Source: Bacteroidales bacterium
GTDB lineage: Bacteria; Bacteroidota; Bacteroidia; Bacteroidales; WCHB1-69
Assembly (NCBI GenBank): GCA_017962275.1
Contig: JAGCVQ010000031.1
Span: 1 to 49,860 of the forward strand
Direction of reading: 5' to 3'
Length of the DNA: 49,860 bases
A model generated the notes under the pieces. The model had not been told where the DNA came from and did no database searches. It saw only the letters and a list, made by a program, of their open reading frames with translations. Of the stretch, positions 1 through 49,860 are shown piece after piece. The translations under genes were made by a program, and so were the position numbers. How positions within the stretch are numbered: position 1 is the stretch's first letter; each line of letters starts with the position of its first letter.

Positions 1-722
1 ACATTGTTGATTTATACGTCTTCGATCGGAGACTCAGAAATCTCGTGTTCAATGAATTGGAGAAAATTGAAGTAGCTGTTCGCACGCAATTGTCGTTGGT
101 TTATTCGGTTTCGAGCCAAGATGCCATGTGGTATTTGGACAGTCAACAATATGGCAATACACCCGATGACACTTTTACACAACTCCAAGAAGACATTGAA
201 GATGATGTGAACAGAAGTAATGAAGATTTTATCAAGCATTACTATATTAAATATGATTCCCCGACAATGCCTCCATCTTGGATGTCATTAGAGGTGCTTT
301 CGTTTGGCACGTTAAGCAGAATGTATAAGCTTCTGAAAAGGAGTGATGACAAAAAAAAGGTTGCTCATGCTTTCGGTATTGGTGACATTGAAGTTTTCGC
401 CAACTGGCTTCATGCCTTTTCCAATTTGCGAAATTGCTGCGCCCATCACAGTAGAATTTGGAATCGGCGTTTTGTGGTACATCTAAAGCTGCCATATAAC
501 ACATCACGGCCTTTCATGAGACGCCCAGTGTTGACAACCATAAAGCAGAACAAGCTCTTCGCCTTGCTTTCGGCAATCAAGTATATGGTTGACATCATCA
601 GTCCGGGTAATTCTTTCAAGAACAAACTGAAAGAGCTGTTGGAAGATAATCATCGCCTATTGACTTTAAAAGACATGGGATTTCCTATAGAATGGGAAGA
701 ATTGCCTGTCTGGAAAGCGTAG
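1..722 (+). CDS. Abi_2-family (AbiD/AbiF-like) abortive-infection protein, 5' end cut by the window
   Basis: The frame is open from position 3 to the stop at 720-722, so the gene begins before the window; the GTG at 45 is not its start. The visible 239 residues begin YVFDRRLRNLVFNELEKIEV, which resembles the conserved Abi_2 pattern of an FDxxLR helix followed by a glutamate-rich helix. The motif RNCCAHHSRIWNR (encoded about 429-467) contains a HEPN-type RNxxxH, the presumed RNase active site of this family. Full-length members are about 300 aa, so roughly 60 residues are missing. Abi_2 proteins are linked to abortive phage infection in Gram-positive bacteria; the role here is inferred. The gene is AT-rich compared with the core genes further right, which fits an accessory location. 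Confidence 0.85.
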   Translation, partial: IVDLYVFDRRLRNLVFNELEKIEVAVRTQLSLVYSVSSQDAMWYLDSQQYGNTPDDTFTQLQEDIEDDVNRSNEDFIKHYYIKYDSPTMPPSWMSLEVLSFGTLSRMYKLLKRSDDKKKVAHAFGIGDIEVFANWLHAFSNLRNCCAHHSRIWNRRFVVHLKLPYNTSRPFMRRPVLTTIKQNKLFALLSAIKYMVDIISPGNSFKNKLKELLEDNHRLLTLKDMGFPIEWEELPVWKA

Positions 723-730
723 CGCACCTG

Positions 731-806
731 CCGCAGGCCGTTAGGTCTGCGGTGCTCGGTAGCACATAACGGTAGCCGCGCACGTTCGCACGCCGTTAGG
801 TGTGCG
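731..806. repeat. Cluster of three short hairpins with GCCGTTAGGT loops
   Basis: The 530-base stretch after the Abi_2 gene holds no gene I can support. It starts with three consecutive small hairpins: CCGCAG/CTGCGG at 731-752 and CGCAC/GTGCG at 787-806, both around the same loop GCCGTTAGGT, with GTGCT/AGCAC at 752-765 between them. The reuse of one loop suggests copies of one element. The rest (about 810-1250) is AT-rich, with an inverted pair TATTCTCG (1049-1056) / CGAGAATA (1087-1094) and no recognisable coding. Confidence 0.6.
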
Positions 807-1253
807 GGCGACATCGGCATCACCACCTCCCTCAATAAATAATCCACCATCTGCAACATTTTTTCATTATTTTCACCGCGACAATAGATAAAGTTGTTAT
901 TTTTGCCGCGTGGTTGTCATCGGATGATGTTCAACGGACTTTGCATCATTCGCTGAGACCACAAAGAATTGAACAATAGAAGTCCACAAAGAAGCGTGAT
1001 ATAGAAGAATAAACGAACATAATATATAACAACTGAGCTTTACGCTCTTATTCTCGGTCTTGAAAATCGCCAAAATTTAAGCTATACGAGAATAGGCAGC
1101 GGAGGTTTCCGTATCGGCGGGAATTATTCCGTGCTTATTTGTATAGCGGGTGTTTGGCGATACCTCAAGACCAAATAAGCACACAAAAGGAACGATTTTC
1201 CGCCTTTTTTGTTGCTTTGAGGTAAGGGTGAAAGTTCCAAACGGAATGGAACA

Positions 1254-1526
1254 ATGGACAACAACGAACCCCCTATCGAAACCTTTCACATCGGGCAAGC
1301 CATCAAGGCGGAGCTTGCGCGGCAAGGGCGGAGCATCACATGGTTGGCGCATCAGATCGGCTGCACCCGCGAAAATCTCTACAAAATCATGCGCCGCGAG
1401 TGGATCTACACCGATGTCCTCTTCAAAATATGCGATGCCCTCGATCACGACTTCTTCAAGGCCTGCTCCGACTGGCGCAAATCCCCATCCTATCCAAAAA
1501 CTGTGAATCAAACGGACAATTCGTAG
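1254..1526 (+). CDS. Small Cro/C1-type (XRE) helix-turn-helix protein
   Basis: This 90-aa protein has one HTH domain at about residues 12-66. IGQAIKAELARQGRSITWLA is the first part, followed by HQIGCTRENLYKIMRR as the recognition helix region and a final helix with FKICDALDHDFF. This is the layout of stand-alone XRE proteins common in Bacteroidales, with no second domain. It probably binds DNA as a small repressor. It is the nearest regulator upstream of the radical SAM/peptide locus, 89 bp away and on the same strand, so control of that locus is possible but only inferred. The C-terminal tail is short and polar. The overlapping opposite-strand frame has no recognisable protein. Confidence 0.75.
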   Translation: MDNNEPPIETFHIGQAIKAELARQGRSITWLAHQIGCTRENLYKIMRREWIYTDVLFKICDALDHDFFKACSDWRKSPSYPKTVNQTDNS

Positions 1527-1594
1527 CGACGATTTTTCCAATAGATTGTAACGGATAGTTACGGGGAGGAATGGTTTGTAGGTGGGGGAAAGTG

Positions 1595-1602
1595 TAATTT
1601 TG
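1595..1602 (+). promoter_or_regulatory. -7 promoter element TAATTTTG upstream of the radical SAM gene
   Basis: The sequence matches the Bacteroidetes -7 consensus TAnnTTTG. A TTTG at 1575-1578 could act as the -33 element, but the 16-base spacing is shorter than the usual 19-21. It lies 13-20 bases before the two possible ATG starts (1616, 1622), so the leader would be very short. Confidence 0.5.
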
Positions 1603-1615
1603 CAATGACTAAAAA

Positions 1616-2947
1616 ATGTTTATGAAGGTCGAGAAACGATATTTGTCACTTCCTTTGACGGCGCAGCTTGAAATCACCGATTTCTGCAATCATCGGTGTG
1701 TTCATTGCTACAATCTTGACTCAGCGGTTGAGAACCGTCCAGTGCGAAAAGTCAGTGATGAAACCGTGTTGGCCTGTGCGCAAAAATTGATTGACAACCA
1801 AATTTTCAGCGTCATTGTCACGGGTGGCGAACCTTTGATAAAAAAAGAACTCACCAAAAAGGTCATCCATCTGCTGAAAGAGAACAAAACTCGAGTGTCT
1901 CTCAACTCAAATCTCACTCTTGCGGATGATGATTTCATCCATTTCCTGAAAGAGCAAAAAATTGGTGTGTTAACTTCCTGCCCATCTGGCGATACCGATT
2001 CGTTTTCAAGACTCACTGGTACAAACAATTATCCCCTGTTTGAGGCTACTATCAAAAAAATGGTTTCAGTTGGTGTCCGTTTTACGGTGAATATGGTCGT
2101 TACTAAAGAAAACCTTCATGAGATTCGAGCGACTGCTGAAAAGATGAAAAAGTTGGGTTGTAAATCTTTTGCGGCAACGCCTATGGGGTTGAACGTGGAA
2201 TACCCTCGTCTTGACCTATTATTGACTGTAGAGGAAGTATGTAATGTTATTGCAGACTTGCTATGGATAGAGAAGCATTTGAAAATGAAGGTGGATATAT
2301 TGGAAGCCTTGCCAAAATGTGTGTTCCCCGAAAGTGTGCTGAAAGGAAAACATGCTTTTCTGAACAGAAAATGCCAAGCGGGGCGAACGGTGATTGCGGT
2401 CTCCTGCAATGGTGATGTGCGTCCCTGCGCCCATAACCCTTACTCCTATGGCAACCTTTTGGAAGAAGAGTTACGAGACATCTGGCAAAAGATGAAAGAC
2501 TGGAGATCTCTTCAATACATTCCTGATGAATGCACTGATTGTACATGGCTCAATCGCTGCAACGGAGGCTGTCGCACCAGTGCCAAAGTGTATTGTGGCG
2601 ATTGGAACAAACAAGACATGTGGTGTACAGGAAAGCTTACGACCTCCCCTCCAAAAGACGAACCAGAATTTGACTTGAAACCTGATACACGGCTACAGTT
2701 TTCAACAGTAATCAGAGCAAGGAAAGAAGATGAAGACGCGTATGTGGTTTACAATACCGATGATGATGTGTTCTTTATGATTAATCAAGCGTATTACGAC
2801 TTTCTCATGGACTTGAAGGAAGAAGGTGCTTTCACTTTTGAAACGTTATGCCACACAAACCATCTTGCGACCGATAACCCACAGATTCAAGACATTATCA
2901 CATTTCTGATAAAAAAGAAAGTCCTCAAAATAATTGACAAAAACTAA
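1616..2947 (+). CDS. Radical SAM/SPASM peptide maturase with C-terminal PqqD-like recognition domain
   Basis: This 443-aa enzyme has the radical SAM cluster motif C24-x3-C28-x2-C31 (CNHRCVHC) and the GGEP motif at 70-73. The SPASM region has Cys253, 264, 271, 306, 309, 315, 319, 327 and 337 and should hold auxiliary Fe-S clusters. Residues 358-440, with YVVYNTDDDVFFMINQAYYD, look like a PqqD/RiPP recognition element that would bind a precursor leader. The family (PqqE, AlbA, PapB, SCIFF maturases) forms C-S or C-C crosslinks in ribosomal peptides. Two Cys-rich mini-genes follow, the first only 5 bases after this stop, so they are very likely the substrates. A fused recognition domain explains why no separate PqqD gene is present. 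The start could also be the ATG at 1622. Confident in class; the chemistry is inferred. Confidence 0.9.
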   Translation: MFMKVEKRYLSLPLTAQLEITDFCNHRCVHCYNLDSAVENRPVRKVSDETVLACAQKLIDNQIFSVIVTGGEPLIKKELTKKVIHLLKENKTRVSLNSNLTLADDDFIHFLKEQKIGVLTSCPSGDTDSFSRLTGTNNYPLFEATIKKMVSVGVRFTVNMVVTKENLHEIRATAEKMKKLGCKSFAATPMGLNVEYPRLDLLLTVEEVCNVIADLLWIEKHLKMKVDILEALPKCVFPESVLKGKHAFLNRKCQAGRTVIAVSCNGDVRPCAHNPYSYGNLLEEELRDIWQKMKDWRSLQYIPDECTDCTWLNRCNGGCRTSAKVYCGDWNKQDMWCTGKLTTSPPKDEPEFDLKPDTRLQFSTVIRARKEDEDAYVVYNTDDDVFFMINQAYYDFLMDLKEEGAFTFETLCHTNHLATDNPQIQDIITFLIKKKVLKIIDKN

Positions 2948-2952
2948 AACTA

Positions 2953-3144
2953 ATGAATATGAACAAGAAAACGACACCCCAAGAAATGATTGCATACGAT
3001 TTCAGCAACCTTGATTTGCCCCAGAATGGGAAAGACAATTGCTATAGTTGTGACAATTGCAACACCTGCGACGGAAATCCTGATGGCACTATGTGTAACA
3101 ATTGCAATAATTGTGATACTTGTGAACATTGTGACAACGACTAA
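2953..3144 (+). CDS. Candidate RiPP precursor peptide A, 63 aa, nine cysteines
   Basis: The peptide has a cysteine-free leader (residues 1-29) and a core with Cys at 30, 33, 36, 39, 48, 51, 54, 57 and 60, a strict every-third-residue pattern split by the spacer DGNPDGTM. Other core residues are almost all Asn, Asp, Thr or Ser. Cys30, 36, 51 and 57 have Asp four residues later and Cys54 has Glu, the C-x3-D/E spacing used by PapB-type thioether maturases. The leader end YDFSNLDLPQNGKDNC closely matches the second peptide. It follows the radical SAM gene by 5 bases, so co-transcription and modification by that enzyme are likely. An unmodified metal-binding peptide is the main alternative, but the shared leader argues against it. 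No protease or exporter is adjacent. Confidence 0.8.
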   Translation: MNMNKKTTPQEMIAYDFSNLDLPQNGKDNCYSCDNCNTCDGNPDGTMCNNCNNCDTCEHCDND

Positions 3145-3159
3145 TCAAGCATTAATATT

Positions 3160-3303
3160 ATGGAATACGATTTCGAGAAAATGCAAGTCTTTGAATTTGG
3201 CAACATAGACTTACAAGAAAACAGTAAAAGAAACTGCTTTGAAAGTAGTCCCTGCAATTGTGATTCCTGTGACATGTGTGATTCCTGTGACCACGGTTGG
3301 TAA
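3160..3303 (+). CDS. Candidate RiPP precursor peptide B, 47 aa, six cysteines
   Basis: This very short gene runs from ATG 3160 to TAA 3301-3303, beginning 15 bases after precursor A. It encodes 47 residues: a 25-residue leader without cysteine, then Cys at 26, 32, 34, 37, 40 and 43, ending CDHGW. The leader-core junction FEFGNIDLQENSKRNC aligns without gaps with YDFSNLDLPQNGKDNC of precursor A, whereas the cores differ. Cys34, 37 and 40 each have Asp four residues later. Conservation of the leader with divergence of the core is what two substrates of one maturase should look like. A longer frame overlaps it (3239-3304, GTG- or TTG-type starts), but that belongs to the upstream extension of the next gene and is not coding there. 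Confidence 0.75.
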   Translation: MEYDFEKMQVFEFGNIDLQENSKRNCFESSPCNCDSCDMCDSCDHGW

Positions 3304-3304
3304 T

Positions 3305-3889
3305 ATGAGTATTATGAGTTATATATTCGCAGCATTAACAGCCTTGGCTACAGCCATCACGGCTGTAGTAGCCTACTTTGCATTGAAAAACGAAAAAGGA
3401 AGCAGGCAATATAGTGTGTTTTCAGATTCAGTACGTGTAGTTTTGGATGGCATCAAGAATTCTGAGAGCCAAGATTATATTCTTTCTAACAAATACTATC
3501 AAGACATAGAAACAATACAGCGCTATTTGGGAGTAGGAAGTAAAGAGAAAATCAGTCTTGTGGGTTTTAAAGAAATAGTCATAAATGATCGTATAAAAGA
3601 CGGCCTTACTATTTCAGAAGAAGAGAAAAAAGAGACAAAAGAGAGGCTGCGCAAATCCTACAAGAAAATTGAATATTTCTGTGAAAGAATGGAATACCTG
3701 GGAATCCTTTCCGAAGATAAATCTATTCGCCCACTTATCCTAGACTATTATGGGCAAACGATTATTAAATCATACGAAAGGCTATATCATCTTATAATAA
3801 AGACCAGAGAAGATCGAAACGCAGAGGATTTATATGTGCATTACACCCGATTGTACAACTATGCAATAGAAAGTAAAAAACACAAATAA
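3305..3889 (+). CDS. Membrane-anchored protein of unknown function (DUF4760-like)
   Basis: The ATG at 3305 is chosen because the open frame upstream overlaps precursor B in another frame; ATG 3314 is also possible. The 194-aa product starts with one membrane helix, about residues 4-25 (SYIFAALTALATAITAVVAY). A charged, mostly helical cytoplasmic part of about 165 residues follows, with ERLRKSYKKIEYFCERMEYL and a final helix YVHYTRLYNYAIES. The pattern of one TM followed by helices resembles DUF4760 proteins, but I do not recognise a catalytic motif. It begins one base after the stop of precursor B, so it is almost certainly co-transcribed with the peptide genes. A role in immunity, sensing or export of the peptide is possible, but this is only inferred from position. 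Confidence 0.6.
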   Translation: MSIMSYIFAALTALATAITAVVAYFALKNEKGSRQYSVFSDSVRVVLDGIKNSESQDYILSNKYYQDIETIQRYLGVGSKEKISLVGFKEIVINDRIKDGLTISEEEKKETKERLRKSYKKIEYFCERMEYLGILSEDKSIRPLILDYYGQTIIKSYERLYHLIIKTREDRNAEDLYVHYTRLYNYAIESKKHK

Positions 3890-3924
3890 TTAACGAATTA
3901 AATAACAACTAAAATCTCAACAAA

Positions 3925-4353
3925 ATGAAAAAAACAACAAAATTCTTCATTACAGTCCTGTTATTAGGTATATATTCTCTCGGTTACAGTCAAGATGTAA
4001 AAGTGAACATCAACAACCAAGATGCAACCGCAAAAGACGACTGTCCCTATCGCATTAACGGCATTTGCGCTACTGAAGACATTGGCGGAGTGAATGTGGA
4101 TTTTATCCAAGAAGGTGATCGTTGGCCATATAGTTTTTATATTGTTCTAACCAATTATAACGGTTTTCCTGTTAATGTGTTATGGCAAATTGAATACACT
4201 GGAGACTACCAAGCGTGTGATTATTATAACAATAACATTAAAACAGGAAATGTGGTAATAGGAGCAACAGGAGAAAAAAAGATATCTTTAGATAGTGACT
4301 GTTATCTACAATGGACTCTTAAAGGATTAATTGTCCGTAAATTGGCTCAATAA
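3925..4353 (+). CDS. Small secreted protein of unknown function
   Basis: This 142-aa protein has a clear signal peptide, MKKTTKFFITVLLLGIYSLG with cleavage likely after YSQ. The mature part of about 119 residues has cysteines near positions 40, 48, 98 and 126 that could form two disulfides. It is rich in aromatic residues and predicted beta strands (WPYSFYIVLTNYNGFPVNVL). I do not recognise a family. It lies 35 bases after the membrane protein and 13 bases before the next secreted protein on the same strand, suggesting one transcription unit extending from the peptide locus. The AT-rich base composition matches the locus rather than the core genes. Confidence 0.6.
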   Translation: MKKTTKFFITVLLLGIYSLGYSQDVKVNINNQDATAKDDCPYRINGICATEDIGGVNVDFIQEGDRWPYSFYIVLTNYNGFPVNVLWQIEYTGDYQACDYYNNNIKTGNVVIGATGEKKISLDSDCYLQWTLKGLIVRKLAQ

Positions 4354-4366
4354 TCAGATTATTATA

Positions 4367-5200
4367 ATGAAAAAAGTCATTTGTAGTTGCATTCTGTTGG
4401 CATTTCTTGCTTCTCTAAATGCACAATCAACAATAGATCAATCAACCTACTATCAAAAATATCGGGTACAAGGGCGGTTTCTGACAAAGCCTCTCCCCGC
4501 CCGCACAGCCAAATCATTATCAGCTCCCATACAAATCAACGGTTCTCTATGGGTTTATCCAATGGATTTGGGATACTTCGCGTCTCATCCAAATGACTAT
4601 ATTGCGCAAATTAATGCACAAAAGAAATATGGCAGAGACGACTGGCGTATTCCTACCTCTTCGGAATTAATGACTATGGAAGACAATGGCAATACAATAG
4701 GATTAGGTAATGATATTTATATGTGTACAGCCCATGCCAACGGACAATTGCGGCTTGTTGCAACGAAAGGAGAATACAATAATGTAGCCCATATTGGCAA
4801 TGCTTACTGGGCAAAATCAAATTTCGGTGCCCAAACAGAGTCTGCAGCAGGAAGACCTGTGACTTACCAAGAAGCCTTAAACAATGCCCCTGCCGGTTAT
4901 AGACTGCCTACCTATGAAGAGGCATTGTCGTTAATTCACAGTGGAGCAGTTCGATTTGGTAATCTTACATCAGGGCAGTCTTTATTTCTTCCTTTTACAG
5001 AATCCAAGACCGTAGATTGGTCTACGAGCAGCTATTATCATCAATGGGGCGAATATTGGATACAAGGTGGAAAGACTTTATATTTTGGATATTATGTTAA
5101 AGAATATGGATTCAACCAGTCTGAAAGGACAAACGAACAACCACAAATACAATCACCTTCATCAACACAGTGTTATGTAAGATATGTGTTAGATAAATAA
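4367..5200 (+). CDS. Secreted protein with DUF1566/Fib_succ_major-like domain
   Basis: ATG 4367 is chosen over upstream starts because it begins a signal peptide (MKKVICSCILLAFLASLNAQ); the frame extension to 4331 lies inside the previous gene. The mature 257-residue protein contains YGRDDWRIPTSSELMTMEDN and later GYRLPTYEEALSL. The WRxPTxxEL pattern is typical of DUF1566 and Fibrobacter-type paralogous domains, which are related to the formylglycine-generating-enzyme/C-lectin fold. These proteins are exported and often act at the surface; no enzyme activity is known. There is no type IX sorting domain at its end. It is last in the apparent unit that starts with the radical SAM gene. Confidence 0.65.
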   Translation: MKKVICSCILLAFLASLNAQSTIDQSTYYQKYRVQGRFLTKPLPARTAKSLSAPIQINGSLWVYPMDLGYFASHPNDYIAQINAQKKYGRDDWRIPTSSELMTMEDNGNTIGLGNDIYMCTAHANGQLRLVATKGEYNNVAHIGNAYWAKSNFGAQTESAAGRPVTYQEALNNAPAGYRLPTYEEALSLIHSGAVRFGNLTSGQSLFLPFTESKTVDWSTSSYYHQWGEYWIQGGKTLYFGYYVKEYGFNQSERTNEQPQIQSPSSTQCYVRYVLDK

Positions 5201-5221
5201 ACTCTGTATAGAAGTCTTCTA

Positions 5222-5335
5222 ATGCAGGAATTTGAAAACACTATGTCCAAGCAAATCACCACTGAATACATCCAAATCCAAGTCGCGACCGTCAGCACCG
5301 GCGAGATCGAGGGCGATGTGACGGAGAATTGGTAA
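5222..5335 (+). CDS. Possible 37-aa small protein or gene remnant
   Basis: ATG 5222 opens a 37-codon frame ending TAA 5333-5335, encoding MQEFENTMSKQITTEYIQIQ followed by VATVSTGEIEGDVTENW. Its base composition changes to GC-richer in the second half. It has no recognisable domain. It could be the end of a degraded gene, since no other reading frame fills 5201-5907. Confidence 0.25.
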   Translation: MQEFENTMSKQITTEYIQIQVATVSTGEIEGDVTENW

Positions 5336-5341
5336 ACGCGC

Positions 5342-5620
5342 CCGCACACCTGACGTCGTGCGGGTTGCGACGCTGGGAAGCGTCGTCTCCTAACGAGTCC
5401 TTCAGCCCTAACGGGTTGGGCACGTGGGCGGGAATACATATCCCCGTTAGGGAATCCATCTCGGTAGGAAAACGGATGTCCAGGCCGGTTTTAATCCTCG
5501 TAGAGGATTCACATTCAACGGGTTGTTCCAACAAACGGGAATCGTGTGCAACCCCTCACGGGGTTGTGCGTGCGCGGTGGCCGGCAACGGGCTACAGATA
5601 GGGAACCCCTAACGGGGTTC
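5342..5620. repeat. Array of at least five short intergenic hairpins
   Basis: The region carries successive inverted repeats with tiny loops: CCGCAC/GTGCGG (5342-5363), CGACGCT/AGCGTCG (5368-5385), AATCCTC/GAGGATT (5493-5509), CAACCCC/GGGGTTG (5549-5566) and GAACCCC/GGGGTTC (5603-5620). Between them, the words CTAACGGG and CGTTAGGG recur, which links this array to the GCCGTTAGGT hairpins at 731-806. All frames through it are short and unrecognised. It looks like a mosaic of small repeat units in a gene-free stretch. Confidence 0.6.
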
Positions 5621-5662
5621 GGCAGGGATTCGGAAACGATTTTATTTTGTAAGAAAAGGAGT

Positions 5663-5811
5663 ATGCAGATGATGGCAAAGCACAAGGGACTGGCATTTTT
5701 GATTGAGTTCTACGATGTGGAGCATCTTTGATGTCAGCTTTGCAAGACGAGGAAGGAGAGTTGTATGTGCAAAGCCCTGCATATCTGTATGAATTGATGA
5801 ATCGGATGTGA
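5663..5811 (+). pseudogene. Possible frameshifted remnant of a small gene
   Basis: ATG 5663 opens a frame reading MQMMAKHKGLAFLIEFYDVE and ending at TGA 5729-5731. Directly after it, in another frame, comes SALQDEEGELYVQSPAYLYE followed by LMNRM and a stop (TGA 5809-5811). Both halves look protein-like and abut at about 5725-5735, so a single frameshift could have split one small gene of about 50 codons. No family is recognised, so this remains tentative. Confidence 0.25.
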
Positions 5812-5855
5812 CAGACAAAGCCGTTCAAATGCGATAACTCAGCAGTGATTGAGTT

Positions 5856-5883
5856 GTAGCGACGCAAAATTTTGCGTCACTAC
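5856..5883. repeat. 28-bp GTAG...CTAC palindrome, copy 1
   Basis: The core GACGCAAAATTTTGCGTC is a perfect 18-base palindrome framed by GTAG and CTAC, with one mismatched pair. It lies just before the end of the convergent minus-strand gene, where the hairpin could help termination. Other copies occur across the window. Confidence 0.8.
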
Positions 5884-5907
5884 CTCATCTCCAAAACAAC
5901 ACAACCC

Positions 5908-7116
5908 TCATTTCTCCCGCTTGTAATACACAGTACTTTCGCCCACTTTCAGCTCCATCTTGTCGCGCGATGCATCAAGCCGGGCATGCCATGCTCTCCG
6001 GGCACCGCCCTCCTTGATATTCTTCTTAGAGGCTGATAGATACTTTTCCTTATAATTCTGAACCCAACTGTCCAACATCTCTTGTTTTTCCGGCTGGACG
6101 GTCATCTTGCTGGCATCCACTTCAAGATCAACGCTGTCAGGGATTGTAATCAACGTGTCCCCTTCCAATTCCCATGTTCCGATTTCTTTATAGATCGAAG
6201 TCAGCTTTCCTTGTGAGAAATTGATGTTCACCGGTGATGTAAGAACGTACACATACGAATAAGTGTGGTCCTTTCGGAATTCAAACCGATTCGATTCGTC
6301 CATTGGCGATGAGCTCCATGTTCCTGTCAGATTCTTTTCTCTCACGGCGATGCCGTTTGTGTTGATGTTGTTCACATAGTCTTCCAGATCTTCATCGGTG
6401 ATGCTCATCAGAAATTTGTTCTCGTCGTTCACCTGAATCCAGTATTTTATCAAACCAGCAATAGTACCTAACTTCCTGGGTGTACAGTCAATATAATATT
6501 TCACATGCTCATCCTCCAATTTATCCTTCAATAGTTTCCGCATTTTTGCACAGTATTGATCCTTAACTTCTTCCAGACCCAAGTTGCTGTCGCCAATATT
6601 CAGCTCTTCATACACTTTTGTAGATACCGGTCTTTGCCAATAGTCTGCTTTGTTATACTGGTCCTGGAACGTCTGGCGGTAATAATAACAAGACTGCACA
6701 TTGTCTATAAACTTCATGCATCCTAAGTTTTGCCATGTATCAGGGCTGCTATGGAAGATTTTCTCCTTTGAATTATCGAAACGGAATTCATCTCCATCAC
6801 CCACAATGAATGAAAGTGCCAGATTCAGAGTGTCATTCGGCACGGAATCCAACTGGTCGAGATGTTCTCGGACATACACCATCGCATTGTACTCCGTTTC
6901 CATACCCTCCTTCAAGGTTTTCAAAGTGTTGATCGATTCATCAATGTCATGAATCACCATGATGGCCATCAGCCGCTGCGCCTCCTCCTTTTTGCGGTTG
7001 TCCATCCAGCTGCTGACGGCAAAGGTCAAACCCACGCCGATGGCGGTTCCGATGATGCTGATAAGAAGCTGCATCCACAAGGAAGCTCTCGATTTATTTT
7101 TCATTTCCATATCCAT
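5908..7116 (-). CDS. Single-pass membrane protein with C-terminal lipocalin-like domain, unknown function
   Basis: The 402-aa product has one N-terminal membrane helix at about residues 13-35 (LWMQLLISIIGTAIGVGLTF). A long helical region of about 230 residues follows. Near residues 275-400 comes a beta-rich segment with LTGTWSSSPMDESNRFEF and IGTWELEGDTLITI, which resembles lipocalin-like domains that score a fit between background and signal. It starts 5 bases after the stop of the patatin gene, so the two are one transcript. Tight pairing with a phospholipase suggests a partner or regulator of that enzyme at the membrane, but this is inferred only from position. Three in-frame ATGs (7116, 7110, 7104) could serve as start. 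Confidence 0.6.
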   Translation of the reverse strand: MDMEMKNKSRASLWMQLLISIIGTAIGVGLTFAVSSWMDNRKKEEAQRLMAIMVIHDIDESINTLKTLKEGMETEYNAMVYVREHLDQLDSVPNDTLNLALSFIVGDGDEFRFDNSKEKIFHSSPDTWQNLGCMKFIDNVQSCYYYRQTFQDQYNKADYWQRPVSTKVYEELNIGDSNLGLEEVKDQYCAKMRKLLKDKLEDEHVKYYIDCTPRKLGTIAGLIKYWIQVNDENKFLMSITDEDLEDYVNNINTNGIAVREKNLTGTWSSSPMDESNRFEFRKDHTYSYVYVLTSPVNINFSQGKLTSIYKEIGTWELEGDTLITIPDSVDLEVDASKMTVQPEKQEMLDSWVQNYKEKYLSASKKNIKEGGARRAWHARLDASRDKMELKVGESTVYYKREK

Positions 7117-7121
7117 CGTCT

Positions 7122-8150
7122 CTATTTATTCGCTTTTTCCTCGTCGTTGTTATACCACTTCAGGTATTCTTCGGTGTACTGCCGGCCGGATTCCACCAAC
7201 TTCTGCTTTTTCGAGTCGGAAATGCCGAAATCGATGGCACGGACACCCAGCGTGTCGATATAAACCGTGCGCTGCCAGTCGTCGCTATGCAGGTGGACAT
7301 TGTCCTGGAAGTCGATGAGCGTGGTCACCAATGCCTTGGTATAGGTGAAGAAACTGCCGATCTCGTTGCGGACCGTGGCCTTGTGGGAGAGATACATCGA
7401 AATGTCTTCCTTGGCATCTAAACGGAAGCCCAACGTCTCCCGATTGTAAATGTACGGGTTGTCTCCGATTTTATCTTTCATGCTCTTTTTCGCATTGAAC
7501 TTATCATAGTACTCGGTGCGGCGGATGTTATTCATCTTGTCATCCACAAAGTTCTGCCTGTCGAAGGTCTTGATAGAATAGTTGTCCAACAACCCGCCGT
7601 CCACTAAGACATGATCCTTGTTTTCCCCACCCTTCATGGAAGCGAAGAAGAGCGGGATGGACATGGAAATGCGGGCGGCATCAGCCACCACGACATCCGG
7701 CGTGTCATCTGCATTGAAGACCACGGAGGTGCCTGTGGACAAATCGGCGCCCACCAGATAGATGTCTCTGTATTTATGGGTGGCGGCAAGTTTCCGGAAC
7801 GTTATCTCGCCATTTCCGGTTTTCTTTTTAATATATTCGACCATCTTGTCGCGGAAATAGTCGCCTTTGTACCAACCATACTCATCCAAAAGACGCTTCG
7901 TGTCGCGCACAATGCCGAACGAACTGTCCATGAACTTCTTGAAATTCAGGTCCCAAAGGATTTCCTTCATCTCCTCGGCAGTGTAACGCAACCCCACCAA
8001 GACCGCTATCATGGCACCGGCTGAAGTGCCCGCCACCCGCTTGACATTCTGCAAGATACCTTCTCTTTCGAGCACTTCGAGCGCCCCCACGTATGCGATG
8101 CCCTTCACACCACCGCCCTCAAAAACCAGATTGTTGAAATGATACGCCAT
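7122..8150 (-). CDS. Patatin-like phospholipase
   Basis: The 342-aa protein shows the complete patatin signature. The oxyanion-hole loop is EGGGVKGIAYVGAL near residues 11-24, the nucleophile motif is GTSAGA with Ser43, and the dyad aspartate is Asp184 in VDGGLLDN. Patatins are Ser-Asp lipid acyl hydrolases that release fatty acids from membrane phospholipids. There is no signal peptide, so it is probably cytoplasmic and may act on the inner membrane. It heads a two-gene unit with the membrane protein that follows. Some bacterial patatins are effectors in anti-phage systems, but no nucleotide cyclase or other signalling partner is nearby, so a housekeeping lipid role is equally possible. Confidence 0.88.
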   Translation of the reverse strand: MAYHFNNLVFEGGGVKGIAYVGALEVLEREGILQNVKRVAGTSAGAMIAVLVGLRYTAEEMKEILWDLNFKKFMDSSFGIVRDTKRLLDEYGWYKGDYFRDKMVEYIKKKTGNGEITFRKLAATHKYRDIYLVGADLSTGTSVVFNADDTPDVVVADAARISMSIPLFFASMKGGENKDHVLVDGGLLDNYSIKTFDRQNFVDDKMNNIRRTEYYDKFNAKKSMKDKIGDNPYIYNRETLGFRLDAKEDISMYLSHKATVRNEIGSFFTYTKALVTTLIDFQDNVHLHSDDWQRTVYIDTLGVRAIDFGISDSKKQKLVESGRQYTEEYLKWYNNDEEKANK

Positions 8151-8202
8151 TATGTTGGATATTTGATATTGAATACAGATATGATTGTGATTTGTGGTTA
8201 AT

Positions 8203-8244
8203 GGTTTATAGTTTAGGGTTTATAGTTTAGGGTTTAGAGTTTAT
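8203..8244. repeat. Short tandem phrase repeat GGTTTATAGTTTAG
   Basis: Two perfect 14-base copies (8203-8216, 8217-8230) plus a diverged third sit between the antiporter stop and the patatin start. This is one of several phrase-like repeats in intergenic DNA here. Confidence 0.7.
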
Positions 8245-8254
8245 GCATTTTGAA

Positions 8255-9688
8255 TTATGCTTGTTCCTCCTCGGTCCGCCGGAAAAATTTATACCCGATA
8301 AATGCAATCGTGATGGACATCAGTGGGGAAATGAGGTTGAAGAAGCAGTAGGGCAAGTATTCCAGCGTGGGGACTTTCAGTACCATGGATTGCGTCATGC
8401 CGCAGGTGTTCCAAGGGACGAGCACGGAGGTGACCGTGGCGGAATCCTCGGTGGAACGGCTCAGCAGGCGCCCTTCAAAACCCATTTCCTTGTAGAGCTG
8501 TTTGTAGATATTGCCCGTGAGCACGATGCTGAGATACTGGTCGCCCGTGGCCATATTGGCGAAAATGCCGGTTCCCACCGTTGTGGCCACCAGCGAACGC
8601 CGTCCGCTGATGCCGCGGGCCAGCGCCTCCGTGAGACTTCTCATCATGCCGCCGCCCGTCAGCGCACCCCCGAAAGCGGAAGCGCAGAAGATGAGGAACA
8701 CCGTGCTCAGCATCCCCTTCATGCCGCGGGTCTGCACCAACGCATTGAGAGCCTCATTGCCGGTGTCAACGGCCGTGCTGCTGTAGTAAGTGAGCATCAG
8801 TCCCCGGAAACGGCTACCATCCCCTAACTGAACCACGATATCGGGTTGCGCCACCAACATGACCATACCCGCCACCAAGGCCGACAGAAACAGAATGACC
8901 GCCGCCGGCAACCGCAGGGCGATAAGGACGGCGGTAAAAAGCGGCACCAAAAGCAACCACGGACTGATGACGAAGCTGTTCTGCAGTCCTTCGGCAAAAG
9001 AAGCTGCCTGATTGGCACTTTCGGCCGAATGGTTCAGACTGACCACCAGAAAGATAATCAACGCGATGATGAAAGAGGGCACCGTGGTGATGAGCATATA
9101 ACGGATATGCATGAAAAGCGGCACTTCGCCCACCGAAGAAGCCAGCACCGTGGTGTCTGAAAGCGGGGAAATCTTATCCCCGAAATAGGCACCCGAAATG
9201 ATGGCGCCGGCCGTCCAGCCCACCGAGAAACCATGCGCCGTGCCGATGCCGATCAAGGCGATGCCGACCGTGGCCACCGTGGTCCATGAACTACCGGTGA
9301 TGAGGGAAACCAAGGCACAAATCAAACAGGCCATGAACAGAAACAGCGACGGCGTAATCACTTTCATGCCGTAATAAATCATGGTCGGCACCACCCCGCT
9401 CATCATCCAGCTGCCGGAAATGGCGCCGATCAGAAACAGGATAAGGATGGCGGGACCTATGGTTCTGATGTTGTCGCCGATGGCGCCGTTGATGGTTTTC
9501 CACGACACCTTATAGCCCACCATGGCAATGGTCACGGCCACGGCGGCGGAAAAGAGCAACGCAGTCTGGCTGGCACCGTCAATCGCATCAGAACCGAACT
9601 CCTTGATCACAAGGACTTGCAATGCCACCAGCACCGCAAAGGGCACCAATGCGATAAGCCAATGGATTCGTGGAGTGTCGTCTTTCAT
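8255..9688 (-). CDS. NhaC-family Na+/H+ antiporter
   Basis: ATG 9688 (MKDDTPRIHW) is preferred to the TTG at 9703. The 477-aa product is almost entirely membrane helices, about a dozen. It has family-typical stretches LITGSSWTTVATVGIALIGI and GAYFGDKISPLSDTTVLASS, with the Asp and Ser/Thr residues expected near the ion path. NhaC proteins exchange Na+ for H+ (some exchange malate/lactate) across the inner membrane. The C-terminal half has STEDSATVTSVLVPWNTCG, also typical. It starts 23 bases after the FabG stop on the same strand, so it may be read through from that gene, although functions differ. No anomaly is seen in length or key residues. Confidence 0.9.
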   Translation of the reverse strand: MKDDTPRIHWLIALVPFAVLVALQVLVIKEFGSDAIDGASQTALLFSAAVAVTIAMVGYKVSWKTINGAIGDNIRTIGPAILILFLIGAISGSWMMSGVVPTMIYYGMKVITPSLFLFMACLICALVSLITGSSWTTVATVGIALIGIGTAHGFSVGWTAGAIISGAYFGDKISPLSDTTVLASSVGEVPLFMHIRYMLITTVPSFIIALIIFLVVSLNHSAESANQAASFAEGLQNSFVISPWLLLVPLFTAVLIALRLPAAVILFLSALVAGMVMLVAQPDIVVQLGDGSRFRGLMLTYYSSTAVDTGNEALNALVQTRGMKGMLSTVFLIFCASAFGGALTGGGMMRSLTEALARGISGRRSLVATTVGTGIFANMATGDQYLSIVLTGNIYKQLYKEMGFEGRLLSRSTEDSATVTSVLVPWNTCGMTQSMVLKVPTLEYLPYCFFNLISPLMSITIAFIGYKFFRRTEEEQA

Positions 9689-9711
9689 GACGCAGAATGA
9701 CAATCTTTATC

Positions 9712-10440
9712 CTAACTGTACATTCCGCCGTTCACCTGAATCACTTGCCCGGTGATGTAGGACGCTTCCGGGGAGGCGAGGAAGGCTACTGCGGCGGCCA
9801 CCTCGTCGGGAGTACCGAAACGCTGCGCGGGGATCATCTTGCTCAGCTCGGCCTCGTCCAGTCCAGCCGTCATGTCAGTGGCAATAAAGCCCGGCGCCAC
9901 AGCATTGACCGTGACTTTACGCTTGGCCACCTCCTGCGCCAACGCCTTGGTCGCGCCGATGATGGCGGCCTTGGCGGCACTGTAGTTGGTCTGTCCGGGC
10001 ACGCCCTTCAAGCCGGAAAGCGACGCCATGTTCACGATACGGCCTTCGCGCTTGCGCAACATCGTCTTCACCACACGACGGGTGATGTAGAAAAAGCCGT
10101 TCAGCGGCGCGTCGATGACACTGTGCCAGTCCTCGTCGCTCAGCATGATCATCAGATTGTCGCGGCGCGTGCCGGCGTTATTCACAAGCACCGCGATGAA
10201 GTCGTCGGGATGAGCCTGCTCCCACTGTTCGAGAGCGGCGTCCACGGCCTGCGCATTGGCAATGTCGAACTTCAACAGCTCGCACACACCGCCTTGCGCC
10301 TCGATCATCTGCTTGGTCTCTTCGGCAGCGGCATCGTTACTCACATAATTGACTATCACGGGCATCCCGTCGCGGGAAAGGCGAAGCGCCACTGCGCGTC
10401 CGATACCACGGGAGCCTCCGGTTATGAGTGCGTATTTCAT
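9712..10440 (-). CDS. fabG: 3-oxoacyl-[acyl-carrier-protein] reductase (FabG-type SDR)
   Basis: The 242-aa SDR has the NADPH-binding GGSRGIG near residues 8-14, the NNAG motif, and a catalytic Ser-Tyr-Lys set in MASLSGLKGVPGQTNYSAAK. It ends ITGQVIQVNGGMYS, the classical FabG C-terminus. It reduces 3-oxoacyl-ACP in fatty-acid or polyene chain elongation. The gene directly upstream is an aromatic ammonia-lyase, and FabG homologues sit beside such lyases in flexirubin/aryl-polyene clusters, so this is probably a pathway-specific reductase rather than the housekeeping copy. About 115 bases of phrase-like repeats separate the two genes, so strict co-transcription is not certain. Confidence 0.85.
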   Translation of the reverse strand: MKYALITGGSRGIGRAVALRLSRDGMPVIVNYVSNDAAAEETKQMIEAQGGVCELLKFDIANAQAVDAALEQWEQAHPDDFIAVLVNNAGTRRDNLMIMLSDEDWHSVIDAPLNGFFYITRRVVKTMLRKREGRIVNMASLSGLKGVPGQTNYSAAKAAIIGATKALAQEVAKRKVTVNAVAPGFIATDMTAGLDEAELSKMIPAQRFGTPDEVAAAVAFLASPEASYITGQVIQVNGGMYS

Positions 10441-10554
10441 ATTTTTATAATGGTTATGGGTTATGGGTTATTGGTTATTGAAGCTTATTGGGTTACAGTG
10501 TTAGGTTTCAGGTTTCAAGGTACATAAGGTTAGGATCACCCTCATTATTAATTA
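10441..10554. repeat. Phrase-like repeats between fabG and the ammonia-lyase
   Basis: The gap contains repeated GGTTATGGGTTATTGGTTATT-like words (about 10449-10480), a GGTTTCAGGTTTCAAGG stretch and an ATTAATTATCAATTATCC end that reaches the lyase stop. No gene is seen. Confidence 0.5.
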
Positions 10555-12084
10555 TCAATTATCCATTATTAGCGGGTTCCCCATCAAGAATTCCTGCACG
10601 TTCCGGATATCCTCGTAGAACGGGGTATCTTCGATGAAGACGGGACAGATTTCGCGCACCTGCTTGTAAATCTGTCGGGAAATCGGGGCGAGTTTGTCCG
10701 CAATCTTCAGGATGTCAACGGCTTGGGCGAAGGCGATGTACTGGATGGCCAGCACCTGCCAGGCGTTGTCGATGACACGGCGGGTGAGCAACGCGGTATT
10801 CGTTCCCATACTCACAATATCCTGATTATCATTGTTATTCGGGATGCTGTGCACGTAGTTGGGCATGGCAAGCGTCTGGCACTCGGCGGTGGTGGAGGTG
10901 GCTGTGAACTGGCACGCCTGCATCCCGTAATTCAGTCCCAACTTACCCATGTTGAGGAACGGCGGCAGGATGCCGTTGATGCGGTCGTGGAAAAGGTAGT
11001 TGAGCTGCCGTTCGGCGGTCATCACGAGGCGCACCATCGCGATCTTCACTTTGTCCTGTTCCAAAGAGATGTAGTCACCGTGGAAGTTGCCACCGTGATA
11101 GACGTTGCGGGTCTCGGGATCCACAATCGGGTTGTCGCAGGCGGAATTAACCTCCTCCTCCAACACGCGGCGACAGTTGGCCAACGTGTCGTAAATCGGT
11201 CCCAGAATCTGCGGCGTACAACGCAACGAATAGTAAGCCTGCACTTTATGCTCGAACGTTTCCTCGGTATGGTGACCATCGTAAAGCAGGTGTTCTCGCT
11301 GTTGTAGACATTGGCTGTCGCGGGCGAGCACGCGCATCCGCATGGCGATCACCTGCTGCCCTTCGTGACGGCGCACCTCGTTCAGCGGTGCGGCCATCCA
11401 ATCATCGTAGGAGCCGGCAATCTCGTTCATCATCACCGCAGCCAAGGTAGCCCAATCCAAAAGTTGCTCGGCCTGGAACTGGTTGACCATCGCCACGCCG
11501 GTCATCACACCGGTGCCGTTGGTGATGGAGAGTCCCTCGCGGATGTGAATCTTGAACGGTTCCAACCCATTCTCCTTCAGCACTTCCGCCGCAGGACGCC
11601 ATTCGCCGTGGTAGTGAACTCTCCCCTCCCCGATCATCGTCAGGGCGAGGTGCGCTAATTGCACAAGGTCGCCACTGGCCCCCACGCTGCCGTGCTGGGG
11701 AATCATCGGGAGGATGTCGCGGTTGATCATCTCCACCAACAACTTCACCAGATCGGGATGCACGCCGGAACGCGCTTGCAAGAAGGTTCCGAGGCGGGCC
11801 ACCATCGCGGCCTTCACGCAATCGTCGGGCAGCGGTTCGCCCGCGCCTGTGGAGTGACTGCGGATAATATTGTATTGTAAAGCAATGAGATGGTCATCTT
11901 CGACGCGCCATTGCGCCATCGGTCCAAAACCGGTATTGATGCCGTAGATGATCTTGTCCGCGCTGAATTCTTTCAGAAAATCGTAACATGCCGCTACCTT
12001 GTCCATCGGCAGGTCGGCAAGGTTTATCTTTTTGTCTTCGTAAACGATATTTTCGACGTCAGAGAGGGTAAAAATGGTATTCAT
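10555..12084 (-). CDS. Aromatic amino-acid ammonia-lyase (probable tyrosine ammonia-lyase, flexirubin type)
   Basis: The 509-aa MIO enzyme has the autocatalytic Ala136-Ser137-Gly138 in GSVGASGDLVQLAHLAL and the catalytic Tyr47 in IYGINTGFGPMAQ. Its sequence tracks the tyrosine ammonia-lyase of Flavobacterium johnsoniae through most of its length (for example LQYNIIRSHSTGAGEPL, YHGGNFHGDYISLE, VHSIPNNNDNQDIVSMGTN). True HutH proteins instead have ASGDLAPLAH. It should deaminate tyrosine to p-coumarate, the starter of flexirubin/aryl-polyene pigments. FabG follows and a glycosyltransferase precedes it. No hutU/hutI/ftcD gene is near, which argues against histidine catabolism. Substrate preference is inferred from similarity. 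Confidence 0.82.
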   Translation of the reverse strand: MNTIFTLSDVENIVYEDKKINLADLPMDKVAACYDFLKEFSADKIIYGINTGFGPMAQWRVEDDHLIALQYNIIRSHSTGAGEPLPDDCVKAAMVARLGTFLQARSGVHPDLVKLLVEMINRDILPMIPQHGSVGASGDLVQLAHLALTMIGEGRVHYHGEWRPAAEVLKENGLEPFKIHIREGLSITNGTGVMTGVAMVNQFQAEQLLDWATLAAVMMNEIAGSYDDWMAAPLNEVRRHEGQQVIAMRMRVLARDSQCLQQREHLLYDGHHTEETFEHKVQAYYSLRCTPQILGPIYDTLANCRRVLEEEVNSACDNPIVDPETRNVYHGGNFHGDYISLEQDKVKIAMVRLVMTAERQLNYLFHDRINGILPPFLNMGKLGLNYGMQACQFTATSTTAECQTLAMPNYVHSIPNNNDNQDIVSMGTNTALLTRRVIDNAWQVLAIQYIAFAQAVDILKIADKLAPISRQIYKQVREICPVFIEDTPFYEDIRNVQEFLMGNPLIMDN

Positions 12085-12105
12085 CTAATTTCAGATTTGC
12101 GGCCG

Positions 12106-12113
12106 CGAAGATA
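12106..12113 (-). promoter_or_regulatory. -7-like element TATCTTCG before the ammonia-lyase
   Basis: On the minus strand TATCTTCG differs from TAnnTTTG at one base and lies 22 bases before the ATG. It sits in the 43-base gap between the lyase start and the glycosyltransferase stop, implying a separate promoter for the lyase. Confidence 0.4.
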
Positions 12114-12127
12114 CTATTTTTTCGCTA

Positions 12128-14080
12128 TCAGTCGCCCAACTTCCTGAAGCCGCCCGTCAGGACCGTCAAATCCTGTCGGACTGAATAGTTGCGGACATAC
12201 AGTTCCTCGGTGCGGGCAAGCATCTCCTCGGAGAAAGCGCAGTCGGGATAGGCGTCGGCGGGATGAAGCACGCCTTCAGGGAGCGGGTCGCCCGACACTT
12301 GCGACTCTGGCCGCAATCCCACCCAGCTCTTCCGACCGCCCAACACGGCGAAAAGGTTGCGCACGAACGGGCCCTTATGATCCACAAACCAGATATCCAC
12401 AGGGAGAAGCAGGATGAGCGTCAGCGCCGCAAAAATGTCGAAAGCGCGCTTGCAGCGACGGTTTCTCGGCTGATAGACCGGCTGCAGCGGGATTGTGTAG
12501 AGGTCGTCGGCAGTGAAGATGGAGTTGCTTCCAATGAGCGACAGCGTGTCCTCGGGCGCGATCTTGAATTCCACGGGCTTGTCTTGAAGACGATTCATCC
12601 ATCCGATAATTTGCTCTGCCGGGATGTCCCGGGCACAGAAAATCACCTCGTTGATCTGGTAAATCGTGAGCAGTTCAGACAAATCCTCCACATTCCCGAT
12701 ACGCAGATGGCTCTTGATCTCAACGGGTTGCGTGTTCACGATGCCGACAAACTCGCGAGGGGTATTCATGGATTGGACCATGTTCAGCACCCGTTCCGTT
12801 TCCTCAGGACCGCCCACAATGACGATGCGCTGCCTCAAACGACGAGTGTCGGCATCCAAAAGGTGCCAGCGGATGAGCAGATACCGCAACAGGTTGACCA
12901 CAATCAACGCCCACACGGCACCGATGACCACCACAGCACGTGAGAAGCGCATGGTCTCAGGCAACAGCGCGTAAATCAGCAGGATGACAATCACCCCGAT
13001 GATGATGCCCCTGTTCAGCAACGACCGATTTACCGGCTTACGATAGCCGCCGCTCAGCCAAATCGCCAGCTGCCACAACAACGTATATCCAGGAAGCACC
13101 GCGTAGAAATAATAGTCGGGGAAAAAGGAATTCCGGTGGTAGAGCACCGCATGATCCCAATATTTCGAAATGGCAAACAATCCCGCGAAAATCAGGATAA
13201 AGTCGAGCAGTGGCAGCATAATCTTGCCGACAAGCCTTTTGATGGCGGCCAAGGCGGCCCGGAACCAAATCGCCGCATCCACCGCCACGTTGAATATCTT
13301 GGCATTGTTGGCAGAGAAATGCTTCCGTGCAAAAATCTGCATCGCCTTGTAAAAAATATAGACGTAGTTCAGGCTCCCCTTCTTCGTGCTCTCGCCCTTG
13401 TAGTGGATGATGCGCGTCTGAGGGAAGTAGTAGTTCTTGTATCCGCCCTTCAAAATCCTGTAAGACAGATCGATGTCCTCGCCGTACATAAAGTAGTCCT
13501 CGTCCAAAAGTCCCACTTGGTCGAGTACCGAGCGACGCATCATCATGAACGCGCCGGCGAGCACCTCCACCTCGTGGGTCTCGTCCTCGCCGATATAGGT
13601 GGCGTGGTAAGCCCCGAACTTCTTCGATTTCGGGAAGAGTTTCGACAGCCCGAACAGCTTGTAGAACGATGCCGACGGATAAGGGATACCGCGTTTCGAC
13701 TCCGGCAGGAAGCGACCCTGACCATCGACCATCTTCACGCCGAGTCCGCCGCAGTCGGGAGTCTCGTCCATAAAACGGATGCATTTCTCGAAGGTATCCT
13801 CTTCCACCAACGTGTCGGGATTGAGCAGCAGCACGTATTCGCCCGTGGAAACGCAGATGGCCTGGTTGTTTGCCCGCGCAAACCCCACGTTGTCAGCATT
13901 CTCAATCAACTTCACCTGCGGGAACCGCTCCTTCACCATCGCCACGGAATTATCGACCGAATGGTTATCGACCACATAGATTTCCCCCTCGATACCGCGC
14001 ATAGCCTTCAACGCCGACGCGAGCGCCTGCTCCAAAAACGCCGATACGTTGTAGTTTACTATGATGACACTTAACTTCAT
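12128..14080 (-). CDS. Multidomain membrane glycosyltransferase: GT2 plus degenerate sugar-transferase module
   Basis: This 650-aa protein has a GT2 domain at about residues 1-250 with VIIVNYN, YVVDNHSVDNS, NADNVGFARANNQA and LLLNPDT, resembling rhamnosyltransferase-type enzymes. Then come several membrane helices at about 275-400. A CoA/nucleotide-binding-like domain follows (RIVIVGGPEETERVLNMV, about 425-530), as in the N-terminal half of undecaprenyl-phosphate sugar transferases. The C-terminus (KRAFDIFAALTLILLLP, then GGRKSWVGLRPE) keeps the outline of a bacterial sugar transferase but is short and lacks most catalytic residues. It probably transfers a sugar from a nucleotide donor onto a lipid-linked or cell-envelope acceptor. 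Position beside the ammonia-lyase and FabG may mean pigment or envelope glycosylation; this is inferred. Confidence 0.75.
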   Translation of the reverse strand: MKLSVIIVNYNVSAFLEQALASALKAMRGIEGEIYVVDNHSVDNSVAMVKERFPQVKLIENADNVGFARANNQAICVSTGEYVLLLNPDTLVEEDTFEKCIRFMDETPDCGGLGVKMVDGQGRFLPESKRGIPYPSASFYKLFGLSKLFPKSKKFGAYHATYIGEDETHEVEVLAGAFMMMRRSVLDQVGLLDEDYFMYGEDIDLSYRILKGGYKNYYFPQTRIIHYKGESTKKGSLNYVYIFYKAMQIFARKHFSANNAKIFNVAVDAAIWFRAALAAIKRLVGKIMLPLLDFILIFAGLFAISKYWDHAVLYHRNSFFPDYYFYAVLPGYTLLWQLAIWLSGGYRKPVNRSLLNRGIIIGVIVILLIYALLPETMRFSRAVVVIGAVWALIVVNLLRYLLIRWHLLDADTRRLRQRIVIVGGPEETERVLNMVQSMNTPREFVGIVNTQPVEIKSHLRIGNVEDLSELLTIYQINEVIFCARDIPAEQIIGWMNRLQDKPVEFKIAPEDTLSLIGSNSIFTADDLYTIPLQPVYQPRNRRCKRAFDIFAALTLILLLPVDIWFVDHKGPFVRNLFAVLGGRKSWVGLRPESQVSGDPLPEGVLHPADAYPDCAFSEEMLARTEELYVRNYSVRQDLTVLTGGFRKLGD

Positions 14081-14090
14081 GGGGGTAGAG

Positions 14091-14125
14091 GGTTACACGG
14101 TTACACGGTTATAGGGTTATAGGTT
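14091..14125. repeat. GGTTACAC-type 8-base tandem repeat
   Basis: Repeats of GGTTACAC degrading into GGTTATAG follow directly upstream of the glycosyltransferase start. This is the reverse complement of the TAACCGTG units at 49328-49380. Confidence 0.65.
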
Positions 14126-14126
14126 G

Positions 14127-14219
14127 CCCCACACTGCGGCTATCGCCTTGTGTGGGGTTAATTGCACTTCGTGCGTTTTGTCTCTTCGAGACTGCTTTAA
14201 GGAATTATTTTTCAATATG
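14127..14219 (-). repeat. ~92-bp multi-hairpin dispersed element, copy 1 (inverted)
   Basis: Read on the minus strand it runs from ATATTGAAAAATAATTCC through AAGCAGTCTCGAAGAGACAA and GCACGAAGTGCAATTAACCC to CCCCACACAAGG...CCGCAGTGTGGGG. Three more copies on the plus strand lie at 33147, 36611 and 38067. Each holds three nested hairpins. Confidence 0.8.
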
Positions 14220-14264
14220 TTAAGCTTCGTTCGTGACAGCTAACTACTAACTGCTAACTACTAA

Positions 14265-14918
14265 CTAAAAATACGCCAGCACGGTCTTCTTCGACACCAC
14301 CTTGTCGCCTTTGCTGACGGCGACGACGGCGTCTTTTGGGAGGAAGACATCCACGCGGGAACCGAACTTGATCATACCGACCTCCTCGCCCTGCTCCACA
14401 TGGTCGCCGACTTCGGGGTAGCTGATGATGCGGCGCGCCACGAAGCCCGCGATCTGCCGGAAGAGCACCTCCACACCGTCGTTGCGCACCACAATGGTGT
14501 TGTGCTCGTTGTCAACGGAAGATTTCGGCAGCTTGGCAATCGCATACTTGCCGGGATGGTAAGCTGTATAGGAAATTTCGCCCGAAACCGGGTAGCTGTT
14601 CACATGCACGTTGTTGATGGACATAAAGATGGAAATCTTCAGCCGCTCATCCTTGAAATACTCATGCTCGAAAGCGTCACCGACATACACGATAGTACCG
14701 TCAGCAGGAGAAAGCACCCCGTCGTCCACCACGTTGATCACACGTGTCGGGACACGGAAGAAACGCAGGATCAGGATGCCTAAGATAAGCATGATGCTGA
14801 AGAAAATCAGGTTCACCCACCACAAATGCGCCAGCAACAGCACGTAGAAGAGCGATGTCAGCGCAATGGTGACGAAACTGACGAAGATGATCAGTTTTCC
14901 CGCCTGATGAAACTTCAT
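14265..14918 (-). CDS. psd: Phosphatidylserine decarboxylase family protein
   Basis: The ATG at 14918 (MKFHQAGKLI) is preferred to the GTG at 14927. The 217-aa product has two N-terminal membrane helices (about residues 9-50), then DDGVLSPADGTIVYVGD, SIFMSINNVHVNSYPV with the conserved histidine, YHPGKYAIAKLPKSSVDNEH, and the self-cleavage site in MIKFGSRVDVFLP. Gly-Ser there yields the pyruvoyl group in this short-type PSD. It converts phosphatidylserine to phosphatidylethanolamine at the inner membrane. It follows a lipoprotein gene by 15 bases on the same strand. No pssA is adjacent. The stop codon lies in an AGTTAGC-type repeat, so the very end of the protein borders repetitive DNA. Confidence 0.88.
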   Translation of the reverse strand: MKFHQAGKLIIFVSFVTIALTSLFYVLLLAHLWWVNLIFFSIMLILGILILRFFRVPTRVINVVDDGVLSPADGTIVYVGDAFEHEYFKDERLKISIFMSINNVHVNSYPVSGEISYTAYHPGKYAIAKLPKSSVDNEHNTIVVRNDGVEVLFRQIAGFVARRIISYPEVGDHVEQGEEVGMIKFGSRVDVFLPKDAVVAVSKGDKVVSKKTVLAYF

Positions 14919-14933
14919 GCCTATCACCGGAAC

Positions 14934-15857
14934 TTACTTTTTATATAAGATATAGGTGTGGGTCGGAACGTTGTTTTCCGAAGAGACAGTCACGAACTGA
15001 CGCGGATAATGCTTGTCGTTCATATAATGCAATCCCTCGTAGCTGTAGGTGATGTCCTCCACCTTGGCCAATTGGTTCGCCACGTACTTTTCAATGTGCT
15101 CCGTCAACGGGAGGTTAAGGTAGTAGCCTGACAAACCGGCGTATGCAAACGGTAGCCCGTAGAACGGGTTGTAGGAGGTCACATCGTAAGTGAGGGTATG
15201 TCTGAACACGGTCAGCTCCGCCGGGATGGAATCCACGTAAGAACTGATATTGTTGTAATCTTTGTGTTTGCCGGGATCGTACGTCAGACGGCGGATAGAG
15301 TAAATCTGCAGATCTTTGGAGCCGCTTTTGACAACCGCCTCGGCCATTTCCCGGTTATCACCGAACACCTTGCAGAAAAGCTGGTGTCTCAAACTCTTCG
15401 GATTGGTGAAAAGGCTGTCGTAGAAGGCGCGGTCGCACGTGGTCTCGATGTAGTCGATGCGGCCTTTGTCCGGATCCTTTTTCCCAGTATGACGATGGAA
15501 CACATATTCCGCCTTCACCTGCCCGTCAACAGTGTAGGTCATCTTGTCCACTAATTGGTCGGTCCACTTGAAATCAATCGCTTCGGTGAAAAGCTCACCC
15601 ACATGCACGATCTTGCTCACCGTTTTGTCCTTGTTGTAGGTGAAATCGTAAGAATAGAGACTGTCAACCACAATCTGCTGGAGTTGCTTGCCCTTGCTGT
15701 CGTAAATAAAGACCTCGTTCGGGTCGCCCACATCGCTGCGGTACCAGATCTTGCTGATCTTGCAGGTCGGGTTGTAGATTTCTTCATCGGGCTTGCAGGA
15801 GGTGAGGGAAGTCACCAGCAAAGCCATCATTAACAGGGGTAATAAATATTTTTTCAT
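14934..15857 (-). CDS. Lipoprotein of unknown function
   Basis: ATG 15857 (MKKYLLPLLMMALLVTSLTS, then Cys21) is chosen; the TTG-initiated extension adds three residues only. The lipobox is TSLTSC, followed by KPDEEIYN, so the protein is probably anchored in the membrane. The 307-aa product contains many short beta-strand-like segments such as VFIYDSKGKQLQQIVVD and YTYNKDKTVSKIVHV, a pattern seen in Bacteroidales DUF4595-like lipoproteins with YD/RHS-like strands. I do not recognise a catalytic motif. It is read into psd (15 bases apart). A TATCTTTG promoter word lies 29 bases upstream. Confidence 0.7.
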   Translation of the reverse strand: MKKYLLPLLMMALLVTSLTSCKPDEEIYNPTCKISKIWYRSDVGDPNEVFIYDSKGKQLQQIVVDSLYSYDFTYNKDKTVSKIVHVGELFTEAIDFKWTDQLVDKMTYTVDGQVKAEYVFHRHTGKKDPDKGRIDYIETTCDRAFYDSLFTNPKSLRHQLFCKVFGDNREMAEAVVKSGSKDLQIYSIRRLTYDPGKHKDYNNISSYVDSIPAELTVFRHTLTYDVTSYNPFYGLPFAYAGLSGYYLNLPLTEHIEKYVANQLAKVEDITYSYEGLHYMNDKHYPRQFVTVSSENNVPTHTYILYKK

Positions 15858-15885
15858 AATGCGCAATTATTCTAAAATACGGCGG

Positions 15886-15893
15886 CAAAGATA
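15886..15893 (-). promoter_or_regulatory. -7 promoter element TATCTTTG for lipoprotein-psd unit
   Basis: On the minus strand, TATCTTTG matches TAnnTTTG and is 29 bases before ATG 15857. The flanking GCCGCC is also seen after the -7 word in other promoters here. Confidence 0.6.
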
Positions 15894-15903
15894 CTATTTT
15901 TTC

Positions 15904-15982
15904 AATTAAGAATTCAGAATTATGAATTAAGAATTTATGGCTGTTGGCTTAAGGCCAAAAGCCAAAGGCTAATAGCTAAGAG
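15904..15982. repeat. GAATTAAGAATT and GGCTTAAGGCCAAAAGCC phrase repeats
   Basis: The gap between two minus genes is filled by AAGAATTCAGAATTATGAATTAAGAATT-like words and AAGGCCAAAAGCCAAAGGC plus GCTAATAGCTAAGAGC words. No gene is present. Confidence 0.55.
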
Positions 15983-16759
15983 CTAATAAGCAAACGCCTC
16001 AAACCCTTCGGCACGCAACTTCGCCACGATGCCCTCCAAATAAGCTTTGTCGAACTTGTGGAGGTTCAGCGCGGGTGTCTCACGATCAAGGGAGTAGATA
16101 ACGATGCGTTTGGGACGGACGCGGCGGATACGCGCCAGCCACTGTGACCATTCGGGATCCACGGAATTGTCGAACACCTTACCCTCCCGTTCGCCGCTGA
16201 GGAACATCGTCTGGATGATGAGGTTGCCGTTGAACGTGCAGAGCTGATCGGTAACCTGCTCGATATCCACCGGCACGATGGGCGCATTTAGCGTGTCGAG
16301 CATTTCCTGCGTGCCGGCATCCAACTTCAACATCGGGTTCTCGATGCGCTGCAGGGCGGTGATAATCTCCGGACGGAAAAGCCGCGTGGCATTCGACAGA
16401 CAGGTGATCACCGCCTGCGGGTAGTACTTGTCGCGAAGCACGATCAGCCGGTCAATGACCTGGTCGAACCACGGGTAGAGCGTCGGCTCTCCATTACCCG
16501 AGAAGGTGATGCTATCGACGGGTATATCGCGGGCGCAACAGTCTGACAATTTGCGTTCTATGGCCTCCATGACCGTCTCCAACGGATACGGTTCCCGGGC
16601 ATTTAAGTTCTTCTCCAACGTCCAGCCGCACTCGCAGTAGAGGCAGTTGAAGGTGCATATTTTTTCATCCACGGGCATGAGGTTGATGCCCAACGACTGT
16701 CCCAGCCGTCTGCTGTGTATCGGCCCGAAGGCGATGCTTTCCCAGAGAAAGGTTGACAT
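15983..16759 (-). CDS. Radical SAM protein of the COG0731 type
   Basis: The 258-aa protein begins MSTFLWESIAFGPIHSRRLG, and its cluster motif is CTFNCLYCECG (C-x3-C-x2-C). The motif FSGNGEPTLYPWFDQVIDRL contains the SAM-binding GNGEPT. The FGPIHSRRLGxSLGINLMP opening is typical of the COG0731 group, related to wybutosine-type Fe-S oxidoreductases. Bacterial members have no established substrate. There is no SPASM region or peptide-recognition domain, and no small Cys-rich peptide nearby, so it is unlike the maturase at 1616. It is followed, after a gap of repeats, by the lipoprotein unit and preceded by dCMP deaminase, giving no clear functional clue. Confidence 0.85.
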   Translation of the reverse strand: MSTFLWESIAFGPIHSRRLGQSLGINLMPVDEKICTFNCLYCECGWTLEKNLNAREPYPLETVMEAIERKLSDCCARDIPVDSITFSGNGEPTLYPWFDQVIDRLIVLRDKYYPQAVITCLSNATRLFRPEIITALQRIENPMLKLDAGTQEMLDTLNAPIVPVDIEQVTDQLCTFNGNLIIQTMFLSGEREGKVFDNSVDPEWSQWLARIRRVRPKRIVIYSLDRETPALNLHKFDKAYLEGIVAKLRAEGFEAFAY

Positions 16760-16828
16760 GTTTAAGGGTTTAAGGGTTACACGGTTACATGGTTATGATG
16801 CGTCAATGGTTGCAGCATTGACGCATCA

Positions 16829-17320
16829 TCATTGTTTGTCGTATTTCACCACCTCGTCGGAGAAGAATTCCAGTTCCACTCCTGCAGCCTTGAACATCTC
16901 CTCGGATTCCTGGCCGGCGTGGTATTTGTTGGCGCAGACCACGCGGGTGATGCCGCAGTTGATGATGAGCATGGCGCAGGTGCGGCAGGGGGTCATGCGG
17001 CAGTAGAGGGTGGCGCCGTTGAGGGAGATGCCTAACTTGGCGGCCTGACAGATGGCGTTCTGCTCGGCGTGGACAGTGCGCACACAGTGCTGCGTCACCG
17101 TGCCGTCCTCGTGTACCGTCTGTTTGAGCTGGTGTCCCACCTCGTCGCAATGCGGCAACCCTTTGGGTGCCCCGACGTAGCCGGTGACCAGGATCTGGCG
17201 GTCGCGAACCACCACACAGCCGCTGCGCCCGCGGTCACACGTGGCGCGCTTGCTTACCGTGTCGGCAATCTCCATAAAATACTCGTCCCACGACGGACGA
17301 ACATGCTTTTTCTCTTCCAT
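16829..17320 (-). CDS. Deoxycytidylate (dCMP) deaminase family
   Basis: ATG 17320 (MEEKKHVRPSWDEYF) is chosen over a start 54 bases upstream, since the -7 promoter word lies between. The 163-aa protein has the zinc motif HAE (His84-Ala-Glu86) in VHAEQNAI and PCRTC (Cys112, Cys115), typical of dCMP deaminase/ComEB. It deaminates dCMP to dUMP for dTTP synthesis in the cytoplasm. The N-terminal WDEYFMEIADTVSKRATCDR and GYVGAPKGLPHCDE stretches are family-typical. No competence operon is nearby, so a housekeeping nucleotide role is likely. Confidence 0.88.
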   Translation of the reverse strand: MEEKKHVRPSWDEYFMEIADTVSKRATCDRGRSGCVVVRDRQILVTGYVGAPKGLPHCDEVGHQLKQTVHEDGTVTQHCVRTVHAEQNAICQAAKLGISLNGATLYCRMTPCRTCAMLIINCGITRVVCANKYHAGQESEEMFKAAGVELEFFSDEVVKYDKQ

Positions 17321-17341
17321 AATCGAAATTATTTCAGGCCG

Positions 17342-17349
17342 CAAAAATA
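17342..17349 (-). promoter_or_regulatory. -7 promoter element TATTTTTG for the dCMP deaminase gene
   Basis: The minus-strand TATTTTTG is 22 bases before the ATG; a TTTG at 17375-17372, 22 bases further upstream, could be the -33 element. Confidence 0.6.
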
Positions 17350-17360
17350 CATTTTTTAAT

Positions 17361-17440
17361 GGTTCAAGGTTCAAAGTTCAAGGTTTAAAGTAGAGTACGT
17401 TTCTAAGAATACTTGGAACTTGGAACCTGGAACTTGGAAC
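17361..17440. repeat. GGAACTT/GGTTCAAAG phrase repeats
   Basis: The divergent intergenic region holds GGTTCAAGGTTCAAAGTTCA on one side and ACTTGGAACTTGGAACCTGG on the other, i.e. the same word family in both orientations. Related stretches occur at 21781-21797, 23495-23520 and 31240-31290. Confidence 0.65.
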
Positions 17441-17469
17441 TTTTTTTACAGACTTTCCCGAATTTTTAC

Positions 17470-17477
17470 TACCTTTG
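17470..17477 (+). promoter_or_regulatory. -7 promoter element TACCTTTG for the glycogen gene
   Basis: TACCTTTG followed by CCG lies 42 bases before ATG 17519, a typical Bacteroidetes -7 word; no clear -33 is seen. Confidence 0.6.
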
Positions 17478-17518
17478 CCGCTTTATTGCCAAATTGTATA
17501 CATTAACAATAAGTGTTT

Positions 17519-20500
17519 ATGAGTCAGAGACATAGCGATTACCTTTTTGAAACTTCCTGGGAAATTTGCAACAAAGTGGGCGGCATTTACACCGTCTTAT
17601 CGACCAAAGCGGCCACTGTGGTCAACAGTTACCACGACCAGTACATCTGCATCGGTCCGGACATCTCGAAGGAGAACAACGACGACTTCGTGGAGGATCC
17701 CACCCTCTTCAAGAACTGGCGCGACATCGTGGCCCGCGACGGCCTGAAAGTGCGCATCGGCCGCTGGCAGATTGTCGGTTCGCCCGTGGTCTTCTTAGTC
17801 GATTTCACCAGCTTTTTCGAGAAGAAGAACGAAATCCTGACCAAATTCTGGCTCCGCTACAAGCTGGATTCCATCTCCGGGCAGTGGGACTACATCGAAC
17901 CCGCGCTGTTCGGATACGCCGCCGGCCGCGTTATCGAGAGCTTCTACAATTTCTACTGCAACTCGATGGACAAGATCGTGGCGCACTTCCACGAATGGAT
18001 GACCGGTACCGGTATCCTCTATTTGGAGTCCATCGCCCCGCAAATCGCCACCGTCTTCACGACTCACGCCACCGTTTTGGGCCGCTGCATTGCCGGCAAC
18101 GGTCTGCCGCTATACGCTGACACTAAGCAATATAACCCCGTCGAGACGGCTTCCCGTTTCGGCGTGCAGTCCAAATATTCCCTCGAGTCGCTGTCTGCCA
18201 AAATCGCTGACGCCTACACCACGGTGAGTGAAATCACCAACCGCGAGTGCGATGCTTTCTTCGAAAAGCCCGCCGACGTGATCACCATCAACGGCTTCGA
18301 GAACGCTTTCGTGCCGCAGGGCGAGGAGTTCGACCGCAAACGCAAGGTCGCCCGCGAAAAGCTGCTCCAGGTGGCCTCCACCCTCACGCAGACGCAGATT
18401 CCCGAGAATGCCCTGCTGGTCATCAACAGCGGTCGCTACGAGTTCAAAAACAAGGGCATTGACGTCTTTATCAAGAGTTTGGCGAAAGTTTCCGAGGCCA
18501 ATCCCGACCGTCCCGTCGTGGCCTTCATCACCGTTCCCGCCGGTCAGAGCGGCCGCAACGAGGAGATCGCCGCCCAGATGACCCAGCCCGTGAGCGGTGT
18601 GCCCATGTCCGACCGTTTTGTGACGCACGTATTGCACGACCCTTATCACGATCCGATTCTCAACGAATTGAACAACAACGGTTTGCACAATGCTGCAGAC
18701 CAGAATGTGAAGATTGTCTTCGCACCGGTTTATCTCGACGGCGAGGACGGCATCTTCAATCTGAAATACTATGACCTGCTCATCGGATTCGACCTCTCCG
18801 TGTTCCCATCGTATTATGAACCATGGGGTTACACCCCGTTGGAGAGCATCGCGTTCGGCATCCCGACCATCACGACCTCTTTGGCCGGTTTCGGCGCGTG
18901 GGTGCAGGAACATTTCACCCAGCAACAGAGCGTCAGCGTGATCCAACGCACCGACCACAATGACGACGAAGTGGTGAAAAACATCGCCGAGCAGATTCTG
19001 TTCTACCTCCATTGCACGGACAAGGCGATGGCCGACATCCGCCAGACCGCCATGACCATTGCGGAAAAAGCGTTGTGGTCTCATCTTTACGCCAACTACG
19101 AAGAGACTTACGCCATTGCGTTAGGCAAGAGTGGCGACCGTTACACGCAGTACCAGAACAAAACCTCCAATGTAGGCCAGATGGTAAAGGAGTTGAGCGT
19201 AGAGCGTCCCGAATGGCACCGCGTCTCCGTGAAATCGCATCTGCCGGCAGCCCTGCAACTTTTGGAGAAACTCTCCGAGAACTTGTGGTGGAGCTGGACC
19301 TTTGAGGCACGCGAACTGTTCGAGGAAATTGCCGGTCCGTCGCTATGGAAGGCCTGCGAGGAGAACCCCGTTCACGCCTTGCAGCTGCTTCCGTTGGAGC
19401 GTTTGGAGAATTTCGCCCAAAACGAAACATATCTCAACAAGTTACATCAGGTTTACGACAAGTTCACCACCTACATGAACACCCCGCGCAGCCGCGAGGA
19501 GGACCGAATCGCCTACTTCAGCATGGAGTTCGGCATCAGCAACGAGCTGAAAATCTTCTCCGGCGGTCTCGGCATGTTGGCCGGCGACTACCTCAAAGAG
19601 GCCAGCGACTGCAACGTGAACATGCTCGGCGTGGGTCTGCTCTACCGCTACGGCTACTTCCAGCAGCAGATTTCCGCATACGGCGAGCAAGTCAACCTCT
19701 ATCCGCCGCAAAGTTTTTCCAAGCTGCCCATCAAGCCCTACAAGGACGAGAATGGCGAATGGCTCATGGTCAGCGTGGCGATGCCCGGCCGCAATCTCTA
19801 CGCCCGCATTTGGCGCGTGGATGTGGGCCGCATCCCGTTGTATCTCCTTGACACTGACTTCGACAAGAACTGGCAGGAGGATCGCGGCGTGACAGCCACC
19901 TTGTACGGCGGCGATGTTGAGAACCGTCTCAAACAGGAGATTCTCCTCGGCATTGGCGGTGTGCGTATGCTCAAGGCCATCGGCGAGGACCCGACCATCT
20001 ATCACCTTAACGAAGGCCATGCCGCCTTCCTGAACCTGGAGCGCATCCTGCAAGTGATGCAACAGGAGCATGTGAACCGTCAGGTGGCGGTGGAGCTGGT
20101 GAAAGCCTCCTCGCTCTACACCACCCACACGCCTGTGCCCGCGGGTCACGATGCCTTCACGGAAGACCTCATGCGCACCTACTTCGCCACTTACTCTCAG
20201 CTGTTCAACGTCAGTTGGGAGACCTTCATGGGCTTCGGTCGCAAACACGACACCGACACCTTCGACAAGTTCTCGATGAGCATCCTGGCGTGCCGTTTCT
20301 CGCAGGAGATCAACGGCGTGAGCCGCATCCACGGCCGCGTGTCGCAGGAGATGTTCGCCGACCTGTATGAAGGTCGTTTCGCTGAAGAGTCACACATCGG
20401 TTACGTGACCAACGGTGTACACTACCCCACCTGGGCGCACAAGAAATGGCAGGCTTTGCACCGCAGCGTCTTCGGCGACGAATTTTTCGAAGATTGCTCT

Positions 20501-21748
20501 AACCCGCTGGTCTGGAACAAGATAAACACCGTTCCTGACACCACTATCTGGCAGCTCAAGCAGGAATTGCGCAAGGAGATGTTCACCGCCATCAAGGAGA
20601 TGTTGACCGAGCAGATGCGCACCCGCAACGAGTCGCCTGCACTCATCGACGCCACCCTCAGGGCACTGCGCGACGACGTGCTGACCATCGGTTTCGCCCG
20701 CCGCTTCGCCACCTATAAACGCGCCCATCTGCTCTTCATGAACGAGGAAAAGCTCAAAGTACTGCTCAACAATCCCGAAAAGCCCGTGCAGTTCATCTTC
20801 GCTGGCAAAGCGCACCCGCACGACAAGGCCGGTCAGGACCTCATCAAGCGCATCATCGAGCTGAGCCGCAAACCCGAATTTATCGGCAAGATTGTCTTTG
20901 TGGAGAACTACAACATGATCTTGGCCAAGAAGTTAGTGTCGGGTTGCGATGTCTGGATGAACACCCCGACGCGTCCGTTGGAGGCTTCCGGCACCAGCGG
21001 TGAGAAGGCCGTGATGAACGGTGTGCTGAACCTCAGTGTGCTGGACGGCTGGTGGGCGGAAGGTTACGTTCCCGGCGCCGGCTGGGCTTTGAAAGAGCAG
21101 ATCACCTACCAAGACAACCGTCTGCAGGACGAATTGGATGCGGAGACCCTCTATATCATCATCAACGAGATGATAACCAAAGCTTTCTACACCCGCGATG
21201 ACGAAGGTATCCCGACGGAGTGGGTGCAGATGATGAAGAACTGCTTCACGAAGATTTCCCCGCATTTCACCATGAAGCGTCAATTGGACGACTATTACCG
21301 CAAATTCTACCGCAAACTGATGAACCGTTACCATCGTTTGCATCAGAACGATAACGAAAACGTGAGATTGCTGCTCAAATGGCGCGAGAATGTGCTGTCC
21401 GGGTGGAACGAGATCCAATGCGTCGGCGTGGAATACAAGAAGACCGACAAGAACACCTATTGCGTGGGTGACCGGATGCGCTGCAAGCTGGACTTGCGTC
21501 TCGGTTCGCTACGTCCCGAGGATGTGAAAGTCGAGATGGTATTCGTCTCTGCCGAGGACCACGGTCAGAAGCCGAAATTGGAGTACAAAGTCCCGTTCGT
21601 CTTCGAGGTGGAACGCAACGGCGTCTGCACGTTCGTGTGCGACGAGGTCGCAAGCCGCATCGGCGTTTGGGATTGCGCCATCCGCGTGACCCCCAATCAC
21701 GAGCTGCTGCCGCACAATCAGGATTTCAATATCGTGAGATGGTTTTAG
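17519..21748 (+). CDS. Bifunctional glycogen synthase (GT3) - alpha-glucan phosphorylase (GT35) fusion
   Basis: ATG 17519 (MSQRHSDYLFETSWEICNK) is preferred to GTG 17513. The 1409-aa protein joins two opposing enzymes of glycogen metabolism. Residues about 1-550 form a GT3 glycogen synthase, with KVGGIYTVLSTKA near the N-terminus and FPSYYEPWGYTPLESIAFG as donor site. From about 565, SHLPAALQLLEKLSENLWWS starts a DUF3417-type N-terminus, followed by an alpha-glucan phosphorylase with HLNEGHAAFLNLERIL, RRFATYKRAHLLF and EASGTSGEKAVMNGVLNLSV. Lys1163 of this last motif aligns with the PLP-binding lysine, where the usual Met is replaced by Glu. A beta-rich C-terminal tail ends at 1409. The fusion could balance synthesis and breakdown. 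No stop or frameshift is seen between domains. Confidence 0.9.
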   Translation: MSQRHSDYLFETSWEICNKVGGIYTVLSTKAATVVNSYHDQYICIGPDISKENNDDFVEDPTLFKNWRDIVARDGLKVRIGRWQIVGSPVVFLVDFTSFFEKKNEILTKFWLRYKLDSISGQWDYIEPALFGYAAGRVIESFYNFYCNSMDKIVAHFHEWMTGTGILYLESIAPQIATVFTTHATVLGRCIAGNGLPLYADTKQYNPVETASRFGVQSKYSLESLSAKIADAYTTVSEITNRECDAFFEKPADVITINGFENAFVPQGEEFDRKRKVAREKLLQVASTLTQTQIPENALLVINSGRYEFKNKGIDVFIKSLAKVSEANPDRPVVAFITVPAGQSGRNEEIAAQMTQPVSGVPMSDRFVTHVLHDPYHDPILNELNNNGLHNAADQNVKIVFAPVYLDGEDGIFNLKYYDLLIGFDLSVFPSYYEPWGYTPLESIAFGIPTITTSLAGFGAWVQEHFTQQQSVSVIQRTDHNDDEVVKNIAEQILFYLHCTDKAMADIRQTAMTIAEKALWSHLYANYEETYAIALGKSGDRYTQYQNKTSNVGQMVKELSVERPEWHRVSVKSHLPAALQLLEKLSENLWWSWTFEARELFEEIAGPSLWKACEENPVHALQLLPLERLENFAQNETYLNKLHQVYDKFTTYMNTPRSREEDRIAYFSMEFGISNELKIFSGGLGMLAGDYLKEASDCNVNMLGVGLLYRYGYFQQQISAYGEQVNLYPPQSFSKLPIKPYKDENGEWLMVSVAMPGRNLYARIWRVDVGRIPLYLLDTDFDKNWQEDRGVTATLYGGDVENRLKQEILLGIGGVRMLKAIGEDPTIYHLNEGHAAFLNLERILQVMQQEHVNRQVAVELVKASSLYTTHTPVPAGHDAFTEDLMRTYFATYSQLFNVSWETFMGFGRKHDTDTFDKFSMSILACRFSQEINGVSRIHGRVSQEMFADLYEGRFAEESHIGYVTNGVHYPTWAHKKWQALHRSVFGDEFFEDCSNPLVWNKINTVPDTTIWQLKQELRKEMFTAIKEMLTEQMRTRNESPALIDATLRALRDDVLTIGFARRFATYKRAHLLFMNEEKLKVLLNNPEKPVQFIFAGKAHPHDKAGQDLIKRIIELSRKPEFIGKIVFVENYNMILAKKLVSGCDVWMNTPTRPLEASGTSGEKAVMNGVLNLSVLDGWWAEGYVPGAGWALKEQITYQDNRLQDELDAETLYIIINEMITKAFYTRDDEGIPTEWVQMMKNCFTKISPHFTMKRQLDDYYRKFYRKLMNRYHRLHQNDNENVRLLLKWRENVLSGWNEIQCVGVEYKKTDKNTYCVGDRMRCKLDLRLGSLRPEDVKVEMVFVSAEDHGQKPKLEYKVPFVFEVERNGVCTFVCDEVASRIGVWDCAIRVTPNHELLPHNQDFNIVRWF

Positions 21749-21775
21749 TAGAGACGCAAAATTTTGCGTCTCTAC
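21748..21775. repeat. 28-bp GTAG...CTAC palindrome, copy 2
   Basis: A perfect palindrome (GTAGAGACGCAAAA and its complement). Its first G is the third base of the TAG stop of the glycogen gene, so the hairpin begins exactly at the coding end and may aid termination. Confidence 0.85.
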
Positions 21776-21800
21776 AACACCTTGAACTTGGAACCTCAAG

Positions 21801-22571
21801 ATGAACGACCAACATTACAATTTTTGGCAGAAGCAGTTCGCCAATTTCCCGACCATCATCGTGGCCAACGGCGAAATTCCCTCTTCCGAGTTGTCTTTGA
21901 GTATTCTTAACGATAAAAAGAAGCGCATCATCTGTTGTGACGGTGCGCTTCAAAAGTTATTGTCGATCAACATCATACCCGATGTTGTGGTGGGCGACGG
22001 GGATTCGATGGATGCGGAGATGTTGCAACAACAAACAAATCTCGACAATTCGCAAACAGATTCGGGTTCCCTCAGTTGTAGAGACGCAAAATTTTGCGTC
22101 TCTACGGCAACGCATTGTATCGTCACAGAAGGGCATAAAATCCCATATTATCAAGACAGCAGCGAGGAATACAATGATCTCCAGAAGGCGTTAAAATATT
22201 GCATGGCAAGCGGTTATGACGATATCTTGTTGATGGGTTGCGGCGGTTTGCGTGAAGACCATTTCATCGCGAACCTGAGCATCATGGTGATGTATTCGGA
22301 ACAGCTACACCTCGCGATGCTGACCGAGCACGGCGTGTTCAACGTGATGCGCGGATCGGTCACGCTCGCCTCAATCCCAGGAATGCAAGTTTCGGTTTTC
22401 GCCCGCACCCCGCACACGCAACTGACCTTCACCGGGCTGAAGTATCCCGTCAACGACCGTTCTTTCAACTGGTTGTGGCAAGGGAGCCTGAACGAGGCGG
22501 TGGGCGACGAGTTCACCGTGACAGCGGGGGATGACGAGGCGGTGGTGGTGTATAGGACTCTTCAGAGTTAG
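21801..22571 (+). CDS. Thiamine pyrophosphokinase with a palindrome-encoded insertion
   Basis: The 256-aa protein matches thiamine pyrophosphokinase. CCDGALQKLL and PDVVVGDGDSMDAEML carry the catalytic acidic residues, YNDLQKALKYC is the ND-x-x-KA motif, and GCGGLREDHFIANLSIM follows. The enzyme makes thiamine diphosphate from thiamine and ATP. Between the GDGDS motif and the ND motif it has about 30 extra residues compared with the usual form. That insertion contains the codons of a 28-bp palindrome at 22078-22105, read in frame as CRDAKFCVST (residues 93-102). The frame remains open, and both flanking catalytic motifs are intact. It starts 52 bases after the glycogen gene and may be co-transcribed with it. 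Confidence 0.85.
   Translation: MNDQHYNFWQKQFANFPTIIVANGEIPSSELSLSILNDKKKRIICCDGALQKLLSINIIPDVVVGDGDSMDAEMLQQQTNLDNSQTDSGSLSCRDAKFCVSTATHCIVTEGHKIPYYQDSSEEYNDLQKALKYCMASGYDDILLMGCGGLREDHFIANLSIMVMYSEQLHLAMLTEHGVFNVMRGSVTLASIPGMQVSVFARTPHTQLTFTGLKYPVNDRSFNWLWQGSLNEAVGDEFTVTAGDDEAVVVYRTLQS
22078..22105. repeat. 28-bp GTAG...CTAC palindrome inside the thiamine pyrophosphokinase gene, copy 3
   Basis: This copy is identical in sequence to the one at 21748-21775, 330 bases upstream, and is in frame as part of the coding sequence. The reading frame chosen gives no stop in the palindrome. Confidence 0.9.
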
Positions 22572-22617
22572 TTCAGCCGGCTTTTCGCAGGATTTCCACA
22601 TCAAAAGAGATTTTTTG

Positions 22618-22625
22618 TACTTTTG
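22618..22625 (+). promoter_or_regulatory. -7 promoter element TACTTTTG for the SDR gene
   Basis: TACTTTTG followed by CCG lies 24 bases before ATG 22649. No clear -33 is seen. Confidence 0.6.
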
Positions 22626-22648
22626 CCGATTAAAAATATGGCAATTGT

Positions 22649-23449
22649 ATGAACCACTATAATCACAAAGTCGTTTGGATTACCGGGACCTCCTCGGGCA
22701 TCGGGAAGGAGACCGCGTTCCGGTTCGCGGAGGCGGGGGCACGTCTGATCCTCACCGCACTGGAGCCCGACCTCCTGGAGCAGGTGCGCGAAGAGTGCAT
22801 GCGGCGCGGCGCGGAGGCGGTGACCAACCTCCCGTTCGACCTCGGGCAAACCGACGCGCTGCCGCAACTCGCCGAAGACGCCTGGAACGCCTACGGGCGC
22901 ATCGACCTCTTCTACAACAACGCCGGCATCAGCCAACGCGGCACCACCGTGGAGACCGACATGGCCGTTATCCGCAAGGTGATGGACATCGACTTCTACG
23001 CGCCGGTCATCCTCACCAAGTCCGTGCTGCCCAAGATGATTGCGCAGGGCGGCGGACAGCTGGCCGTCACCACCAGCATCGCCGGACTCTTCGGATTCCC
23101 GTTGCGGTGCGCCTATTCGTCGGCCAAGCACGCGCTTTATGGCTTCTTTGAGACCGTGGCGGCGGAAAACTACAAGGACGGCATCCGCGTCACCATCCTC
23201 ACACCCGGCCGCGTGCAAACCAATATCTCCGTCAACTCGCTGGAGAAGGACGGCCGCAAGCACGGCAAGATGGACGCGGGGCAGGCCGGCGGCATCACCC
23301 CCGAGAAAGCCTCCCGCATCATCTACAAGGCCATCGCCAAGGAGAAACGCGAACAGCTCGTCGGCAGCAGCGAACTCATCATGGCCCACATCAAACGGTT
23401 CTTCCCGGGGCTCTGCGCGAAATTGGCCAGGAAGATTAAACCGATGTGA
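22649..23449 (+). CDS. Short-chain dehydrogenase/reductase
   Basis: The 266-aa protein has a classical SDR set: TGTSSGIG near residues 13-20, NNAGIS near 89-94, TTSIAGLFGF with the catalytic serine, and YSSAK. The C-terminal part (EKREQLVGSSELIMAHIKRF followed by FPGLCAKLARKIKP) is basic and hydrophobic, as in DHRS7-type SDRs that associate with membranes. The substrate cannot be read from the sequence. It has its own -7 word and is flanked by repeats on the 3' side, so it is probably a single-gene unit. Confidence 0.88.
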   Translation: MNHYNHKVVWITGTSSGIGKETAFRFAEAGARLILTALEPDLLEQVREECMRRGAEAVTNLPFDLGQTDALPQLAEDAWNAYGRIDLFYNNAGISQRGTTVETDMAVIRKVMDIDFYAPVILTKSVLPKMIAQGGGQLAVTTSIAGLFGFPLRCAYSSAKHALYGFFETVAAENYKDGIRVTILTPGRVQTNISVNSLEKDGRKHGKMDAGQAGGITPEKASRIIYKAIAKEKREQLVGSSELIMAHIKRFFPGLCAKLARKIKPM

Positions 23450-23560
23450 GACGTGTGACGTGTGACGTGAGACTTGTGATTTATGACTATTCCCTCAACC
23501 TTGAACCTTGAACTTTGACCGTCAACTGCTAACTACTAACTGCTAACTGCTATTGTCTTA
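23450..23560. repeat. Mixed phrase repeats after the SDR gene
   Basis: Successive GTGTGACGTGTGACGTGAGAC words, a GAACCTTGAACTTTGACC stretch and then AACTGCTAACTACTAACTGC words fill the gap to the next gene. Three different repeat families are stacked here. Confidence 0.65.
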
Positions 23561-23578
23561 ACCCTAAAACCCAAAATA

Positions 23579-24451
23579 ATGAAACCAACCCTACTTATTC
23601 TCGCCGCCGGCATGGGAAGCCGCTACGGCGGACTGAAACAACTGGACCAAATGGGTCCGAACGGTGAAACCATCCTCGACTACTCCGTGAAGTACGCCGC
23701 GCAAGCCGGCTACGGCAAAGTGGTGCTCGTCATCCGCCGCAGCATGGAAGCCGACTTCCAGGAGTACATCCTGCCGAGATACAAGAACGTCATCCCGGTG
23801 GAATACGTCTTCCAGGAATTAGACATGCTGCCCGCAGGCTTCTCCGTGAATCCCGAGCGCGTGAAACCCTACGGCACCGCGCACGCTATTCTGGTGGCGA
23901 AAGACGCTGTGAAAGAGCCGTTTACCGTCATCAACGCCGACGACTTCTACGGCAAGGAGCCGTTCCAAATTTTGGCTGACTACTTGACTAAGGAGACCGC
24001 TAACGATCCTACTGCTTTTGCGATGGTGGGCTACCGTTTAGCCAACACCCTGTCGGAGAACGGCACCGTGTCGCGTGGCGTGTGCCAGGTCGATGGCGAA
24101 GGCTACCTGACCACCGTCAAGGAGATGCGCAAGATCGGCCGCACGGCCAACGGCATTCAGAACGACGAGGACGGCGTGGTGACCCCGCTCACCGGCGAGG
24201 AACCCGTCTCCATGAACTTCTGGGGCTTCTCCCCGCGCTTCTTCGACAAGCTGGAGAGCATGTTCGCGCAGTTCCTGAAGGACAACGAAGCCAACATCAA
24301 GGCCGAGTTCCCGATCCCCGACGCCGTCTCCGCCGTGATGGCCAGCGGCGACGCCCGTGTGCGCGTGCTGCCCACCAAGTCCGAATGGTTCGGCGTGACG
24401 TATGCCGAAGACCGGCCGATGGTCGTGGAGAAGCTGAAACACGTGGAGTAA
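23579..24451 (+). CDS. Sugar-nucleotide nucleotidyltransferase
   Basis: The 290-aa protein opens with the nucleotidyltransferase signature LILAAGMGSRYGGLKQLD and has the metal-binding INADDFYGKEPFQIL motif. The domain of about 230 residues is the Rossmann-like fold of NDP-sugar pyrophosphorylases. Its length matches bacterial UTP-glucose-1-phosphate uridylyltransferase-like proteins of Bacteroidales, but the exact sugar and nucleotide are not evident. It should join an NTP with a sugar-1-phosphate in the cytoplasm. No partner sugar enzyme is adjacent; the glycogen synthase upstream would need an NDP-glucose donor, and this gene is a possible source. That link is an inference. Confidence 0.85.
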   Translation: MKPTLLILAAGMGSRYGGLKQLDQMGPNGETILDYSVKYAAQAGYGKVVLVIRRSMEADFQEYILPRYKNVIPVEYVFQELDMLPAGFSVNPERVKPYGTAHAILVAKDAVKEPFTVINADDFYGKEPFQILADYLTKETANDPTAFAMVGYRLANTLSENGTVSRGVCQVDGEGYLTTVKEMRKIGRTANGIQNDEDGVVTPLTGEEPVSMNFWGFSPRFFDKLESMFAQFLKDNEANIKAEFPIPDAVSAVMASGDARVRVLPTKSEWFGVTYAEDRPMVVEKLKHVE

Positions 24452-24546
24452 TTCAGAATTAAGAATTAAGAATTAAGAATGATGAATTGATGAATGTAGG
24501 GGCGAATAATCATTCGCCCCTACACCCATTATTAAAACCTGTCCCC
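24452..24546. repeat. GAATTAAGAATT repeat and a GTAG...CTAC palindrome with a different core, copy 4
   Basis: AGAATTAAGAATTAAGAAT words at 24455-24480 precede a 28-base inverted repeat at 24496-24523 with 12-base arms GTAGGGGCGAAT/ATTCGCCCCTAC. The ends match the copy 1-3 palindromes but the inner sequence differs. Confidence 0.75.
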
Positions 24547-26844
24547 ATGTACCGTACCAAAACAATCCTATTCTCCTTGCTGTGGGTGCTTTTCGCGCTC
24601 ACCGTTCAAGCACAGTGCCCGGATTTCTTGGATTTGACGAGTGATCAAGTGACAGGAACCTACGGGCCAATCGACGGAACTCTCACGAATACGCCCATGA
24701 GCATCGGCATCATGCCAGGTCACCACACTCTCATCACACAGCAGGGAACGGATCCGCGGACAGGCGGGCAACTGCCACTGCTCCCGGACGGGGAAAGTGC
24801 CGTAATCAGATTGGGGTGCGAGCAGGCAGGAGGTCAGACAGAGTCGCTGATCTACACCTTCACAGTGGACCCGGATCAGCCTATTCTGCTGCTGAAATAT
24901 GCGGTTGTGCTGGAGAATCCCGATCACCCACTCCCCATGCAGCCGCGCTTCCTCATCCGCATGCTTGATGCCGACGGTGATCTTTTGAACGACTGCATGG
25001 AATACGATGTGGTCGCATCGAGCGATATTCCCGGCTTCCAACCGTATGAATATTCAGAAAATTCACAAATTATGTGGCGGCCATGGACGACCAACGGCTT
25101 CGACTTGTCGGCTTTCGCGGGGCAGACCGTGAAGCTGCAGCTCTCCACGTATGACTGCGCCTATCAAGCCCACTTCGGGTACGCCTATTTTACTGCAAGG
25201 TGTATAAATAACAAACTCTCTTTTTCCGATTGCGACAGCACTCAGGTAACGCTCAGTGCACCGCAGGGGTTCGAAAGCTATCTTTGGAACGACGGCAGCA
25301 CCGCCACCTCCACGATCTGCATGGTGCAGGGTGATACCATTATCACTTGCGTGGCCAACACCGTCACCGGATGCCAGCTCACCTTCTCCGGAACCATTGT
25401 CAGCCAGAACGTTCCCATGCAGGATCAGGACTATTATGACACCATCTGCCAAGGCGACACCTATCACAATTATGGTTTTGAATTACCTCCCCAAATGACG
25501 GAGGGAGACCAGGTCATCCATAACGTTTACTATGACATCACCAATTGCGAGGTGGGGGCCACGTCCACCTTGTATCTGCACGTCGATCAACGTTTCTATC
25601 ACATCTATGACGCGGCTTGCGAGGGCGACGACTACAACGACTACGGGTTCCTGTTCAGCCAGCTTTCAGTGGGGGTGATTGTGGACTCCACTACGGTGCC
25701 AAGGCCCGGCGGCTGCGACTCCACAACAGTGCTGCACCTCACGGTCAACGCTTCGTTCACGCTTCCCAATCTCATCAATGGTCCAACGACAGTGTGTACT
25801 AGGGCTGTGGAGCAATACACCCTTTTCAATTCCGAAGGATTGACCTTTATTGAATGGAACGTGCCATCAGGGGTGACCATTGTGAGCGGTCAGGGCTCGA
25901 ACTCTGTCATGCTCTATTTCTCGCAGGATGCACCAGACACCTCCATGATCACACTGACCGGCGCCAATGGCTGCGGAAACGGTTCTATTCCATTAGAAGT
26001 CAATGTTTTTCCGGCCTATTACGACTACTATTTCGACACGGTATGCATCGGTTCCGACTATTCGCAGCATGGATTCCAGTTGGGCGTTCAGGATAGTTTG
26101 GGGTACTTCATTTTCGTCCATAATGACACAACAGCCAGCGGTTGTGACAGCATTACTGCGTTGCAGATCATTGTGGCCGGGGTTCCGGAAATCACCGCTT
26201 TGGCCGATCCTACGGTGATTTGTGTGGGACAGGAGACCGAGTTGCACGCCATTGGGGCCAATGCCTCTGTCACGTTGTCTTCTGAATTGCCAATCGTGGA
26301 GGTGGGCGATATTTTGTGTACGGACAGCACCTTTGTGCACCCCGCTGACTGGCCATGCGGAAAAGTGGCTATGGGTGTTGTTTTTTACGTGGATGACACG
26401 GGAGAGCATGGTTGGGCGGTCAATTTGCAGGATGAACCTAACTTATTGATATGGGGCCTTTTGTTGGCTTTGGACATCCCGACTTTGACGAACTATACAA
26501 GCGCTTTTTCCACGATGGGAGATGTGGACGGCTATCAGAACACGGCATCCATCAGGGCCTCGGGAACCGCTGCCCAGTATCCGGCGGCTCACCACGTGGA
26601 TTATGAACACGGTTGGTATCTTCCCGCCGCTGGGCAACTCTATCATATATACGCAACCCTCGGGATAGTGAACAACTCCCTGCAAACCGTTGGAGAAGCT
26701 GTTTTTCCTTTGGATTCAGAATGGAGTTATTGGTCCTCCACTGAAAAATCACCCTACGAAGCATGGGCTTTGAACAATGGTACTTCGTTGAGTGTTGTCA
26801 ACAAATCCGTGTCGTTGTCCGTACGGACTATCCGTAACTTTTGA
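24547..26844 (+). CDS. Large secreted protein with repeated Cys-containing domains and a C-terminal DUF1566-like domain
   Basis: ATG 24547 begins a signal peptide (MYRTKTILFSLLWVLFALTV, cleavage after QAQ); the upstream frame to 24487 runs through a repeat. The mature protein (about 742 aa) has an N-terminal beta region and then at least three repeated units beginning with DTICQGDTYHNYGF, DAACEGDDYNDYGF and DTVCIGSDYSQHGF. The last 190 residues are a DUF1566-like domain (MGVVFYVDDTGEHGWAVNLQ, later DYEHGWYLPAAGQLYHIY and YWSSTEKSP). It ends SLSVRTIRNF with no type IX sorting domain. The next gene starts with a signal peptide and a copy of this last domain, followed by the sorting domain this one lacks. 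Confidence 0.7.
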   Translation: MYRTKTILFSLLWVLFALTVQAQCPDFLDLTSDQVTGTYGPIDGTLTNTPMSIGIMPGHHTLITQQGTDPRTGGQLPLLPDGESAVIRLGCEQAGGQTESLIYTFTVDPDQPILLLKYAVVLENPDHPLPMQPRFLIRMLDADGDLLNDCMEYDVVASSDIPGFQPYEYSENSQIMWRPWTTNGFDLSAFAGQTVKLQLSTYDCAYQAHFGYAYFTARCINNKLSFSDCDSTQVTLSAPQGFESYLWNDGSTATSTICMVQGDTIITCVANTVTGCQLTFSGTIVSQNVPMQDQDYYDTICQGDTYHNYGFELPPQMTEGDQVIHNVYYDITNCEVGATSTLYLHVDQRFYHIYDAACEGDDYNDYGFLFSQLSVGVIVDSTTVPRPGGCDSTTVLHLTVNASFTLPNLINGPTTVCTRAVEQYTLFNSEGLTFIEWNVPSGVTIVSGQGSNSVMLYFSQDAPDTSMITLTGANGCGNGSIPLEVNVFPAYYDYYFDTVCIGSDYSQHGFQLGVQDSLGYFIFVHNDTTASGCDSITALQIIVAGVPEITALADPTVICVGQETELHAIGANASVTLSSELPIVEVGDILCTDSTFVHPADWPCGKVAMGVVFYVDDTGEHGWAVNLQDEPNLLIWGLLLALDIPTLTNYTSAFSTMGDVDGYQNTASIRASGTAAQYPAAHHVDYEHGWYLPAAGQLYHIYATLGIVNNSLQTVGEAVFPLDSEWSYWSSTEKSPYEAWALNNGTSLSVVNKSVSLSVRTIRNF

Positions 26845-26858
26845 TTCATTTGTTGAAT

Positions 26859-28307
26859 ATGAAAAAGCTGATTCTCCATATATTGTTGCAGTTTGCCGTA
26901 ATGATAGGCTTCGGGCAGGTTTTCCATGTGGGTGATCTTTACACCGCCCCCGACGGCTCGCAGGGCGTTGTCTTTTTCGTGCGTGCGGACGGCAGCGGCT
27001 GGGCGGTGGCTCTTCACGATCTATCGTACATGATTCCATGGTCAACCACCTCGGATGACATACCCTCGCTTCCCAACTATAGTTCCACTTTCGTACAAGC
27101 TTCTTTAGCAGACACATCCGGATACACAAACACGCAACAGATACGGAATTTCTACGGACCGGGTTACCATTATGCCGCCGGTGCCGTGGATTTCGAGCAT
27201 GGATGGTATCTGCCCGCCACAGGCCAGCTTGCTATGATCTACGCACAGCTTTCGCTTCTTCAAACCGCATTGGTAAACGCAGGGGGGAATCCTATAGTTA
27301 CCGAGGGCCCTTCATCCGATTTCTTCGGCTTCCCCTATTGGAGCAGCTCCGAAGTGTCCGCCCAACACGCAGTTAAGTTCTCTTTTGCCGATGATGGCGC
27401 CTATGGATTCTTTTCCTCCCTCACGGGATCACCTCAAATACTCGATAAACAACTGCAGTTATTGGTGCGTGCCGTCCGCAGTTTCCCACCGCCACAAAAT
27501 GTTTACGACACTACGCTGTCCTACCAATGGAATACAGGAAGTACCGAGCCGCACTTTCACGATGTACCGTTGCAGAGCATGACATACGTTGTGACGGTGA
27601 GCAATGAGCACGGCTGCACGAACACCGACTCCGCCGACGTGATGGTGATTGACAACAACCCGCAGGTGATTTACGACACGGTTTGTCAAGGTTCGACATA
27701 TATTAACAATGGTTTTACGTTAAGTGCGCAGGAGACGGCAGAGGTGGGGGAGATTGTCCGTACGCACACCGTGTCCGCCGCCGACTGCGAGAGCGAAATC
27801 ACGCTGTTCCTTACGGTAATGCCGCACGACACGGTACATATCGAGCAGACTGCCCACCAGTCTTTTGTTTGGAACGACGTGACATACAACGAATCGGGAA
27901 CTTACACTCAGCATTTCAACAACCATATGGACTGCGACAGTACGGTTATCCTGACACTTACACTCGATGGCGGCGACGACCCCGGCCCCGAGCCTGACAC
28001 CATACCCTTCGGTGAAAATGACTCCCTTTTCCTCTACCTCCCAAACGCCATCACCCCTTCCCGCATCGACGGAATCAATGACTATTTCTACCTTCCTGAA
28101 GCATACCATCCTTTCATTAACGAGTTCGAAATCAGTATTTTCAATCGCTGGGGCGTGCAAGTTTTCCATGCCAGCGACAAACATTTCCGATGGGATGGTA
28201 CTATCAATGGTAAAATCTACTATAGCGCCGTTTACAACTACATCATCCGCTTCTATGATATCATAGGCAGACCGTATTATCTGAAAGGAAGCTTTACTGT
28301 ATTGTGA
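26859..28307 (+). CDS. Secreted protein with DUF1566-like domain and type IX (CHU_C/type B) sorting domain
   Basis: ATG 26859 opens a signal peptide (MKKLILHILLQFAVMIGFGQ). The 482-aa product has an N-terminal DUF1566-like domain (GVVFFVRADGSGWAVALHDL, DFEHGWYLPATGQLAMIYAQ, SYWSSSE-like FPYWSSSEVS). It continues through two Cys-containing beta units (DTVCQGSTYINNGF). The end is a gliding-motility/CHU_C domain: LPNAITPSRIDGINDYFYLP, FEISIFNRWGVQVF and YSAVYNYIIRFYDI. That last domain is the type B signal for the type IX secretion system, so the protein should reach the cell surface. It follows the previous gene by 14 bases, and the two share a domain. Confidence 0.78.
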   Translation: MKKLILHILLQFAVMIGFGQVFHVGDLYTAPDGSQGVVFFVRADGSGWAVALHDLSYMIPWSTTSDDIPSLPNYSSTFVQASLADTSGYTNTQQIRNFYGPGYHYAAGAVDFEHGWYLPATGQLAMIYAQLSLLQTALVNAGGNPIVTEGPSSDFFGFPYWSSSEVSAQHAVKFSFADDGAYGFFSSLTGSPQILDKQLQLLVRAVRSFPPPQNVYDTTLSYQWNTGSTEPHFHDVPLQSMTYVVTVSNEHGCTNTDSADVMVIDNNPQVIYDTVCQGSTYINNGFTLSAQETAEVGEIVRTHTVSAADCESEITLFLTVMPHDTVHIEQTAHQSFVWNDVTYNESGTYTQHFNNHMDCDSTVILTLTLDGGDDPGPEPDTIPFGENDSLFLYLPNAITPSRIDGINDYFYLPEAYHPFINEFEISIFNRWGVQVFHASDKHFRWDGTINGKIYYSAVYNYIIRFYDIIGRPYYLKGSFTVL

Positions 28308-29318
28308 TTACGACAACGTCTCGCATCTCACGTCATACACCGGCACGTCAAACACCCGTTCCATGGCCTTGACCAGCACCTCAGAGGGGACAGAGAAACC
28401 GCTGGGTGCTATGGGATTAACGGTCACAGCCAAGAGGTTCGGGCGTTTCAAGACATAGAGTCTTCCGCCTTTGCTCAAAAAGAGACGCAATGTCATCGGG
28501 GAGACGAAAATCTTGGTGAAATCCTTCACAATGACGGCGGCGTTTTTCACTTCGGGCTGCATCTTCAGGAAGTTCAGCATCATGTCGGTGAGGATGCCGC
28601 TGATGAAAAGTTGGTTGCCGTGCGAGAAAAGTTCCGTCTTGTATTTGTCGGACAGCAACGACGAGGGAATGTTCAGCGAGACGGGGTTCCCCTCCTCTAA
28701 CGCAAAAATGCCGTTCTCGACCTGCAGCAACTCGTCAGCTTTATCCGTTTCGTATTCAGGGAGTTGCATCAAATCATGCAATTCGGAGGTCTTCTTCACG
28801 ATGGTATTGAGATCCGGGGCGATGGCCGCTCCGGTGGAGAGAATCAGCCCGTCGGTAATGGTCGGCGCAGCGTGGCTCTTCCGCGACAGCGCCCCATCGA
28901 CGATGGTCAGATCGACTCCGAACTCCCCCATCCTATCCAGCACTTTACGCACCCCGCCCGTGGTCGCGGGACCCGACAGAATCACCTTGCCGGCCTGCAA
29001 CACCCGCGCCGTCACCAAACGGCCTAAAGAGGTGCTCTCTTCCGACAGATCCACGATTTCCGAGAGCAACTGCCGCTGCCGGTAGTGGTACTCCGACGTC
29101 ACGAACAGCGTTCCCTCATACAGTTCGATTTCGGGCTTCTCAGTCTGCGTCACCTGGTCGGTCTTCTCCCCGTCGATACCGATACTCGTCACCGCCACCG
29201 TCTTGCCCCGTTCCCGAAGCAACTCCAGCAAATAGTTGAGCGTCACCGTCTTGCCGGTATTTTTAGCCATACCGGTGATGGAGAGGGTGCGACATTGGAG
29301 GATGTTATCTAATATCAT
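28308..29318 (-). CDS. P-loop protein, probable lysine 5,6-aminomutase reactivase subunit KamB
   Basis: The 336-aa protein begins MILDNILQCRTLSITGMAKN, with a Walker-A-like GMAKNTGKT at residues 16-24 (one residue longer than the usual P-loop). It continues with LYEGTLFVTSEYHYRQRQ, VDGALSRKSHAAP and ITDGLILSTGAAIAPDLNTI. To my recall this pattern (AKNTGKT, VDGALSRKS, ILSTGAA) is that of KamB-type proteins, which with KamC reactivate B12-dependent lysine 5,6-aminomutase. The lysine-fermentation genes kal and kce start 19.6 kb to the right, which supports the idea but is not adjacency. It is convergent with the preceding plus gene (stops adjacent). Family assignment is moderate; nucleotide binding is secure. 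Confidence 0.55.
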   Translation of the reverse strand: MILDNILQCRTLSITGMAKNTGKTVTLNYLLELLRERGKTVAVTSIGIDGEKTDQVTQTEKPEIELYEGTLFVTSEYHYRQRQLLSEIVDLSEESTSLGRLVTARVLQAGKVILSGPATTGGVRKVLDRMGEFGVDLTIVDGALSRKSHAAPTITDGLILSTGAAIAPDLNTIVKKTSELHDLMQLPEYETDKADELLQVENGIFALEEGNPVSLNIPSSLLSDKYKTELFSHGNQLFISGILTDMMLNFLKMQPEVKNAAVIVKDFTKIFVSPMTLRLFLSKGGRLYVLKRPNLLAVTVNPIAPSGFSVPSEVLVKAMERVFDVPVYDVRCETLS

Positions 29319-29348
29319 AGTTAGTAGTTAGCAGTTAGCAGTTAGCAG
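29319..29348. repeat. AGTTAGC phrase repeat overlapping the end of the four-helix protein
   Basis: AGTTAGTAGTTAGCAGTTAG words lie between the KamB-like gene start and the next minus gene, and the last codons of that gene (PQLLTANC) are translated from it. Confidence 0.7.
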
Positions 29349-29723
29349 TTGAGGGTTCGGAACATTATTGGGTTTAGGGAATTTCTGAGTTTTCGTTATC
29401 GCCGACAGGATTTTTACAAGTTCTATGTCGTCATTCCGAACACTCTCATGTTGAGGAGCAGTAATATATCCATTTTCAAACAGCATATCAATCCAATATA
29501 ACGTTTCTGAAGCTTCTTTGTATGCAATATACATTTTCGCATAAAAATCTTTTTTCGACTGAGCACATAATGCCTCGCTTATATTGGCACCAATACTTGT
29601 TCCTGAACGCAATAGCTGTTTCGACATAACAAACTCCCTCTTTTGTTGCTGCAAATACTGATGCATCTTTATGATTCTCGAGGCAAAGCGTCGGCTTTTT
29701 TCTTGTACAATACTATGTTTCAT
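29328..29723 (-). CDS. Four-helix-bundle protein (23S rRNA intervening-sequence type)
   Basis: ATG 29723 (MKHSIVQEKSRRFASRIIKM) is chosen because the extension upstream spans the promoter. The 131-aa product fits the four-helix-bundle family: SKQLLRSGTSIGANISEALC, then SKKDFYAKMYIAYKEASETL and YWIDMLFENGYI. The family is related to diversity-generating-retroelement Avd proteins and to genes inside 23S rRNA intervening sequences. No reverse transcriptase or rRNA is nearby, so it is a stand-alone copy. The C-terminal PNPQLLTANC is encoded by the AGTTAGC repeat and is probably not part of the ancestral protein. Confidence 0.8.
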   Translation of the reverse strand: MKHSIVQEKSRRFASRIIKMHQYLQQQKREFVMSKQLLRSGTSIGANISEALCAQSKKDFYAKMYIAYKEASETLYWIDMLFENGYITAPQHESVRNDDIELVKILSAITKTQKFPKPNNVPNPQLLTANC

Positions 29724-29758
29724 GTCAAACACTTTTCTTTTTATTTTCAACTGGTTTG

Positions 29759-29791
29759 CAAAAATAAAGAGAGAAACAATCACCCAGCAAA
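29759..29791 (-). promoter_or_regulatory. Promoter with -33 TTTG and -7 TATTTTTG for the four-helix gene
   Basis: On the minus strand, TTTG (29791-29788) and TATTTTTG (29766-29759) are separated by 21 bases. This fits the Bacteroidetes promoter form and lies 36 bases before ATG 29723. Confidence 0.65.
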
Positions 29792-29835
29792 CCTCAAAAG
29801 GAAAGTATCAACACCGAACAGTTCATTTCCCCGGA

Positions 29836-29868
29836 ACTGCTAACTGCTAACTGCTAACTGCTAACTAT
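29836..29868. repeat. CTGCTAACTG phrase repeat at the end of pepP
   Basis: AACTGCTAACTGCTAACTGC words in the same family as 29319-29348 supply the TAG stop codon of the following gene (29861-29863). Confidence 0.7.
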
Positions 29869-31159
29869 TAGCCGCGCCGCGCATCAGTGCCTCGATTTCT
29901 TCGACTTCCACCGGCACATCCGCCATCAGGTCGATGGGGGTTTCCCCGACCACCACGTCGGTTTCGATGCGGACGCCGATGCCCTCCTCGGCGATGTAGA
30001 TACCGGGCTCGCAACTCAGCACGTTGCCGGGCTGAAACACCCAGTCGCGCTGACCCACATCATGCACGTCCAAGCCGATGAAATGGCTGGTGTTGTGCAT
30101 GTAGTACTTCTTGAAGCAAGGCATTGCAGGATCTTGCTTGTCCACATCCTCTTGGGTGTATAACCCCAGCTTAATCAGTTCCTCATCCATCCGTTTGAAG
30201 ACATAGTCGTTGATCTTGTGGATGGTCATGCCGGGCTTGAAGAGCGGAATCGTCTCCTTATATATCGACAGAACGGCCTCATAGACAGCCTTTTGCCGCG
30301 AGGTGAATTTGCCGTTCACAGGCACGGTGCGGGAGCAATCGCCGGCATAGTTGGCATATTCGGCACCAAAATCCATCAGCAGCAGGTCACCGTCGTGCAT
30401 CTGTTTGTCGTTCTTGATGTAGTGGAGAATACAGGTGTCGGGACCAGCGGCGATGATGGGCGCAAACGAATGCGTGGTGGCACCGTTGCGGATCACCTCG
30501 TAGGTCATCTCGGCCTCTATCTCGTACTCGTATTTCCCTGGCTTAATGGCCGATAACGCTCTCCGAAACATCTTACCGGTGATCTCGCAGGCCTTCTTCA
30601 TCGTCTGCAACTCCTCGGCGCACTTGACGTTGCGCAACGGATAGAGGATCGGGGCGAGACGGCGGTAGTCGTGCAACGGGTAGTCCTTCTTCAGCTGTTC
30701 GGCGAAACGGATCTCGCGCGTCGGGAGCTCCTGGCGGAAACGCGGGTCCTCGGGAATATGGAGATAGACGTGCTCCGACTGCACCATCACGGCATTGAGG
30801 ACGCTCTCGAATTCCTCGATGAACATTACATTCTGCACGCCGGAAATCCTCTTCGCATCCTCCTTCGAGAGCCGGTGCCCGAACCAGACAATCTTCTCGG
30901 GCGACGGGTTCTTGATGAAGAGCACCTCGCGGTAGTCCGGGGTCGGATGCCACGGGGCCATCATCAGGATTGTCTCCTCCTGGTCGATGCCGCAGAGGTA
31001 GAGCAGCTCCGAGTTCTGCCGGAAGGGATGGGTGGTGTCGCCGCAGCGGGGGTATTCGTCGTGGGAGACCAGAATGGCGACGGAATTCTCCGCCATCTCG
31101 CCGACCACATTGCGGCGGTTGCGGGTGTAAAATTCAGCTGACAAAGGTTGGTAACGCAT
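29861..31159 (-). CDS. pepP: Xaa-Pro aminopeptidase (aminopeptidase P)
   Basis: ATG 31159 (MRYQPLSAEFYTRNRRNVVG) lies 19 bases after a -7 word; the frame upstream of it spans the promoter. The 432-aa protein has an N-terminal creatinase-like domain (about 1-170) with PFRQNSELLYLCGIDQEETI. A pita-bread metallopeptidase domain follows, with metal ligands Asp in LLMDFGAEYANYAGDCSRTV, His in TSHFIGLDVHDVG, Glu in CEPGIYI and Glu in GVRIETDVVV. It removes N-terminal residues before proline using Mn2+. There is no signal peptide, so it acts in the cytoplasm. It is separated from the four-helix gene by a repeat, and its stop is within that repeat. Confidence 0.93.
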   Translation of the reverse strand: MRYQPLSAEFYTRNRRNVVGEMAENSVAILVSHDEYPRCGDTTHPFRQNSELLYLCGIDQEETILMMAPWHPTPDYREVLFIKNPSPEKIVWFGHRLSKEDAKRISGVQNVMFIEEFESVLNAVMVQSEHVYLHIPEDPRFRQELPTREIRFAEQLKKDYPLHDYRRLAPILYPLRNVKCAEELQTMKKACEITGKMFRRALSAIKPGKYEYEIEAEMTYEVIRNGATTHSFAPIIAAGPDTCILHYIKNDKQMHDGDLLLMDFGAEYANYAGDCSRTVPVNGKFTSRQKAVYEAVLSIYKETIPLFKPGMTIHKINDYVFKRMDEELIKLGLYTQEDVDKQDPAMPCFKKYYMHNTSHFIGLDVHDVGQRDWVFQPGNVLSCEPGIYIAEEGIGVRIETDVVVGETPIDLMADVPVEVEEIEALMRGAANS

Positions 31160-31177
31160 AATCGTAATTTTGGACGG

Positions 31178-31185
31178 CAAAGGTA
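31178..31185 (-). promoter_or_regulatory. -7 promoter element TACCTTTG for pepP
   Basis: The minus-strand TACCTTTG followed by GCCG is 19 bases before ATG 31159; no clear -33 is seen. Confidence 0.6.
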
Positions 31186-31239
31186 CGATTTTTTCAAACC
31201 GCGAACACCGTGTCCGAAAAAACACTATTTTCGCGGATT

Positions 31240-31290
31240 GAAACCTTAAACCTTAAACCTTAAACTTGGAACTTTGAACTTTAACCGTCA
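31240..31290. repeat. CCTTAAACCTTAAACC and GGAACTTTGAAC phrase repeats
   Basis: AACCTTAAACCTTAAACCTT words followed by GGAACTTTGAACTTTAACC fill the gap between the divergent pepP and DUF819 genes. Confidence 0.6.
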
Positions 31291-31293
31291 GCG

Positions 31294-32448
31294 ATGCTAT
31301 TAACCGTCCTCTACCTCCTTGCCGTCCCGCTGCTGGTCATGCTCGCGGCGAAACGATGGCCCGTCATCGAGAAAATATCCCCGATGGTGATTCTCTACGT
31401 CATCGGGCTGGCGGTCGGCAACATCGGCCTCGTGGATGAGCCGGCCCGGAAGGTCTGCACCAACGTCTCCAACGTGACGGTGCTGCTCTCCATCCCGCTG
31501 ATGCTGATGGGCTGCGACTTCCGGGCATGGTCGGCGAAAGCCGCGCTCAAGGCCTTCCTCATCGGGTTGTTCAGCATCCTCATCGTCACCATAGGCGGGT
31601 TCTTTCTGTTTCAGAAACAGGCTGTTAGCGCGGGCATCCCGCATGCGGACTTCGCGAGGGTGAGCGCGGCGATGACCGGCATCTACACCGGCGGCATCCC
31701 CAATTTCGCGCCCGTGTCCAAAGCCGTACACCTCCCCGACAACCTCTTCCTGCTGGTTTCTGGTTACGACCTCGTGGTCACCAGTCTCTACCTCCTTTTC
31801 ATCGTCTTCCTCGGCCGGAAGGTGGTCCGTTGGCTTTTCCCCACCGAGCAGCACTCCCCCACCCTTGACGACACCCCGGACACTCCCGCAACGGAAACTG
31901 TCCCGGACAAGCCCTTTCGTTCCCGCCTCGCGAATCGTGCCGCCGGCATAGGTGTCGCCGTGGTCATCGTGGCTATCTCCTACGCGCTATCGATGGTCAT
32001 CCCCATCGACAACAGCACGGCCGTCATCATCCTCCTGCTCACCACCCTTTCCATCGCACTCTCGTTCTGGAAACCCATCCAAAAGCTGGAGGGAACCTTC
32101 GACACGGGCCTCTATTTCGTGTACGTTTTCTGCCTTGCCGTGGCCACGATGGTGAACGTCCACGACCTCGAATTCAGCCGATACATCTTTATATTATATT
32201 ACATCGCTTTCGCGGTGTTCGGATCGCTGCTGCTCCAGTTACTGTTCGCCAAAATCCTCAAAATCGACGGCGACCTCACCCTGGCGGCCTCTATCTCCCT
32301 CATCAACTCCCCGCCCTTCGTGCCCATGGTGGCCGCCGTCCTGCACAACAAATCGGTGATCCTCCCCGGCATCGCCATCGGTCTCCTCGGGTATGCCGTC
32401 GGCAACTACTTGGGAATCGGGATTTTCATGCTGCTGTCGGCGGTGTAG
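31294..32448 (+). CDS. DUF819 family membrane protein
   Basis: The 384-aa product has about ten membrane helices; the first is LYLLAVPLLVMLAAKRW. The DUF819 pattern is seen in SPMVILYVIGLAVGNIGLVD, SAAMTGIYTGGIPNFAPVSK and SISLINSPPFVPMVAAVL near the C-terminus. A soluble loop of about 35 residues rich in Thr, Asp and Pro lies at about 185-215. The family is related to transporters of unclear substrate. No RBS is clear, and the gene stands alone between two repeat stretches, so no partner is suggested by context. Confidence 0.8.
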   Translation: MLLTVLYLLAVPLLVMLAAKRWPVIEKISPMVILYVIGLAVGNIGLVDEPARKVCTNVSNVTVLLSIPLMLMGCDFRAWSAKAALKAFLIGLFSILIVTIGGFFLFQKQAVSAGIPHADFARVSAAMTGIYTGGIPNFAPVSKAVHLPDNLFLLVSGYDLVVTSLYLLFIVFLGRKVVRWLFPTEQHSPTLDDTPDTPATETVPDKPFRSRLANRAAGIGVAVVIVAISYALSMVIPIDNSTAVIILLLTTLSIALSFWKPIQKLEGTFDTGLYFVYVFCLAVATMVNVHDLEFSRYIFILYYIAFAVFGSLLLQLLFAKILKIDGDLTLAASISLINSPPFVPMVAAVLHNKSVILPGIAIGLLGYAVGNYLGIGIFMLLSAV

Positions 32449-32491
32449 TATAAGGGTTACATGGTTAGGTGTTTACACGGTTACAAAGGGT

Positions 32492-32519
32492 GTAGAGACG
32501 CAAAATTTTGTGTCTCTAC
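32492..32519. repeat. 28-bp GTAG...CTAC palindrome, copy 5
   Basis: GTAGAGACGCAAAATTTTGT plus GTCTCTAC, with one mismatch in the arm, follows the DUF819 gene by 43 bases. Confidence 0.8.
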
Positions 32520-32585
32520 CTCCGGTCCAACTCCTGTCCAACTCCGGTGTAACTCCGGTGTAACTCCGGTGTAGGTCCGGTGTAC
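32520..32585. repeat. Six 11-bp tandem repeats CTCCGGTGTAA
   Basis: Six consecutive 11-base units begin at 32520, 32531, 32542, 32553, 32564 and 32575, with a consensus CTCCGGTGTAA. The third and fourth are identical; the first two have CCAA at their end and the last begins with G. No gene is involved. Confidence 0.85.
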
Positions 32586-32607
32586 CCCTGCGATTCGCTG
32601 TGAGGTT

Positions 32608-32636
32608 GTAGGGATGTCGCAGTGCGGCATCCCTGC
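32608..32636. repeat. Diverged GTAG...CTGC palindrome, copy 6
   Basis: GTAGGGATGTCGCA and TGCGGCATCCCTGC form an imperfect inverted repeat with the GTAGGG/CCCTxC ends of the other palindromes. Confidence 0.55.
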
Positions 32637-32736
32637 ATTATCAACATAAATATTTGATATAAAAACAGTTACATTTGCCGGTGAAAAATATTTCAAAAAA
32701 AATAGTACTATGCGATACAAGGTACTGAAATTTTTG

Positions 32737-32744
32737 TATCTTTG
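32737..32744 (+). promoter_or_regulatory. -7 promoter element TATCTTTG for the PadR-efflux operon
   Basis: TATCTTTG followed by CCGCG lies 28 bases before the padR ATG at 32772. A second -7-like word, TACATTTG, is at 32670-32677. Confidence 0.6.
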
Positions 32745-32771
32745 CCGCGTCAAACTTCAAAGCAAGAAACG

Positions 32772-33134
32772 ATGAATATCAATGCAGAAAATGTGAAGTC
32801 GCAGATGCGGAAAGGGTATCTTGAGTATTGTATCCTTTTGATAATCAACAAGAAGCCCGCATACGTCTCCGACATCATCAACGAATTGAAAGAGGCGAAG
32901 ATGATTGTGGTGGAAGGCACGCTCTACCCGCTCCTCTCGCGACTGAAGAACAACGGTATCCTGCAATACGAATGGCAGGAGTCCGTCTCCGGCCCCCCGC
33001 GCAAGTACTACGAGCTCACCGAATCCGGCCAGGCCTTCCTCTCCGAATTGGAAACCGGCTGGGAGGAACTCCAGCAAGCCGTCGAACATTTGAGAATTAA
33101 GAATGAAGAATGTATAATGGAGAATGAAGAATGA
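32772..33134 (+). CDS. PadR-family transcriptional regulator
   Basis: ATG 32772 (MNINAENVKSQMRKGYLEYC) follows the promoter. The 120-aa protein is one winged-HTH domain of the PadR type, with ILLIINKKPAYVSDIINELK and VVEGTLYPLLSRLKNNGILQ, followed by PPRKYYELTESGQAFLSELE. It likely represses the efflux genes downstream, as PadR proteins often do for MacB-type operons in Bacteroidales. The last residues, RIKNEECIMENEE, are encoded by a GAATGAAGAATG repeat, so they are probably a non-conserved tail. The ligand is unknown. Confidence 0.88.
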   Translation: MNINAENVKSQMRKGYLEYCILLIINKKPAYVSDIINELKEAKMIVVEGTLYPLLSRLKNNGILQYEWQESVSGPPRKYYELTESGQAFLSELETGWEELQQAVEHLRIKNEECIMENEE

Positions 33135-33146
33135 AGAATGAAGAAT

Positions 33147-33237
33147 AATATTGAAAATAATTCCTTAAGCAGTCCCGAAGGGACAAAACGTACGAAGTGC
33201 AATTAACCCCACATAAGGCGATTGCCGCAATGTGGGG
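33147..33237 (+). repeat. ~92-bp multi-hairpin dispersed element, copy 2
   Basis: Starts AATATTGAAAATAATTCC and ends CCCCACATAAGG...CCGCAATGTGGGG. It contains hairpins CCCGAAGGG and GTACGAAGTGC, and lies in the gap between padR and the PspC-domain gene. Confidence 0.85.
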
Positions 33238-33300
33238 CGGACAGACAAAAGAATTAGAAATGCAGTTTTAGATCAGAAAGAACAAAAAGACACCAATAAT

Positions 33301-34515
33301 ATGAAAAAGACCTTAACAATCAATTTGGGCGGATTCGTGTTCAACATCGACGAGGACGCCTGCGATCGGCTGAGCCACTATCTCGCCGACATCGAAAAAA
33401 GATTCCCCGAAGAAGAGCGGGAAGAAATCGTCCGCGACATCGAAGAGCGGATGGCGGAACTGCTGACCTACAAGATGCAGAACCGCAACGTAGTGGAAAT
33501 CAACGACGTAGATGAGGTTATCGAAGTCATCGGGAAGCCTGAGCAGTTCGAGGACGAAAGCGGTGACAGCCAAACAACCGCGGATCATTTCGCGAACAAC
33601 AACGCTGCCGAAAACTCCGACAAAACCACGAGCAAGCAGCCGCGCCGTCTGCGCAAGCTCTACCGCAACAGCAACGACCGCATGGTGAGCGGCGTGGCAA
33701 GCGGTCTGGCAGTCTATTTCGACATCGATCCGGTGATCGTGCGCGTCCTGTTCGTGATCCTCACCCTCATCAGCTTCGGTTGGGGCATCCTCATCTACCT
33801 GATTCTCCTCATCGCGATGCCCGAGGCGAAAACCAAAGCGCAATTCCTTGAGATGCAAGGCTTTGAGCCCACCTTGGAGAACATCGACAACTTCCATCAG
33901 GAGCCTGTGGAGCGAAGTGCAGGTGCCAGCACCCTCGGCAAAATCGTGAAGATTTGTCTGATCGTGTTGGGCATCATCATCGGCACCAGTCTGGCGGTGG
34001 CTGTCTTAGGCATCTTCATCGCCATGTTCGTGGCCATGCTCACCCATTCTCCCGGAACCTTCGGCAATGCCCTCGACATGGGTCTGTTAGGCAGCTGCGC
34101 CCTCTTCCTGCTCTGTCCCGTCATCGGCATCGCCGTGTTGTGTGTGCGTGCTGCCGGCGGCGAGCGCAAGCACAAATGGGTCGGCTGGACTTTGTTAGCC
34201 TTGTGGCTGGCCAGCCTTTTCGGCATCATCGGATTCGGCATCAAGGTGAGCGAACGCGACGACCTCGAAAAGCGGCTGGAGCGCACCGGCGAGCAATGGG
34301 AACGCTGGCTCGAAGAGGGTGACTACACCAACACCGACACCTACTACGGCGCCCGGGATTTCGACAGCATCATCGACCCTGTGCTCAATGAACTGCGTGA
34401 CGACAACACCACCTACGACATCACCATCAACACCAATCCCGAAAAAGGCGTGAAATTGCACATCAGCAGCAATAAAGAGACGGATGATGCGTTATCTGAA
34501 ACGGATACGATTTAG
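33301..34515 (+). CDS. PspC-domain membrane protein
   Basis: ATG 33301 (MKKTLTINLGGFVFNIDEDA) is chosen; the frame upstream crosses a repeat. The 404-aa product starts with a helical HAAS-like domain of about 85 residues (FPEEEREEIVRDIEERMAEL). A PspC domain follows (LYRNSNDRMVSGVASGLAVY then FDIDPVIVRVLFVILTLISF), then a linker and four more helices. The C-terminus is acidic and soluble (about residues 310-404). It follows padR and precedes the transport genes, a common Bacteroidales arrangement. It may sense or buffer envelope stress together with PadR, but the role is inferred. Confidence 0.82.
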   Translation: MKKTLTINLGGFVFNIDEDACDRLSHYLADIEKRFPEEEREEIVRDIEERMAELLTYKMQNRNVVEINDVDEVIEVIGKPEQFEDESGDSQTTADHFANNNAAENSDKTTSKQPRRLRKLYRNSNDRMVSGVASGLAVYFDIDPVIVRVLFVILTLISFGWGILIYLILLIAMPEAKTKAQFLEMQGFEPTLENIDNFHQEPVERSAGASTLGKIVKICLIVLGIIIGTSLAVAVLGIFIAMFVAMLTHSPGTFGNALDMGLLGSCALFLLCPVIGIAVLCVRAAGGERKHKWVGWTLLALWLASLFGIIGFGIKVSERDDLEKRLERTGEQWERWLEEGDYTNTDTYYGARDFDSIIDPVLNELRDDNTTYDITINTNPEKGVKLHISSNKETDDALSETDTI

Positions 34516-34521
34516 GAATCT

Positions 34522-34549
34522 GTAGAGACGCAATATTTTGCGTCTCTAC
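34522..34549. repeat. 28-bp GTAG...CTAC palindrome, copy 7
   Basis: GTAGAGACGCAATATTTTGC plus GTCTCTAC lies between the PspC gene and the ABC ATPase gene; the central A/T run has one change relative to copies 2 and 3. Confidence 0.8.
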
Positions 34550-34584
34550 ACCACCTTTGATTGGCGATAATTGAATTACGAGTT

Positions 34585-35307
34585 ATGTTAATTGAATTAC
34601 ACGGCATCCACAAAACCTACGACAACGGGCAGCCGCTGCACGTGCTGAAAGGCATCGACCTCGGCATCGGCGAGGGCGAGTTCGTCTCCATCATGGGCGC
34701 ATCCGGCTCGGGAAAATCCACCCTGCTGAACATCCTCGGCATCCTCGACAACTACGACGATGGCGAGTACTGGTTAGACGGCAAGCTCATCAAGAACCTG
34801 AGCGAGACGGAGGCGGCGCACTACCGCAACCAGATGATCGGTTTCGTGTTCCAGTCGTTCAACCTCATCAACTTCAAGACGGCGGTGGAGAACGTGGAGC
34901 TGCCGCTGTACTACCAAGGGGTGAGTCGGAAGAAGCGCAACGAACTGGCCATGAGCTTCTTGGAGCGTTTCGGGTTGGCGGATTGGGCCACGCACTACCC
35001 TAACGAGCTTTCGGGCGGACAGAAGCAGCGTGTGGCGATCGCACGGGCGCTCATCACGCAGCCGCGTATCCTGCTGGCTGATGAGCCGACGGGCGCCCTC
35101 GATTCCAAAACGTCTGTGGAGGTGATGAACCTGCTCACGGAGCTCAACCGCACGGAAAAGGTCACCATCATTGTGGTGACACACGAGAGCGGCGTGGCCA
35201 ATTGTACTGACAAGATCATCCACATCAAGGATGGCATCATCGGCGAGACCACGGTCAACGAGAGCCATACCGCCTCTGTTTTCGGCACCACCACCATTAT
35301 GAAATGA
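34585..35307 (+). CDS. ABC transporter ATP-binding protein (MacB/LolD type)
   Basis: ATG 34585 (MLIELHGIHKTYDNGQPLHV) is chosen over an upstream start. The 240-aa ATPase has Walker A GASGSGKST, the Q-loop in GFVFQSFNLIN, signature LSGGQKQRVAIARAL, Walker B ILLADEPTGALDS and the switch His in VVVTHE. It energises the two permeases that follow, as the first starts 3 bases after its stop. MacB-like pumps with an adaptor and TolC partner export peptides, lipids or antibiotics across both membranes. The ATPase is a separate protein, not fused to the permease, as is usual in Bacteroidales. Confidence 0.93.
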   Translation: MLIELHGIHKTYDNGQPLHVLKGIDLGIGEGEFVSIMGASGSGKSTLLNILGILDNYDDGEYWLDGKLIKNLSETEAAHYRNQMIGFVFQSFNLINFKTAVENVELPLYYQGVSRKKRNELAMSFLERFGLADWATHYPNELSGGQKQRVAIARALITQPRILLADEPTGALDSKTSVEVMNLLTELNRTEKVTIIVVTHESGVANCTDKIIHIKDGIIGETTVNESHTASVFGTTTIMK

Positions 35308-35310
35308 GCC

Positions 35311-36579
35311 ATGAAAGACCTGTTTGAAGAGATTTGGGAGTCGATCCGGCGCAACAAGCTGCGCACCGCCCTCACGGGTTTCGCGGTGGCGTGGGGCATC
35401 TTCATGCTCATTGTGCTCCTCGGGGCGGGCAATGGGCTGATGAACGCCTTCATGAACCAGGGCAACCAATTCGCCACCAACACGATGGCGGTTTATGGCG
35501 GCGTCACCAGCAAACCTGCAAATGGCTACCAGACCGGTCGGCGCATTAATCTCAACGACCAAGATGTTGCCATCACCCAAAGCGCCCTGTTTGCCGATAA
35601 TGTAGATAACATTTCCCCGGAGCTCTACAAAGGTCCTTATACCTTGGCCTTTAAAAGTCGTCACACATCCGTTTATCTGAACGGTAGTTATCCCTCTTTG
35701 ATGGAGATGAACAAGATTGAGATGCTGGAAGGGCGTTTTCTCAACCCAAATGACATAAAGCAGCATCGGAAGTCCATTGTCTTGGCCGCTTCCCACGCCA
35801 CGGAGCTGATGAACGGTGGCGAAGATTACGCCTCCCTGATAGGCAAGACGGTGACTACCGACAACATCACGTGGGTAGTGGTGGGAGTGTATAAGACAGA
35901 CCGCACCGCGCAGCGCGTGGAGGCGTATGCGCCGATAACGACCATGCAGGTAATCACGAACGACCTCAACAATGTTGACATTATCAACTTTTCGTTTCAC
36001 GGACTGACGACGGAAGAGGAGAACGACCGGTTTGAGAAGACCTACCGCGCCGCCCTCAACCGCGCACATAAGGCCGCTCCCGACGACGAGAGTTCCATCT
36101 GGATTTGGAACCGTTTCACGCAGAACATGCAGATGGACAAGGGCACGCACTATATCCGCACAGCATTGTGGATTTTGGGAATCTTCACGTTGGTGGGCGG
36201 CATCGTGGGTGTTTCGAACATCATGCTGATCACCGTCAAGGAGCGCACTCGCGAGTTCGGCATCCGCAAGGCCATCGGAGCATCGCCGTGGGAAATCATG
36301 AAGCTGATTTTGGCAGAGAGCGTCTCCATCACCGCCTTCTTCGGCTACATCGGGATGTTTCTCGGCATGGTCGCCTGCGAGGTGATGAAGATGACCGTGG
36401 GACAATCCTCGGTGGAGTTCTTCGGGGAGACCTTCCACGTGTTCGTCAACCCGACCGTCAGCCTCAGCATCTCCTTCGGCGTCACCGTCCTGCTGGTTGT
36501 CGCCGGCACCCTCGCCGGCCTCTCCCCCGCGATGAAAGCCGCGAAGATCCGCCCGATTCAAGCACTGAATGACAATTAA
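35311..36579 (+). CDS. MacB-like ABC transporter permease 1
   Basis: The 422-aa permease starts MKDLFEEIWESIRRNKLRTA and has the first membrane helix at about residues 20-42. A periplasmic MacB-core domain of about 240 residues follows, then three C-terminal FtsX-type helices, with GGIVGVSNIMLITVKERTRE and FGIRKAIGASPWEIMKLILA marking the coupling region. It is translationally linked to the ATPase. A second permease follows 198 bases later, so the transporter is likely a heterodimer. Confidence 0.9.
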   Translation: MKDLFEEIWESIRRNKLRTALTGFAVAWGIFMLIVLLGAGNGLMNAFMNQGNQFATNTMAVYGGVTSKPANGYQTGRRINLNDQDVAITQSALFADNVDNISPELYKGPYTLAFKSRHTSVYLNGSYPSLMEMNKIEMLEGRFLNPNDIKQHRKSIVLAASHATELMNGGEDYASLIGKTVTTDNITWVVVGVYKTDRTAQRVEAYAPITTMQVITNDLNNVDIINFSFHGLTTEEENDRFEKTYRAALNRAHKAAPDDESSIWIWNRFTQNMQMDKGTHYIRTALWILGIFTLVGGIVGVSNIMLITVKERTREFGIRKAIGASPWEIMKLILAESVSITAFFGYIGMFLGMVACEVMKMTVGQSSVEFFGETFHVFVNPTVSLSISFGVTVLLVVAGTLAGLSPAMKAAKIRPIQALNDN

Positions 36580-36610
36580 GAATGAAGAATGAAGAATGCA
36601 TAATGAAGAA

Positions 36611-36701
36611 TATATTGATAATACTTCCTTGAGCAGCCCCGAAGGGGCAAGGGCTCGAAGAGCTCAGTAACCCCACACAAGGCGACAGCCGCAGTGTGGG
36701 G
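36611..36701 (+). repeat. ~92-bp multi-hairpin dispersed element, copy 3
   Basis: Starts TATATTGATAATACTTCC and ends CCCCACACAAGG...CCGCAGTGTGGGG, with GCCCCGAAGGGGC as the central hairpin and CTCGAAGAG replacing the usual GCACGAAGTGC stem. It lies between the two permease genes and is preceded by GAATGAAGAATG words. Confidence 0.85.
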
Positions 36702-36777
36702 GTTCGTGGCCGAGACAGGTACGGACTGCGGGGAAAACGATAAAGACAAACGAACGGAAAGAAAGACAGACAGAATC

Positions 36778-38010
36778 ATGCGATTCGACACCGATACATA
36801 TCAAGAAATCCTCGATGCGCTGACGCGGAACAAGCGGCGCAGCTTCCTCACGGGCTTCGGCATCTTCTGGGGGCTCTTCATGCTGCTCTTCCTCATCGGC
36901 GGTGGCAACGGGCTTAAACAGCTGTTGGAGAAGAACTTCGAGGGTTTCGCCACCAACACCGTCATCCTTGCGGCGAACGAGACCACCAAACCCTACAAGG
37001 GCTTCAAGGAGGGGCGGCAATGGAATCTGCGTCAAAAGGACATTGAACGGTTGAAGACGATGGTACCCGAGTTGGAGGTCGTCACCCCGTTGCTGCCCGA
37101 GTGGGGGCTTACCGCCACCCGCGATGAGCTCACCGCCAGCTGCTCCGTCAAGGGTGTGGAAGCCGACTATGTCAAGGTGCAGGCACCCACCATGAAGTTC
37201 GGACGTTATCTCAATCAGGTCGATGTGGTACACAAGCGGAAAGTCTGCATTATTGGTGAGCGCGTCTGGAAGACGCTGTTCCCCGACGGCAACAATCCTT
37301 GCGGACAGTACATCTGCGTGGGAGGTGTTTATTACCAGGTCATTGGCGTGGATGTCTGTACCTCCAACATCAACCTCTGGGGCAACAGCGAGGACGAAAT
37401 CACCGTACCTTTCTCGGTGATGAGCGACATCATGAACAGCGGCGATGTGGTGGGTGTGATCTGTACCGTGGGAAGGCCCGGGATCAACATGAACGAGTTG
37501 GAGGGAAGGATACAGCAAGTGATTGCCCGTCAGCACTATATCGCTCCCGACGACAAGGAGGCCATTCGAATGCTCAACATGGAGGTGATGTTCAGCATCA
37601 TCGACAACCTGTTCCGTGGTATCAACTTCATGATTTGGTTGGTGGGTATCGGCACGCTGTTGGCGGGTGCCATCGGGGTGAGCAACATCATGTTAGTGGT
37701 CGTGCGCGAGCGGACGGTGGAGATCGGCATCCGCCGCGCCATCGGGGCCACGCCGAGAGACATCCTCACGCAAATCATCCTCGAAGGTCTCGTCCTCACC
37801 ACCGTCGCGGGTCTGTCCGGCATCGTCTTCTCCGTGCTACTCCTCAACCTCCTCGAAGTAATTTCCCAGCACAAGGCCGTCTTCCAGATCCAGTTCGGCA
37901 CCGCCATCTCGGCCCTGCTCCTGCTGATGCTCCTCGGCCTCCTCGCCGGCATCGCCCCCGCCTACCGCGCCATGCACATCAAACCAGTTGACGCCATGCG
38001 GGACGAATGA
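36778..38010 (+). CDS. MacB-like ABC transporter permease 2
   Basis: ATG 36778 (MRFDTDTYQEILDALTRNKR) is chosen; the longer frame upstream is repeat-derived. The 410-aa product has one N-terminal helix (TGFGIFWGLFMLLFLIGGGN), a periplasmic domain of about 240 residues and three C-terminal helices. The coupling motif is GAIGVSNIMLVVVRERTVEI and IGIRRAIGATPRDILTQIIL. It is paralogous to the first permease, sharing the layout and the NMRRAIGA-type motif, but is clearly diverged. It completes the inner-membrane part of the pump. Confidence 0.9.
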   Translation: MRFDTDTYQEILDALTRNKRRSFLTGFGIFWGLFMLLFLIGGGNGLKQLLEKNFEGFATNTVILAANETTKPYKGFKEGRQWNLRQKDIERLKTMVPELEVVTPLLPEWGLTATRDELTASCSVKGVEADYVKVQAPTMKFGRYLNQVDVVHKRKVCIIGERVWKTLFPDGNNPCGQYICVGGVYYQVIGVDVCTSNINLWGNSEDEITVPFSVMSDIMNSGDVVGVICTVGRPGINMNELEGRIQQVIARQHYIAPDDKEAIRMLNMEVMFSIIDNLFRGINFMIWLVGIGTLLAGAIGVSNIMLVVVRERTVEIGIRRAIGATPRDILTQIILEGLVLTTVAGLSGIVFSVLLLNLLEVISQHKAVFQIQFGTAISALLLLMLLGLLAGIAPAYRAMHIKPVDAMRDE

Positions 38011-38052
38011 GCAGTTAGCAGTTAGTAGTTAGCAGTTAGTAGTTAGTAGTTA
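38011..38052. repeat. AGCAGTTAGTAGTTAGC phrase repeat
   Basis: Repeated AGTTAGC and AGTTAGT words start right after the permease 2 stop. It is the same family as at 29319 and 29836. Confidence 0.7.
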
Positions 38053-38066
38053 AAACGAAAAGCTCC

Positions 38067-38157
38067 AATATATGATAAACATATTCCTTGAGCAGCCCCG
38101 GAGGGGCAAGACGCACGAAGTGCTAATAACCCCATACAAGCGTAGCGCAGTGTGGGG
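38067..38157 (+). repeat. ~92-bp multi-hairpin dispersed element, copy 4
   Basis: Starts AATATATGATAAACATATTCC and ends CCCCATACAAGC...GCGCAGTGTGGGG, with GCCCCGGAGGGGC as the central hairpin and GCACGAAGTGC as the second. It lies between permease 2 and the adaptor gene. Confidence 0.85.
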
Positions 38158-38224
38158 CTTGGCACGGGAGTCAGGTATGGACTGCGGGAGTAGCGATAGA
38201 GAATAACGAAAAAACAAACATACA

Positions 38225-39313
38225 ATGAAAAAGAAACTGAAATACGTAATCGGGCTGCTGATAGCCCTCATCTTCATCGGAACCTTCGTATTCCTCTTCA
38301 AGAAGTCACGTCCTGAAAAGGAGGTGTTCAACGAGTATGAGGTCGCCTACATGGACATAAGCCGGAAGACGCTGATCACCGGACAGATAGGTCCGCGCAA
38401 CGAGGTAGCCGTGAAGCCGCAGATCAACGGCATCATCGCCGAATTATACAAGGAGGCCGGCCAGGAGGTGAAGGAGAACGAGGTCATCGCCAAGCTCAAG
38501 GTCATCCCCGACATGAACTCGCTGAGCGCGGCGGAGAGTCGCGTGCGGCTGGCGGAAATCAACTATGCCCAAGCACTGACCAACTACGAACGAGAAAAGA
38601 CATTGTTCGAGAAGAAGTTAGTCAGCAGTGAGGAGTACGAGCAGGCAACGCAGGCATTGAAGCAGGCCCGCGAGGAAAAGTCGGCATCGCAGGACGCATT
38701 GGAAATCATCCGCGACGGCGTCTCTTCCGCGAATGCCAAGTCGAGCTCCACGCTGATTCGCTCCACCATCTCGGGCTTGATCCTCGACATTCCCGTCAAG
38801 GTGGGTAACTCCGTCATCCAGGCCAACACCCTGAACGACGGTACCACGGTCGCCACCGTCGCCGACATGAACGACCTGATCTTCAAGGGAAACGTCGATG
38901 AGACGGAGGTCGGCACGTTGCGCGAGGGCACCCCGTTGAAGATCACCATCGGGGCGTTGCAGGACTACAGTTTCGACGCCGTGTTAGAGTACATCTCCCC
39001 GAAGGCCGTGCAGAACAACGGCGCCAACCAGTTCGAGATCCGTGCCGCCGTCAAGCCGCAGAGCGACAACAAGTTCCGCTCCGGCTACAGCGCCAATGCG
39101 GAGCTCGTGTTAGAGAGTGCCGAGCACGTCCTCGCCATCCCCGAGAGCGCCCTCGAGTTCTCCGGCGACTCCACCTTTGTCTACGTCAAGAAAGGCAACG
39201 ACTACGAACGCCGAGCCATCACCACCGGCCTCAGCGACGGCCTCAACATCGTGGTCACCAGCGGGTTGAAGGAAGGGGAGAAGGTGCGAGGCACGAAGAT
39301 AATTCAGAATTGA
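38225..39313 (+). CDS. HlyD/MacA-type periplasmic adaptor protein
   Basis: The 362-aa product starts MKKKLKYVIGLLIALIFIGT, a membrane anchor. It continues with the barrel-sandwich half VKPQINGIIAELYKEAGQEV, a coiled-coil hairpin at about residues 105-165 (LVSSEEYEQATQALKQAREE) and the second half of the sandwich, SSSTLIRSTISGLILDIPVK. A C-terminal beta-barrel domain with VYVKKGNDYERRAITTGLSD ends it. It links the two permeases to TolC across the periplasm. Its place between permease and TolC genes and equal orientation support this. Confidence 0.9.
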   Translation: MKKKLKYVIGLLIALIFIGTFVFLFKKSRPEKEVFNEYEVAYMDISRKTLITGQIGPRNEVAVKPQINGIIAELYKEAGQEVKENEVIAKLKVIPDMNSLSAAESRVRLAEINYAQALTNYEREKTLFEKKLVSSEEYEQATQALKQAREEKSASQDALEIIRDGVSSANAKSSSTLIRSTISGLILDIPVKVGNSVIQANTLNDGTTVATVADMNDLIFKGNVDETEVGTLREGTPLKITIGALQDYSFDAVLEYISPKAVQNNGANQFEIRAAVKPQSDNKFRSGYSANAELVLESAEHVLAIPESALEFSGDSTFVYVKKGNDYERRAITTGLSDGLNIVVTSGLKEGEKVRGTKIIQN

Positions 39314-39361
39314 TAATTGATAATTGATAATTAGCCTCGGTAGAGGCAAATGCTTGGTAAT

Positions 39362-40669
39362 ATGAAAAAGACATCTTCTATAGCAATATTCATATTGTGC
39401 GTTTTCCTGGCAAAGGCCCAATCCACCCCCTGGACCCTCGATGCCTGCATCCAATACGCCCTTGACCACAACCTGACGGTCAAGCAGAGCGAATTGGTAA
39501 AATCGCAGCGGGAGGTCGAGCTGAACACGGCCAAGAACAGCGTCTGGCCGGCGTTACAAGCAAGCGCGTCGCAGAACTTTTCCTTCGGAAGAGGACTTTC
39601 GGAGGACAACACCTACGTCAGTTCCAACACCGCGAACACCTCCTTCGGCATCGGCGGCAGCATGAACCTTTTCACGGGGTTGCGGGTCAAGAACAACATC
39701 GAGAAGGGGAAGCTGAACCTGGAGGCCGCCACCGCCGACTGCGACAAAGTAAAGGAGGACATCCGCATCGCCGTGACGCAGGCCTACATGCAGATTCTGT
39801 ACCAGATGGAGGTCTGTGAGGTCGCGAAACTGCAGATTGCCATCGATTCGGCACAGGTGGAGCGACTGACCGCCCTGTACGAGTTAGGCAAGATCGGACC
39901 GGCGGAGGTATCTTCACGGAAATCGACTCTCGCACAGAGCCGTCTCACCTACACGCAGGCGCACAACAGTCTGGTGTCGGCCACGTTGGACATGACCCAA
40001 CTGCTGGAACTGGAGAGTCCTGAGGGATTTACGGTCACGAAACCGGATCTCCACACCGTCTTGCCCGAAGCGTTGCCATCGCCCGAAGAAATCTACCAGA
40101 AGGCCTTGGGTACGTGGGCGGCCGTGAAAGCCGAGGATATCCGCATCGACTACGCCAAGACGAACATCGCCTTGGCCAAGAGCGGCTGGTACCCCACCCT
40201 ATCCATGAGCGGCGGCCTCGTCACCGACTACTACGCGCTGTTAGGGCATACCAGCAAGGGCTTTGCCTCGCAGCTGCGCGACAATTTCAGCCCATACGTG
40301 GGCGTCTCGCTCAACGTGCCGATTTTCGACCGTTTAGAGACCCGCAACAACGTGAGGATGGCCAAGTTGCAGCTCGAAAGCCAGCAAATCCAGGCCGAGA
40401 ACGTCCGAAAGGACTTGTACAAGGAGATCCAGCAGGCCTATTTCAACGCCGTGGCCGCCAAGGAGAAGTATGCCAGCAGCCAGGTGGCGGAAACCAGCGC
40501 GAAAGAGGCCTTCGATCTGGAGAGCGCCCTCTACGAAGCCGGTAGATCCACCGGCACCTCCTTCAACGAGGCGAAAAACAACTACCTGCAGTCGGCCGCC
40601 AACTTGGCGCAGGCCCGCTGCGAGTTCCTCTACCAAGTGGAGTTATTGCTGTTGTACGAAGGAAAATAA
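39362..40669 (+). CDS. TolC-family outer-membrane channel protein
   Basis: ATG 39362 (MKKTSSIAIFILCVFLAKAQ) gives a signal peptide; starts upstream lie in a repeat. The 435-aa product has the TolC pattern: WTLDACIQYALDHNLTVKQS near the mature N-terminus, long helices interrupted by beta segments (NTSFGIGGSMNLFTGLRVKN), and the second repeat half with ISL-like YVGVSLNVPIFDRLETRNNV. It forms the trimeric exit duct for the pump. It is the last gene in the operon; imperfect inverted repeats that could end transcription follow at 40690-40731. Confidence 0.9.
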   Translation: MKKTSSIAIFILCVFLAKAQSTPWTLDACIQYALDHNLTVKQSELVKSQREVELNTAKNSVWPALQASASQNFSFGRGLSEDNTYVSSNTANTSFGIGGSMNLFTGLRVKNNIEKGKLNLEAATADCDKVKEDIRIAVTQAYMQILYQMEVCEVAKLQIAIDSAQVERLTALYELGKIGPAEVSSRKSTLAQSRLTYTQAHNSLVSATLDMTQLLELESPEGFTVTKPDLHTVLPEALPSPEEIYQKALGTWAAVKAEDIRIDYAKTNIALAKSGWYPTLSMSGGLVTDYYALLGHTSKGFASQLRDNFSPYVGVSLNVPIFDRLETRNNVRMAKLQLESQQIQAENVRKDLYKEIQQAYFNAVAAKEKYASSQVAETSAKEAFDLESALYEAGRSTGTSFNEAKNNYLQSAANLAQARCEFLYQVELLLLYEGK

Positions 40670-40689
40670 CGCCTAAAACAAACGGCAAG

Positions 40690-40731
40690 GTAGAAACGCA
40701 ATATTTTGGATACGCAAAATATTGCATCTCC
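40690..40731. repeat. Imperfect inverted repeat related to the 28-bp palindromes
   Basis: GTAGAAACGCAATATTTTG, a GAT break, and then ACGCAAAATATTGCATC can form a hairpin with GCAATATTTT/AAAATATTGC arms. It looks like two partial copies head to head after the TolC gene. Confidence 0.5.
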
Positions 40732-40756
40732 GCGTTTATGTGAACAAAAAAAAATG

Positions 40757-40764
40757 TACTTTTG
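40757..40764 (+). promoter_or_regulatory. -7 promoter element TACTTTTG for kbl
   Basis: TACTTTTG followed by CGACC lies 88 bases before the ATG of kbl. The leader between them holds a perfect 28-base palindrome. Confidence 0.55.
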
Positions 40765-40783
40765 CGACCGTTTTCTGTCTCTC

Positions 40784-40811
40784 GTAGAGACACAAAATTT
40801 TGTGTCTCTAC
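40784..40811. repeat. 28-bp GTAG...CTAC palindrome in the kbl leader, copy 8
   Basis: GTAGAGACACAAAA and its exact complement. Compared with copies 2 and 3 a compensated change (GACGC to GACAC with GTGTC) keeps perfect pairing. It lies between the -7 element and the kbl start. Confidence 0.85.
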
Positions 40812-40852
40812 AACAAACGTCAAACAAATAACAATTACAAATAAACAAACAA

Positions 40853-42043
40853 ATGTACACCAATTTCCAACAACATCTTCAGAAGGAACTGGCCGACATC
40901 AAGGAAGCCGGCTTGTACAAAAACGAACGCATCATCGCTTCTCCTCAGAGCGGTGAAATCACGCTGCAGGACGGCAGCAAAGTGCTGAACTTCTGCGCCA
41001 ACAACTACCTGGGCCTCGCCAACGACGCGCGTCTGATCGCCGCCGCCAAGGAAGCCCTCGACACCCACGGCTACGGCATGGCCTCCGTGCGTTTCATCTG
41101 CGGTTGCTCCGACCTGCACAAGGCTCTGGAGAAGAAGATCGCTGAATTCTTCGGCACTGAGGACACCATCCTCTATGCGGCTTGCTTCGACGCCAACGGC
41201 GGTGTCTTCGAGCCTCTGCTCACCGAACAAGACGCCATCATCTCCGACGCGCTGAACCACGCTTCCATCATCGACGGCGTGCGTCTCTGCAAGGCTGTCC
41301 GCTATCGTTACAAAAACGCCGACATGGCTGACCTTGAGGAGCAACTGAAAGCTGCTCAGGCACAGCGTTTCCGCATCATCGTCACCGACGGTGTGTTCAG
41401 CATGGACGGCAACGTTTGTCCTCTCGACAAGATTTACGAACTGGCTCAGAAATACGATGCCATGGTCATGGTGGACGAGAGCCACTCCGCCGGCGTGGTG
41501 GGCAACACCGGCCGCGGCGTGACCGAGCGTTACAACCTGCGCGGTAAAATCGAAATCCTCACCGGCACCCTCGGCAAAGCCTTCGGTGGCGCTATCGGCG
41601 GTTTCACCACCGGTAAGAAGGAGATCATCGACATGCTGCGTCAACGCTCCCGTCCGTACCTTTTCTCCAACTCCATTCCTCCGATGGTGGCTGCTGCCGG
41701 CTGCAAGATGGTCGATATCATGTCCGAGACCAACGAGCTGCAAGACAAGCTGCACAGCAACACCGAGTATTTCGTCGCCAAGATGAAAGCCGCCGGTTTC
41801 GACATCAAGCCGACCGAGTCCGCTATCTGCGCCGTGATGCTGTATGACGCCAAACTGTCACAAGTGATGGCCGCCAAACTGCAGGAAGAAGGCATCTACG
41901 TCACCGGTTTCTACTATCCTGTGGTGCCGAAAGACCAAGCCCGTATCCGCGTGCAGATTTCAGCCGCCCACGAGCCCGAGCACCTCGACAAGTGCATCGC
42001 CGCCTTCACCAAGATCGGCAAGGAACTCGGCGTGCTGAAATAG
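40853..42043 (+). CDS. kbl: Glycine C-acetyltransferase (2-amino-3-ketobutyrate CoA ligase)
   Basis: The 396-aa PLP enzyme of the alpha-oxoamine synthase family has FCANNYLGLANDARLIAAAK, YGMASVRFICGCSDLHKALE, VMVDESHSAGVVGNTGRGV and the PLP lysine Lys242 in GTLGKAFGGAIGGFTTGKKE. These match Kbl rather than BioF or HemA. It cleaves 2-amino-3-oxobutyrate with CoA into glycine and acetyl-CoA, the second step of threonine breakdown. No threonine dehydrogenase is adjacent. It is convergent with the next gene, with a strong terminator palindrome between them. Confidence 0.9.
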   Translation: MYTNFQQHLQKELADIKEAGLYKNERIIASPQSGEITLQDGSKVLNFCANNYLGLANDARLIAAAKEALDTHGYGMASVRFICGCSDLHKALEKKIAEFFGTEDTILYAACFDANGGVFEPLLTEQDAIISDALNHASIIDGVRLCKAVRYRYKNADMADLEEQLKAAQAQRFRIIVTDGVFSMDGNVCPLDKIYELAQKYDAMVMVDESHSAGVVGNTGRGVTERYNLRGKIEILTGTLGKAFGGAIGGFTTGKKEIIDMLRQRSRPYLFSNSIPPMVAAAGCKMVDIMSETNELQDKLHSNTEYFVAKMKAAGFDIKPTESAICAVMLYDAKLSQVMAAKLQEEGIYVTGFYYPVVPKDQARIRVQISAAHEPEHLDKCIAAFTKIGKELGVLK

Positions 42044-42060
42044 TCATCCGATTCTTACAA

Positions 42061-42106
42061 ACAAAAAAAGTAGGGACGCGCCATGGCGCGTCCCTACTTT
42101 TTTTGT
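42061..42106. terminator. Bidirectional terminator, perfect 46-bp palindrome
   Basis: GTAGGGACGCGCCA and its complement (42070-42097) are flanked by seven A on the left and seven T on the right, so each strand gives a hairpin followed by a U-run. It sits between the convergent kbl and the secreted-protein gene. Its 28-base core carries the same GTAG...CTAC ends as the dispersed palindromes. Confidence 0.85.
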
Positions 42107-42120
42107 GATTATGAAACCAA

Positions 42121-43659
42121 TTATTCCTCGATCTTGTACTTGCTGAGGAACAGATCGCTCTTGCCGATGCCAGAGGCGAAAAAGTACTCATCATCGACGA
42201 AATCAACGCAACGCAACAGCTGCTTGGGATCCTTAATCTCCCGCTGGGTAATCTCCTGATCGGGAGTGAGGCGCATCAGCACGTTCGTCCAAGAATCCTT
42301 GTAGCTGAGACCACCAGGGGCACAAACTGTGCCTTTGCCCGGATAAGGGATGTTCTTCGGGTCTTCAGAGAAAAGGAAATACATATCGTTATGGTGGGCG
42401 AAAGCGGTGTATGAGATGCAATTAGGACGCCAGTCGTCGGTGGGAGGGACACCTTGCGCAGAGGACTGCTGCTTCTCAATCATCGTAAAGGTGGCACTGC
42501 CGTCGGGATGAAGCGTGGAAACCAAAATGTTCTTGGTGAGCATCTGGTAGGTGGTGCTGTGCATTTGCTGGTCATAAATGGACTTGACGAAACGATGCTC
42601 CCCACAGAGGACAAGACTGCCGTCCTCCAATTCAAAGATATTGTCCGCACTCACCGAATATTGCTGGTTTCCAAGCACATTCGCGAAGCGCGCCCAGGCT
42701 TGCTTCTCCACATAGCCGTCGTTGAACTCGAAGCTCTTGATATCCGTGATATTCTCCGATTTCGGGTCGAAACGGTAGAAATAGTAACCGCTCGTCTGGG
42801 TGGCAGTGGTCGTTTTGGAATCAGTGTAGTAACCCGCCACGGCCACTTCCCCGTTGGAGAGCACCTTGGAGGTGAAATTCTGAGGTGTGCCGAACGTGAC
42901 ATCCTCGGAGAAAGAATTGCTGCCGTCGGCATTGGCGCGAAGCATCATAAACTGGACGTTCGAGACATTCTTGCCACTCACGATGCAGGTGTAGGCCGGA
43001 ATGTAAACCGTGCCGTTGTTGTCAACAGAGATATTGCCGAGGGAGAAGGTCTTGCCACCGAAATCCGGTTCCACCTCACCGCTCCAGACGAACTCGCCTT
43101 CATTGTTCATCACCAAAGCAAAAAGGTTCTCGAGGCGGCTGTCCTTGCCAGTGACCACCGCGAGGACGGCGAGCAACTTGCCGTCGGGCGACGTGGCCGT
43201 CTCGAATGAGGGCCAGAACTTCGGGTTGGCGGTCGTGGTGATCGAATTGTCCTCGTTCAGCGTCATCGTCCGGGGTTTCTTCCCGAGGTCGGCGATGGTG
43301 AACACGATCTTGTCACCCTTGCTGGAGAGGCTTTGATAAAGGGCATAGACGCTATTTTCGCCATTCACACCTCCGAGGAAGCTGTACTTGTTGGCGACTG
43401 TGATGGCCACATCGCCCTTCTGCATCGAATTTTTGTTGACGATGTAGAGATGGTCGGTGTAGGTTTTGGGCTTGAATGTCGCCACCGCACGTTCATGCAC
43501 GAAAAAGTAGTTGTTCTCGTCATCCTGCCCAACAGGTGTAGTGTAAATTGCTGGACGATAGATCCATAGGTTCTTGTATGGAGTGGGGAAAGCCACACTC
43601 TGTGCCATCAGGCTGGCGATCATGACCATAAAGACGGTCATCAAGGTGATTTTTTTCAT
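42121..43659 (-). CDS. Secreted beta-propeller-like protein of unknown function
   Basis: The 512-aa product has a signal peptide (MKKITLMTVFMVMIASLMAQ). Its mature part is made of beta-strand-rich segments typical of a repeat propeller, such as YALYQSLSSKGDKIVFTIAD, SLGNISVDNNGTVYIPAYTC and ELEDGSLVLCGEHRFVKSIY. I do not recognise a specific family. The C-terminus (YFFASGIGKSDLFLSKYKIE) shows no type IX sorting domain. It is probably periplasmic or surface-associated. A -7 word lies 57 bases upstream. Confidence 0.65.
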   Translation of the reverse strand: MKKITLMTVFMVMIASLMAQSVAFPTPYKNLWIYRPAIYTTPVGQDDENNYFFVHERAVATFKPKTYTDHLYIVNKNSMQKGDVAITVANKYSFLGGVNGENSVYALYQSLSSKGDKIVFTIADLGKKPRTMTLNEDNSITTTANPKFWPSFETATSPDGKLLAVLAVVTGKDSRLENLFALVMNNEGEFVWSGEVEPDFGGKTFSLGNISVDNNGTVYIPAYTCIVSGKNVSNVQFMMLRANADGSNSFSEDVTFGTPQNFTSKVLSNGEVAVAGYYTDSKTTTATQTSGYYFYRFDPKSENITDIKSFEFNDGYVEKQAWARFANVLGNQQYSVSADNIFELEDGSLVLCGEHRFVKSIYDQQMHSTTYQMLTKNILVSTLHPDGSATFTMIEKQQSSAQGVPPTDDWRPNCISYTAFAHHNDMYFLFSEDPKNIPYPGKGTVCAPGGLSYKDSWTNVLMRLTPDQEITQREIKDPKQLLRCVDFVDDEYFFASGIGKSDLFLSKYKIEE

Positions 43660-43715
43660 ACGATTATTATTTTAACTTTGATTATTGACTTTGACTATAT
43701 ATAAAAATAACGAGG

Positions 43716-43723
43716 CAAAAATA
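43716..43723 (-). promoter_or_regulatory. -7 promoter element TATTTTTG for the secreted-protein gene
   Basis: The minus-strand TATTTTTG followed by CCTCG lies 57 bases before ATG 43659. Confidence 0.55.
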
Positions 43724-43798
43724 CAATAATTTCATATAAGACGAAAAAAAATCAAAAGGTTGCAGTTTCACGTTTCTTTTTTTTATGCAGCATCCTTT

Positions 43799-43855
43799 CA
43801 ACCATATAACCGTGTAACCATATAACCGTGTCACCATATAACCGTGTAACCATTA
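43799..43855. repeat. ACCATATAACCGTGTA tandem repeat
   Basis: About 3.5 copies of the 16-base unit ACCATATAACCGTGTA run right up to the -7 element of the next gene. The unit is two TAACCrTr 8-mers, the same word as at 49328-49380. Confidence 0.75.
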
Positions 43856-43862
43856 AAATTTG

Positions 43863-43870
43863 TATCTTTG
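43863..43870 (+). promoter_or_regulatory. -7 promoter element TATCTTTG for the epimerase gene
   Basis: TATCTTTG followed by CGCC lies 23 bases before the TTG start at 43893, which rules out the longer frame from 43860 as coding. Confidence 0.6.
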
Positions 43871-43892
43871 CGCCCCTTTTAAACTGAACAGC

Positions 43893-44978
43893 TTGAACAG
43901 TCAACCCATCAAAATCGTCACCATACTCGGAGCCCGGCCGCAATTCATCAAAGCCGCGGCCGTATCGAATGCATTATCACAACATCCTAACATTCAAGAA
44001 ATTATCATTCACACTGGACAGCATTTCGACCGGAACATGTCGCAGCTCTTCTTCGAGGAGATGCACCTGCCCGTGCCCAACTACCAACTTGACATCCACG
44101 GACTTCCGCACGGGGCGCTCACAGGACGGATGATGGAGGGCATCGAATCGGTGCTCCTGGACGAAAAACCCGACTGGGTGCTGGTTTATGGCGACACGGA
44201 CTCGACCCTCGCGGGGGCCCTCGCTGCCAGAAAGCTGCACATCCCTGTGGCGCATGTGGAGGCCGGACTGCGATCCTTCAACGAAGCGATGCCTGAGGAA
44301 ATCAACCGCATCGTCACTGACCGCATCAGCGACCTGCTTTTCTGTCCTTCCGAGACGTCCGTCAAACACCTGCACGACGAGGGTCGGCTACCCAAAGGAT
44401 CCCGCATTGTGGTGTGCGGCGACGTGATGAAGGATGCGTCCAAACGGTTTTCCCCTTTGATGAAAGCCCCCTCCACTTCCCTGCCCGACCGCTATATTCT
44501 CTGCACCTTCCACCGCACCGAAAATATCGACAATCCACAGATACTGAGGCAGTTGTTGTCTGCTCTCAAACAGGTGTGTGAGACGTTGCCCGTGGTATGC
44601 CCGTTGCACCCGCACACCCGTAAGAGCATGGAGGGCATCGGCTATGCCGTTTCGGAATCACCCATCCGTTTCATCGACCCTGTGGGCTACTTGGAAATGC
44701 TTTACCTGCTGAGTCACAGCTCGTTGGTCATGACCGACAGCGGCGGGCTGCAGAAGGAGGCCTACTACATGGGGAAGCATTGCGTGACGCTGCGCAACGA
44801 AACCGAATGGACGGAGTTGGTGGACCATGGCTACAACTGCCTTGCGGGTACCGATCCCGAACGGATTCAGCAAGACGTGGCAAAAATGCTCGACGCGCCG
44901 GCGGAATTTCCCGTGGAACTCTACGGCGACGGCCATGCCGCGGAAATCATCGCACGCACCATCGCCCGCACTATCTAA
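43893..44978 (+). CDS. wecB: UDP-N-acetylglucosamine 2-epimerase (non-hydrolysing)
   Basis: The 361-aa protein has all WecB motifs: TILGARPQFIKAAAV, IHTGQHFDRNMS, VYGDTDSTLAGALAA, VAHVEAGLRS and MTDSGGLQKEAYYMGKHCVT. It converts UDP-GlcNAc to UDP-ManNAc for envelope glycans. No ATG precedes the conserved N-terminus; the best start is TTG 43893 (reading NSQPIKIVTIL), with CTG 43884 possible. A promoter word lies at 43863, leaving a leader of about 16 bases. The next gene begins 41 bases after its stop in the same direction. Confidence 0.9.
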   Translation: MNSQPIKIVTILGARPQFIKAAAVSNALSQHPNIQEIIIHTGQHFDRNMSQLFFEEMHLPVPNYQLDIHGLPHGALTGRMMEGIESVLLDEKPDWVLVYGDTDSTLAGALAARKLHIPVAHVEAGLRSFNEAMPEEINRIVTDRISDLLFCPSETSVKHLHDEGRLPKGSRIVVCGDVMKDASKRFSPLMKAPSTSLPDRYILCTFHRTENIDNPQILRQLLSALKQVCETLPVVCPLHPHTRKSMEGIGYAVSESPIRFIDPVGYLEMLYLLSHSSLVMTDSGGLQKEAYYMGKHCVTLRNETEWTELVDHGYNCLAGTDPERIQQDVAKMLDAPAEFPVELYGDGHAAEIIARTIARTI

Positions 44979-45019
44979 TCTATTCCCTGTTGCCTCTCGC
45001 CTATTGCCTATTGCCTATC

Positions 45020-48000
45020 ATGAAAAGAATTATCCTCGCAACTTTACAGATACTCTGTCTGCTGCTGCCCTCATGGCTGGTCGCGCAGACCAACGAGGTG
45101 AGCTTTTCGCCCACAGGGGGTGTCTATGCCAAGGCTTTTCCGGTGACACTGACCTGCGACAACCCCGACCTCACCATCCGCTACACGTTGAACGGTGCCA
45201 CCCCGAACGGGAAATCCACCCTCTATTCAGGGCCTTTGATGCTGAGCAACGACCTGAAATCCCGTTCAAACATTTACAAAATCCCGATATCGCCGAAAAG
45301 CGAGTTCTATTTGCCGCCCTCCGTGACGAAAGGAATCGTGATCCGAGCCGCCGCGTTCGACAGCCACGGCAACCGAGTCAGCCCAGTGGTCACGCAATCC
45401 TATTTCATCAAGTCGTTGGACTGCGACATCCACGGTCTCCCGGTGGTCTCCATCTGCGCCGACTCCCTTCCGCTTTTCGCTCACGACACGGGCATTTTGG
45501 TGCCAGGCGACCTATTAAACCCGAAGGATGTCGCGCATTCCGGCAACTACCTCCAGCACGGCCGCGAATGGGAGCGAGCCGTGAATGTGGAGTTCTACGC
45601 CGACGGGAACAACGGCTTCAACCAGATGGCGGGACTGCGCACCCACGGCGGCATCGGCGCCCGCCGCGCCCAACAGAAAGGGCTGAAACTGTACGCACGG
45701 GGAGAATACGGGAAGAAGAACTTCAAATACAAGATTTTCGAGGAATCCGAATTGGAAAAATACAAGCATCTGATTCTCAGGCCGTTCAGAAACGCCGCCA
45801 CGCCTTCGGGAATCAACGATTGGCTCGCAAACCAGATCGCCGCCACGCTTAACATGGGTGTCACGATGTCCAGACCGGTCACGCTCTTCCTCAACGGGGA
45901 ATACTGGGGCATCTATTTCATCGAAGAGAAGGTCGATGAACGCTATCTGGAAAGCCATTACGTTGTGGACTGCAACAATGTCAACATCATCAGCGCGGGC
46001 GGACAGCTGGACCACGGTTCCGCCGACGATTACAGGGCACTCTGCGAATGGTTGGAGACAGCGCACCTTTCCGACACCTCGCAGTACAACCAAGTGGCAC
46101 AAAAGATCGACATTCCCAACTTCATCGACTACTACATTTTCGAGCTTTTCTCCACCAATTGGGACTGGCCAGGCAACAACGCAAGGTGCTGGCAAAATCC
46201 GAACGGCCCGTGGCACTGGGTTTTCTTCGACGGGGACTGCTGTCTCGACAAACTCGATTACGACGTTTACATGATGGCCACCTTCACGGGCATCTATTGG
46301 AGTTCCTATCCGTCTGCCACGCTCTTTTTCCGCAAGTTGCTCGGCAGCAAGATATTCAAGAACCAGTTCCTGTTACGACTGGAAGAGCTCAACAACACCT
46401 GTTTCCGATACCAACAGACGAAACCCCATTTAGACAGGATCCACCAGCTGTTGAAAGATGAGATTCCCATGCAGATACAGCGGTTCAACCATCCGCAAAG
46501 CGTGGCGCAATGGGAGGAAAGCTGCCAAAAGATCGACCATTATCTTTCAAAAAGAGGGGAACAGTTCTGGCAACAGACTTCGGACTTCTTCCGCCTGAAA
46601 GACGACAAGGTTTCCTCCGTGGTCAGCCACCCCAGCCGCACGTCATCCGGGAAAAATCTCAAGCTCATCATCGGGACGGATGAGGACTGCACCGCACTGA
46701 TGGAAATCTCCGATCCGAAGGGGAATATCATTCACCGCCAATACGTTTTCCTGCATCCCGGGGGAAACAAAGTGTTTATCAACCTGGGCAAACGCCCGGG
46801 TATATATGTCGTCAAGGTGGGGAATGTGACGTGTGAAATCACCAAAACTTCTTATTTCATTCCTATTCTCATCCTTGTTTCGGCAATACTCATCGCCCTT
46901 TTGATCACATTCCTCTTCCTACGCCGAAAACGCTCGATGTTAGTGATACTTTGCCTGTTATCGCCCACGTTGCTCATTGCGCAGAGCAACGAGGTGCAGA
47001 TATCACCCAAGGGTGGCGCCTATACCAACGCTTTCCCTGTGTCGATGACCTGTCCGAACTCTAATCTCCTCATCCGCTACACATTGAACGGTAGTACTCC
47101 TAACGGAAATTCCGCCCTCTATACCGGGCCCCTTATGTTGAACAACCGTCTGAAATCCCATTCGGACATTTACAAAATCTTGATTTCGCCCGAAGATGAG
47201 TTCTATCTCCCCGATTCTGTAACAAAAGGCATCGTAATCCGCGCAGCCGCGTTCGACAACAACGGCAAACGTGTCAGCCCGGTAGTCACCCAATCCTACT
47301 TCGTCTGTTCGTTGGGTTGTAACATCCACGGCCTGCCCGTCGTCTCCATCTGCGCCGACTCGCTGTCACTCTTCGCCCACGACACGGGCATTTTCGTGCC
47401 GGGTGACCTGTTTGACCCAGAGAACGTCAATTTGCCCGGGAACTACTCTCAGCACGGCCGGGAATGGGAGCGCAGGGTTAATGTGGAATACTACGACCCG
47501 GGAAACAACGGTTTCAACCAGACGGCGGGGTTGCGCACACATGGGGGCAACATCACCCGCCGGGCACAACAGAAGGGACTAAAAATCTATGCCCGGGATG
47601 ATTACGGAAAGAAAAACTTCAACTTCAAGATTTTTGAAGAATCCGAGATAGACAAGTTCAAACATTTGGTACTCAGACCATTCAACAATTCCTGCACACC
47701 CGCCGGCATACAAGACTGGCTGTCGAACCATATTGCCGCTCCGCTCAACATCGGCGTGACCGCTTCCCGCCCCGTCACCCTTTTCCTCAACGGAGAATAC
47801 TGGGGTATCTATTACCTCGAAGAAAAGGTCGATGAGCGTTATTTGGAGAGCCATTACGGCGTTGATCACGACAACGTCAACATCATCGCCCAATGGGCTG
47901 AGTTGGAAGCCGGATCGTCTGACGGATTCTACTCGCTCTACTACTGGCTGATGGACGCCGACCTGAAGGATTCTGTCCAATACAGCTATTTTGCCGAGAA

Positions 48001-48757
48001 AATCGACATCCCCAACATCATCGATTACTATCTTTTCGAACTTTTCTCCGCCAACCGCGACTGGCCTATCAACAACGTGCGATTCTGGCAGGTTCCCGGC
48101 GGTCCGTGGCGCTGGGTCTTCTATGACGGCGACTGGTGCCTCACCCACGCAGATTTCGATGTTTATGGGAATGCCACCTATACGGGTCTTTTTGTCTGGC
48201 CCACGTCCGAATGGTCCACGCTCTTCTTCCGAAAACTGCTCGAAAGCGAGCCGTTCAAGAAACAGTTTCTTGAACGGCTGGAACAACTCAACAGGACCTG
48301 TTTCAACTACAAGGTCACCAAGCCTTTTTATAGCCAGATCCGACTTTTGCTCAACGACGAAATCCCACAACAGTCGCAACGGTTCAACAACCCACAGAAT
48401 CTCCGTGAATGGGATCGTTATTGCCAATATGTTGACAACTTTCTCGCGGAACGAGTAGTCCGTTTCCAACTCATGACAGAACGGTTTTTCGAAATTCCTG
48501 ACAGCATGATCTCCATCGCATCCATATTCCCCAACCCACTGAAGCGGGGGGAGAGGTTGAACCTGATGGTCAACTCCGAGAAAGACGGTGCTACATGGGT
48601 AATCGTGTACGATATAAACGGGAAGGAACTATACAGTCAGTACATGTCCTTGGAACAAGGGACGAACTACCTCACATTAGACCTGGGGCTTCCGGCGGGG
48701 ACTTACCTTGTCAGGGTGAGTTCAGCGAAAAAGAAACTCGTTATCATCGGGCATTAA
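45020..48757 (+). CDS. Tandem-duplicated CotH-kinase-family secreted protein, 1245 aa, with internal signal peptide
   Basis: ATG 45020 opens a signal peptide (MKRIILATLQILCLLLPSWL, cut after VAQ). Each module has a chitobiase C-terminal-like beta domain (IRYTLNGATPNGKSTLYSGP), then a CotH domain: GLRTHGG, LFLNGEYWGIYFIEEKVDER, DIPNFIDYYIFELFS and WVFFDGD. Module 1 ends with a Por-secretion-like beta tail, a membrane helix (612-634), RRKRS, then Met640. Module 2 starts there with what looks like its own signal peptide (MLVILCLLSPTLLIAQ) and ends in a type IX type A sorting domain (IFPNPLKRGERLNLMVN, PAGTYLVRVSS). The modules look about 60 percent identical. CotH proteins phosphorylate secreted proteins in Bacillus spores. 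No stop separates the modules. Confidence 0.88.
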   Translation: MKRIILATLQILCLLLPSWLVAQTNEVSFSPTGGVYAKAFPVTLTCDNPDLTIRYTLNGATPNGKSTLYSGPLMLSNDLKSRSNIYKIPISPKSEFYLPPSVTKGIVIRAAAFDSHGNRVSPVVTQSYFIKSLDCDIHGLPVVSICADSLPLFAHDTGILVPGDLLNPKDVAHSGNYLQHGREWERAVNVEFYADGNNGFNQMAGLRTHGGIGARRAQQKGLKLYARGEYGKKNFKYKIFEESELEKYKHLILRPFRNAATPSGINDWLANQIAATLNMGVTMSRPVTLFLNGEYWGIYFIEEKVDERYLESHYVVDCNNVNIISAGGQLDHGSADDYRALCEWLETAHLSDTSQYNQVAQKIDIPNFIDYYIFELFSTNWDWPGNNARCWQNPNGPWHWVFFDGDCCLDKLDYDVYMMATFTGIYWSSYPSATLFFRKLLGSKIFKNQFLLRLEELNNTCFRYQQTKPHLDRIHQLLKDEIPMQIQRFNHPQSVAQWEESCQKIDHYLSKRGEQFWQQTSDFFRLKDDKVSSVVSHPSRTSSGKNLKLIIGTDEDCTALMEISDPKGNIIHRQYVFLHPGGNKVFINLGKRPGIYVVKVGNVTCEITKTSYFIPILILVSAILIALLITFLFLRRKRSMLVILCLLSPTLLIAQSNEVQISPKGGAYTNAFPVSMTCPNSNLLIRYTLNGSTPNGNSALYTGPLMLNNRLKSHSDIYKILISPEDEFYLPDSVTKGIVIRAAAFDNNGKRVSPVVTQSYFVCSLGCNIHGLPVVSICADSLSLFAHDTGIFVPGDLFDPENVNLPGNYSQHGREWERRVNVEYYDPGNNGFNQTAGLRTHGGNITRRAQQKGLKIYARDDYGKKNFNFKIFEESEIDKFKHLVLRPFNNSCTPAGIQDWLSNHIAAPLNIGVTASRPVTLFLNGEYWGIYYLEEKVDERYLESHYGVDHDNVNIIAQWAELEAGSSDGFYSLYYWLMDADLKDSVQYSYFAEKIDIPNIIDYYLFELFSANRDWPINNVRFWQVPGGPWRWVFYDGDWCLTHADFDVYGNATYTGLFVWPTSEWSTLFFRKLLESEPFKKQFLERLEQLNRTCFNYKVTKPFYSQIRLLLNDEIPQQSQRFNNPQNLREWDRYCQYVDNFLAERVVRFQLMTERFFEIPDSMISIASIFPNPLKRGERLNLMVNSEKDGATWVIVYDINGKELYSQYMSLEQGTNYLTLDLGLPAGTYLVRVSSAKKKLVIIGH
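46937..46984 (+). other. Internal ATG and signal-peptide-like segment at the start of CotH module 2
   Basis: ATG 46937 is in frame as codon 640 and begins MLVILCLLSPTLLIAQ|SNEV, parallel to the first module's WLVAQ|TNEV cleavage region. It could be a second translation start or a relic of the separate gene before fusion. Confidence 0.6.
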
Positions 48758-48830
48758 CTGTTTCAGAAATGCAAAAGAGCGCATCTTCAGAGAGAAAAAA
48801 TCACTTGTTCGGAGATGTTCGTAATTTATG

Positions 48831-48838
48831 TACCTTTG
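48831..48838 (+). promoter_or_regulatory. -7 promoter element TACCTTTG for kal
   Basis: TACCTTTG followed by CCG lies 55 bases before ATG 48893; a TTG at 48805-48807 is 23 bases upstream and could be the -33 element. Confidence 0.6.
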
Positions 48839-48892
48839 CCGAATCGGAAAATAACGTATCAAAAATACAAACAAACTGAAAAACAGTACATT

Positions 48893-49288
48893 ATGGAAGA
48901 AAAGAAAACCTCTATGATTCGTTTGAGAATGAGTTCTCAAGACGCCCATTACGGCGGAAATTTGGTTGACGGCGCCCACATGCTCGCCCTGTTCGGCGAT
49001 GTGGCCACCGAGCTGCTCATCATGCAAGATGGCGACGAAGGTCTGTTCTGCGCTTACGACAACGTGGAGTTCCTCGCGCCCGTGTATGCCGGCGATTATA
49101 TCGAGGCTGTCGGTGAGATCACCAAGGTGGGCAACACCTCCCGCAAGATGGTCTTCGAGGCCCGCAAGGTCGTCCGTCCGCGTCCCGACATCAGCGCCTC
49201 CGCCGCCGACGTCCTGGAAGAGCCCGTGGTCGTCTGCCGCGCCTCCGGCACGTGTGTGGTGCCGAAACAGTGCCAAAGAAAGAATTAG
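48893..49288 (+). CDS. kal: 3-aminobutyryl-CoA ammonia-lyase (lysine fermentation)
   Basis: ATG 48893 ([20 protein letters not shown]) is chosen over an upstream start that spans the promoter. The 131-aa hot-dog-fold protein has [40 protein letters not shown] and [10 protein letters not shown], matching the small Kal enzyme of lysine fermentation. Kal removes ammonia from 3-aminobutyryl-CoA to give crotonyl-CoA. The kce gene follows at 49416, which is the expected pathway neighbour. The last residues, PKQCQRKN, precede a repeat. Confidence 0.85.
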
Positions 49289-49327
49289 GTTAGAGGGTTA
49301 CACGGTTAGGAGGTGACCCTCTCCCCC

Positions 49328-49380
49328 TAACCGTGTAACCGTGTAACCGTGTAACCATGTAACCGTGTAACCGTGTAACC
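49328..49380. repeat. Tandem 8-base repeat TAACCGTG between kal and kce
   Basis: Six units and a partial one (TAACCGTG, one unit TAACCATG) lie between kal and kce, preceded by GGTTACACGGTTAGG in the opposite orientation at 49299-49313 and followed by CCTTAAACCC words. A stem could form from the two orientations. Confidence 0.85.
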
Positions 49381-49415
49381 AATAAACCTTAAACCCTAAA
49401 CCTTAAACTAATAAC

Positions 49416-49860
49416 ATGGAAAAACTGATCATTACCGCCGCAATCTGCGGTGCAGAAGTAACGAAAGAACAGAATCCGGCCGTGCCTTACACCGTTGAGG
49501 AGATTGTGCGCGAGGCCAAGAGTGCCGTGGATGCCGGCGCCGCCATCGTACACTTGCATGTGCGCGAGGACGACGGCACGCCCACGCAGAGCCGCGCCCG
49601 CTTCCAGGAATGCGAGGACGCCATCTACAAGGCTTGCCCGAACGTCATCCTGATCCCGTCCACCGGCGGTGCCGTGGGCATGACTCCCGACGAGCGTCTG
49701 CAATCGACCGACACCACCCCGATTCCGGAGATGGCGACCCTCGACTGCGGTACCTGCAACTTCGGCGACGAGATTTTCGACAACACGATGCCGACCATGC
49801 GCGCTTTCGGCAAACGCATGATCGAACGCGGCATCAAGCCCGAATACGAATGCTTCGAGA
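49416..49860 (+). CDS. kce: 3-keto-5-aminohexanoate cleavage enzyme, 3' end cut by the window
   Basis: ATG 49416 opens a frame still open at the last base, giving 148 residues. MEKLIITAAICGAEVTKEQN, then AGAAIVHLHVREDDGTPTQS with the zinc-binding HLH, and VILIPSTGGAVGMTPDERLQ are typical of the BKACE family, specifically Kce. With acetyl-CoA the enzyme converts 3-keto-5-aminohexanoate into 3-aminobutyryl-CoA and acetoacetate, the step before Kal. The gene order kal-kce supports a lysine-fermentation operon. About half of the protein (usually about 275 aa) is visible. Confidence 0.9.
   Translation, partial: MEKLIITAAICGAEVTKEQNPAVPYTVEEIVREAKSAVDAGAAIVHLHVREDDGTPTQSRARFQECEDAIYKACPNVILIPSTGGAVGMTPDERLQSTDTTPIPEMATLDCGTCNFGDEIFDNTMPTMRAFGKRMIERGIKPEYECFE

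Follow-up and report, generated by a model that had tools for sequence, protein, structure and literature searches.

A radical SAM/SPASM enzyme and Cys-Asp repeat peptides form a rare, most likely RiPP-type cassette in Bacteroidales

Results

A small gene cassette in the genome of a Bacteroidales bacterium pairs a radical SAM/SPASM enzyme with short peptides in which nearly every cysteine is followed directly by Asp or Asn. The cassette is real and is most likely a RiPP (modified ribosomal peptide) locus, and we regard the Cys-Asp repeat peptides together with their SPASM enzyme as a small new family within a known kind. It is marked by a conserved gene order, a leader shared among its peptides, co-occurrence of leader and maturase, a characteristic core grammar and purifying selection on the maturase. 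We refer throughout to the whole analysed stretch of 49,860 nucleotides as the window; the features discussed are as follows.

1254 to 1526, forward strand: small HTH protein of the Cro/C1 type, 90 aa, candidate regulator (HTH_26 above cut-off)
1575 to 1602, forward strand: Bacteroidetes-type promoter-like site TTTG-N16-TAATTTTG before the maturase gene (pattern match)
1616 to 2947, forward strand: radical SAM/SPASM peptide maturase (Pfam Radical_SAM E 2.6e-21, SPASM E 2.8e-10)
2672 to 2944, forward strand: C-terminal domain of the maturase, putatively leader-binding and RRE-like (by eye and by HMM decoy scores)
2953 to 3144, forward strand: precursor A, 63 aa, 9 Cys, with leader 2953 to 3039 and core 3040 to 3141 (leader HMM E 5.2e-20, the sequence being in the model)
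3160 to 3303, forward strand: precursor B, 47 aa, 6 Cys, with leader 3160 to 3234 and core 3235 to 3300 (leader HMM E 2.1e-14, the sequence being in the model)
3305 to 3889, forward strand: DUF4760-domain protein, 194 aa, with an N-terminal membrane segment by eye (DUF4760 E 1.5e-6, computed from the longer ORF start at 3239)
3925 to 4353, forward strand: secreted-looking protein, 142 aa, with a signal-peptide-like start by eye, membership in the cassette uncertain (no family match)
4367 to 5200, forward strand: Lcl_C-domain protein, probably a passenger (Lcl_C E 2.3e-9)

Conservation and distribution of the cassette

The same order of genes was found in four genomes: the gene of a radical SAM/SPASM enzyme comes first, one or two mini-genes for Cys-rich peptides follow, and a gene whose product is alignable to the DUF4760 protein comes last. 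A modifying enzyme kept as a unit with an adjoining short precursor gene, which is a general criterion for a RiPP locus, was present at four of four loci. The other loci are L003, L004 and L005/L024 (L005 and L024 being one locus); two of them were retrieved by a scan of genome contigs and the third by whole-genome searches. Two Cys-rich peptides directly follow the enzyme in the window, in L003 and in L005, and one does in L004. Because the enzyme is followed by peptides with related leaders in three other genomes, and because the precursors use both TGT and TGC for cysteine, we consider the locus to be beyond chance. The first-pass annotation had placed the enzyme at 1616 to 2947 and the mini-genes 5 and 212 bases past its stop, and these coordinates, sizes and distances are correct. 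Its reading of the region as a RiPP-type locus, with a SPASM enzyme and two precursors, is supported by the shared leader, the conserved order and the co-occurrence described below.

The cassette is rare and occurs in few Bacteroidales, and the family rests on four loci. Searches of genome sets which overlap and each of which contains the window's own genome gave a maturase for 2 of 40 genomes of the genus, 3 of 104 of the family, 3 of 393 of the order and 1 of 395 of the phylum, this last being the window's own only; for the order and the phylum, scoring was limited to a maximum of four candidates in each genome. When the order genomes were searched with a profile at a looser limit, the next matches to the maturase reached only 91-102 bits. 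By eye, the cassette lies near elongation factor G in L003, an epimerase in L004 and an acyl-CoA-synthetase-like protein in L005, and in the window it adjoins an Abi_2 gene (Pfam). Since the neighbours differ and the GC content of the operon is below that of its surroundings at each locus (0.398 vs 0.535 for the rest of the stretch in the window, 0.383 vs 0.518 in L003, 0.383 vs 0.439 in L004 and 0.432 vs 0.524 in L024), horizontal spread of the cassette is suggested.

No relatives were found in viral contigs using pattern-seeded searches, or in plasmids at E 1e-20. One phage-labelled record was rejected as a relative; it covers 70% of the enzyme with a match of 22.6%. Assignment to a defence system was also rejected, as PADLOC gave the maturase only pVip-type radical SAM similarity and the HTH protein a chance-level match (E 0.024); the four DUF4760-like proteins retrieved no PADLOC match. 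Separately, the Abi_2/AbiD-like gene in the window lies at 45-722 (Abi_2 E 3.3e-41, PADLOC AbiD E 9.6e-51), and a similar copy was seen by eye in L003 at 10971-11426, on the other side of the cassette than in the window. In literature searched by title, with most subscription journals outside the search, we found no description of the cassette, which may be described elsewhere; it is also absent from the available text, supplements aside, of a survey of Bacteroidales RiPPs (PMC10352776).

Precursor peptides and their leader

The four loci encode seven precursor peptides, and none of the seven retrieved a significant family match. Their leaders are 25-29 residues long, with the majority consensus YDFSNLxLQENSxxN followed by C-F/Y. 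Only the N and C of the N-C-F/Y border are invariant in the leader region; this border opens the core in all seven peptides, while the motif N-L/I-x-LQEN is complete in four of seven leaders, window precursor A having NLDLPQN instead. Precursor B ends in Trp, as do the two other B peptides. The leaders are not clearly more conserved than the cores: mean identity is 0.419 in the leader vs 0.409 in the core (0.30 for the core without Cys), and pooled pN is lower in the core (0.245) than in the leader (0.313), the cores being of low complexity and differing by indels.

An HMM built from the seven leaders produced six strong matches (E <= 2.1e-14) among the 104 family genomes, two in each of three genomes, and these are the same three genomes that carry the maturase. 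These six belong to the seven leaders used for the model, and no new member was added. At the level of the order, matches with E <= 0.001 were likewise confined to 3 of 393 genomes, the same three as for the maturase. Across the 104 family and 393 order genomes we found neither an orphan strong leader without a maturase nor a maturase without a leader. Single matches in five other family genomes (including L019), at E 0.016-0.041, were taken as chance by their scores. The first-pass annotation had tied its proposal to the co-occurrence of leader-like peptides with maturase homologues in other genomes; this search was run, both are in the same genomes, bar those five weak matches, and the RiPP reading withstands the test.

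These results bear on whether the small ORFs could simply be unmodified Cys-rich proteins, with the radical SAM enzyme acting on something else. Modification of the peptides is indeed something that we infer here, but four genomes keep the enzyme, the precursors and the DUF4760-like protein side by side amid differing neighbouring genes, and the strong leader and the maturase are never apart among the genomes searched. We therefore consider this explanation very unlikely.

The maturase and its C-terminal domain

The start of the maturase is probably the second ATG, at 1622, because the homologues align from MKVEKRY or MQIRKRY. Identity to the window's maturase is 83% for L003, 78% for L004 and 83% for L005/L024. 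The CX3CX2C cysteines (C23, C27 and C30) are invariant in all four homologues, as are C252, C263, C270, C305, C308, C314, C318 and C336, which we take to be the SPASM cysteine pattern. With dN of 0.10-0.17 against dS of 0.56 to saturated, the maturase is under purifying selection. Among the best 25 of 86 NCBIfam models matched (E up to 1), the window maturase scored below every cut-off; GeoRSP was at the top (97.7 of 400 bits), and GeoRSP, NirJ2, AhbD and DynA all scored 87-98 bits.

The C-terminal 91 residues of the maturase are more divergent than the enzyme as a whole, at 48, 64 and 70% identity to the window's. The first-pass annotation had described a fused PqqD-like domain here. By eye the region does resemble an RRE, but the last 89-91 residues of the four maturases matched no Pfam or NCBIfam model, a profile of the four matched no PDB sequence, and hhalign of these C-termini with 16 PqqD domains taken from related genomes yielded a probability of 4.4% (P 0.0093). 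Scored with an HMM of those 16 domains, the C-termini of the window, L003, L004 and L005 maturases outscored 365, 368, 363 and 357 of 368 ORF decoys, and 24, 2, 29 and 47 of 500 self-shuffles, respectively, matched or beat them. These decoy scores are only suggestive of a relation to PqqD, and a PqqD-like domain in the maturase C-terminus is no more than plausible. We do not read the library misses as a negative result, because RREs of other classes mostly escape the Pfam PqqD model, according to the available text by the RRE-Finder authors (PMC7470986). Three genomes of the same genus (G009, G005 and G006) encode a different radical SAM/SPASM-type protein (L038, L039 and L040) with an N-terminal PqqD domain.

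A Cys-Asp/Asn grammar in the cores

The seven cores contain 56 cysteines. Behind the first cysteine of each core stands Phe (six cores) or Tyr (one core). Of the 49 other cysteines, 36 have Asp as the next residue, 9 have Asn and 2 have Glu, 47 in all; the remaining two are one C-V and one C-C. Counted over all 56 cysteines, D/N/E at +1 occurs 47 times vs 29.4 expected, a count reached in 0 of 5000 shuffles. The distance between cysteines varies, from 3, 3, 3, 9, 3, 3, 3, 3 in the core of precursor A to 6, 2, 3, 3, 3 in that of precursor B, and the homologous cores also use C-x-C and longer spacings.

The first-pass annotation had noted Asp, Asn or Glu four residues after most cysteines and had taken this as the C-x3-D/E spacing of thioether-forming PapB-type enzymes, which would make the product a PapB-type ranthipeptide in the strict sense, with thioethers at that distance. 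The observation is literally true of the window, where D/N/E stands at +4 for 10 of 14 testable cysteines, but the +1 position is the stronger one (13 of 15). Over all seven peptides, D/N/E at +4 (26 of 52) is accounted for when the +1 residues are held in the shuffles (25.7 expected, p 0.53), and it is found for 20 of 21 cysteines where another cysteine stands at +3 and for 6 of 31 where none does. D/E alone at +4 is enriched (24 of 52 vs 15.3 expected, p 0.0006), this being a comparison with plain shuffles only, as the conditioned test was made for the D/N/E set; D/N/E at +3 and +7 is also enriched over plain shuffles. Since C-x-x-C-D runs, which are commonest in the window's two peptides, place an acid at +4, C-x3-D is best read as their by-product. 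By the conditioned test, made for D/N/E, we reject C-x3-D/E as the rule; across the seven peptides the rule is a cysteine with an immediate Asp, Asn or Glu.

On the enzyme side, strict PapB-type thioethers have in their favour a weak match to the PapB model NF047865, which at 79.3 bits is far from the 340-bit cut-off. What is published on PapB is not uniform: PapB links Cys to Asp or Glu and tolerates 0-6 residues between them, with 0 and 6 reacting incompletely, in the available part of one study (PMC9413430), while the accessible text of a review gives strict C-x3-D recognition and loss of the link on an Asp-to-Asn change (PMC8172795), so that the two disagree on spacing as far as these portions go. 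The same review text has Asn mutants of PapA as not accepted. Asn occupies 9 of the 49 acceptor positions here and is therefore a poor fit to a carboxylate-dependent, PapB-like reaction; the Asn units argue for another acceptor choice, or for another role of Asp/Asn. Altogether, we consider a strict PapB-type product quite unlikely.

SPASM enzymes such as AlbA and SkfB make links from sulfur to alpha-carbons, and thiooxazole formation by a radical SAM enzyme is also said to occur. Against the AlbA model the maturase has a weak score, 71.5 bits with a cut-off of 850, which would fit a sactipeptide-like product in which the links go to other residues and Asp/Asn serves only solubility or recognition. 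The cores, however, have few hydrophobic residues by eye, and the pairing of Cys with D/N/E would be left unexplained, making such a product highly doubtful.

Flanking genes

An HTH-like ORF lies upstream of the maturase at all four loci; it matches HTH_26 above the cut-off in the window and L003, and has HTH matches below cut-off in L004 and L024, where identity to the window's HTH protein is 37.7% and 35.1%. The site at 1575-1602 conforms to what we take to be the Bacteroidetes promoter consensus; the pattern has 4 matches in the window vs 1.28 expected, and 4 of 100 shuffles reach 4. The full site is also present in L003, and L004 and L005 have only TAnnTTTG (by eye).

Downstream, one base separates the stop of precursor B from the ATG of the DUF4760 protein at 3305, a gene that the first-pass annotation had left unmentioned. 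An alignable DUF4760-like protein directly follows the precursors at the three other loci, at 35, 40 and 29% identity to the window's. The DUF4760 E-values at these loci are 4.7e-9, 2.6e-7 and, for L003, a weak 0.04. Among 40 related genomes, a set without the three other cassette genomes, the DUF4760 model reached E <= 0.001 in one, the window's own, a threshold at which a copy as divergent as that of L003 would be missed. The DUF4760-like proteins are far more divergent than the maturases, which would fit an immunity protein or a target-specific partner; we take this protein as a candidate for either role.

CsgG/Lcl_C/Fib_succ-type proteins follow the cassette in L003 and L024. That they are part of the system is doubtful, because 6 of 30 related genomes encode relatives of the L024 copy and none of the six gave a maturase match; the window's own genome has no relative of that copy at E 1e-10. 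Also downstream, a similar C-terminal stretch (YIQIQV..STGE.EG-like, by eye) was seen at 5222-5335 in the window, where just a short ORF is left of it, at 10042-10332 in L003 and at 8276-9678 in L004. Further along the window, at 5908-8150 on the minus strand, a patatin-like phospholipase lies beside a protein without a Pfam match.

The Pfam scan covered 14 of the window's 33 non-overlapping ORFs (at least about 180 aa), including all seven between 45 and 9703. In agreement with the earlier statement that no protease or exporter is adjacent, none was seen among the operon and the neighbours scanned; such genes commonly, though not always, accompany RiPP precursors. Secretion-type genes among the scanned ORFs are limited to those of an HlyD-like adaptor and an outer-membrane efflux protein, some 35 kb distant. 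That no exporter was seen, and that each core has 6-9 cysteines, almost all of them next to a carboxylate or an amide, would suit metal-binding or redox peptides. In that case the Cys-Asp units would act as metal ligands, as in metallothioneins or metallophore RiPPs, while the enzyme would carry out some modification that is not a cross-link and many thiols would stay free to bind metal. Metal-binding RiPPs made by MNIO enzymes are reported (PMC12668002, PMC12452194), but those examples use an MNIO and not a SPASM enzyme. No metal transporter or metal regulator was recognised among the operon genes scanned, and the conserved DUF4760-like protein and the patchy distribution would be left unexplained. 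We regard metal or redox peptides as unlikely.

Discussion

We consider it moderately probable that the cassette makes a RiPP whose leader is held by the maturase and whose core cysteines are modified, likely to thioethers, with a DUF4760-like partner. The maturase would hold the shared leader of the small precursors, probably via its C-terminal RRE-like domain, and the SPASM enzyme would then modify cysteines in a core that strings together Cys-Asp/Asn units at variable distances. Chemically, a ranthipeptide-like sulfur-to-carbon thioether from Cys to Asp/Asn would be most likely, with an acceptor set and spacing that differ from those of PapB. The DUF4760-like protein would probably protect the producer from the product, or else be a membrane partner, and the product would presumably be exported. 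A bolder version, in which each Cys-Asp/Asn pair is closed into a ring by a thioether to the adjacent side chain, seems improbable to us. PapB can make a link with no residue between Cys and Asp, though incompletely (PMC9413430). If the bolder version were true, up to eight tiny rings would line up in a precursor like the rungs of a ladder, free to change in number and spacing during evolution, and the peptides would represent a new RiPP class defined by dipeptide units and not by a fixed loop length.

Whichever chemistry applies, the cassette adds a radical SAM peptide family that is small and clearly bounded. Its substrate rule is unusual, with Asp/Asn directly after nearly every Cys and free spacing, and its seven natural precursors allow one to ask whether a fixed loop or a dipeptide is what a SPASM enzyme reads. 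The cassette further connects a radical SAM peptide system with a DUF4760-like protein, a domain named in one paper of the literature searched. If cross-links form, the maturase could be a tool for making many small rings in one peptide.

Compared with known systems, the best-scoring enzyme models (GeoRSP, NirJ2, AhbD and DynA) have cut-offs of 400-500 bits, which the maturase misses by far. FibroRumin (precursor TIGR04135, maturase TIGR04136) resembles the present system in having Cys-rich peptides modified by a radical SAM enzyme, and TIGR04135 weakly matches one of the seven cassette precursors, L003_B, at E 1.5. Membership raised by that match was rejected, as the window maturase scores only 11.1 bits (E 0.19) against TIGR04136, which we do not count as a match. 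Two of the four cassette genomes do carry separate FibroRumin-like radical SAM enzymes (L046, G286:C3, 349 bits; L047, G080:C18, 345 bits), both under the cut-off of 400. Upstream of each lies a precursor rich in CxCxC, and in L047 a second radical SAM/SPASM-type protein follows. Such FibroRumin-like precursors have CxCxC runs such as CSCSCNCTCGCNCN, another leader and a TIGR04135 match below the cut-off. The HTH protein at L046:827-1081 is 44.6% identical to the window's at 1254-1526, each lying upstream of a different Cys-rich radical SAM system.

For the proposed thioethers, PapB and QhpD are precedents, both being radical SAM enzymes that form Cys-Asp thioethers in the available text of the papers cited above (PMC9413430, PMC8172795). 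In QhpD-type reactions the thioether joins Cys to the methylene carbons of Asp/Glu, according to the accessible portion of the review (PMC8172795). The substrate of QhpD is an enzyme subunit, whereas the putative substrates here are peptides of 47-63 aa. PapA/PapB (freyrasin), as far as its available descriptions go, shares with the cassette a SPASM radical SAM enzyme, a Cys/Asp-rich core, a leader and several repeats per peptide. It differs in that the peptides described here have Asp/Asn directly after Cys, variable Cys spacing and Asn among the paired residues, and in that the putative recognition domain is C-terminal.
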